Source: Oscillospiraceae bacterium (GTDB lineage: Bacteria > Bacillota > Clostridia > Oscillospirales > Ruminococcaceae). Taken from it: DNA of 35,214 bases. Location: positions 1 to 35,214 of the forward strand of contig JAKSPK010000026.1 of the NCBI GenBank assembly GCA_024404875.1, in the 5' to 3' direction. Shown here piece after piece: positions 1 through 35,214 of the stretch; position 1 is the first letter of the stretch, and every line of letters begins with the position of its first letter. A model generated the notes under the pieces. The model ran no database searches. It saw only the letters and a program-made list of their open reading frames with translations, and had not been told where the DNA came from. The position numbers were made by a program, and so were the translations under genes.

Positions 1-123
1 CTTTGCGAGAGCGCAAAGAACGGCGGCTGCGGCGAATGCCAGACTTCCTGCCAGTCCGCCTGCAAGACGAGCTGCGGTATTGCAAATCAGCAGTGCGAAA
101 GCAAGAAGACCGAGCAGAAGTAA
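1..123 (+). CDS. scfA: SCIFF ranthipeptide precursor, C-terminal part (5' end outside window)
   Basis: Frame 1 is open from the window edge to a TAA and encodes the last 40 residues of a Cys-rich peptide. The visible core has Cys at partial residues 10, 13, 17, 21, 25 and 32 (GGCGECQTSCQSACKTSC and a later QQC), plus one more Cys at residue 2. This spacing is the hallmark of SCIFF ('six cysteines in forty-five') peptides, the near-universal clostridial substrate of a radical-SAM/SPASM enzyme that installs thioether crosslinks from Cys to acceptor residues. The cognate maturase follows 353 bp downstream on the same strand, which supports the call. About ten N-terminal residues and the start codon lie outside the window. 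The mature function of SCIFF is not established; identification is secure from motif plus context. Confidence 0.93.
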   Translation, partial: LCESAKNGGCGECQTSCQSACKTSCGIANQQCESKKTEQK

Positions 124-141
124 TGCTGATATGAAAACCGG

Positions 142-170
142 AAATGCCGCCCGTTTGTGGCGGCATTTTT
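142..170 (+). terminator. Intrinsic terminator after SCIFF gene
   Basis: A 10-bp stem (AAATGCCGCC / GGCGGCATTT) with a 7-nt loop ends in a run of five T and lies 18 bp after the SCIFF stop. It should separate the abundant short peptide mRNA from the maturase gene downstream. Confidence 0.85.
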
Positions 171-475
171 CATGATTCATTCCGGAAGAGATTGAGGCAA
201 TTACTGCTTCGGATGCGCAGAAGCGTTTTCCTGTGTCACGAATATGAATACGGCCGCAGCCGGCGTTGTGCCGGAGGTGCCGATGCTTTTTTTCTTCGAA
301 CGGCTTTTGCCGGAACAAAGGGATTCATGGTATATTCGCCGCGTGCCGCGGCGCTGTGCAAACTGCGTAACGAATAGATCGACCTGATATGCGGGCGTTT
401 CCGCCGTGTCGAAGAAGCAGTCCGCATGAATACCGGAATCCGGCGCTTTTTCAGTGAACTGAAAGGAGATACCGA
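171..475 (+). other. 305-bp spacer before the SCIFF maturase
   Basis: No well-supported gene is present. A weak sigma-A-like promoter can be drawn at 307-336 (TTGCCG, 18 bp, TATATT). A small hairpin at 447-466 (TTTTCAG, TGAA loop, CTGAAAGG) covers part of the maturase Shine-Dalgarno AAAGGAG (462-468), so translation of the maturase might be tempered by RNA structure. The stretch also holds a 47-codon open frame described separately. All of these are inferences from sequence pattern only. Confidence 0.4.
244..387 (+). CDS. Possible 47-aa small ORF, unknown
   Basis: An ATG-initiated frame runs to TGA in the spacer between the SCIFF gene and its maturase. The product would contain a hydrophobic PMLFFFE patch followed by an Arg/Cys-rich tail (RRVPRRCANC). 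Codon choice (GCC, GCA, GTG, CCG, GAG) resembles neighbouring genes, but there is no convincing ribosome binding site before the ATG. The frame is also open upstream without a start as far as the stop at 193-195, which is compatible with a decayed gene. I do not recognise it and give it low weight. Confidence 0.18.
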   Translation: MNTAAAGVVPEVPMLFFFERLLPEQRDSWYIRRVPRRCANCVTNRST

Positions 476-1855
476 ATGATTCACCAGTATCAGCTCGGCG
501 GATACAATATCGTGCTGGATGTCTGTTCCGGCTCGGTGCATTCCGTCGATTCACTTGCTTATGACATGATCGCAATTTATGAAGAGCATACGCGGGAGGA
601 AGTGCTCGCGGCAATGCAGAAGAAATATGCGGATGATCCGGAACTTACGCCGGAGGACTTCGCAGAATGCTACGACGATATCACGGCGCTGAAGGATGCC
701 GGAAAGCTTTTTGCGCCGGATACCTTTGCGCCGATGGCTGGAAAGCTCAAGGAAAAGACGGCTGGTGTTGTCAAGGCGCTCTGTCTTCATATCGCGCACA
801 CCTGTAATCTCAACTGCTCCTACTGCTTTGCGAGTCAGGGCAAATATCACGGCGAACGCGCTGTGATGTCCTATGAGGTCGGCAAACAGGCACTTGATTT
901 TCTGGTCGCGAATTCCGGTTCGCGCCGTAATCTGGAGGTCGATTTCTTCGGCGGTGAGCCGCTGATGAACTTTCAGGTCGTCAAGGATCTGGTCGCCTAT
1001 GCGCGGAGCATTGAAAAAGCTGCGGGGAAGAATTTCCGCTTCACACTGACTACGAATGGCCTGCTGGTCGATGATGATGTGATCGAATTTGCGAATCGTG
1101 AATGCAGCAATGTCGTACTGTCTCTCGACGGAAGACAGTCCGTGCACGACCGTTACCGTGTGGATTATGCCGGAAACGGAAGCTGGAGCAAGATCGTCCC
1201 GAAATTCCAGAAATTCGTCGAAGCACGCGGCGGAAAGAATTACTATATGCGCGGCACATTCACCCATGCGAATCCAGACTTTCTGGAGGATATCAAGGTC
1301 ATGCTTGATCTCGGATTCAATGAGCTGAGCATGGAGCCTGTGGTCGCGGCGGAGGGCGATCCTGCGGCACTGACCGAGGAAGATCTGCCTGTCGTTATGG
1401 AGCAGTACGAGAAGCTTGCTGAGCTGATGATCGAACGACGCAAAGAGGGGAGACCTTTCACCTTCTATCACTATATGATCGATCTTTCCGGCGGCCCCTG
1501 CATTTATAAGCGCATTTCCGGCTGCGGCTCCGGCACGGAATACATGGCGGTAACACCGTGGGGTGATTTGTACCCATGTCATCAGTTCGTCGGCGAGGAA
1601 GCATTTCGGCTCGGCGATATCTGGAAGGGCGTGGAGAATCAGACGGTTCAGGAAGATTTCAAGGCCTGCAATGTCTATGTGCGTGAGGAATGCCGAAGCT
1701 GTTGGGCACGGCTTTATTGCTCCGGCGGATGCGCGGCGAATGCCTATCACGCGACGGGTTCGGTGCGCGGCGTCTATGAATACGGCTGCAAGCTGTTCCG
1801 CAAGCGCATGGAATGTGCGATCATGGCGGAGATCGACCGGCAGCTCTCAAGATGA
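476..1855 (+). CDS. scfB: SCIFF radical SAM/SPASM maturase
   Basis: A 459-aa radical SAM peptide maturase predicted to form Cys thioether crosslinks in the SCIFF peptide encoded just upstream. Residues 1-100 form an N-terminal peptide-recognition-like region. The radical SAM cluster motif CX3CX2C is at C110, C114 and C117 (TCNLNCSYC), followed by the FFGGEPL motif that helps bind SAM. The last ~110 residues are Cys-rich (GGPCIYK, SGCGSG, YPCHQF, ECRSCW, YCSGGC, YGCKLF), matching the SPASM domain that holds auxiliary 4Fe-4S clusters. Length fits the family (about 450 aa). The start has a strong site, AAAGGAG, 7 nt before the ATG. The stop codon overlaps the next gene's start (ATGA), so the two are probably translationally coupled. 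Confidence 0.95.
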   Translation: MIHQYQLGGYNIVLDVCSGSVHSVDSLAYDMIAIYEEHTREEVLAAMQKKYADDPELTPEDFAECYDDITALKDAGKLFAPDTFAPMAGKLKEKTAGVVKALCLHIAHTCNLNCSYCFASQGKYHGERAVMSYEVGKQALDFLVANSGSRRNLEVDFFGGEPLMNFQVVKDLVAYARSIEKAAGKNFRFTLTTNGLLVDDDVIEFANRECSNVVLSLDGRQSVHDRYRVDYAGNGSWSKIVPKFQKFVEARGGKNYYMRGTFTHANPDFLEDIKVMLDLGFNELSMEPVVAAEGDPAALTEEDLPVVMEQYEKLAELMIERRKEGRPFTFYHYMIDLSGGPCIYKRISGCGSGTEYMAVTPWGDLYPCHQFVGEEAFRLGDIWKGVENQTVQEDFKACNVYVREECRSCWARLYCSGGCAANAYHATGSVRGVYEYGCKLFRKRMECAIMAEIDRQLSR

Positions 1856-3204
1856 ATACGCCGATCTATGATTTTGTACGCAGATATGCGGATTCTGATG
1901 CGATCCGTGCGCATATGCCGGGACATAAGGGCAGGGGGGCGCTCGGCTGCGAGGCGCTTGATCTGACCGAGATCACCGGTGCCGATGAGCTGTATGCGCC
2001 GGAGGGCATCATCGCAGAAAGTGAAGCCAATGCGAGTGCTCTTTTTGGATGCAGAACGCTGTATTCGGCAGAGGGGTCGTCTCTCTGTATTCGTGCGATG
2101 CTGTATCTTGCGATGCGGTGGGCGCTGGCGCAAGGCCGGAAACCGGTTATTGCGGCAGCACGGAATGCGCACAGATCCTTTCTGACAGCGGCCGTACTGC
2201 TTGATCTTGAGGTCATCTGGCTGCCGCCCGATCCGCAGCAGTCCTATCTGGCAAGCGGCGGCGCGGACACATGGAAAAGTTGTCTCGATGCGCCGGTGAA
2301 GCCCTGCGCGCTCTATCTGACCAGTCCGGATTATCTCGGCAGTATCGCAGATATTCGCGCAGCGGCGGAGTTTTGTCATGCAAATGATATGCTGCTGCTC
2401 GTGGATAATGCGCATGGTGCCTATCTGCAATTTCTGCCGGAATCGCTGCATCCGTCGGCGCTCGGCGCGGATCTCTCCTGTGATTCGGCGCATAAGACAC
2501 TGCCTGTCCTGACCGGCGGCGCATATTTGCATATTCATGACGATGCACCGGAAATATGCAGCAGATATGCCAAAAATGCAATGGCACTGTTCGGCTCGAC
2601 GAGTCCGAGCTGGCTGATATTGACATCGCTCGATCTGTGCAATGCCTGTCTCGGTGATGCATATATCCCGCAGATGCGTGAAGCAGCCGGCGCGGTTGCA
2701 GAAATGAAAAAAGAGCTGCTTTCTGCGGGCTGGAGGCTCTTCGGCCGCGAACCGCTGAAGCTGACTCTGCAGCCGAAGCTTTGCGGCTATACGGGAACAG
2801 AGCTGGCAGCCATATTGCAGGAACAGCGGATTTTCGTTGAATTTGCAGATCCGGATCACACGGTGCTGATGCTGTCGCCGAAGAATTCGCCGTCGGAGCT
2901 TGCCGCAATCCGAAGCGCATTGCTGGGAATCCCGATGCGGGAACCGATCAGTACAGAGCCGCCGGAATTTTCTGTTCCGCCGCATATCTTCACGCCGCGG
3001 CAGGCGGTCTTTTACTGTGATACGGAAATTCTGCCGACCGCGCAGTGCATCGGCAGAATCTGTGCAGAATTTGCGGTTGCCTGTCCGCCTGCAGTGCCGG
3101 TTGTGATCTGCGGCGAGCGCATCACAGCGGCTGCGGCTGCCTGTATGCAATATTACGGCATTGAAAAATGCAGCGTTGTCAAATCGAATCAAACGGCCGT
3201 GTGA
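1852..3204 (+). CDS. Orn/Lys/Arg decarboxylase-like PLP enzyme
   Basis: A 450-aa PLP-dependent fold-type I enzyme of the Orn/Lys/Arg decarboxylase family, short (YaaO-like) form. The N-terminus carries the family signature MPGHKG and an acidic TGADELYAPEGII stretch. The PLP Schiff-base lysine is K215 in SAHKTLPVLTGGAYLH. The C-terminal domain is short compared with the 700-aa inducible decarboxylases. It would decarboxylate a basic amino acid (arginine, lysine or ornithine) for polyamine formation; the substrate cannot be told from sequence. I chose ATG 1852 because it overlaps the maturase stop and starts just before the conserved region; an in-frame start at 1813 lies inside the maturase gene. 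Coupling with the SCIFF maturase is probably positional rather than functional. Confidence 0.88.
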   Translation: MNTPIYDFVRRYADSDAIRAHMPGHKGRGALGCEALDLTEITGADELYAPEGIIAESEANASALFGCRTLYSAEGSSLCIRAMLYLAMRWALAQGRKPVIAAARNAHRSFLTAAVLLDLEVIWLPPDPQQSYLASGGADTWKSCLDAPVKPCALYLTSPDYLGSIADIRAAAEFCHANDMLLLVDNAHGAYLQFLPESLHPSALGADLSCDSAHKTLPVLTGGAYLHIHDDAPEICSRYAKNAMALFGSTSPSWLILTSLDLCNACLGDAYIPQMREAAGAVAEMKKELLSAGWRLFGREPLKLTLQPKLCGYTGTELAAILQEQRIFVEFADPDHTVLMLSPKNSPSELAAIRSALLGIPMREPISTEPPEFSVPPHIFTPRQAVFYCDTEILPTAQCIGRICAEFAVACPPAVPVVICGERITAAAAACMQYYGIEKCSVVKSNQTAV

Positions 3205-3230
3205 TCTGAGACAGATCGCACGGCCGTTTT
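3191..3230. terminator. Bidirectional terminator between convergent genes
   Basis: A long near-perfect stem (AAACGGCCGTGTGATCTG / CAGATCGCACGGCCGTTT) with a 3-nt loop and T runs on both strands. It overlaps the decarboxylase stop and lies 6 bp from the end of the convergent ECF S-component gene, so it can serve both. Confidence 0.85.
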
Positions 3231-3235
3231 GCGTA

Positions 3236-3922
3236 TTATAACCCGTATTTGATTCGGATGCGTTCGAGCTTGTCACCGATCGGCTTTGCCAGCAGCAACA
3301 GGAATATAACATTCGATACAGCATAAAGGCAGGTCAGCGGGAATGCCGTCGAAATCGCGGCGAGATATTCTTCCAGCGTAAACTCCTTGTAAGTCCAGAG
3401 CGTTGTCCATATGTCCATCAGCATCGAATAAGCAAAGCCGGAAATAAAGCCGTATGCATATAGCAACAGGCGCGAGCGTTTCAGCGGCTTTGCGAGGATT
3501 CCGGCAAACAGTCCAATCAACCCCCATGCGAGCATCTGAAACGGTGTCCACGGCCCTTGTCCCATTACGAAATTTGAAAGCACTGCTGAGAGCGCTCCGA
3601 CCAGAAATCCCGCTTCTCTGCCGAGATACAGCGCCGAAAGCACGGTTAGCGCGGTGATCGGCTTGATGACCGGAAGCAGTCGTCCCAGCACCGAAAGCGC
3701 CGTCATGACTGAGACAAGGATCATACGGCGTGTGCCGAGATCACGGCGTTCAAAGCCCGAAAGAAAGAGCAGCAGCGCCAGCATGACCATGACAAAGCTG
3801 ACAAGCGCATAATACTGTTCCTGCAAGCCGAGCGGCAGCAGCAGTACGATCGCAGGCATGACGGCAAAGGGCAGCGCATTCCGCAGGATACGGCGCACGC
3901 CTTCTGATTTGATCGTCCGCAT
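3236..3922 (-). CDS. ECF transporter S component (probably corrinoid-specific)
   Basis: A 228-aa integral membrane protein with about six hydrophobic segments, the expected architecture of the substrate-binding S subunit of energy-coupling factor transporters. An early conserved patch (VSVMTALSVLGRLLP) and a glycine-rich VGALSAVLSNFVMGQGPWTPFQM segment resemble S components of the broad ECF_trnsprt type. Start ATG 3922 is preceded by AAAGGAG with 7-nt spacing; a longer in-frame reading to 4117 has no such signal and encodes a non-membrane leader. It is the last gene of the riboswitch-controlled locus that also holds EcfT and a fused ATPase. Because that leader looks like a cobalamin riboswitch, cobalamin or a precursor is the likely substrate (CbrT-like). 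The specificity is inference. Confidence 0.82.
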   Translation of the reverse strand: MRTIKSEGVRRILRNALPFAVMPAIVLLLPLGLQEQYYALVSFVMVMLALLLFLSGFERRDLGTRRMILVSVMTALSVLGRLLPVIKPITALTVLSALYLGREAGFLVGALSAVLSNFVMGQGPWTPFQMLAWGLIGLFAGILAKPLKRSRLLLYAYGFISGFAYSMLMDIWTTLWTYKEFTLEEYLAAISTAFPLTCLYAVSNVIFLLLLAKPIGDKLERIRIKYGL

Positions 3923-4107
3923 ATCGGCTCCTTTCTTCAGCGCCGCTTTCTGCGGAGCGTTTTGTTCATGATGATACATCCCGTGTACCGTCGGTTCCGG
4001 ATGAAATCTTGTAGTAATGATAGGGGTGTTCGCCGGTTTGTGTTGACATTTTTTCGGAAAATGCCTGATATGCAAATAGAGTCGGCATTCGGACCGCGGC
4101 CTGCACA
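3923..4107 (-). other. 185-bp spacer between ECF ATPase and S component
   Basis: No gene is supported here. A small hairpin (CCGC, AGAAA loop, GCGG) sits about 20 nt before the S-component start, upstream of its AAAGGAG site. I see no convincing terminator or promoter, so the S gene is probably cotranscribed with the ATPase. Confidence 0.4.
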
Positions 4108-5754
4108 TTAATGACAAGCTGCTTCGTGATTCTTCCTTACGATCTGTACGATTGCATCGACCGTGACAGTCTGCTGATAAAATCCGCGTGAGATACGGCT
4201 TGCGGCAGTTGTATAAAATGCGTTTTCTGCGAAGAATCGCTGCGGAATATCTGCTGAGATCAGCGCACCGCGGGAGAGAAAGCCGCAGCGATCAGCGTGA
4301 CACGCGGCGAATTCAATATCATGCGTGACCATCAGGGTTGTGATGCCCTGCGCCTGCAAACCGTGCAGGACATTCGCGAGCCGTTGCTTTGACTGTGCAT
4401 CAAGTCCCTTCGTTGGCTCATCGAGCAGGAGCATGCGCGGTTGTGTCAGCATGACCTTTGCGAGCGCGAGGATCTGCTGCTCACCGCCGCTTAGATCATA
4501 GGGATGCTGCGTCAGAAGCGGCGTGAGATCGAACGGAAAATTCCGCAGATGCTCAGAATACTGCTTGTCGATCTCCTGCAGTTCCTCCGCGCCGGTATTG
4601 CAGAGAAAAACGGTTTGCACATCCTGCGGGAGCAGCGTTACGCAGTTCTGATACAGGCTGCGCCCCTTGTAATCCTGAATGCGTTTCCCGAAAATACGCA
4701 CATCCCCTGCATAGCAGCGGTTAATGCCTGCCAGCGCAGAGAGCACCGTTGATTTGCCTGCGCCGTTTCCGCCGATCAGACAATACAGCTCTCCGCTTTC
4801 AACAGAAAAGCTGAGATCTTTGAGAATGTCGCGCCCGTGCCGCTCATAGCGGAAGAATGCGCCGCTGACCTCGATTGCCAGATCTGTCTTCGGACGGGGC
4901 GGGGGGGCGGGCAGTGCTGTGATCTGCTGCGGCATCAGCGGCATGAGATGTGTCCTTGCTGTATTGACGGAAAGCGGACAGGCACAGTCGGGATGCAGTT
5001 CATGCCAGAGCCGCACTGCAGCAGGCATACCCGCGAGAACCGGCGAATCTGCGTGTATTTTTGTAAGAAGCGTCTGCGGATCATTCTGCATGATGACCGT
5101 GCCGTGCGCCATGAGCAAGAGCTGATCGCAGAGCGGGATGATCTCTTCCAGCCGATGCTCCGCGAGTAGGATCGTGACAGAAAAATCCTGATTCAGCCGG
5201 TGCAGCGTCGTGAGAAAATCTGCCGCGGCGATCGGATCGAGCTGTGCGGTTGGTTCATCGAGCAGCAATAGGCGCGGCTGCATAATCATGACACTTGCGA
5301 GATTGAGCAGCTGCTTCTGTCCGCCGGACAGCTCCGCCGGATCGCGGTCAAGCAGCGATTCGATCCCGAAATACGAGGCGATCTCGGCAATGCGCCTCCG
5401 CATGACATCCGGATCTGTACCGAGGTTTTCAAGCCCGAACGCCAGCTCATGCCAGACGCGGTCCGTCACGATCTGCTGTTCCGGATGCTGCATGACGAAG
5501 CCGATCTGACCGGCGGAGACGCGGGGATCCAGCGAGCCAAGCGGCTGTGACTCAAAGAGAATGTCTCCTGACTGTGTACAGAGCGGCGTCAGTTCGCGCT
5601 TGCACATCCGCAGGAGCGTAGTTTTTCCGCATCCGGTTGGTCCGCAGATTACAGCAAAGGTTCCGGATTCCAGGGTGAATGAAACATCTGATAATACAGG
5701 TTTTTCACATTCCGGGAATGTAACAGTCAGATGTCTTGCCGCAAGCGTTTCCAC
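4108..5754 (-). CDS. ECF transporter ATPase, two ABC domains fused (EcfA-A')
   Basis: A 548-aa cytoplasmic protein with two complete ABC ATPase domains that should power the ECF transporter encoded around it. Domain 1: Walker A GPTGCGKT at 38-45, signature LSGGQ at 142-146, Walker B LLLLDEP at 162-168, and H-loop in LLAEHR. Domain 2: Walker A GGNGAGKST at 328-336, signature LSGGE at 421-425, Walker B MLLLDEP at 441-447, and VTHD H-loop. In most ECF modules EcfA and EcfA' are separate proteins; the fused form is known in dedicated systems such as the CbrU type. The start is GTG 5754, supported by AAGGAGG 7 nt upstream. It overlaps the EcfT gene by 28 bp, indicating coupling. Confidence 0.93.
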   Translation of the reverse strand: METLAARHLTVTFPECEKPVLSDVSFTLESGTFAVICGPTGCGKTTLLRMCKRELTPLCTQSGDILFESQPLGSLDPRVSAGQIGFVMQHPEQQIVTDRVWHELAFGLENLGTDPDVMRRRIAEIASYFGIESLLDRDPAELSGGQKQLLNLASVMIMQPRLLLLDEPTAQLDPIAAADFLTTLHRLNQDFSVTILLAEHRLEEIIPLCDQLLLMAHGTVIMQNDPQTLLTKIHADSPVLAGMPAAVRLWHELHPDCACPLSVNTARTHLMPLMPQQITALPAPPPRPKTDLAIEVSGAFFRYERHGRDILKDLSFSVESGELYCLIGGNGAGKSTVLSALAGINRCYAGDVRIFGKRIQDYKGRSLYQNCVTLLPQDVQTVFLCNTGAEELQEIDKQYSEHLRNFPFDLTPLLTQHPYDLSGGEQQILALAKVMLTQPRMLLLDEPTKGLDAQSKQRLANVLHGLQAQGITTLMVTHDIEFAACHADRCGFLSRGALISADIPQRFFAENAFYTTAASRISRGFYQQTVTVDAIVQIVRKNHEAACH

Positions 5755-6605
5755 ATCATCGCCTCCTTATACGCATGAATGACCGGCAGCAGTGCCAGCA
5801 GGAAATATGCCGTCAGTACGGCATAATATGCAGAACTGTGCGCAGCTGGCGCACAGGTTGGATAGAATTGCCAGTCGAGCCGTCCGGCTGCGATGCCTGC
5901 CGTGACCGCCGCACCGAGCAGCAGCGATACGGCCAGAAGGACAATATCGCCCCGCCGCCAGCGGAAAAATGTGAAGCTGCTTCGGCTTCCGATGCCATAG
6001 CCGCGCGCAGCCATGCTGTTCGCGGTGATGATACCGTTTTCAAGCGCCCAGGTCAGCAGGATCGAAAATATGCGCAGCCCGCCGCGCAGATCGTCAATCA
6101 GATGCCCTTCGCGGTACAGTCCCAGCCCGCGCTGTGCTGTCCGGATGCGCTGCATCTGCTGCCGGAAAAGCGTCAGATTGCGCACGGCCATTGAGAAGAT
6201 CAGTGCGAGCTTCGGCGACAAAAAACGAAATAAGTAGAATAGTTTTTCACTTGTCATCAGCTGCGAAAAGCTTCGGAACCAGTACAGTACAGCTGCCAGC
6301 CGAATGCCGGCCACAGCACCGTAAAACAGCGCTTCGGTAGTGTATGCGCGCTGATTGATAAAAAACAGCACGGTCGTTCCGTGCTGATTCCAGAGCGGAT
6401 TGAGCAGCGCGAACAACGTCGGCATTCCGATTGCGCCGATATGAAAGCTCGCGTGTTTCCGGCCGTTTTGTATAAGAAAGAAACCAATCGCACAGAGCAG
6501 GGAGATCCCGAGCAAAAACGGTTCCATGCAAAAAACTGTAATACAGGCAGTCAGCATCAGGTGGACGGTCACTGCCGCCGGATTCATCTCGGCGTAGCTT
6601 CGCAT
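5727..6605 (-). CDS. ecfT: ECF transporter transmembrane component EcfT
   Basis: A 292-aa polytopic membrane protein, the T subunit that couples the ATPases to the S component. Hydrophobic segments lie near residues 10-45, 55-70, 90-110 and in two C-terminal stretches. The cytoplasmic coupling region carries the typical A-R-G motif in NSMAARGYGIGSRSSF, preceded by the long amphipathic stretch following RNLTLFRQQMQRIRTAQRGLG. The ATG at 6605 has GAGGAGG 8 nt upstream; an in-frame GTG at 6614 overlaps that ribosome site and is unlikely. The gene lies 24 bp downstream of the DUF4430 membrane protein and overlaps the ATPase gene, so all are one operon. Confidence 0.9.
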   Translation of the reverse strand: MRSYAEMNPAAVTVHLMLTACITVFCMEPFLLGISLLCAIGFFLIQNGRKHASFHIGAIGMPTLFALLNPLWNQHGTTVLFFINQRAYTTEALFYGAVAGIRLAAVLYWFRSFSQLMTSEKLFYLFRFLSPKLALIFSMAVRNLTLFRQQMQRIRTAQRGLGLYREGHLIDDLRGGLRIFSILLTWALENGIITANSMAARGYGIGSRSSFTFFRWRRGDIVLLAVSLLLGAAVTAGIAAGRLDWQFYPTCAPAAHSSAYYAVLTAYFLLALLPVIHAYKEAMMWKRLRQDI

Positions 6606-6629
6606 CGGGATCACCTCCTCGTTGATGGT

Positions 6630-8450
6630 TTACAAATTTATCGTATAGATCCAGTCGATCCGATCACCGTCATGCAGTACATAAGCCCCGCATCCGACCG
6701 GAGGCCGCTCGCCGTTGACCTCGTATGTCCAGCCGGACAGATCGCCGAAATCAAATTCATATAATGATGCGATTCCGCGCACATAGGCGGTCTCGACTGT
6801 CTCGCCGGAAACGCCGTTCACTTCGATCTGCAAGCCAAAAGCCTTGACGGCATCATAAAGCAGCGTCAGCGCAGATTCGTTTTCTTCGATCGAAAATTCG
6901 GTCAAAGGCATGATCTCGCCGTCAGCCGGAAAGCGCTCACTTCCATCCATGCCGCAGATTACATCGCATCGGATCGACATCAGCACATTTCCGCCGCCGC
7001 TGCGCAGTTCCGTCTGATAGAACTGCTCCGGTGACTCGATTCTGATGCACCAGATCAGCGCTGTAACTGCGGCCATGCCGCCCGCGAGCGTCAGCCATGT
7101 TTTGAGACTGCGGTTTTTGCGTATGATGAAAAAGATCGCAAGAGCAGAGAAAACCACAGCTGCACCGACCGTCATCGGAATGCGGTACGGGTATTTGCTG
7201 CCTGATATATCCGGTGCATCCGGCGGGGCTGTTGTGTGGATGATCTCGCTCTGCGGCGAAGTTTCCGTTACGGATGATACGGTTGAAGCAGCAGTCCCGG
7301 ATGTTTTACCGGAAGTGGCCGCTGCCGCAGATAATACAGTGGTTCCTGTTGACGCCGTATTGGTTTCAGCAGCTGCTGTTGTCCGTGATACAGTCTGTCC
7401 GGCGGGGAAGGTCTGCTTCGGCTTGTCATTCGGCGCATCATTTTGCTTCGGCGCATCGGTTTGCGCGGGTGTATCATCCGGACTTGGATCGGAAGGAGCA
7501 TCCCATTCAGGAGAACCATGTGGGAGATACAGATTCCGGCCGTTCTGCTGCATTTCCGCGGCAGTCAGCGCCCAATAGACCTGCACTGTCGCCAGATTGT
7601 TCCGGTCGCAGCCGAGAGCGTGTGCATAGCTGCCGTCATCGAGCCGGAATTGCAGTATGCCGTCGAGCAGCGTATTTCCGTCCGCAATGAAGCGCGGATC
7701 GCTGAGAGCGTCGATGCCGAGTGTGGAGAGTGCCGCCCAGACCTGCGCTGTGCTTTCAGGGTTTTCCGCACCGAAGCTCTGAAATGCGCCGCTCGAAAGC
7801 TGCACATCTGCGAGATAATCAAGCCCGCGCTCGATTGCGCTGCCGATCTCGCTGATCTGCTGATAGGGCGCGAGTGCCTGAATCGTCATTGCCGTGACAT
7901 CAGGATCGCCGCGGTCACCGGCCAATGACCAGCCGCCGTCTGGCGCCTGCTGGCCGACCAGAAGCATGGCCGTTTCGCTGCGCGTATAGTCTGAGGGGAT
8001 GCCGTTGTTCATCAAATGCAGCGCGAAGATCCAGCTCATGATGCCGAGCGTCCCTGCACTGCTGCGAAGCAGTTCCTCACAGACCGCAGGCGCAGCAGGC
8101 TCACAGGCTGCAAGCGTCAGCGCCATTCGTTCACGCGTCGATCCGGAGGCGATCTCCGTGACGGCGATATGCGACTGCAATGCGGCGCTGTACGCGGACA
8201 GATCGTATCCGCGTGCGGAAAGTGCCATTGCGTACCAGTCCGGCGCACTCAGTCCGACCTGTGACGGCAGTATTTCATTGATCCATGCCTCACAGTCAGA
8301 ACCGCCTACAGTTTCCTCGATCTCTGCGGCAAGCTGCGGAATGCGGTTATCATATCCCGCTGCCGGAACAGAAAAAAGCAGCCGGAAGCTGCCCGTGCTC
8401 AGAATCAGCGCGAGCGTTCCGGCTGCGATCTTTCGTTTGATTTTAGTCAT
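6630..8450 (-). CDS. Transcobalamin-like membrane protein: terpenoid-cyclase-like repeats plus DUF4430
   Basis: A 606-aa exported protein. Residues 1-30 form a signal peptide or anchor (KIKRKIAAGTLALILSTG). About residues 35-310 look like an alpha/alpha toroid of the prenyltransferase/squalene-cyclase type (TAMLLVGQQAPDGGWSLAGD and DVTAMTIQALAPYQ repeats), the fold of the N-terminal half of intrinsic factor and transcobalamin. A Pro/Gln/Thr-rich linker follows, then two closely spaced membrane segments (AAVVFSALAIFFIIR and AGGMAAVTALIWCI). The C-terminal ~110 residues match DUF4430, the transcobalamin C-terminal-like domain (SGWTYEVNG, VGCGAYVLHDGDRIDWIY). The ATG at 8450 overlaps the previous gene by 8 bp. 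Position between a probable B12 riboswitch and ECF genes supports corrinoid capture at the membrane; binding is inferred. Confidence 0.82.
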   Translation of the reverse strand: MTKIKRKIAAGTLALILSTGSFRLLFSVPAAGYDNRIPQLAAEIEETVGGSDCEAWINEILPSQVGLSAPDWYAMALSARGYDLSAYSAALQSHIAVTEIASGSTRERMALTLAACEPAAPAVCEELLRSSAGTLGIMSWIFALHLMNNGIPSDYTRSETAMLLVGQQAPDGGWSLAGDRGDPDVTAMTIQALAPYQQISEIGSAIERGLDYLADVQLSSGAFQSFGAENPESTAQVWAALSTLGIDALSDPRFIADGNTLLDGILQFRLDDGSYAHALGCDRNNLATVQVYWALTAAEMQQNGRNLYLPHGSPEWDAPSDPSPDDTPAQTDAPKQNDAPNDKPKQTFPAGQTVSRTTAAAETNTASTGTTVLSAAAATSGKTSGTAASTVSSVTETSPQSEIIHTTAPPDAPDISGSKYPYRIPMTVGAAVVFSALAIFFIIRKNRSLKTWLTLAGGMAAVTALIWCIRIESPEQFYQTELRSGGGNVLMSIRCDVICGMDGSERFPADGEIMPLTEFSIEENESALTLLYDAVKAFGLQIEVNGVSGETVETAYVRGIASLYEFDFGDLSGWTYEVNGERPPVGCGAYVLHDGDRIDWIYTINL

Positions 8451-9378
8451 TGTTCTTGCGGCGGAATGCGACAGCCGTACCGCCCGCGAGCAGTGCTGCC
8501 AGAGCAATCGCAGCGACCGGAGCAGAATCACCGGTTTTTGCGGCATCTGTCTTGCTGCTGCTGCCGGAGCTGTTTGCATTTGCATTGGAGGCTGCCTTTG
8601 TCGTCGTATTGGCGGCAGCGGTTGTTGTTTCGGATGCGGTCGTTGTTGCTGTAATGTCCGATTCTGTCTCGGCGGCATTGATATTTACGATCATTACCGG
8701 CGGAGCAAGCAAAAGATCATCGCTCTTTGCACTGATGACATGATCGCCGATCACATCCAGACTCAGGAGCGCTTTTCCGTTTTCATCGGTCACGAAAGGG
8801 GAATCGGAATTATCAATCGTAATGCGGGCATTCTTGACCGGTTCGGTGTAAGGCATCCAATTCTCATCAAAGAGTACAGCATTCAGCGTGATCTCCAGCG
8901 GCTCACCGTGCTTCAACGCTGTGTCCTTAATATTGAAATAACTGTATTTGTCTGAAAAGCCCGTGGTATCCTGATAAACATATGCATAGAGATAATCGCC
9001 GCTCTTGAGCTCGTCGGTCAGGCCCATCGACATTGTGTCATTGACATAATAGCCGTAGCTGCCGCCGTTCGTAACACCCCACAGCGTTTTGAGGCTGAGG
9101 CCCCAGTCGCTCTGTTCGGCAGCATAACCGGCTGTGCCTTCGCTGTAGTATGTTTCGTGTGCATAATAGAGTGCTTCGTCGATTGTGTATTTTCCGTCGT
9201 TGTCACGGTCATAGACAATCAGCTCACGGTTCGGCAGCTCAATGCTGCCGGCATTGGTGATACCGACGGTGATCTTGATGGAATCACTTTCTTCTGCCGA
9301 AGCAGAAAATGCGGGAGCAGCTGCGGAAACGGCAAGTGCGGCTCCGCAAATTGTGGAAATGATTTTCTTTTTGTTCAT
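8443..9378 (-). CDS. Secreted, C-terminally anchored surface protein of the corrinoid locus
   Basis: A 311-aa protein with a clear signal peptide (MNKKKIISTICGAALAVSAA, cleavage near AFSASA). It has a ~120-aa domain rich in Tyr/Gly (DRDNDGKYTIDEALYYAHE, WGVTNGGSYGYYVND), then an immunoglobulin-like or carboxypeptidase-regulatory-like segment (NARITIDNSDSPFVTDENGKALL). A Thr/Ala/Asn/Ser-rich linker follows. The C-terminus resembles a sortase signal: KTGD, a hydrophobic stretch and a final RRKN. The canonical LP of LPXTG is absent (DAAKTGD), so it may use a variant sortase or be retained by its membrane segment. Start ATG 9378 has AAAGGAG. It is the first gene after the riboswitch terminator, so its role is probably extracellular corrinoid binding, but I do not recognise a characterised family. 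Confidence 0.75.
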   Translation of the reverse strand: MNKKKIISTICGAALAVSAAAPAFSASAEESDSIKITVGITNAGSIELPNRELIVYDRDNDGKYTIDEALYYAHETYYSEGTAGYAAEQSDWGLSLKTLWGVTNGGSYGYYVNDTMSMGLTDELKSGDYLYAYVYQDTTGFSDKYSYFNIKDTALKHGEPLEITLNAVLFDENWMPYTEPVKNARITIDNSDSPFVTDENGKALLSLDVIGDHVISAKSDDLLLAPPVMIVNINAAETESDITATTTASETTTAAANTTTKAASNANANSSGSSSKTDAAKTGDSAPVAAIALAALLAGGTAVAFRRKNND

Positions 9379-9426
9379 ACTGATTCTCCTTTGCAAATCT
9401 TTGAACTGTCAGCAGTCTGAACGCAT

Positions 9427-9462
9427 AAAAAAGCACACCTTTCGTTTTGACGAAAAGCGCAC
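9427..9462 (-). terminator. Riboswitch expression-platform terminator
   Basis: On the minus strand a ~14-bp stem (AGTGCGCTTTTCGT / ACGAAAGGTGTGCT, several G-U pairs) is followed by six T. It lies between the putative cobalamin aptamer and the first gene, 49 nt before that gene's ATG, as expected for transcriptional attenuation. Confidence 0.82.
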
Positions 9463-9655
9463 TCTATCGAGCCCTTGCAATCCTTGCGGACGGGGCATAC
9501 AGACGGCGCGTTTTTCATTTACCCAAAAACGGGAGCGCAGACAGCGCTCAGACCGAATGCAGTGTGAGCGATCCGACTTTGACGGTAGTGGCTGCTGCGG
9601 CGAATTTTCATCGCACTTCTCTCTGAACGCAAAAGCGAAACACTGCATTTATATT
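9463..9655 (-). promoter_or_regulatory. Cobalamin riboswitch (divergent)
   Basis: Read on the minus strand, the leader contains GCGATGAAAATTCGC followed by CGCAGCAGCCACTACCGTCA. This matches the conserved core of cobalamin aptamers (GGUGAAAAUCC, then GCAG-CCC-GCUACUGU). About 100 nt later comes GCCGTCTGTATGCCCC, which resembles the B12-box (AGUCAGGAUACCUGCC) with changes. A terminator follows and the promoter sits just upstream. The genes controlled encode a transcobalamin-like protein and an ECF transporter, which fits corrinoid repression. The match was made by eye; a covariance-model search would be decisive. Confidence is limited by the divergent B12-box. Confidence 0.75.
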
Positions 9656-9664
9656 TGTATTCTT

Positions 9665-9693
9665 ATTATATCACGGAATCCGGGATTTGTCAA
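9665..9693 (-). promoter_or_regulatory. Sigma-A promoter of the corrinoid locus
   Basis: Consensus -35 TTGACA (9693-9688) and -10 TATAAT (9670-9665) on the minus strand with a 17-bp spacer. Transcription should start about 7 nt beyond, immediately before the riboswitch. Confidence 0.9.
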
Positions 9694-9913
9694 GTTGAGC
9701 ACATTCGGTTTTCTGCTGAGCGGTATCGTTTTTATGAAATCTGTCTGCGCATCTGTACCGTCAGTTCTGTGCGATGTCGTGTATATTTGTCAAAGGAAGA
9801 TTTTGAGCTGTCTGTTTGCGATAACAGTGAAAAGAAGCGATCAGTTGTCATCAGTGCAGAATGCTTCCTGCCTCATGTCCTCCTCCAAAATCAGTTTTCT
9901 TCGGAGATTGGGA

Positions 9914-9950
9914 GCAAAAAAATGAGACCGAAAATATCCGGTCTCATTTT
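9914..9950 (-). terminator. Intrinsic terminator after the MATE-GHKL gene
   Basis: An 11-bp stem (AAATGAGACCG / CGGTCTCATTT) with an 8-nt loop is followed on the minus strand by a run of seven T. It lies 128 bp past the annotated stop of the MATE fusion but only 9 bp past the stop of the frame that continues after it. The 220 bp between this terminator and the corrinoid promoter at 9694 hold nothing I can identify. Confidence 0.85.
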
Positions 9951-9959
9951 GTGACAGCA

Positions 9960-10078
9960 TTATTCCGTGCGGAGAATTCGGATTTGTGTTTCGCCGAAAG
10001 CGATTTCGTCGGGGAACATCTGATTGAGCAGCGTCCGGTCTGCAGCGCGGCTGTCATTCGCTTTTTCGGTCGTCAGTC
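9960..10078 (-). other. Out-of-frame C-terminal continuation of the MATE-GHKL gene
   Basis: Directly after the TGA at 10081-10079, another minus-strand frame continues for about 38 codons to TAA at 9962-9960. It has coding-like composition: LRLTTEKANDSRAADRTLLN, then QMFPDEIAFGETQIRILRTE. The terminator begins 9 bp after that TAA, the usual spacing for the end of a gene. The natural reading is that a one-base deletion (or a sequencing error, or a programmed shift) near the CTGACACTCTGAGACTGACG repeat cuts off the original tail. Confidence 0.45.
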
Positions 10079-11833
10079 TCAGAGTGTCAGTGTGAGGTTG
10101 TTCAGGCCGAGGGAATTGACATAGTTTGCATTTTGGACAAGGCTCATGATCATGCGGATACCGATATGTTTGCTGGGATCGTCGTTGTTGTGCATCTCCA
10201 TGTACTTTACCGGATCAAAGCGCTTGCAGTTGTCGCGGATACGGAGGATCGAAGCATCCTTCAGCAGTGCGACACGAATGTCAATCATATGCGGCTTGCC
10301 GTCATTGAAGCCATGTTTGACGATATTGTTGCCCATTTCCTCGATGCTCAATGCGATGATCATGCAGAGCTTGGAGGGAAGCTTTTTCTTCAGGCAGAAA
10401 TCAAGTGCTGACTGTGATGCGTTCACGATATCATCCATAGATGTGACGGAGCATTCAAAGCAATCACTGTCTTTCGCGCCGAAGGTTTTCGGCAGCATTG
10501 AATATGCATCTGCATTGAAGGCTGTGCCGTTTTTCCTGCTGCGGAGCAGAACGATCAGGGAGATGACAATCAGCGTCAGCGTCTCACCGGCGAGATAGCC
10601 GCACCAGACACCGGTGACCTTGAGAAATCGGCTCAGTGCATAAGCAGCCAGCGCAGTCAGCAGGAAATTCTGACAGACTGAGATTACCATGCTCAGCTTG
10701 ATGCGTGAGATGCCCTGATAATAGTTCTTGAGACAGGTGTTTAGTGCGCAGGGCACCAGCGACAGGACGAAAATACGCATTCCTCCGACCGCCAGCAGCC
10801 TCGCCTGCGGATCATCGGTGAACAGCATGACGAGCGGATTTGCGGCTGCCTGCATGACGACCGTTACAATGCCGCAGATCAAGACCGCATAAGCAGACAT
10901 TGTCCTGACAAGCTGCCGCAGCGAGGTCTTATCTGTATCTGTATAAAAGATTGTTGCGAGCGTCAGCGCGACGGCAGCGGTGCCGGAGCTGAATGAATAA
11001 CAGAGATTGCCGATCGTACTGATGAGGGAATAGGATGCAACGGCGAGATTGCCGCCGAGCGACATCAGCAGCTTGTTCAGACAGAAGGTAAGCAGCACCA
11101 GACTGATCTGATTGATGAGCGTCGGGATGCCGTCATAGAACAGCTTATAGCAGCGCTTCCATGAGAACAGCTTGAACCGGAATTTGAAGACACAGTCCTT
11201 GCGGAAGAAAGCGCCGATGCCGATTACAAAAGCGAAGTAATAGCTGAGACTCGAAGCAAGTCCCATGCCGAAGGTACCCCATTTGATGACAAACGCATTG
11301 AGCAGATCCATTGCGATATCGACGACGGTCATTGCAATGACCGCTGCGACAAGCCGTGCACGGTTGCCGGAAAGCTGCATATACGGCACCATGATCTGTG
11401 AGAGGATGAAAGCCGGAGCACCGATGATAAAACCGCGCAGATAATCTTTCGTCAGGCCGAAGACCGGATTGTGCGGCCCAGGCTCACCAGCACCGAGCAG
11501 GGCACAGATCGGATCGGAGAAGACAATGACAATGACGGTTCCGATCAGCGCGATTGCGGAGGCAATGGTCACGGAGATCGTGAAGCAGGCGTTCGTGCCC
11601 TTCTGGTCGCCGCTGGCCATAGTTTTGCCGCACATGACCTGAATGCCTGCGGAGATCATGCTGCCGAATGCAGCAAAGACCAGCAGGATCGGTGTTGTGA
11701 GACCATAGGCTGACATGGAATCGACGCCAAGGAAGCGGAAGATCATGATGCTGTCGATCAGCATACACAGCACAACGGTCATAGCGGATATGATTTGTGT
11801 TGCCAGCATCTGCCGGAATAGTTTTTTGATCAT
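10079..11833 (-). CDS. MATE-family transporter fused to GHKL (RsbW-like) ATPase domain
   Basis: A 584-aa fusion. Residues 1 to about 440 are a MATE/MOP-type multidrug or metabolite exporter with about twelve membrane segments (MIKKLFRQMLATQ start, FGMGLASSLSYYFAF, PTLINQISLVLL). About 455-584 is a cytoplasmic GHKL ATPase of the anti-sigma/RsbW type. It shows an N-box (ALSIEEMGNNIVKHG), a G1-like IRDNCKRFDP and a G2-like KHIGIRMIMSLVQ. Such domains phosphorylate anti-anti-sigma partners or regulate PP2C pathways, so transport may be linked to signalling. ATG 11833 begins the conserved MATE helix and has a modest AAGGG site; an upstream GTG at 11911 is possible. It is separated by 153 bp from the cohesin lipoprotein gene upstream. 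The 3' end may be frameshifted. Confidence 0.87.
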   Translation of the reverse strand: MIKKLFRQMLATQIISAMTVVLCMLIDSIMIFRFLGVDSMSAYGLTTPILLVFAAFGSMISAGIQVMCGKTMASGDQKGTNACFTISVTIASAIALIGTVIVIVFSDPICALLGAGEPGPHNPVFGLTKDYLRGFIIGAPAFILSQIMVPYMQLSGNRARLVAAVIAMTVVDIAMDLLNAFVIKWGTFGMGLASSLSYYFAFVIGIGAFFRKDCVFKFRFKLFSWKRCYKLFYDGIPTLINQISLVLLTFCLNKLLMSLGGNLAVASYSLISTIGNLCYSFSSGTAAVALTLATIFYTDTDKTSLRQLVRTMSAYAVLICGIVTVVMQAAANPLVMLFTDDPQARLLAVGGMRIFVLSLVPCALNTCLKNYYQGISRIKLSMVISVCQNFLLTALAAYALSRFLKVTGVWCGYLAGETLTLIVISLIVLLRSRKNGTAFNADAYSMLPKTFGAKDSDCFECSVTSMDDIVNASQSALDFCLKKKLPSKLCMIIALSIEEMGNNIVKHGFNDGKPHMIDIRVALLKDASILRIRDNCKRFDPVKYMEMHNNDDPSKHIGIRMIMSLVQNANYVNSLGLNNLTLTL

Positions 11834-11879
11834 TTCGGATGATTCACCCTTCTGAATATCTGTTTTCGGCGCAGAGGAT

Positions 11880-11935
11880 CTGCGCATCATAATGTATAGG
11901 CAATACTGCACAGAGCTGGTGATACAGATGCGCAG
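11880..11935. repeat. 9-bp inverted repeat in the leader of the MATE fusion
   Basis: CTGCGCATC at 11880-11888 and GATGCGCAG at 11927-11935 form a perfect inverted repeat separated by 38 bp, in the 153-bp spacer upstream of the MATE-GHKL start. It has no T run, so it is not a terminator. It could be an RNA hairpin or a protein site. Confidence 0.4.
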
Positions 11936-11986
11936 TCAGATTGTATAGGAATGATGCCGCCGTGCAGGCTTTATGCGGTGCTGTGT

Positions 11987-12769
11987 TTATTCAACGGTAA
12001 TTACGGAAACCGGGACAGTGACCTTCGCGTTTTTGCGGTCATTGCCGGAAAGCGCATCAACATTGCAGCGGATTTCATACTTTGTACCGGATTTCGCATC
12101 TGCCGGAACATCAATATAGAATGTGAACAGGATGCCGTTGTCAAGGCTCTGATGATCGCCGCCGGCAAAGCCGATGCCGACAACATTGTCTTCCTCGCCG
12201 TAGAGTGCGCTGTACATGAAGCCGTCCATTGTGGTACCGAGCTTGATCTTGACCTTAGGCTTGTCTACGAGCTCCTCGATCTCTCCGACAACCGGACTGA
12301 GCGCAGAATCCGGATAGACCTGAATGCCGCCGGAGGTGAAGCCGGGATTGTTCCAGATCTTTACATTCACGGGCACATTTTTATCGCCGGCCTTGACGGT
12401 AAACGGCTCTACAGCGATCGTTGCTTTGCTGCCGATCTCGTATGGATGATCTGCTGTCCAGCGATTCTCCGTCGTATCCTTTTCGCTGCCTTCAGCGTTC
12501 CCGCTGTCACCGGAGGCGTCTGAACCGCCGGAGTTTTCAGCGTTCTGACTGTCGGATTTGCTGTCTGATTTGCTCTCAGCTTTATCAGCACTGCTTCCGT
12601 CTGCGGCAGAGACATCAGAATCGGCTTCCGATCCGGATTCGGCTGCAGAGGATGCTGCGCCGGAGCTTTCGGCAGTCTGTGTACTGTCCGTATTCTTTTG
12701 GCATCCGCAAAGCAAGGCGGTCATGGCCAGAATACAGGCAGTGATCTTCAGTTTATTGACACGGATCAT
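11987..12769 (-). CDS. Lipoprotein with probable cohesin domain
   Basis: A 260-aa secreted lipoprotein. A signal peptide (MIRVNKLKITACILAMTALL) ends in lipobox LCGC with the lipidated Cys at residue 23. Residues ~25-105 are a low-complexity Ser/Ala/Asp/Glu spacer. Residues ~110-260 resemble a cohesin: KAGDKNVPVNVKIWNNPGF near its start, SGGIQVYPDSALSPV, a central VGIGFAGG, and DNGILFTFYIDVPADAKSGT near the end, the classical cohesin strand pattern. Cohesins bind dockerins such as those on the two GH9 enzymes at 15.3-19.5 kb, so this could tether an enzyme to the membrane. It is the third gene after moxR and DUF58 (7-bp gap); start ATG 12769 has AAAGGA. The fold call is by eye; a cohesin-like immunoglobulin domain of other function is the alternative. 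Confidence 0.7.
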   Translation of the reverse strand: MIRVNKLKITACILAMTALLCGCQKNTDSTQTAESSGAASSAAESGSEADSDVSAADGSSADKAESKSDSKSDSQNAENSGGSDASGDSGNAEGSEKDTTENRWTADHPYEIGSKATIAVEPFTVKAGDKNVPVNVKIWNNPGFTSGGIQVYPDSALSPVVGEIEELVDKPKVKIKLGTTMDGFMYSALYGEEDNVVGIGFAGGDHQSLDNGILFTFYIDVPADAKSGTKYEIRCNVDALSGNDRKNAKVTVPVSVITVE

Positions 12770-12776
12770 TTTGCAT

Positions 12777-13877
12777 TCATCCTTTCGTGATAGGGATATA
12801 CATGATATTCGGGCGGATTTCCTGCTCACGTAGCCGCCGCAGGGAGAGTACGGTGATGCGCGGATCGGCTGAGGCCGCCTGCATGATATGTGCTGTCGGC
12901 TGCGCAGTCACGATAAAAACGGCGTGTGTTTCGCCGATGCTGCAGACGCGGTCGAGCAGGGAAGAGAAGCGTCCTGTGATTGTATCGGGCAGCTCTGCAA
13001 GCAGATGCAGGTGACGGCTGAGCGCATGGCTGCCGCTGAGAAACGGCGTTTCCGCCGGCATCCCGTGCAGAGCAGTATTCGCGCAGAAACGAACCGGGAT
13101 CCGCAGATGCACAGCCGTGCCGAGCAATGCGGCACAGAGCCGGATCGCATCCTCATAGATTGCCGGATCAGATACGCGGTCGCGGTCAGTCTCGCGTGTT
13201 TCCATATTCAGCAGTATGGTCATATCCGGGGAGGCAGTCTCCTGATACTGCCAGACCATCGGCTGCTGCGAACGTGCCGAGGCTGTCCAGCAGATATCGC
13301 GCACCGGATCGCCGGAAGCATATTCCCGGATGCCGCTGATCGCAAAGCGATCGGGTATCAGCATCCGGCGTCGGATCATTTCACCGGTGATTTGCGCGGG
13401 CAGATCGGATACTGCTTCCAGTGCGCGCACCGCAGGCAGTACTGTGATCTTTGCCTCGGCAGGAAACGGCTGCGAAAGCTCCATTGTTCCGAACAGATCG
13501 GAGATTACGATGACTGCATGAGACACGGTGAATATGCCGCGCCGGGTGCAGGTCACCTTCCAGTGCCGCTCGATCCTTCGGTAGGGGAACAGACAGAAGC
13601 AGCTGGAAATAAACCGCGAATTTCCCGTGACGGTTGACTGCTCCGATGCGAGCTGCAGTGCGGCATCGGTTGTCAGCTCCGCCTTGACCCATGGGAGCGG
13701 CAGCAGCTTGCGGCTCGTGATTGTTTCAGTCAGTGTGACGCTGTCGCCTTCGGAGGCTTCCTCTGCTGAGAAAGCCAGCGTATAGGTCATGTGCCGGAAT
13801 CCGAAGCGTTTTGTCAATATCTGTGTCACGAGTAATGTTCCGCCAATCAGCAGCAGAAGCAGAATCAGAACGGTCAT
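12777..13877 (-). CDS. DUF58 family protein
   Basis: A 366-aa membrane-anchored protein. The N-terminal hydrophobic segment (LILLLLLIGGTLLVTQIL, residues 3-21) is followed by a beta-rich region and the DUF58 core. The signature G182-I-R184-E-Y186-A-S-G189-D190 with W197 is intact. The C-terminal part has the vWA-like fold typical of the family (PDMTILLNMETRET). DUF58 proteins pair with MoxR AAA+ ATPases in systems thought to act as metal-dependent chaperones or in envelope protein maturation. The start overlaps the moxR stop by 4 bp (ATGA), showing coupling, and the cohesin lipoprotein gene follows 7 bp downstream. No transglutaminase partner is present nearby. Confidence 0.9.
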   Translation of the reverse strand: MTVLILLLLLIGGTLLVTQILTKRFGFRHMTYTLAFSAEEASEGDSVTLTETITSRKLLPLPWVKAELTTDAALQLASEQSTVTGNSRFISSCFCLFPYRRIERHWKVTCTRRGIFTVSHAVIVISDLFGTMELSQPFPAEAKITVLPAVRALEAVSDLPAQITGEMIRRRMLIPDRFAISGIREYASGDPVRDICWTASARSQQPMVWQYQETASPDMTILLNMETRETDRDRVSDPAIYEDAIRLCAALLGTAVHLRIPVRFCANTALHGMPAETPFLSGSHALSRHLHLLAELPDTITGRFSSLLDRVCSIGETHAVFIVTAQPTAHIMQAASADPRITVLSLRRLREQEIRPNIMYIPITKG

Positions 13878-14833
13878 GCCTTCGGCACCGGAACGGTATC
13901 AAGCAGTTCCTGCGCAAGTGCTTCAGAGGCTTCACGGTCGGTCAGCAGACCATCCGTTACCTGAAAACGGTGTGCACAGACTGCTGTGAAAACGGATTTG
14001 ATATCATCTGGGATCATATGATCTCTGCCCTCGGCAGCTGCAGAAGCCTGTGCAGCGCGGCGGACCGCAAGAACTGCACGCGTACTCAGACCGCAGCGCA
14101 GCCGCGGATGTTTTCGCGATGCTTCGGCAAGCGAGAGCAGATAGTTCAGCACATCTGCCGATGCCGAGACTGTCCGGATGGCTTCCTGTGCAGCAAGCAG
14201 CGTCTTGGGATCGGTAACTGCGCTGAGCGAGTCCAGCGGATCGGTGAGCTGCCGGCCTTCAAGAATCGCAAGTTCCTGTTCACGGTCGGGTCTGCCCATG
14301 CGCAGCCGCATGAAGAAGCGGTCAAGCTGTGCCTCCGGCAGCGGGAATGTGCCCTGCATCTCGATCGGATTCTGCGTTGCAATGACAAAGAAAGGTTTAG
14401 GCAGGGGGTAGCGCTTTGCACCGACGGTTACTTGATGCTCGGCCATGCATTCCAGCAGGCCGGACTGCGAACGCGGCGCCATGCGGTTGATTTCGTCTGC
14501 TAAAAGCAGATTTGTGAAGACGGGACCCTCGCAAAACTGCATGGCTCTTTCGCCGGTACTGTTCTGCGTGAGTATTTCATAGCCGGTAATATCTGCGGGC
14601 ATCAGATCGGGTGTACCCTGAATGCGCTTGCTGCCGCAGCCGAGCAGAATCGCCGCCGCCTTGACGAGCGTGGTCTTGCCGGAGCCGGGCAGATCCTCCA
14701 GCAGCACATGGCCGCCGCTGAGAAGCGCAGCAGACAGCAGCCGGATGGTATCATCCGCGCCGATGATGACGCGCCGGAGTCCTTCGATGAGGGCGGAGGT
14801 CAGCATGGGAATCTCCTTGCATGAAACAGTCAT
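13874..14833 (-). CDS. MoxR-family AAA+ ATPase
   Basis: A 319-aa AAA+ ATPase of the MoxR (AAA_3) family, usually a chaperone for assembly or activation of protein complexes together with a DUF58/vWA partner. Walker A LPGSGKTT lies at 48-55, Walker B LLLADEIN at 109-116, sensor 1 ATQNP at 152-156, and the AAA lid region is in the C-terminal 100 residues with the GLSTRA motif. Two starts are credible. ATG 14833 has GAGGAGG 5 nt away, and the in-frame ATG nine codons on (MLTSALIEGL) has its own AAGGAG. I kept the longer one. It is the first gene of a moxR-DUF58-cohesin lipoprotein operon with a strong promoter. Confidence 0.94.
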   Translation of the reverse strand: MTVSCKEIPMLTSALIEGLRRVIIGADDTIRLLSAALLSGGHVLLEDLPGSGKTTLVKAAAILLGCGSKRIQGTPDLMPADITGYEILTQNSTGERAMQFCEGPVFTNLLLADEINRMAPRSQSGLLECMAEHQVTVGAKRYPLPKPFFVIATQNPIEMQGTFPLPEAQLDRFFMRLRMGRPDREQELAILEGRQLTDPLDSLSAVTDPKTLLAAQEAIRTVSASADVLNYLLSLAEASRKHPRLRCGLSTRAVLAVRRAAQASAAAEGRDHMIPDDIKSVFTAVCAHRFQVTDGLLTDREASEALAQELLDTVPVPKA

Positions 14834-14870
14834 CGGATCCTCCTCTTTTGAAAATGTGTAATCAAACTAT

Positions 14871-14899
14871 AGTATACCACGCTTCTGCTGTTTTGTCAA
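14871..14899 (-). promoter_or_regulatory. Sigma-A promoter of the moxR operon
   Basis: Minus strand -35 TTGACA (14899-14894), 17-bp spacer, -10 TATACT (14876-14871), about 38 nt before the moxR start. Confidence 0.88.
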
Positions 14900-15344
14900 A
14901 TTTTACGGCAACACAGCATAATGCCTGCTTGACGGCTCATCTGCCTGGATATTTGTATTGTCGGCTTTGGCCAGCATCCCCATTATGGTGCTGCCTGATG
15001 GCAGTATTGCACTTTGTATATTGATAAATACGTTATAACTATGTGTATATTCTGCATTTACAATACACAGCAGTGTGCGAGAACAGCGGCGCTTTTGGAA
15101 AATAGAATTAAATTGCTTTCAATCGCATTTTTAGCATAATTAACAACGGGATAGCATATAGTTTGGGCATAATGTTCAAGATGAAAGTGAAGAGAACGGG
15201 AAATGTTTCAAATTTATTCATATTTCGTTCACAGAATATCCATATAATACGGAGAGCTTTCGTATATAATAAAGATGCCGGACTTCCCAAAAATGAGAGG
15301 GATTTTTGGAAATCTTAATAAAATTCGAGAGGGGAATTTGTTTA
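14900..15344 (+). other. 445-bp AT-rich region upstream of the first GH9 gene
   Basis: No gene is seen. A possible promoter lies at 15021-15049 (TTGATA, 17 bp, TGTATA), which would leave a leader of about 290 nt. Two TATAAT hexamers occur nearer the gene (15243-15248 and 15265-15270), but neither has a good -35. A hairpin at 15284-15311 (TTCCCAAAAAT / ATTTTTGGAA, one bulge) sits 33 nt before the ATG. A long leader, or an alternative-sigma promoter, is plausible for an inducible cellulase but is not proven. Confidence 0.4.
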
Positions 15345-17555
15345 ATGAAAAAATCATTCGTCCGCAGGATCGGTGCGCTCTGCACCGGCGCAGTCATGAC
15401 TGCATCTGCGCTGATGTCCATGGGCAGCTCGCTCACCGTCAGTGCAGCCGGTTCCGATGACTATGCGAAGATCCTTCAGTACAGCCTGTATTTCTATGAT
15501 GCCAATATGTGCGGCAAGGATGTTAGCTCCAAGAGCGGTCTGAGCTGGCGCGGCAACTGCCATACCGATGATCAGGTTCCGGGTGGCTTCCACGATGCCG
15601 GCGACCATGCAATGTTCGGCCTGCCGCAGGGTTACGCCGCTGCAGCACTCGGTCTCAGCTACCAGCAGTTTGCTGATGCTTATGCAGCAACCGGTCAGAC
15701 CGATCACCTCAAAATGATCACCGACCGCTTCTGCGAGTTCTTCCGCAATTCCACGAAGCTCAACGGCGACACCGTCACTGACTTCCTCTATCAGAAGGGC
15801 GACGGCGCAGCAGACCATGATTACTGGGGCAAGCCGGAGAATCAGCCCGGCGGACGCAAGATGTTCTGGACATCCTCCGGTGCGAGCGATATCGCTGCTG
15901 ACTATGCAGCAGCACTTGCTCTGAACTACATCAACTTCAAAAATGATGAGGATCTGAAGTACGCAAAGGCACTTTACAAGTTCTCCAAGCAGTACAATCA
16001 GTGTGCCGTTGACGGTCCGAAGGGCTTCTATAACTCCTCCAGCTGCGCGGATGAGCAGGCACTGGCGGCTGCATGGCTCTACAAGGCAACGAACGACGGA
16101 AGCTACAAGAGTGACCTCGATGCCGCAATGAGCAGCCTCGGTGTCTATTGGGCATACGGCTGGAACGATGCAAACCTCGGCGCAGCACTTTCTTATGGCA
16201 TCGTCACCGGCAACTGGGCAAAGGCAAGCGGTTATGTCGGCAATATGTGCCGCGGCAATGACTACCTCTACATGGATAAGTGGGGCAGCGCAAGACTGAA
16301 TGCTTCCATGCAGTTCGCATCGCTGATCGTCTCCAAGAATACCAGCACAAGCTATGTTGACTGGGCAAAGGGACAGATGCGCTACCTGACCGGCGACAAC
16401 AACTTCGGCTACAGCTTTGTGGTCGGCATCGGCGACAAGTATCCGCAGAACACCCATCACAGAGCAGCTTCCGGCTACAATAACTACCAGGAGCTCGGCG
16501 ATAACAAGAACGCTGCTGCAAATTCTCCGATCCTGATCGGTGCGCTGGCTGGCGGCCCGTGGAACGGTGATCCGAATTCTGCGGACAAGGGTTCTCCTGT
16601 GTTCTATGAGGACAGCATTAAGGATTATGTCGGCAATGAGGTCGCTCTGGACTACAATGCAGGTCTGGTTGGCGCAGCAGCTGGTCTTTATTCGCTCGGC
16701 GGCAAGTCCGGCTCGATCGTTTCCAGCATCCCCGGCGTTACCAAGATCTACAGCAGCTCTTCCATCGTTGCTCCGGATGATCCGGTTCCTGGCACAACAC
16801 CGGGTACTACACCTGGTGTAACCCCCAGCAATCCGTCTGAAAAGGTTCTTACTCCGAGTGATATGACTGTTAGTACTGAAGTTGGCGATGGCGGCGAAAT
16901 CAACAACTTTGCAGAATTTTACCCGATGGGCGCAAAGTCTGCTACTCTTTATCTGAAGGTCAACTCCGCTGATGAAGAGGTTTCCGGTGGGTTCGGTACA
17001 TGGACCGGCAAATGGGAGCAGGTGGACTTCAAGGGCGTGAGTGTCGGCGCTGACAAGACAGCCGCGATCGACTACAAGATTCCGGACAATGTCGGAACCA
17101 CTGTTAAGGCAATGGTATTCTGGCCGCACGGCAATGCAGTCACGATTGAAAAGGTCGTTCTCCACATGGATGACAGCACTCCGTCTCAGGGCACTACAGA
17201 GAAGACCACAACGACGACGACCACTACAACAACTGCTACAACGACAACGACAACAACCACGACTACAACTACAACGACGACCACTACAACAACAACCACC
17301 ACAAATACCACAGCCGGTCAGCCGCAGCAGCCGACAGCAACTGTATGGGGCGATGCTGACCTCAGCGGTGATGTCGATGTTGCCGATGCAGTTTTGATTT
17401 GCCGCTTTGCGAATGAGGACAGAGATGCCGTCATTTCCACACAGGGCAAGGTCAACGCGGATGTCACACATGACGGCGTTGTCAAGGTTGATGATGCAAC
17501 CAAGATCATCAAGGCTGTTGGCAAGGTCATTTCCATGAACGATCTCGCATATTGA
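15345..17555 (+). CDS. GH9 endoglucanase with CBM-like module and dockerin
   Basis: A 736-aa secreted cellulosomal cellulase. A signal peptide (residues 1-35, ending VSAAG) precedes a GH9 (alpha/alpha)6 domain at about 38-475. The DAGD motif at 84-87 holds the catalytic base Asp; NTHHRAASG is the substrate-binding His motif; E432 in GNEVALDYNAG is the predicted acid. A Pro/Thr linker leads to a ~115-aa beta-rich module (about 499-615; NNFAEFYPMGAKSATLYLK, VKAMVFWPHGNAVTIEKV) that looks like a carbohydrate-binding module. A 33-residue poly-Thr linker (621-653) follows, then a dockerin (about 668-730) with two Ca-binding repeats (DADLSGDVDVADAVLI and NADVTHDGVVKVDDAT). ATG 15345 is preceded by GAGGGGA; the longer in-frame start at 15306 would precede the signal peptide. 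It should bind a cohesin on a scaffoldin. Confidence 0.95.
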   Translation: MKKSFVRRIGALCTGAVMTASALMSMGSSLTVSAAGSDDYAKILQYSLYFYDANMCGKDVSSKSGLSWRGNCHTDDQVPGGFHDAGDHAMFGLPQGYAAAALGLSYQQFADAYAATGQTDHLKMITDRFCEFFRNSTKLNGDTVTDFLYQKGDGAADHDYWGKPENQPGGRKMFWTSSGASDIAADYAAALALNYINFKNDEDLKYAKALYKFSKQYNQCAVDGPKGFYNSSSCADEQALAAAWLYKATNDGSYKSDLDAAMSSLGVYWAYGWNDANLGAALSYGIVTGNWAKASGYVGNMCRGNDYLYMDKWGSARLNASMQFASLIVSKNTSTSYVDWAKGQMRYLTGDNNFGYSFVVGIGDKYPQNTHHRAASGYNNYQELGDNKNAAANSPILIGALAGGPWNGDPNSADKGSPVFYEDSIKDYVGNEVALDYNAGLVGAAAGLYSLGGKSGSIVSSIPGVTKIYSSSSIVAPDDPVPGTTPGTTPGVTPSNPSEKVLTPSDMTVSTEVGDGGEINNFAEFYPMGAKSATLYLKVNSADEEVSGGFGTWTGKWEQVDFKGVSVGADKTAAIDYKIPDNVGTTVKAMVFWPHGNAVTIEKVVLHMDDSTPSQGTTEKTTTTTTTTTTATTTTTTTTTTTTTTTTTTTTTTNTTAGQPQQPTATVWGDADLSGDVDVADAVLICRFANEDRDAVISTQGKVNADVTHDGVVKVDDATKIIKAVGKVISMNDLAY
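17205..17303 (+). repeat. ACN microsatellite encoding poly-threonine linker
   Basis: 33 codons, all threonine except one alanine, using a mix of ACC, ACA, ACG and ACT. The unit CGACGACCACTACAACAAC recurs about 66 bp apart, showing growth by slippage or duplication. It links the CBM-like module to the dockerin and is probably a site of length variation between strains. Confidence 0.92.
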
Positions 17556-17602
17556 TGCGGGGCACTGTGAGAGTTCTCACAATTCACAAATAGGCAAGAG
17601 CA

Positions 17603-17630
17603 CGGATACGGCTGATTTTAGCCGTATCCG
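17603..17630 (+). terminator. Hairpin after the first GH9 gene
   Basis: A perfect 11-bp stem (CGGATACGGCT / AGCCGTATCCG) with a 6-nt loop lies 48 bp after the stop. There is no T run, so termination is uncertain. It may instead protect the 3' end of the mRNA. Confidence 0.45.
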
Positions 17631-17642
17631 CGTTCGCATATA

Positions 17643-17683
17643 CAGGAATTGCTCTATTTATTTAACATAATATAGAATTCCTG
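17643..17683. repeat. 8-bp inverted repeat upstream of the second GH9 gene
   Basis: CAGGAATT (17643-17650) and AATTCCTG (17676-17683) flank a 25-bp AT-rich core that contains a weak promoter-like TTGCTC, 16 bp, TATAGA. The placement would suit an operator over the promoter of the second cellulase gene. Confidence 0.35.
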
Positions 17684-17728
17684 CACAAAAAAGGGGAAAG
17701 CCGAAACATAAAAAGGGGAGGTTCTATC

Positions 17729-19546
17729 ATGTTCCACACAGAAAAAACCAAACGCACCGCAGCAGGGATCCTCGGTGCAGCGATGACGCTGTGCAGTTGT
17801 ATCATTCCGAATGCTGCAATGACCGCATCGGCCGATGCCGACGATGAAAATTTCGGTGAGGCGCTGGCCATTTCGCTTTATTTCTATGACGCGAATGCCT
17901 GCGGCACCGGCATCACCGATGGCCCGCTGACATGGCGCGGCGACTGCCACACCTATGACGGACAGGCCGAAATCAGCAAGGCGGAAAACTTCAATTCTGC
18001 GGCCGCTGCGATCATGGATCCCGACGGCGACGGCAAAATGGATCTGTCCGGCGGCTATCACGATGCCGGCGACCATGTTAAGTTTAATCTGACGATTGGC
18101 TATTCGCTGTCTTCGCTGGCGATGTCCGATTACCTCAATGACGGTGTCTATGCGGATATCGGCTGCATGGATCATTTTGCGGCAGTTTTGAAGCGCGGCT
18201 GCGATTATCTGATGAAAACGACTGCTTTGGACGGCAGCGGGAATGTCGTCTCGATCTGCTATCAGGTGTCCGATCTTGCTGACCACAATTATTGGTCTTC
18301 GCCGGAGGTTCAGACCTATGAGCGTAAGACCTACTGGATGTCCGCTGGCAATAACAACCGCAAGATCTGTGCTGACATGGTGAATGCTCTGGCTGGTACT
18401 GCCTATGTGCTGCGCGAATACGATTCTGCTTATTCCGAGAAGTGCCTGAAATACGCGCAGGCGATCTTTGACTTTGCAAAGGCGCACAACGGCAATGAGC
18501 AATCCGGAAACGGTGGTATGTACGGCAATTCTGCAGATGCTCAGGATGAAATGCTGATTGCATCGGCATGGCTGTATATCAACGGTGTCGGCGCTATGCC
18601 GGGCTGCATTCCGTCGAATCAGAGCTACAGCTCCGAATTCGGCTCGGAATATGACGGCTATCTCTATTCGTGGGACAAGCAGTATCAGGGCTATAGCTGG
18701 CTTATGTATAAGGCTACGAAAAACGCGGCCTTCAAGACTGAGCTGATCGCGGATTACAATAATCAGGGCGGCTTTTCGGAAACCGCTTATAGCACCAAAT
18801 GGGGCTGGGGCAATTCCCGCTATAACTGCGCAGTTCAGGCAACGGCGATTGCAATCGCGGACGGTGATAAGACAAGCGCCTCTGCAAAGGGCGCGAAATT
18901 CCAGATGAATTATATTCTCGGCCGGAACAGCTATAATTACAGCTTCCTCGTCGGCTACGGCGACAAGTGCCCGACGCATTATCATCACAGAGCCTCGAAC
19001 CCCGGCACAGGTAATCCCAAGGACGATACGGCCGCAAAGTATCTGGTCTACGGCGCACTGATCGGCGGCCCGGACGGCAGTGGATATCAGGATTATCAGG
19101 ACAGCTACACCTATACTGAGCCTGCACTTGACTATAATGCCTGCTTTGCGCTGGCTTGCGCTGGTCTTTACCGGCTCTACGGCGGCGATCCGGCAGCAGC
19201 AAAGCCGGTGCTGGATGCGGCATCTGAGATCAACAGCTCGTATGTGTTCGGCAGCGGTTCCGTGCAGCAGGAGACCACGACAACAACTGAGACTTCCACA
19301 ACAACCACGACCGAAACGGAAATTCCTCAGACCAAACTGCTCGGCGATGTCGATCTCAGCGGCGATGTCGATGTGAATGACTGCGTCCTGCTGGCTCGCT
19401 ATAATACAGAAGACGCCGATGCAGTTGTGACAGCACAGGGCAAGATCAATGCAGATGCAGATGAAAACGGAACTCTTGACAATACGGATGTGACGCGTAT
19501 TCTTCAGTCCATTGCGAAGCTCCGGCCGATGGGCGCGGGTGCATGA
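17729..19546 (+). CDS. GH9 cellulase with dockerin
   Basis: A 605-aa secreted cellulosomal glycoside hydrolase. A signal peptide (about 1-35) is followed by a GH9 domain at about 40-490. DAGD lies at 112-115 in GGYHDAGDHVKF, the conserved THYHHRAS motif is present, and the predicted catalytic acid is E464 in YTEPALDYNA. A short Thr/Glu linker leads to a C-terminal dockerin with two Ca-binding repeats (DVDLSGDVDVNDCVLL and NADADENGTLDNTDVT). Unlike the upstream paralogue it has no CBM-like module and the catalytic domain begins almost directly after the signal peptide. GGGGAGG 7 nt before the ATG supports the start. Its substrate is probably cellulose or another beta-glucan; it is likely assembled with the neighbour on the same scaffoldin. 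Confidence 0.95.
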   Translation: MFHTEKTKRTAAGILGAAMTLCSCIIPNAAMTASADADDENFGEALAISLYFYDANACGTGITDGPLTWRGDCHTYDGQAEISKAENFNSAAAAIMDPDGDGKMDLSGGYHDAGDHVKFNLTIGYSLSSLAMSDYLNDGVYADIGCMDHFAAVLKRGCDYLMKTTALDGSGNVVSICYQVSDLADHNYWSSPEVQTYERKTYWMSAGNNNRKICADMVNALAGTAYVLREYDSAYSEKCLKYAQAIFDFAKAHNGNEQSGNGGMYGNSADAQDEMLIASAWLYINGVGAMPGCIPSNQSYSSEFGSEYDGYLYSWDKQYQGYSWLMYKATKNAAFKTELIADYNNQGGFSETAYSTKWGWGNSRYNCAVQATAIAIADGDKTSASAKGAKFQMNYILGRNSYNYSFLVGYGDKCPTHYHHRASNPGTGNPKDDTAAKYLVYGALIGGPDGSGYQDYQDSYTYTEPALDYNACFALACAGLYRLYGGDPAAAKPVLDAASEINSSYVFGSGSVQQETTTTTETSTTTTTETEIPQTKLLGDVDLSGDVDVNDCVLLARYNTEDADAVVTAQGKINADADENGTLDNTDVTRILQSIAKLRPMGAGA

Positions 19547-19577
19547 TCCGCGAATGTGCACAGCAGAAAGTATGCTT

Positions 19578-19615
19578 CCGCAATCGCGCAGTTTCATTCT
19601 GCGCGATTGCGGTTT
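19578..19615 (+). terminator. Terminator after the second GH9 gene
   Basis: A perfect 14-bp stem (CCGCAATCGCGCAG / CTGCGCGATTGCGG), 7-nt loop, followed by TTTGT, 31 bp after the stop. The T run is short but the stem is strong. Confidence 0.7.
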
Positions 19616-19630
19616 GTGCTGATAAAAATA

Positions 19631-19753
19631 ATGTACCAATTATCTCTTGAAGAATTCCGCTTGCTTATTGCCGTGAGACTGCTTCATCAGCCTCTGCATT
19701 GTCTCACGACAAAAGATCCCGCGTTATTGTCCATTAAGATCTGATTGGTACAT
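19631..19753. repeat. Nested inverted repeats, possible structured RNA or small element
   Basis: ATGTACCAAT (19631-19640) and ATTGGTACAT (19744-19753) are perfect 10-bp inverted repeats. Just inside, across a 4x4 internal loop, TCTTGA (19645-19650) can pair with TTAAGA (19734-19739). Inside that, CGTGAGAC (19672-19679) pairs with GTCTCACG (19701-19708). The 123-bp unit sits between the cellulase terminator and the metallophosphoesterase ribosome site. It could be a leader RNA, a small RNA, or a miniature inverted-repeat element. It matches no riboswitch I recognise. Confidence 0.5.
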
Positions 19754-19792
19754 CAATCGTAATATTACAAAAGAATTCAGGAGGCAACCCCT

Positions 19793-20674
19793 ATGAAGCA
19801 TCAGTCCGCAAACAGACACAAAGTCCTGCATTCCGTTCCGCGCAGACTGGGCATTTTGCTCATTCTGGCGCTGCTTTTCTATGCATTTGCTTACGGTGCC
19901 AATAACCGCATTGAGATCTCGGAATATACCTATGAGACCGATCAGCTTTCCGTCTCATTTGACGGCTTCCGGATCGTGCATCTGACCGATCTTCATAATA
20001 AGGTTTTTGCACAGAACAATGAATCTCTGCTCCGTGAGATTCGCAGGCTGGAGCCGGATATGATCGTCATGACCGGCGATTTCATTGACGCATCCAACCA
20101 TACCAATATCGACGATGCGCTGATATTTATGCAGGAGATTCCGAAGATTGCGCCCGCTTATTATGTTTACGGCAACCACGAGCTTTTGCTCGGAAAAACT
20201 GTGACATCGGCATTTGCACGGCAGGTCATGGAGTACGGTGTGCAATTTATGAGTGACGAGTCCCTGCAGGTTTCTTCCAAAACCGGCCAGACCTTCACGC
20301 TGATCGGCCTGGACGACAAATCATTGCAGGCGAACATTTTGCAGCAGCTTGTCGATGCATCCCAGGATGATTTTCAGGTCTTGCTTGCCCATGAGCCGCA
20401 ATACTTGGAATCGTTCTATGCTGGAACCGGTGTGGATCTTGTTTTCTCTGGTCATGTTCACGGCGGACAGTTTCGTATTCCGTTCCTTAATCAGGGCATT
20501 TACGCGCCTGATCAGGGGTTTTGGCCGCAGTATACCGGCGGAGTGTATACATCCGGCAGTACTACTATGTATCTCAGCCGCGGTCTTGGCAACAGCGCAT
20601 TTCCGCTGCGCCTGTTCAACCATCCGGAGATTCTCTGCGTGACGCTGAAGACCGTCACCGGCGGCAGATCGTGA
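19793..20674 (+). CDS. Membrane-anchored calcineurin-like metallophosphoesterase
   Basis: A 293-aa phosphoesterase with a basic N-terminus and one membrane segment (LGILLILALLFYAFAYG, about 19-35), leaving the catalytic domain outside the membrane. All metal-binding motifs are intact: D66 and H68 in HLTDLHN, TGD at 94-96, GNHE at 127-130, H200 in LLAHEP, and H221/H223 in SGHVHGGQF. The overall pattern fits the YkuE/YpbG-like group of transmembrane phosphohydrolases; YkuE itself is a cell-wall-associated Mn-dependent enzyme. The substrate is unknown. CAGGAGG lies 7-8 nt before the ATG. The asparaginase-like gene follows 13 bp downstream, so they form an operon. Confidence 0.9.
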   Translation: MKHQSANRHKVLHSVPRRLGILLILALLFYAFAYGANNRIEISEYTYETDQLSVSFDGFRIVHLTDLHNKVFAQNNESLLREIRRLEPDMIVMTGDFIDASNHTNIDDALIFMQEIPKIAPAYYVYGNHELLLGKTVTSAFARQVMEYGVQFMSDESLQVSSKTGQTFTLIGLDDKSLQANILQQLVDASQDDFQVLLAHEPQYLESFYAGTGVDLVFSGHVHGGQFRIPFLNQGIYAPDQGFWPQYTGGVYTSGSTTMYLSRGLGNSAFPLRLFNHPEILCVTLKTVTGGRS

Positions 20675-20687
20675 GGCGGGGGCGTCT

Positions 20688-21713
20688 ATGCGGATCGCTT
20701 TGATTCTGACCGGCGGGACAATATGCAGCCGGACCGTCTCCGATGGAACACGCCGAAGCGATGTCTCGAATGCGCTTACGCTTCTGGAGGAACATTATCG
20801 CAAAGCGCATCCATATTCTTCGGTGGAATTTGATGTGCAGATGCCGTTGAATGCGCTGAGCGAGGATCTCACGCCTGATGACTGGACAGCGCTCCTCAAA
20901 ACAATCGGCGCGCTGGATCTTTCTGCACTGGATGGTATTATCATTGCACACGGCACCGATACTTTGGACCAGAGCGCAGCCATGCTTTCTGCTGCGCTCT
21001 GCGGTATTCGTGTGCCGGTGCTGCTGGTCTCGGCGATCGAGCCGCCCGACGATCCGCACACCAACGGCCACGCGAATTTCGAGGCTGCGGTCAGGCTGAT
21101 TTGCAGGCGGCTTTCGGGCGGAGTCTGGGCAGTATACGAAAACTCTGATGGCGTGATGTATCTGCACCGTGGCTTCGAGCTGGAGCCCTGCGCACATGAG
21201 AGCCGTTCTTTTTTCAGCAATACAATGCAGCCGGTTTCTGCGGTACTGGATGCGGAGCCGATACATACAAACAGCACCTGCAATTCCTTGCAGATGCTGT
21301 GTGAGATCGACGGAGAGCCGCCGGAGGTTCTGCTGATTCGGCCATATAACGGCCTGCGTTATGACCGCATTTTGCTGGACGGTGCAGCGGCCGTTGTCCA
21401 TGGGACATATCATTCAGAGACAGCGAATTCCGTTCGGTTCTCTCCTTACGGGATGCAGACGCTGATTGATCGCTGCCGTGCTGCGGAAATCCCCTGTTAT
21501 CTGACCCCCTGCCATGTTGCGGAGCAGAGCTACGGTTCCGGCTTTGATCTGGTTCAGGAGGGTGCGGTTCCGCTGGAGGGGATGACGCTGCCGTTTGCAT
21601 ACGGCGCAGTCTGGGTGAGCAGGCTGCTCGGCTGCACCGGCGAGCTGCTGACAGCGCGTGTGCGGCAGCTGCGTCAGTCGCTCGAAAGCCAGAGCTTCCG
21701 CTGCTGCATATAA
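20688..21713 (+). CDS. Asparaginase-family amidohydrolase, divergent
   Basis: A 341-aa protein of the bacterial type I/II L-asparaginase fold, normally converting asparagine to aspartate and ammonia. The first active-site motif LILTGGTI (nucleophile T11) and the second HGTDTLDQSA are clear. Two usual features are altered. The GSQxP segment reads VSAIEPPDDPHTNG, and the stretch YLHRGFELEPCAHESRSFFS, equivalent to the YRGNRTTKAHADGF region of typical enzymes, has no lysine. The catalytic Thr-Asp-Lys set therefore looks incomplete. It may have changed substrate or lost activity. It follows the phosphoesterase gene by 13 bp with a weak G-rich ribosome site, and its 3' end overlaps the convergent DUF4416 gene by 40 bp. 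Confidence 0.8.
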   Translation: MRIALILTGGTICSRTVSDGTRRSDVSNALTLLEEHYRKAHPYSSVEFDVQMPLNALSEDLTPDDWTALLKTIGALDLSALDGIIIAHGTDTLDQSAAMLSAALCGIRVPVLLVSAIEPPDDPHTNGHANFEAAVRLICRRLSGGVWAVYENSDGVMYLHRGFELEPCAHESRSFFSNTMQPVSAVLDAEPIHTNSTCNSLQMLCEIDGEPPEVLLIRPYNGLRYDRILLDGAAAVVHGTYHSETANSVRFSPYGMQTLIDRCRAAEIPCYLTPCHVAEQSYGSGFDLVQEGAVPLEGMTLPFAYGAVWVSRLLGCTGELLTARVRQLRQSLESQSFRCCI

Positions 21714-22216
21714 ATCCCGCGTACCTGTGTGAGAAATGCGTGAACCTGCGGGAGCTTGAAATCCATATAGGTCCACGGAAACGGATTCCACGCCCGGCGC
21801 GCATAAAAGAGCGTCAGCTCCGCATAGATGCCGTCAGAGAGCGGGATGCGGTGGCCGGCGTTTTTTGTTGTCGCGAGGGAGAGTCTGCCCGCGCTGATGA
21901 ATCCCGGATCGAGATTGATGCGGCGGTTTCCTGAATCAGCGGCGGCCTGCTCGATCGCGTTGGTCGCGGTCTTGATTGCGGCAAGCTCCTGCGGATCGCG
22001 GCATTGCGCGAAAGACAGCATTTTGCGGAAAACGCGTCCGCCCATTTCGCTGTCGTAATAGGGCGATATATCCGAAAAGCAATACGGCTCGGAGATGAGA
22101 TCCGCCGCACCGTAAGCGTCAGTCAGCTTAGAAATTGCCGCATCTGCGGTCTTTTCGTCGGTGTATAGAATTGCGCAGATGAGCTTTTCCGGCTCGAAAT
22201 GCATCGCAGTACCCAT
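21674..22216 (-). CDS. DUF4416 family protein
   Basis: A 180-aa conserved protein without known function. It matches the DUF4416 pattern along its length: KLICAILYTDEKTADAAI near the start, a DISPYYDSEMG motif, the highly conserved RRINLDPGFIS, TTKNAGHRIPL, and FPWTYMDF near the end. It is predicted to be cytosolic. The start at ATG 22216 has AAAGGAG 7 nt upstream; the longer in-frame reading to 22243 runs into the promoter. It is transcribed alone from its own promoter and converges on the asparaginase-like gene, overlapping its last 40 bp. Confidence 0.88.
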   Translation of the reverse strand: MGTAMHFEPEKLICAILYTDEKTADAAISKLTDAYGAADLISEPYCFSDISPYYDSEMGGRVFRKMLSFAQCRDPQELAAIKTATNAIEQAAADSGNRRINLDPGFISAGRLSLATTKNAGHRIPLSDGIYAELTLFYARRAWNPFPWTYMDFKLPQVHAFLTQVRGIYMQQRKLWLSSD

Positions 22217-22245
22217 GATGAAGCTCCTTTGTCTATGATGCATTT

Positions 22246-22274
22246 ATGATACCATGAAACCGCCGATCTGTCAA
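22246..22274 (-). promoter_or_regulatory. Promoter of the DUF4416 gene
   Basis: Minus strand -35 TTGACA (22274-22269), 17-bp spacer, -10 TATCAT (22251-22246), 30 nt before the start codon. Confidence 0.82.
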
Positions 22275-22349
22275 GTCCGCGCCGTGCACGGATTCAGCGG
22301 ACTGCAAGCTGAGCGGCATCAAGGCAATCAACGAAAAAGGATGATTAGC

Positions 22350-23030
22350 ATGAATCTGAATGAAAAAGCAGTGCAGATCTGTGATATTCTGGATACGGTT
22401 TATCCGGATGCGGTCTGCTCGCTGCAATACGAAAAGCCCTATGAGCTGATGATCGCGACACGGCTCTCGGCGCAGTGTACCGATGCGCGTGTCAACATCG
22501 TGACGAAGGATCTGTTCCGGCAGTTCCCGACGCTGGATTCCTTTGCGGATGCCGATCTCACAGAGCTGGAGCAGGCGGTCAAGCCCTGCGGATTTTACCG
22601 TGCCAAGGCGAAAAGCATCAAGGAGATGTGCATTCGTGTGCGCGATGTGTACGGCGGTGTCGTGCCGGATACTATGGACGATCTGCTGACGCTCTCCGGC
22701 ATCGGCCGCAAGACGGCGAATCTCCTGCTCGGTGATGTCTACGGCAAGCCTTCCGTCGTGACTGATACGCACTGCATTCGCATCTCCGGACGGCTTGGCC
22801 TGACCAAACGCCATGCGCCGGAGCAGGTCGAGGAGGATCTGCGAAAAATCCTGCCGCCGGAACGCTCCGGACGGTTCTGTCATCAGATCGTGCTGTTCGG
22901 GCGCGATACCTGCACAGCGCGGAATCCGAAATGCAGCGAATGTCCGATGAAAGAGTATTGTGTCGATCCGTCCTTTACGAAGATCGAAAAAAATTTGAAA
23001 AAAGCCCTTGACAAATCGGGAAAAAAGTGA
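22350..23030 (+). CDS. nth: Endonuclease III
   Basis: A 226-aa base-excision-repair DNA glycosylase/AP lyase acting on oxidised pyrimidines. The helix-hairpin-helix motif LSGIGRKTANLLL contains the catalytic lysine K121, and the catalytic aspartate is D139 in VTDTHCIRI. The C-terminal 4Fe-4S cluster ligands C188, C195, C198 and C204 have exact CX6CX2CX5C spacing. Length is close to the E. coli enzyme (211 aa). ATG 22350 is chosen because it follows AAAAAGGATG at a normal distance; ATG 22341 lies in that site and earlier starts overlap the divergent promoter. The promoter of the next transcription unit lies within the last codons and stop of this gene. Confidence 0.95.
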   Translation: MNLNEKAVQICDILDTVYPDAVCSLQYEKPYELMIATRLSAQCTDARVNIVTKDLFRQFPTLDSFADADLTELEQAVKPCGFYRAKAKSIKEMCIRVRDVYGGVVPDTMDDLLTLSGIGRKTANLLLGDVYGKPSVVTDTHCIRISGRLGLTKRHAPEQVEEDLRKILPPERSGRFCHQIVLFGRDTCTARNPKCSECPMKEYCVDPSFTKIEKNLKKALDKSGKK

Positions 23031-23036
23031 TATAAT
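23008..23036 (+). promoter_or_regulatory. Consensus promoter of the T-box transcript
   Basis: TTGACA (23008-23013), 17-bp spacer, TATAAT (23031-23036). The -35 and spacer lie inside the last codons of nth and the -10 directly follows its stop codon. Confidence 0.92.
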
Positions 23037-23049
23037 CCAATATATAGGC

Positions 23050-23320
23050 TATGAAGAAGTCAAGCACAGAATTGCCGCTGTCCACAGAGAGCTGGCGTTT
23101 GGTGAAAGCCGGTGTCATGCAGTGTTGTGTATCCCTTCTGAGCCGGAGCGCAGAAAAGGCATTCAAAGTAAGCGTTCCCGTGAGTCTGCGTGAATGAATA
23201 GGACTTGTTGGAGTCTGAAAGAGGTGTTACGCAATAGCGGCACAATTTGAGTGGTACCGCGGGTATTTAAAAAAATGCTCGTCTCAAAGAATCTTCTTTG
23301 GGACGAGTTTTTTATTTTAT
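23050..23320 (+). promoter_or_regulatory. T-box riboswitch leader
   Basis: The leader has the T-box hallmarks in order. The Stem I element AGAGAGC (23086-23092) leads into CTGGC, then TTTGGTGAAA, then GCCGG with the distal GGTG. A 3' specifier region around 23127-23145 reads GTGTATCCCTTCTGAGCCG. The T-box sequence GAGTGGTACCGCGGG is at 23249-23263, then the terminator. The best-placed specifier triplet by spacing to GAGCCG is ATC (23131-23133, isoleucine), but UAU, UUC and neighbouring registers cannot be excluded by eye. The TGGT of the T-box calls for a tRNA with discriminator A, which Ile, Val, Leu and Phe tRNAs usually have. Uncharged tRNA should stabilise the antiterminator and switch on the downstream HTH-cupin-AMP-ligase gene. 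Confidence 0.92.
23278..23313 (+). terminator. T-box regulated terminator
   Basis: A 13-bp stem (CTCGTCTCAAAGA / TCTTTGGGACGAG) with a 4-nt loop, followed by TTTTTT, 22 nt before the coding sequence. It is the off state of the T-box. Confidence 0.93.
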
Positions 23321-23335
23321 AAAAGGAGGATTATC

Positions 23336-25669
23336 ATGAACAATCAGGATAAGCTGCAAAAAGCCGAAATGAAAATCAAAGAGGTCGCTGAACGCATTGC
23401 GCGTCTTCGTGAGGATCTTGGCATTTCTGTTGAAGAAATGGCAGCTAGTACGGACTACTCGGTCGATGACTACAAGGCATTTGAAGCGGGCGAAAAGGAT
23501 TTCAGCTTCACTTTTATTTATAAATGTGCGAATGTGTTTCATGTGGAGATCGCGGATCTCATGGAGGGCAGCAGCCCGGAGCTGAAGGGCTACACCGTCA
23601 CCAGAAAGGGTGAAGGCGATCCGATCGTTCGCAGAGAGGGATTTGTCTATAACCGACTTGCTGCGAAATTCAAGAACAAGACTGTTGAGCCGTTTCATGT
23701 CGTGATCCCGTATTCCGAGGAAGCGCTCTCCAGACCGCTGCATCTCGCAAGCCACGCGGGGCAGGAAATGGATATCGTCGTCAAAGGCACGCTGCGTCAC
23801 ATTATCGGCTCGCATTCCGAAATCCTGCATGAGGGTGACTGCATCTATTATGACAGCTCGATCCCGCACGATGAGGTTGCGCTCGGCGGCGAGGATTGTG
23901 AGATCTATGCTTTTGTCATTGCACCGCATGGCAATGGCTTTTCCGAATACAAGGAGCATATCGTTGAGCATCATTCCACGAATGTCGATAAGGCAGGTCT
24001 GATACATCCGGTCGCGGAGAAATTTGTTGTCTGCGAGACGAATGAAGAGGGCATCCTTTCCGGCGTGAATTTCCGCGAGCAGGACAAGTTCAACTTCGCA
24101 TTCGATATCGTGGATGCTATGGCAGAGAAATGTCCGGATAAGACCGCAATGATCTATGTTGATGTCAACAAGAACGAGCGCCGCTTTACATTCAAGGATA
24201 TCAAACGCTATTCCTGCCAGACTGCGAATTATTTCAAATCGCTCGGCATCAAGCGCGGTGACCGCGTTATGCTGGTTCTGAAGCGTCACTATCAGTTCTG
24301 GTTCTCGATTCTTGCACTGCACCGCATCGGCGCGCTCGTTATCCCGGCCTCTAATATGCTGAAAAAGCATGATTTTGAGTACCGGTTCAATTCTGCGGAT
24401 GTTTCTGCGATCGTTTGCACAGCGGACGGCGATGTGGCAAATGAGGTCGATCTCGCAGCAGCAAACTGCCCGTCGCTGAAGACAAAGGTTATGGTCAATG
24501 GGCAGCGTGAGGGCTGGCATGATTTCAACGCAGAGCTTCCGGCATACAGCACGCATTATGAGCGCAGTGAGGATTCTCCCTGTGGCACAGATCCGATGCT
24601 GATCTTCTTCAGCTCCGGTACCTCCGGTAATCCGAAGCTCGTGCTGCACAGCTATCAGTATCCGCTCGGACACTATGTCACAGCGCGTTACTGGCAGAAT
24701 GCCGATCCGAACGGACTGCACTTCACGATTTCTGATACCGGCTGGGGCAAGGCACTTTGGGGTAAACTCTACGGCCAGTGGATGTGTGAAGCAGCCGTAT
24801 TTGTGTATGATTTCGACCGCTTCTCTGCTGATGATATTCTGCCGATGTTCAAGAAATACAGCATCACGAGCTTCTGTGCACCGCCGACCATGTACCGCTT
24901 CTTCATCAAGGAAGATCTTTCGAAATACGATCTTTCCTCGCTGAAGTATGTGTGCATCGCAGGTGAGGCTCTGAATCCGGAAGTGTTCTATCAGTTCCAG
25001 CGTGCGACCGGCATCAAGCTTATGGAGGGATTCGGCCAGACCGAAACCACGCTTACCATTGCGAATGTAGTTGGCATGGAGCCGAAGCCGGGCAGCATGG
25101 GCAGACCGAATCCGCAGTATGATGTGCAGGTTCTGCTTCCCGATGGAACACCGGCAGCAGTCGGTGAGACTGGCGAGATCTGCATTAAGCTGAAAGAGGA
25201 AGGCATTCCCGGATTGGCACTCTGCTACTACGGCGACGAGGAAACGACCGCTGAGACATGGCGCGACGGCTTCTATCATACCGGCGATACTGCCTGGGTG
25301 GATGAGGACGGCTATTACTGGTATGTCGGCCGTGTGGATGATGTTATTAAGTCTTCCGGCTACCGCATCGGACCGTTCGAGATCGAGAGCGTCCTGATGG
25401 AGCTGCCGTATGTGCTGGAATGCGCCGTGACCGGTGTGCCGGATCCGATCCGCGGACAGGTCGTCAAGGCGACGATCGTCCTGACAAAGGGTACGGTTCC
25501 TTCTGATGAGCTGGTCAAGGAGATTCAGGAATATGTCAAGAAAGGCACTGCACCGTATAAGTATCCGCGTGTTGTGGAATTTATCAACGAGTTGCCGAAG
25601 ACGGTTGGCAGCGGCAAGATTCGCCGCGCAGCGATCCGCGAAATGGACAAGGCAAAGTACACCAACTAA
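23336..25669 (+). CDS. HTH-cupin-acyl-CoA synthetase fusion protein
   Basis: A 777-aa three-part protein. Residues ~12-75 are an XRE-type helix-turn-helix (ARLREDLGISVEEMAASTDY). About 100-190 is a cupin_2 domain (PLHLASHAGQEMDIVVKGTL, EGDCIYYDSSIPH). About 230-777 is a complete adenylate-forming synthetase most like acetyl/medium-chain acyl-CoA synthetases: FFSSGTSGNPK at 424-434, GFGQTET, YHTGDTAW, YVGRVDDVIKSSGYRIG, and the catalytic K761 in GSGKIRR. It should activate a carboxylic acid to its acyl-CoA. The N-terminal half resembles stand-alone XRE-cupin regulators. AAAGGAGG lies 7 nt before the ATG. Expression is controlled by a T-box, so it is induced by shortage of one amino acid. Activation of a branched-chain or aryl acid for amino acid synthesis is the favoured inference. 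Confidence 0.92.
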   Translation: MNNQDKLQKAEMKIKEVAERIARLREDLGISVEEMAASTDYSVDDYKAFEAGEKDFSFTFIYKCANVFHVEIADLMEGSSPELKGYTVTRKGEGDPIVRREGFVYNRLAAKFKNKTVEPFHVVIPYSEEALSRPLHLASHAGQEMDIVVKGTLRHIIGSHSEILHEGDCIYYDSSIPHDEVALGGEDCEIYAFVIAPHGNGFSEYKEHIVEHHSTNVDKAGLIHPVAEKFVVCETNEEGILSGVNFREQDKFNFAFDIVDAMAEKCPDKTAMIYVDVNKNERRFTFKDIKRYSCQTANYFKSLGIKRGDRVMLVLKRHYQFWFSILALHRIGALVIPASNMLKKHDFEYRFNSADVSAIVCTADGDVANEVDLAAANCPSLKTKVMVNGQREGWHDFNAELPAYSTHYERSEDSPCGTDPMLIFFSSGTSGNPKLVLHSYQYPLGHYVTARYWQNADPNGLHFTISDTGWGKALWGKLYGQWMCEAAVFVYDFDRFSADDILPMFKKYSITSFCAPPTMYRFFIKEDLSKYDLSSLKYVCIAGEALNPEVFYQFQRATGIKLMEGFGQTETTLTIANVVGMEPKPGSMGRPNPQYDVQVLLPDGTPAAVGETGEICIKLKEEGIPGLALCYYGDEETTAETWRDGFYHTGDTAWVDEDGYYWYVGRVDDVIKSSGYRIGPFEIESVLMELPYVLECAVTGVPDPIRGQVVKATIVLTKGTVPSDELVKEIQEYVKKGTAPYKYPRVVEFINELPKTVGSGKIRRAAIREMDKAKYTN

Positions 25670-25682
25670 GTGAAGAAAAACG

Positions 25683-25715
25683 AACGCCCCTGATTTGAAA
25701 TCAGGGGCGTTTTTG
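25683..25715. terminator. Bidirectional terminator between convergent genes
   Basis: AACGCCCCTGA / TCAGGGGCGTT stem with T run on the plus strand and an A-rich left flank. It lies 14 bp after the synthetase stop and just beyond the end of the convergent pseudokinase gene. Confidence 0.88.
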
Positions 25716-25717
25716 TG

Positions 25718-28051
25718 TTAACCTTCCTCAGTTGGTGTTGATGGATCCGGATTTGCAGGAGGAGGATCCGGTACTGATGCAGGCGGCGGATCCGGTGTGA
25801 CAGGCGGATCGGTCTGCGGTTGAGGCGGTTCAGTCTGTTTCTGTGTGACAGGCGGCTGTGTTTCGGTCACGATCTCTTTCGCCGTTGTCTTAGTTGTCAG
25901 CGAAGCAGTCGAAACACCAGTCGAGAGCCAAGGCAAAGACTGTGTGGTTTCGGTCTGACTGCTAATCGCAATCGTGCTGTAGACCGGATTGTAGGCGTAA
26001 TAAACGATGATCTGATAATCGTCGAGCGCATCAATGATCTTGCCGACCTCTGGCTCGACACCGCAGACATAGCCATTCTTATAGTCGTAATTTACGGTTG
26101 CGACATACTTGACGACCTGATTCTTGCCGTTGCTGGCGACCTTTGTCTGTGCAGGCGCAGTTGTGACAGAGGGCATGATGCCGCTCAGGTTCGGGTTCAT
26201 AGCGCCTTCGCCCATGTTGTTATTGCCGCCGCCGTTGATCGCGGGAACCAGTCCCATGTCTTCCAGCGTTTTGAGGTATTTCGGAAGCTTGAGTCCCTTG
26301 AATTGAGGGATCGAGATGATCGACGGGCCGAGGCTGACCTTGACGCGCATTGAGCTGCCGGAAATAAACTCTGTGCCCTTTTCAAATTCCTGCCAGAAGA
26401 TCTGATCTTTGACATAAACATCGCTGAACTCATATTCCGGTTCCAGCTCCAGCCAGCCGGCGAATTCATCACGCTTGATGGTGAAATTCATGCCGACAAG
26501 CTCTGGAATTTCGGAATCCGGACGAAGCTCAATACCGGATTCGTCTGTCTGGACCGGCACGACATTGTCGGTCACAGAGGATTTGTCATCGCGGTGGAAA
26601 AGCGTATTGCTTCCGGCGCTGAGTCCCCAGACACGCATAAAAGCCCAGATGACGATCGCAACAATAATGAAGAATAGGAATGCGATGAAGATCGGTGCGC
26701 GAATTCGCTCGAAGACGCTGATTTCTTCTTCCTGAACCGCTGCGGCACGGGTGCCGGCGGAACGACGGCGTGCCGGATCAGCATCCGGACGCGGGCGCTG
26801 AGCATTCGTGCCCTGCGGCGGACGGCGGCGCATATTCTGCGGTTGCTGACCGTTTTGCGGCCGCTGACCGTTCTGTGGACGGCGCTGACCGTTTGGGCCC
26901 TGCGGCGGACGGCGCTGACCATTCTGCGGAGGCTGCTTTCCATTCTGTGTCCGGCGCTGCGGATTGGCCTGCCGCTCGGTGCGATTTTCGGGCGTAATCG
27001 GCATTTTGCCGCTGGTATGCGTTTCGTAGACCGCAGTGTCACCCTTTGCATGACGCGGGGCACCTGCGCTGACACCTGCCGTTTCATTCGGCTCTGTTAC
27101 CTCGTCAAACAGCAATGTGACAAGATCGGTGATTGTGCGGACACGGGTGCTGCTGTCAAGACGGAGACCTTGCAGGATTCCCTCTGAGACAGATTCCGGG
27201 ATTTGCGGATTGACCTCATTCGGGGGCGCAATGTTATCATAATCCTGACGGGAAACGGCATCCGGCGTGCGGCTGCCAGTCAGGATGCGGTACAGCACAG
27301 AGCTGATGCCGTAGACATCCGTCCATGTGCCCTGCTGCTTATCTGCGTAATACTGCTCCGGTGCTGCATAGCCGTCGAACAGTTCGGCGTCCAGCTCGGT
27401 ATCATTCGTGCGGACTGCGGAGATGCAGAAATCGGTCAGCTTGATTTCGCCCTTATCCGTGACAAAGATCGTTTCCGGGCTGAGACCGCGGTGCAGTACG
27501 CCTGCATTATGGAGCAGACTGAGCGTCGTAAAAAGCGGCGGGAAGATTCTCCGTACAACATTCCAGCTCAGCTCTCCAGCATTTTCTCGGAGATATTCGA
27601 GCAGCGTTCCGCCCTCCAGATACTCATAAACTGCATAGGTGGTATTGTTTTCGGAGAACATATCCAATGCGGGATTGAGATGGCTCAGGTTGCGCAGCCG
27701 CGCGAGCGCTTTGTTCAGCTCAGTGTATTCGGCCATGAGCGCCTTATATTGCGCCAGATGGTCATATTTAACATCAATGGTCGGTTCGTTCGGAACACGG
27801 CTGCAAAGCTGCTCCGGAAAATATTCACGGATCAAAAGTTTACAGTCCACGGATGTGTCATAGCCGATATAGGTTACGCCCTCACCGTTGGCGCTGAGTT
27901 CCCTACCGATCAGATAACGCCCGTGCAGAATCGTACCCTGCCGCAGGTAGTTGGACAGCGAGGGGGTACTGCTGTCATATCCGCAATGCGGACAGACCTT
28001 CGCCTCGCCGAGCGGTTCCATGCAGCCAAAGCAGAGTCTGAGATCGCTCAT
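25718..28051 (-). CDS. Zinc-ribbon / Ser-Thr pseudokinase / PASTA-like membrane protein
   Basis: A 777-aa bitopic protein. A zinc ribbon (C7, C10, C20, C23) is followed by a kinase fold at about 41-300. Catalytic positions are altered. The VAIK lysine is R75 (LLIREYFPE). HRD-x-SPDN is HRGLSPET, so G189 replaces the catalytic Asp and T194 the Asn. DFG is DFC (207-209). The glycine-rich loop, the AAPEQY motif and D245 remain, so a folded pseudokinase is likely. A Gln/Arg/Pro-rich low-complexity segment (about 330-440) leads to one membrane helix (about 454-478), an extracellular part with one or two PASTA-like repeats (IPELVGMNF, IPQFKGLKL) and a Pro/Thr-rich tail. AAGGAG precedes the ATG. It has its own promoter and is probably a cell-wall sensor or scaffold. 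Confidence 0.85.
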   Translation of the reverse strand: MSDLRLCFGCMEPLGEAKVCPHCGYDSSTPSLSNYLRQGTILHGRYLIGRELSANGEGVTYIGYDTSVDCKLLIREYFPEQLCSRVPNEPTIDVKYDHLAQYKALMAEYTELNKALARLRNLSHLNPALDMFSENNTTYAVYEYLEGGTLLEYLRENAGELSWNVVRRIFPPLFTTLSLLHNAGVLHRGLSPETIFVTDKGEIKLTDFCISAVRTNDTELDAELFDGYAAPEQYYADKQQGTWTDVYGISSVLYRILTGSRTPDAVSRQDYDNIAPPNEVNPQIPESVSEGILQGLRLDSSTRVRTITDLVTLLFDEVTEPNETAGVSAGAPRHAKGDTAVYETHTSGKMPITPENRTERQANPQRRTQNGKQPPQNGQRRPPQGPNGQRRPQNGQRPQNGQQPQNMRRRPPQGTNAQRPRPDADPARRRSAGTRAAAVQEEEISVFERIRAPIFIAFLFFIIVAIVIWAFMRVWGLSAGSNTLFHRDDKSSVTDNVVPVQTDESGIELRPDSEIPELVGMNFTIKRDEFAGWLELEPEYEFSDVYVKDQIFWQEFEKGTEFISGSSMRVKVSLGPSIISIPQFKGLKLPKYLKTLEDMGLVPAINGGGNNNMGEGAMNPNLSGIMPSVTTAPAQTKVASNGKNQVVKYVATVNYDYKNGYVCGVEPEVGKIIDALDDYQIIVYYAYNPVYSTIAISSQTETTQSLPWLSTGVSTASLTTKTTAKEIVTETQPPVTQKQTEPPQPQTDPPVTPDPPPASVPDPPPANPDPSTPTEEG

Positions 28052-28127
28052 TGCTTAATACTCCTTCCAGAACCGCGCAGATCTGCCGGATCGGGGCAGC
28101 CGCGCAGTTAGATGATGCTTCAGTATC

Positions 28128-28156
28128 ATTTTATCAGGAATTCGCCGGATTGTCAA
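28128..28156 (-). promoter_or_regulatory. Promoter of the pseudokinase gene
   Basis: Minus strand -35 TTGACA (28156-28151), 17-bp spacer, -10 TAAAAT (28133-28128). The resulting leader of ~70 nt contains a direct repeat of CTGCGCGG and a small CTGCC/GGCAG hairpin. The rest of the 211-bp spacer holds nothing I can identify. Confidence 0.87.
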
Positions 28157-28262
28157 TCGTTTTGTTGGGATTGCACCGAATTGCTCACAATTTGTAGTCT
28201 TTCTGTAATATCTTTCGGCGCAACAGACAAAAAACGAATTCTGCCCGACTAGACTTTATACA

Positions 28263-29069
28263 TTACAGCTCCGGGCTGGCGAGCAGTGTTCCAATATAAT
28301 TGCGGCGGGTATCCGAAATGCTCTTCAGCTTGCCGGATTCATCCCAGACAGCCGTGATGACATAGGATACAATCTCTTCGGAATCGCCGTCCTCATAGCA
28401 ATAGCGGTATTCGCGCAGCTCAGTCTTGCCTTCAAGATACTGGATGCGATATGGAACGAGGTCAAGCTGTTCCTGCACGCGATCCGGTGCGGCACCGACA
28501 TCGACGAGATTCGGATCAAGGTAGGATTTGCGCACGGTTCCGAAGATGTTTTTTTCCAGCAGCGCATAATTATAATATGTGACATTTGTCAGCTCATCTA
28601 CATCCGTATTGCAGAAGATCGCCCATTCCGGGAGCTTGACACCCTGGATCCGACAGGTTTTGGCGCTTTCAGCCATGCCCTGATAGGAGGCATAGAGTTT
28701 ATTGAGCGTGGAGAAGTGCGAGGAATCGGCGAGCGAAACTCCGGCATTCTTGGCCGCCGAGCTGACGGGCTGACCGATATTTTCCGAGAGCTTCAGCGCA
28801 TAGCGTGCACCGTCATTTTTCCGCAGCCGCACGATGATCGCGATGACAAGCGCGAGTATGAGGACCGCGGCCGCTCCGGCAGCAATCAGAATGCGGTTTC
28901 TTTGGATATTGCGTCGGCCGCGATTGTTTTTTTGCTTGCCGTTGCGTTTTTTGCGCGGCTGCTCCGGTTCCAGAACCTCAAAGGGATTATTCGGCTCTGC
29001 GCCGTCGGCAAGACCTTCGTTGAAGTATCCTTCCATTGTGAGATCGTCTCTCTGTTCCTGATCTGCCAT
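28263..29069 (-). CDS. Single-pass membrane protein, unknown
   Basis: A 268-aa protein I do not recognise. The first ~40 residues are acidic and end in a strongly basic patch (RKKRNGKQKNNRGRRNIQRN), which by the positive-inside rule keeps the N-terminus in the cytoplasm. One membrane helix (ILIAAGAAAVLILALVIAII, about 60-80) is followed by a ~185-aa extracellular domain with two Cys (KTCRIQG, IFCNTDVD) that could pair, and a tail YCYEDGDSEEIVSYVITAVW. GAAAGGATG precedes the ATG. The gene lies 19 bp after the YnbB-type enzyme and 211 bp before the pseudokinase, which shares its N-in, single-pass topology. A joint role at the cell surface is possible but unproven. Confidence 0.75.
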   Translation of the reverse strand: MADQEQRDDLTMEGYFNEGLADGAEPNNPFEVLEPEQPRKKRNGKQKNNRGRRNIQRNRILIAAGAAAVLILALVIAIIVRLRKNDGARYALKLSENIGQPVSSAAKNAGVSLADSSHFSTLNKLYASYQGMAESAKTCRIQGVKLPEWAIFCNTDVDELTNVTYYNYALLEKNIFGTVRKSYLDPNLVDVGAAPDRVQEQLDLVPYRIQYLEGKTELREYRYCYEDGDSEEIVSYVITAVWDESGKLKSISDTRRNYIGTLLASPEL

Positions 29070-29088
29070 GATTCATACATCCTTTCGT

Positions 29089-30354
29089 TTACAGTTGAAT
29101 GAGACCGCGTTCGAGCAGCTTTTGTGCGGCGGTCAGAATGCCGAGCTTGCCGCTTCCGTAGGTGATTCCTCCCTGCAAATAGACGGCATACGGTTCTCGC
29201 ATCGGGCCGTCTGCGGAAAGCTCTATGGATGCGCCGCCGGTAAATGTGCCGGCCGCCATAATGACTTTGCTTTCATAGCCGGGCATATCCCATGCTTCCG
29301 GCGTGACATACGAATCGACCGGGGAACCAGCCTGAATGCCTGCGCAGAATGCCTCCATAGCGGTGGGCGAACGGAGTTCGAGCACTGTAATGATATCGCC
29401 TGCTGTTGCACCGGGAGCGGGGAGACACTCAAAGCCGAGCGATCGGAACAGCGAAGCCGCAAATGCGCCGGTCTTGCGTGCGTTTGCAACGACCTCCGGC
29501 GCCATGAAAAGGCCGAGATACATCGGGCGGCACTGATTCAGCGAGCAGCCGACCTCTCTGCCCATACCGGCACAGGTCAGGCGGCAGGCACAAAGCTCAA
29601 CAAGATCATGCTTTCCGGCGATGTAGCCGCCGGTCTCGGCGATGCCGCCGCCGGGATTCTTGATGAGCGAGCCGATAATGAGATCGGCGCCGACATCGGT
29701 CGGCTCGTCGTATTCGACAAATTCGCCGTAGCAGTTATCGACCATGATGACTGCATCGGGATTGGTGCTGCGTGTCAGCTCCACGATCTTTCCGATATCT
29801 TCGACGGTCAGTGCAGGCCGGAGCGAATATCCGCGGGAACGCTGCAAATACACGACCTTTGCGCCGCGGACGGCTTCGGGGATCGCATCGAAATCCGGCC
29901 TGCCCTCTGCGGTGAGATTCAGCTGGCCATAGGAGATGCCGAATTCCCTGAGGGAACCGTTTCCGCTGCCGCGGATGCCGATGACCTCCTCAAGCGTATC
30001 ATAGGGGCCGCCGGTGACGGAGACCATTTTGTCGCCGGTGCGCAGAACGCCGAACAGTGCCGTCGAGAGCGCGTGGGTGCCGGAAACGAAATGATGCCGC
30101 ACGAGTGCGTCCTCTGCGTGAAAGACCTCTGCCCAGACCTTGTCGAGCTTATCGCGGCCGATATCGTCATAGCCGTAGCCGTTTGCACCGGCGAAGCAGG
30201 CCGCTGAGATCTGCTGTGACTGAAATGCCCGCAGTACCTTTGCGGTGCCGTGCTGGGAGATACGATCGATCTCCTCAAACTGCGGCCTTGCATTTTTTTC
30301 CGCTGCTGCTGCCGCCGCAAGCAGCTTTTCATCGAATGAAAATACTGAATTCAT
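29089..30354 (-). CDS. YnbB-type PLP enzyme (methionine gamma-lyase family, 'aluminium resistance' group)
   Basis: A 421-aa cytosolic fold-type I PLP enzyme. It matches the Met_gamma_lyase/YnbB family over its length: GYGYDDIGRDKL near 60-70, the cofactor-binding SGTHALSTALFG, SVTGGPYDTLEEVIG, D206 in MVDNCYGEFVE that should contact the PLP ring nitrogen, and the Schiff-base lysine K232 in GSLIKNPGGG. The C-terminal FTGGASIELSADGPMR stretch is also typical. True activity of this family is poorly defined; older annotations call it an aluminium resistance protein or carbon-sulphur lyase. It starts at ATG 30354 with AGAGGT upstream. It sits 220 bp beyond the GNAT gene and may be read from the same promoter. 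Confidence 0.9.
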   Translation of the reverse strand: MNSVFSFDEKLLAAAAAAEKNARPQFEEIDRISQHGTAKVLRAFQSQQISAACFAGANGYGYDDIGRDKLDKVWAEVFHAEDALVRHHFVSGTHALSTALFGVLRTGDKMVSVTGGPYDTLEEVIGIRGSGNGSLREFGISYGQLNLTAEGRPDFDAIPEAVRGAKVVYLQRSRGYSLRPALTVEDIGKIVELTRSTNPDAVIMVDNCYGEFVEYDEPTDVGADLIIGSLIKNPGGGIAETGGYIAGKHDLVELCACRLTCAGMGREVGCSLNQCRPMYLGLFMAPEVVANARKTGAFAASLFRSLGFECLPAPGATAGDIITVLELRSPTAMEAFCAGIQAGSPVDSYVTPEAWDMPGYESKVIMAAGTFTGGASIELSADGPMREPYAVYLQGGITYGSGKLGILTAAQKLLERGLIQL

Positions 30355-30391
30355 TGCTGTACCTCTGATATTTTCTGCACATTCAGCGCGT

Positions 30392-30565
30392 GTGATAATA
30401 AAAGAAATCGGAAGCCTGATGTTTTCTTCCAGTGAAAATGCGTTTGGTCAGGTCTCGTTTATGGATGAGAAGGCAGTCGCCGGACCGATCGCTATTTCGG
30501 TTGAAGACGATGCATTGTTCTTCGTCATGTGCGGGGATCACGACAGAAAGGGCGATCCTTTCTGA
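30392..30565 (+). CDS. Possible 57-aa ORF or gene remnant
   Basis: In the 219-bp spacer between two minus-strand genes, a plus-strand frame starting at GTG encodes a plausible protein-like tail (FMDEKAVAGPIAISVEDD, FFVMCGDHDRKGDPF). It has no good ribosome site. A hairpin (CAGAAAGG / CCTTTCTG, 30543-30563) overlaps its end. It may be a remnant of a longer gene or chance. Confidence 0.2.
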   Translation: MIIKEIGSLMFSSSENAFGQVSFMDEKAVAGPIAISVEDDALFFVMCGDHDRKGDPF

Positions 30566-30573
30566 CTGATTTA

Positions 30574-31371
30574 TTATAGGATACCTTTTCCGCCGTCAAG
30601 CTCTGCATCGTGAAGGCGTTCCCAGACGAATTCGGATTCGATCAGCGTGAAGCCGATCTCCTCATAGAAGCTTTTGCGGATATCCAGCGCATAAAGGATG
30701 CCGGTTTTTCCGCGGGCTTCGAGATCATTCGCGATCCAGTGCAGGAAATCCCGTGCATAGCCTTTGCCGCGTGCAGCGACTTTTGTTGCAACCTGTCCGA
30801 TCAGAACCTGATCGCCGTAGTCGTAAATGGCCGTTGCAGCGGTGACACCATAATAGGTATAGCACTGCCGCAGGCCGCGCCGCACCATATGCGAGGTATC
30901 CGTCAGCCAGATATCGTATGCGATCAGATTCGGGAACCCTTCAGAGAGGATTTGATACACATCATCGAGCTTCGGGGCGCGGTTGACCTGTTCCGGATCA
31001 AAGACCGGAGAGATGTCACCCGGCTCCAGCCGGAATACCGAGCGGTGAAGCCTCTGATAATTCGAAAGGACGAGATTGTTCAGAAGTGACTGTGCGCCCT
31101 CAATACGGAACGGCTGGTGCATATTGATAAAGATGGAAAGCTCTGCGGCAGCCTCGCCATCATCGGAAAAATCCGCCTGAGAGCTGATGAGCAGAGTGCT
31201 GTTTTGCAGCATCATCCATGCAGTCTTGTCATGGGAGCGGAGCCGGAAGAAACGGCAGAAGCTGTATTTCGTGCCGTAGGCAACCATATTGCAGAGGATC
31301 TTGCGTCCGTAATGGCAAACGGCAAGCGATCTGCGCTCCAGTTCGGCAGCGCGTTTGAGCTCTGTTATCAT
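30574..31371 (-). CDS. GNAT-family N-acetyltransferase
   Basis: A 265-aa protein whose C-terminal ~130 residues form a GNAT domain. The acetyl-CoA-binding motif A is in QVATKVAARGKGYARDFLHWI, with R-G-K-G-Y-A fitting the Q/RxxGxG/A consensus. A late FYEEIGFTLIESEF matches motif B. The N-terminal ~130 residues are less typical and may be a second, degenerate GNAT-like half. The substrate is unknown. Its ATG overlaps the stop of the upstream M42 peptidase by 4 bp (ATGA), making it the third gene of a coupled operon, which hints at a role in peptide or amino acid metabolism. Confidence 0.85.
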   Translation of the reverse strand: MITELKRAAELERRSLAVCHYGRKILCNMVAYGTKYSFCRFFRLRSHDKTAWMMLQNSTLLISSQADFSDDGEAAAELSIFINMHQPFRIEGAQSLLNNLVLSNYQRLHRSVFRLEPGDISPVFDPEQVNRAPKLDDVYQILSEGFPNLIAYDIWLTDTSHMVRRGLRQCYTYYGVTAATAIYDYGDQVLIGQVATKVAARGKGYARDFLHWIANDLEARGKTGILYALDIRKSFYEEIGFTLIESEFVWERLHDAELDGGKGIL

Positions 31372-32417
31372 AATGCATCCTCATCTGAGACAGGCAGCGT
31401 TTCCAGCAGCTTGCGGGCGAGCATTTCACAGGCCTCACCGTCGCTTTTCCTGATAACTGAAAGCGGACTGTGCAGATATCTGCACGGCACGCTGACTGCC
31501 AGTACGCGCACGCCGTCTGCAGCAGACTGGATCGCGCCGGCATCGTTGCCGCCCGCGATTTTTGTCTTGGTCTGTCGGCGGATGCCGTTTTCTTCGCAAA
31601 GACGGTCTGCGACATCATAGAGCTGCTTGTCATAGATCGTCCGGCCGTCCATAAACGAGATCACCGCGCCGCCGCCCAGCTCGCAGACACGGTCAGCACC
31701 GTCGGAGCCGGGGATATCCGCAGCGGTTGTTGCTTCAAAGATGACCGCGATATCAGGATCAATCTGTGCGGCCGCAACGCCGGCGCCGCGCAGTCCGACC
31801 TCCTCCTGAACGAGAAATGCAAAGTCCGCGCCGTATGGCAGATCGGGACGAATCAGCTCCAGCAGAAGCGCACAGCCGAAGCGGTCGTCGATCGCCTTGC
31901 CGATTACCGAGCCGTCACCGTATTCCTGCAGATCTCCGCAGAAATAAATGATGTCGCCGGGGCGGACAAGCTGCATCGTGTCCTCTTTGGAATCGGTGCC
32001 GATATCGCAGAACAGCCGGTGCATATCGGCGGGATGTTCGCGCTCAGTCTTTGAGAGCAGATGCACGGGCTTTGTGCCGATCACGCCAGGGATACGGCCT
32101 TTGCCAACCTGCACATGTCGTCCGATGACTGCTGCTGCACTGATTCCGCCGACCGTGTCAAAGGCGAGCGTACCGTCATCGTAAATATATGTGACCATGA
32201 GTGCGACTTCGTCCATATGCGCCGAAAACATAATTTTTCGCTTTGCGGGATTTTGTCCTGGGATGTGCACGAGCAGATTGCCGAGTCGGTCTGTGCGGAT
32301 CCATTCGGCGGGAATGCCTTTTCGGTCAAGCTCTGCGCGTATCAGGTCACGGACAGCCGATTCGCGTCCGGATGTGCCGCAGCATTCGCAGAGCGCTTTC
32401 AGAAGAGTCATGTTCAT
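31368..32417 (-). CDS. M42 family metallo-aminopeptidase
   Basis: A 349-aa cytosolic di-metal (Zn/Co) aminopeptidase of the glutamyl-aminopeptidase/TET type, which usually forms a dodecameric tetrahedral particle and trims peptides. Expected residues are in place: H67 and D69 in FSAHMDEVA, bridging D177 in GKAIDDRFG, the catalytic E205 with E206 in VQEEVGLRG, and H316 in YLHSPLSV. E228 (IFEATT) replaces the usual Asp ligand of the family. ATG 32417 has GGAGG 8 nt away; a GTG three codons earlier overlaps that site. The 4-bp overlaps on both sides couple it to a second M42 gene upstream and a GNAT gene downstream. Confidence 0.93.
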   Translation of the reverse strand: MNMTLLKALCECCGTSGRESAVRDLIRAELDRKGIPAEWIRTDRLGNLLVHIPGQNPAKRKIMFSAHMDEVALMVTYIYDDGTLAFDTVGGISAAAVIGRHVQVGKGRIPGVIGTKPVHLLSKTEREHPADMHRLFCDIGTDSKEDTMQLVRPGDIIYFCGDLQEYGDGSVIGKAIDDRFGCALLLELIRPDLPYGADFAFLVQEEVGLRGAGVAAAQIDPDIAVIFEATTAADIPGSDGADRVCELGGGAVISFMDGRTIYDKQLYDVADRLCEENGIRRQTKTKIAGGNDAGAIQSAADGVRVLAVSVPCRYLHSPLSVIRKSDGEACEMLARKLLETLPVSDEDAL

Positions 32418-33439
32418 TTTCCGCACCTCCCTGCATAAGCCGCAAGTAAGCGGGCAGTCTGCTGCACATCGGCAAGGTCAATGACCTCGACGGGCGTATG
32501 CATATATCGCAGCGGGATCGAGACGGTGCCCGCCGCGCAGCCCGATGGTGACAGCGCGAGCATATCTGCATCGGTGCCGGTTGATTCGGGCATAACCTCA
32601 AGCTGATAGGGGATCGTTTCGTTTTCTGCCGTTTCGATGAGCGCATCAGAGAGGCGTTGATCGAGGACGGACGAAATGCCGATTGCAGGGCCTTTTCCGA
32701 GCGGGAAGGTTTCCTGCGCGGATTCACCGTGCGCGGTGCCGAAGGTCACATCAACGGCGATCGCATAATCGGGACGCTCTGCGAAAGCGGCGGTCTTCGC
32801 GCCGCGGTGTCCGCTGCGTTCTTCCTGATTGACAAATGCGATGACGACATTGCAGGGGAGCTCTGGCACTTTGCTGATCTGCTCTGCTGCCGCGATGACT
32901 GCAGCAATGCCGCAGCGGTCGTCCAGCGCCGGCGCCGTCATGCGGGAGCCTGTGAGCTGCCTGCAGGGTGCATCAAAATATACGGCATCGCCGCGCTGTA
33001 CCTTTCCTTCCAGCGACTTCGCATCCGCAAATCCGAGATCAACGCAGAGCGCACCGAATTCCGGAACGGCCTGTTCTCCCTGTAAAAGATGGGGCGGGAG
33101 AATGGAGATTACGCCCTGCATCGGCTCGCTGCCCATGACCGTCACAGCCTGACCAAGCAGCAGACGCCGGTCGATGCCTCCGACTGCACCAATGCGCAGA
33201 AAGCCGTCAGGGGTGATGTCCGTTACGAGAAATCCGACCTGATCAAGATGCGCACAGAGCATCAGTACGGGCTTCTGCGGATTTCTGCCGATATGCGCGA
33301 TGACATTGCCGCCGCAATATCCTGCATCCGGCGCGAATGGCTTCAGAAGCCGGACAGCGGTTTCTGCGGCAGTGCATTCTCTGCCGGAAACACCGCGTGC
33401 AGCACATAGTTCTTTTGTGATTTTATAGAGCGAATTCAC
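32414..33439 (-). CDS. M42 family metallo-aminopeptidase (paralogue)
   Basis: A 341-aa second M42 enzyme, diverged from its neighbour. Metal and catalytic residues are present: H64 and D66 in LCAHLDQVG, D173 in APALDDRCG, E206/E207 in VNQEERSGHRGA, D230 in AVDVTFG, and H314 in RYMHTPVEV. Unlike the downstream paralogue it keeps the standard Asp (D230) ligand. The two may differ in peptide preference or assemble into mixed TET particles, as known for some archaeal M42 pairs. The start is GTG 33439, just after GGAAGGGATGAG; no in-frame ATG nearby fits better. It is the first gene of the operon, with a good promoter 43 bp upstream. Confidence 0.92.
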   Translation of the reverse strand: MNSLYKITKELCAARGVSGRECTAAETAVRLLKPFAPDAGYCGGNVIAHIGRNPQKPVLMLCAHLDQVGFLVTDITPDGFLRIGAVGGIDRRLLLGQAVTVMGSEPMQGVISILPPHLLQGEQAVPEFGALCVDLGFADAKSLEGKVQRGDAVYFDAPCRQLTGSRMTAPALDDRCGIAAVIAAAEQISKVPELPCNVVIAFVNQEERSGHRGAKTAAFAERPDYAIAVDVTFGTAHGESAQETFPLGKGPAIGISSVLDQRLSDALIETAENETIPYQLEVMPESTGTDADMLALSPSGCAAGTVSIPLRYMHTPVEVIDLADVQQTARLLAAYAGRCGK

Positions 33440-33481
33440 GCGTTCTCATCCCTTCCGGTTACAGATATCTATTCAGATTAT

Positions 33482-33510
33482 ATTATACCAGAATCGTGCT
33501 GAAAATGCAA
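33482..33510 (-). promoter_or_regulatory. Promoter of the M42-M42-GNAT operon
   Basis: Minus strand -35 TTGCAT (33510-33505), 17-bp spacer, -10 TATAAT (33487-33482). Confidence 0.82.
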
Positions 33511-33523
33511 GATACGCGTCTTG

Positions 33524-33585
33524 TTTTGTATAATTCGCACAACTCAGCGAATGGAAGAAACTGCCGTTTGACGAATTGTACAAAA
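33524..33585. repeat. 14-bp imperfect inverted repeat in the divergent spacer
   Basis: TTTTGTATAATTCG (33524-33537) and CGAATTGTACAAAA (33572-33585) pair over 14 positions with one G-U, separated by 34 bp. It lies between the divergent M42 operon promoter and the SPFH gene promoter. The long loop and lack of a following T run argue against a terminator. It could be an operator or a structured element. Confidence 0.45.
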
Positions 33586-33708
33586 CTGCCTGTCGCCGAA
33601 AGATGCATCCGGTGTGGATATTGCACGAAAATCACGAATATACGCATTTTTCGACAACTGTCAATCGGGTTTTTCCGAACCGTGACATAGTATGAAAATC
33701 AAAGGAAA

Positions 33709-33803
33709 CCGGAGAATATCGAAGAAAAACCCTGAAATCTGCAAAGCAAAATCTCTACGGCATTTTCTCCGGCTTTGCAAACTGTTCCGGTTTATGATAT
33801 GAT
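33709..33803 (+). promoter_or_regulatory. Promoter of the SPFH gene with upstream inverted repeat
   Basis: A promoter with -35 TTGCAA (33775-33780), 17-bp spacer and -10 TATGAT (33798-33803) precedes the SPFH gene by 65 nt. CCGGAGAA (33709-33716) and TTCTCCGG (33765-33772) form a perfect inverted repeat whose right arm touches the -35, so it may be a regulator site. No gene is seen in 33440-33868. Confidence 0.65.
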
Positions 33804-33868
33804 ATCAGCAAGGCGGATGGAGAGGGCGTCATAGAGATGAGCGCTGTCCGCAAAGGAAAGGAAATTTT

Positions 33869-34783
33869 ATGAATACCGAAACCTATACTGTTAAGAAAAA
33901 GGGTGCAGCCGGAAAGGTCATCGGCTTCGCATTCGCTGGCGTTCTGGCTGTCATCGCGGTCGGATCTGCAATGTGCAGCGTCCCTGCCGGACATACCGGC
34001 GTAATCGTGACGCTCGGAAAGGTCAGTGACCGGACACTGAGCGAGGGCTTTCATTTTAAGGTCCCGTTTGTGCAGGAGGTCGTTGATGTCAGCAATCAGA
34101 TTCAGGTGTATGAGGTTGATGCACCGGCCGTCTCGAAAGATCTGCAAACGGTCAGCAGCGTGATCGCGGTTAACTACAATATCGCTTCTGCGGAATCTGC
34201 ACATATTTACCGCAATATCGGAAGTGATTATCAGGCAGTCGTTCTGACGCCGGCTGTACAGGAGAGTGTGAAATCTGTTACTGCAAAATACACCGCGGAG
34301 CAGCTTATTACCGAGCGCTCGACCGTTGGTGAGCAGATCAAGGAGCAGCTTTCCGGAAAGGTCGGTGAATACGGCATCCTGATTGAGAAATTCAACATTG
34401 TGAATTTTGATTTTTCGTCAGAGTTCAATGCGGCGATTGAGCAGAAGCAGGTCGCGGAGCAGAATCTTCTGAAAACCAATACTGAGCAGGCGCAGGCGAT
34501 CGTTATTGCAGAAGCCGAGGCGAAAAAGAAGGTCATCGCAGCAAATGCGGAGGCAGATGCGATTCTCAGGAAGGCGCAGGCACAGGCCGATGCCAATGAA
34601 CTGCTGAACAATTCGCTGACAGAACTGGTGCTGCAGGATAAGATGCTCGAAAAATGGGACGGTGCCGTGCCGAAGGTCTCCGGCAGCGATGCTTCGCTGC
34701 TGCTGGATGTATCCGGTGCCGCAGGTACCGGTGCGGCCGGCGGCGGCACAGCGGTTCAGGAACAGCTGACTCCGGAGGGATAA
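33869..34783 (+). CDS. SPFH/band-7 (prohibitin-like) membrane protein
   Basis: A 304-aa protein with one membrane segment (VIGFAFAGVLAVIAVGSAM, about 17-36) followed by an SPFH domain at about 40-200 (PAGHTGVIVTLGKVSDRTL, GFHFKVPFVQEVVDVSNQIQ). It has an Ala/Glu-rich coiled coil at about 190-260 (AIVIAEAEAKKKVIAANAEA) and a flexible Gly/Ala tail. The pattern is that of prohibitin/HflC-like scaffolds that oligomerise on membranes and organise membrane domains or control FtsH-type proteases. AAAGGAAA precedes the ATG. A small zinc-ribbon gene follows 24 bp downstream and is probably cotranscribed, ending at the terminator at 35.2 kb. Confidence 0.93.
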   Translation: MNTETYTVKKKGAAGKVIGFAFAGVLAVIAVGSAMCSVPAGHTGVIVTLGKVSDRTLSEGFHFKVPFVQEVVDVSNQIQVYEVDAPAVSKDLQTVSSVIAVNYNIASAESAHIYRNIGSDYQAVVLTPAVQESVKSVTAKYTAEQLITERSTVGEQIKEQLSGKVGEYGILIEKFNIVNFDFSSEFNAAIEQKQVAEQNLLKTNTEQAQAIVIAEAEAKKKVIAANAEADAILRKAQAQADANELLNNSLTELVLQDKMLEKWDGAVPKVSGSDASLLLDVSGAAGTGAAGGGTAVQEQLTPEG

Positions 34784-34807
34784 TGACGATCGAATGAGGT
34801 GAAGACG

Positions 34808-35035
34808 ATGAAATACAAGAAAATCTGCCCGAAATGCGGCGGTCAGGATATCCTGATGATTCCCGGCTCCTGCGGCGCATACGGCAGCGGCAATAACATT
34901 TTGCTCGGTGCAACGATTTTCTCAGGCGTCGGCGTACACAGGTATATCTGCGGCTGCTGCGGCTATTCGGAGGAGTATATCAGCCGTCGCGATCTGGAAA
35001 AGGTCGCGCGATCCTCCAAATGCCGGCAAATCTGA
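34808..35035 (+). CDS. Small zinc-ribbon protein, unknown
   Basis: A 75-aa protein with two CXXC knuckles: CPKC near residue 7 and CGCC near residue 49 (YICGCCGYSEEYISRRDL). The segment between them is Gly-rich and mildly hydrophobic (NNILLGATIFSGVGVHRY). This is the layout of small zinc-ribbon proteins seen in many Firmicutes without known function. ATG 34808 has GAGGTG upstream; a GTG at 34799 overlaps that site. It follows the SPFH gene and is likely in its operon. Confidence 0.75.
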   Translation: MKYKKICPKCGGQDILMIPGSCGAYGSGNNILLGATIFSGVGVHRYICGCCGYSEEYISRRDLEKVARSSKCRQI

Positions 35036-35155
35036 AAGGGCGACGATGCCGGATTACTGGCTTCTGTTTATGCAGTACTAAACAGTGCGGCACAAACCGG
35101 AATCCGCTGCAGATCTGATTCTGTTTATCACCTTTTTGCGGGAGCAATAAAAGCC

Positions 35156-35186
35156 AAGCGGCAAAGAATCCTCTTTGCCGCTTTTC
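35156..35186 (+). terminator. Terminator of the SPFH operon
   Basis: An 11-bp stem (AAGCGGCAAAG / CTTTGCCGCTT) with a 6-nt loop and a T-rich tail, 120 bp after the zinc-ribbon stop. The sequence between (35036-35155) shows no gene. Confidence 0.83.
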
Positions 35187-35214
35187 TTATGCTTGATCTT
35201 CCGCGAATAATGTG

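Follow-up and report, generated by a model that had tools for sequence, protein, structure and literature searches.

The closest described regulatory systems are the isoleucine T-box leaders of ileS and the ilv genes (RF00230), which have the Stem I, the specifier, the T-box sequence, the antiterminator, the terminator and the isoleucine codon in common with the leader described here. The target, however, is different, as it is an acyl-CoA synthetase in the present case. Neither of two T-box surveys (PMC2494555, PMC3766115) mentions acyl-CoA, phenylacetate, ferredoxin or CoA ligase in its main text, and a literature search, the scope of which ended short of the survey supplements and the two main T-box reviews, gave no report of T-box control of an acid-salvage ligase.

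In the rumen, 2-methylbutyrate is converted to isoleucine, isobutyrate to valine and isovalerate to leucine (PMC7356843, which cites the classical papers of Robinson and Allison 1969 and Allison and Peel 1971). The genes for 2-oxoacid:ferredoxin oxidoreductase (VOR) and aminotransferase described below fit this reductive carboxylation of branched volatile acids; what is added to the classical picture are the genes and their predicted control by tRNA. Cattle receive branched volatile acids in their feed as isoacids, and, to our knowledge, little has been reported on the genes and the control of their conversion to amino acids in the rumen.

Two characterised enzymes are related to the synthetase. 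MacsMa, the medium-chain acyl-CoA synthetase of the archaeon Methanosarcina acetivorans (PDB 3etc), prefers 2-methylbutyrate and also makes adenylates of propionate (PMC10455477). It shares the GWGKxxWGK motif, which holds Trp259, with the ligase studied here; however, its solved chain is devoid of an HTH-cupin part, and T-box control is not mentioned in the accessible text of its description. The other is the methylbutyryl-CoA synthetase MbcS from Staphylococcus aureus, for which 2-methylbutyrate and isobutyrate are substrates and isovalerate is a poor one (PMC10026030), a range that matches the isoleucine and valine leaders of the present ligase family. In contrast to the role proposed here, MbcS feeds branched fatty acids, and a T-box is not mentioned in the main text of the same paper.

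The window analysed here is a stretch of 35,214 nucleotides from an Oscillospiraceae bacterium, and all features of the locus lie on its forward strand. The locus starts with a sigma-70 type promoter, TTGACA-17-TATAAT with a TG before the second hexamer (23008..23036), which matches the consensus at 12 of 12 positions; promoter and terminator scans returned sites no more frequently than in shuffled sequences, and the weight lies on the perfect match and the position. It is followed by a T-box leader RNA (23042..23289), which is the sole Rfam match at gathering within the window (RF00230, 107.2 bits in a covariance-model search with E 6e-23, covering the full model 1-219; gathering score 93). 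The leader contains the Stem I motif AGAGAGC (23086..23092) and the T-box sequence GAGTGGTACCGCGGG (23249..23263), the latter assigned by sequence, RF00230 alignment and antiterminator fold; its TGGT bulge (23252-23255) is expected to pair with the 3' end of the tRNA. An intrinsic terminator hairpin and a T run (23277..23308) were recognised by fold energy and by the terminator scan. The terminator stretch 23274-23318 folds with -20.9 kcal/mol (z -7.0; none of 200 shuffled sequences folded as well), and the competing antiterminator stretch 23244-23290 with -13.4 kcal/mol (z -3.2). The consensus promoter and the T-box leader with AGAGAGC, GAGTGGTACCGCGGG and terminator, which the original prediction had proposed, are thus borne out.

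A ribosome binding site (AGGAGG, 23324..23329) is located 6 nt before the ATG at 23336 of a gene whose stop ends at 25669. It encodes a protein of 777 amino acids, a fusion of HTH, cupin and acyl-CoA synthetase, which is predicted from the Pfam and NCBIfam models and the solved chain 3etc to be a 2-methylbutyrate-CoA ligase. A terminator lies 3' of the gene (25682..25712, -22.9 kcal/mol, z -6.2, also found by the scan), and the next large open reading frame (25718-28051), which matches protein kinases, is on the opposite strand; the ligase gene likely forms a one-gene transcription unit. The claim of a single large gene with a complete acyl-CoA synthetase holds, with both domains of AMP-forming acyl-CoA synthetases scoring over their cut-offs: the AMP-binding domain spans residues 262-618 (24119..25189; PF00501, 206.3 bits, cut-off 29.9) and the C-terminal domain AMP-binding_C residues 682-756 (25379..25603; PF13193, 74.8 bits, cut-off 24.5). 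The N-terminal part, on which the original prediction was silent, consists of a helix-turn-helix domain of residues 21-75 (23396..23560; HTH_3, 24.1 bits, cut-off 23) and a cupin domain of residues 137-192 (23744..23911; Cupin_2, 34.9 bits, cut-off 27.2). The first 12 relatives listed are 84-90% identical, and all of them are Ruminococcus records. Ruminococcus flavefaciens FD-1 (L039) is among the carriers of the gene with an isoleucine T-box.

The codon position of RF00230 in the covariance-model alignment places the specifier at ATC (23131..23133), and neither at a glycine nor at a serine codon. The same placement gave GUC for the leader of a gene that we recognise as valS and UGG for those of the presumed trpE and a trpB-like gene in the window's genome. 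Among 140 distinct fused HTH-cupin-ligase proteins, 113 are preceded by a T-box motif, and the specifier could be read in 109 of these; among the other four, L045 and L112 are truncated because their contigs begin within the leader, Stem I of L047 is interrupted by a gap, and L073 is no more than a doubtful motif. The readable specifiers comprise 97 ATC (Ile), 11 GTA and one GTC (both Val) codons with varying flanks, and the 12 ligases with a valine specifier form one clade, which counts as a single evolutionary event. On the alignment and on this conservation, the specifier of the window's leader is ATC, i.e., isoleucine, as had been predicted. No T-box motif was found within reach of 24 of the 140 fused relatives; Rfam detected no T-box at gathering in 15 of the motif-less loci and none at E 0.01 in eight loci, seven of which are shared with these 15. 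ATC leaders also precede ilvA-like genes at two loci of relatives (L176, L191), and a CTC leader precedes such a gene at a third (L179).

The closest solved chain to the ligase part (residues about 228-777) is 3etc with 682 bits (next best 371), and the best NCBIfam model is MbcS (NF047394), with a score of 445.1 bits against a whole-protein cut-off of 850. Gly567 aligns with Trp414 of E. coli Acs, so that the pocket tryptophan is replaced by glycine, and Trp475 aligns with Trp259 of MacsMa; both are the residues of the MacsMa type (pocket roles according to PMC10455477). Gly471 (codon 24746..24748) aligns with Val310 of Acs and, by chain offset, with Gly255 of MacsMa, where MacsMa numbers are obtained by subtracting 23 from the chain index, with Gly459-Tyr460-Lys461 and Arg490 as anchor points. 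Residue 471 is glycine in 97/97 ligases with an isoleucine T-box and alanine in 12/12 with a valine T-box. As glycine is also present in 22/24 ligases that have no T-box, and likewise in three split-off ligases that lack HTH-cupin, it is the common state, and only alanine marks the valine group.

Of the 20 unfused relatives, 14 encode the HTH-cupin part in a gene of its own, immediately upstream of the ligase gene. No T-box was found within 700 nt of the unfused ligases (0/20); however, the conclusion that they are free of T-box control is wrong for 14 of the 20, since the leader sits before the separate HTH-cupin gene in 14/14 such cases. Unfused relatives without HTH-cupin have a T-box in 0/6 cases. 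All 13 readable leaders of the split genes specify ATC (10 read by pattern, three by eye).

In one genus (g45), four loci (L223, L224, L225, L227) carry an ATC leader followed on one strand by genes for the ligase, a P-loop protein, VorB, VorA, VorC and IlvE; in a fifth genome (L226), the contig ends after the ligase gene. The gene content of this operon corresponds to that expected of a pathway from 2-methylbutyrate to isoleucine, although the four operons represent one genus. Tandem loci were found in 11 cases from five genera, where the specifier of copy A is ATC and that of copy B GTA or GTC; for copy B of L210, which could be read as TCG or GTA, the Rfam alignment gives GTA. Downstream of copy B, VorB is encoded in 11/11 and IlvE in 6/11 of these loci. 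Taken together, the ligase and VOR subunits are encoded under an isoleucine or valine T-box at 15 loci, ten of which also include a branched-chain aminotransferase. The leader and the ligase gene are thus found beside a 2-oxoacid:ferredoxin oxidoreductase in relatives, in the four g45 operons and in all tandem loci, and the proposed link to 2-methylbutyrate via reductive carboxylation gains comparative support from these operons and from the substrate preference of the 3etc enzyme.

The window's genome encodes all three steps, as VorB (544.2 bits, cut-off 399) and IlvE (422.9 bits, cut-off 250.05) are present besides the ligase; a further frame has VorC as its best model, though below the cut-off, and the frame between these two is the putative VorA. 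The VOR and ilvE genes are not adjacent to the ligase gene here, whereas they share an operon with it in the four g45 loci. The genome also encodes ilvA, ilvC and ilvD, and the T-box ligase would therefore provide a second route to isoleucine and not the only one. Among 30 of 35 tRNA matches, no tRNA-Ile(GAU) was read in this assembly, which is 87% complete. Loss of de novo synthesis was considered as the general reason for keeping the ligase and was discarded: by hand tally, ilvC is absent from 29/61 good-quality genomes with the ligase and from 71/222 others (Fisher p 0.034), so that its loss appears only weakly tied to the ligase.

We consider it very likely that an isoleucine-responsive T-box controls a ligase for 2-methylbutyrate, and perhaps for close branched acids as well, which is salvaged into isoleucine. 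Uncharged tRNA-Ile would pair with the AUC specifier via its anticodon and with the UGGU bulge via its 3' end, whereupon the antiterminator would form and the ligase gene would be read. The ligase would convert 2-methylbutyrate to 2-methylbutyryl-CoA, which VOR, encoded elsewhere in the genome, would reductively carboxylate to 3-methyl-2-oxopentanoate, and the branched-chain aminotransferase would then form isoleucine. By activation, carboxylation and transamination, isoleucine would thus be refilled from a fermentation waste acid. The tRNA response, the substrate and the direction of flux are predictions of this scheme, and a role of the HTH-cupin part may be presumed.

The same CoA ester could instead be used for branched fatty acids, as is the case for the characterised relative MbcS (PMC10026030); this is unlikely, since the ligase operons of relatives contain VOR subunits, an aminotransferase in ten of 15 loci and isoleucine or valine T-boxes. 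A ligase for propionate is a second option, in which propionyl-CoA would be carboxylated to 2-oxobutyrate and converted to isoleucine via ilvB, ilvC and ilvD. The adenylation of propionate by MacsMa (PMC10455477) and the presence of ilvC and ilvD in the window's genome would suit this route, yet 12 of 20 chosen ligase-bearing genomes have no ilvC above the cut-off and could therefore not use 2-oxobutyrate for isoleucine. Furthermore, the pattern of glycine in the isoleucine group and alanine in the valine group runs opposite to that required for an acid smaller than isobutyrate, and we regard the propionate route as very unlikely.

It could also be argued that the fusion protein mainly senses branched acids and acts as a regulator, its metabolic function being secondary, as the T-box co-occurs with the HTH-cupin gene in the unfused relatives (14/14 with it, 0/6 without). 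However, the complete AMP-binding domains and the metabolic operons make a mainly regulatory protein highly improbable. The window sequence GUAUCC would, by spacing alone, also permit the leader to read a different codon, for instance UAU (Tyr), which begins one base earlier, with the gene serving the salvage of an aromatic acid. This reading was rejected because all four bases (T, C, G and A) are found before AUC in relatives while AUC itself is kept, and it has practically no chance of being correct. Salvage of 2-methylbutyrate into isoleucine remains the preferred explanation.

Leaders for further amino acids were found next to other ligases. Six leucine leaders accompany another ligase or the neighbour gene of that ligase, and two leaders (L089 and L102, the latter at a locus with PaaK) were read as UUC (Phe), although the register of the Rfam alignment gives UCC (Ser) in L102. 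UUC is favoured because a five-pair basal helix gives it the usual one-base gap and because its bulge, UGGU, differs from the UGGC seen in the trp and aspS leaders of the window's genome. The base before CCA is A in tRNA-Phe, but G in tRNA-Ser and tRNA-Trp. A phenylalanine specifier is thus probable in both leaders. It seems likely, if less so than the isoleucine case, that these Clostridia possess modular T-box acid-salvage units, in which the leader of each amino acid is paired with the CoA ligase of its acid: isoleucine with 2-methylbutyrate and valine with isobutyrate in the HTH-cupin ligase family, where codon and pocket residue would have switched together after one duplication, leucine with isovalerate through a TIM-barrel-ligase fusion whose ligase belongs to a different family, and phenylalanine with phenylacetate via PaaK.

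If this is true, the specifier codon of the modular units predicts the substrate of each ligase, so that a leader that reads tRNA would serve as a substrate prediction for the enzyme behind it. The change from isoleucine to valine would be a clear-cut example of how a switch and its enzyme shift their specificity together, with residue 471 as a candidate pocket residue. The range of T-box targets would thereby widen from genes that make, move or charge an amino acid to genes that restore it from its own fermentation waste.

The consensus promoter upstream of the ligase gene (23008-23036, 12/12 positions matching) is followed by a T-box leader (23042-23289; RF00230, 107.2 bits against a gathering threshold of 93), whose terminator hairpin lies at 23277-23308 (-20.9 kcal/mol, z -7.0). 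The open reading frame (23336-25669, + strand) encodes 777 amino acids and is followed by a terminator at 25682-25712, detected by folding and a terminator scan. HTH_3 (residues 21-75), Cupin_2 (137-192), AMP-binding (262-618) and AMP-binding_C (682-756) domains all exceed their Pfam cut-offs; the proposed arrangement of promoter, T-box leader, terminator and a single large gene with AMP-binding domains is thus present in full. The first 12 relatives listed are all Ruminococcus records (84-90% identity). On the opposite strand, 25718-28051 (-) encodes another protein of 777 amino acids with a partial match to a protein-kinase domain and a weak PASTA match.

The covariance-model alignment (RF00230) places AUC at the codon position of the leader, as the original prediction of an isoleucine specifier had anticipated. 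Codons in relatives were read by matching the helix with a fixed pattern and leaving the codon free. Among the first 110 loci (the window's own copy, 29 from a genome search and 80 from genome contigs), the T-box motif lies upstream of the ligase gene in 88, and all 85 readable leaders carry ATC, with all four bases occurring immediately 5' of it; the L051 leader has a second, later pattern match besides ATC. Enlargement brought the set to 140 fused ligases, all distinct (identity of 45% or more over 690 residues; exact repeats dropped, near-copies retained, interrupted genes excluded); 113 of them have the motif, 24 lack it and three are cut by a contig boundary. The 109 readable leaders comprise 97 ATC, 11 GTA and one GTC. 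Five T-box matches were found in the window's genome, belonging to the ligase, trpE, valS, a trpB-like gene and, weakly, aspS; the Rfam alignment reads GUC for valS and UGG for trpE and trpB-like. In relatives, leuA-like genes have CTC leaders, and ilvA-like genes, which also match TIGR01127, have ATC in two cases and CTC in one; the names valS, trpE, trpB-like, leuA-like and ilvA-like are our assumption from recognizing the sequences. An isoleucine specifier in the window is close to certain. Across the leaders of this genome (L002, L003, L004, L005), the T-box bulge is UGGU in the isoleucine and valS leaders and UGGC in the trp and aspS leaders, as the end base of the tRNA would ask.

The closest solved chain to the ligase is MacsMa, the medium-chain acyl-CoA synthetase of Methanosarcina acetivorans (3etc, 682 bits; next best 371). 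Excerpts of PMC10455477 give 2-methylbutyrate as its preferred substrate, and the tryptophan of the Acs pocket is replaced by glycine in MacsMa, as it is by Gly567 in the window ligase. The top NCBIfam model is MbcS, the methylbutyryl-CoA synthetase (445 bits; the cut-off of 850 is not reached). S. aureus MbcS uses both 2-methylbutyrate and isobutyrate, with isovalerate as a poor substrate (excerpts of PMC10026030), a range that matches the isoleucine and valine leaders of this ligase family and its absence of leucine leaders. In rumen fermentation, 2-methylbutyrate is a precursor of isoleucine and isobutyrate of valine (excerpts of PMC7356843). The best reading, and a very probable one, is salvage of 2-methylbutyrate into isoleucine.

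The same leader and ligase were expected to occur with 2-oxoacid:ferredoxin oxidoreductase (VOR) genes in other genomes, and this is borne out by four loci of genus g45 (L223, L224, L225, L227), in which a single ATC leader precedes genes for the ligase, a P-loop protein, VorB, VorA, VorC and the aminotransferase IlvE; in L226, also of g45, the stretch stops after the ligase. Judged by its genes, this operon would provide the anticipated conversion of 2-methylbutyrate to isoleucine, controlled by an isoleucine switch. Tandem ligase copies were found in 11 loci (L210, L212 to L221) with five genus codes (g38, g45, g62, g80, g106), copy A behind an isoleucine and copy B behind a valine T-box. 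On the same strand 3' of copy B, the P-loop protein and VorB follow in 11/11 and VorA in 10 (the L219 stretch ends first); IlvE follows in six, three stretches end before its position, and in L213 and L215 the gene that comes after VorC is a different one. In L210, VorB (566.8 bits, cut-off 399) and IlvE (414.2 bits, cut-off 250.05) are recognized by NCBIfam; VorA and VorC are similar to beta and gamma subunits but score under the cut-offs. In L104, one ligase follows an ATC leader, and another leader, which reads GTA by eye, precedes an interrupted ligase, the P-loop protein and VorB. L222 has both ligase copies and, IlvE excepted, the full set of operon neighbours, yet the T-box motif is absent. 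For the P-loop protein (L210:10932-11600 and equivalents; CbiA-like in L104), the two examples scanned matched no NCBIfam model at 1e-20. An ACT and metallo-beta-lactamase domain protein adjoins isoleucine-box ligases 3' (L037:3009-4448, five other loci, L211:5643-7241 (-)); it does not follow the ligase gene in the window.

In a tree built from 71 ligases after thinning, one change suffices for the isoleucine and valine labels; the valine clade (SH-aLRT 99), including one row without a T-box, is nested among isoleucine ligases. By the filter used, 13 positions set the groups apart, three of them in the AMP-binding domain (471, 552, 583), of which residue 471 alone is invariant in both (Gly in 97/97 isoleucine-box, Ala in 12/12 valine-box ligases). 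Its counterpart in E. coli Acs is Val310, which belongs to the acetate pocket. The aligned MacsMa residue is a glycine that precedes Trp259 by four residues (numbering: chain index minus 23); Trp259 is critical for substrate binding (excerpts of PMC10455477). Since Gly471 is also found in 22/24 ligases without a T-box and, where the motif was found, in split-off ligases, Ala471 is the derived state of the valine group; the two T-box-less ligases with Ala471 are L208 and, within the valine clade, the copy from L222. An extra methyl on the pocket wall would suit an acid one carbon smaller, but this is a single evolutionary event.

As a control, twenty relatives, one per genome, were chosen where the ligase part alone matches. 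A separate HTH-cupin gene lies immediately 5' of the ligase in 14, and Rfam places a T-box before it in 14/14 (8 at gathering, 6 below); the motif search also finds 13 of these, all with ATC (10 by pattern; L282, L288 and L291 by eye). The six relatives without the HTH-cupin gene have no T-box by motif or Rfam (L298: Rfam at gathering only); the leader thus accompanies the HTH-cupin-ligase unit, whether fused or split. HTH-cupin ligases of a second clade, with about 62% identity, have no T-box motif (L205-L208, L113, L114 and others), and Rfam at E 0.01 gave no T-box in eight loci without the motif. L081:3848-6310 has an ATC leader, though its ligase falls in the T-box-less clade near tree neighbours without a leader.

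Contig 1 of the window's genome encodes VorB (544.2 bits, over the cut-off) followed by VorA and VorC; ilvE scores 422.9 bits, and ilvC, ilvD and ilvA lie within 8 kb on contig 27. Among 20 hand-chosen ligase-bearing genomes, ilvC is below cut-off or absent in 12, four of them of the window's genus. Across the family sample, 29/61 good-quality genomes with the ligase (full-length, over about 830 bits) lack ilvC, against 71/222 others (hand tally; Fisher p 0.034), a weak tie between ilvC loss and ligase presence. Contig 31 has consecutive genes for IorA and IorB (both over cut-off), a PaaK-type protein and an ACT pair (L247:6348-11405) with no T-box match, likely a phenylacetate-to-phenylpyruvate route.

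The main-text excerpts of two T-box surveys (PMC2494555, PMC3766115) do not mention acyl-CoA, phenylacetate, ferredoxin or CoA ligase. The literature searched yielded no earlier description of such ligases under T-box control; supplements and other reviews could contain one.

Leucine can arise from isovalerate and phenylalanine from phenylacetate (excerpts of PMC7356843). The leucine and PHENYLALANINE leaders are incidental observations rather than counts over a defined set. The Rfam alignment shows a leucine codon in six leaders. CUC stands directly before a TIM-barrel (PF01261)-ligase fusion of 842 amino acids (L204:7925-10453 (-)) and before a gene truncated at the contig end, of which the TIM-barrel start remains (L047:8362-9057). 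Leaders with CUC (L210) and CUG (L216) are each followed by a 2-isopropylmalate-synthase-like gene and then a TIM-barrel ligase (L210:2110-4557; L216:1-2116 (-)), and in L213 and L215 a CUC leader precedes a 2-isopropylmalate-synthase-like gene at which the stretch ends. The ligase part of this fusion belongs to another acyl-CoA ligase family than the HTH-cupin ligase and is a candidate isovalerate-CoA ligase. T-boxes also precede PaaK-type genes in L102 (3878-5965 (-); 530 bits, below the cut-off of 646; ACT pair 3') and L089 (9777-10277, gene start only); both leaders probably read UUC (Phe), and the L102 alignment alone also allows UCC. For a modular view, in which the acid can be predicted from the specifier codon, support is good for isoleucine and valine and fair for leucine, and the phenylalanine case is suggestive.
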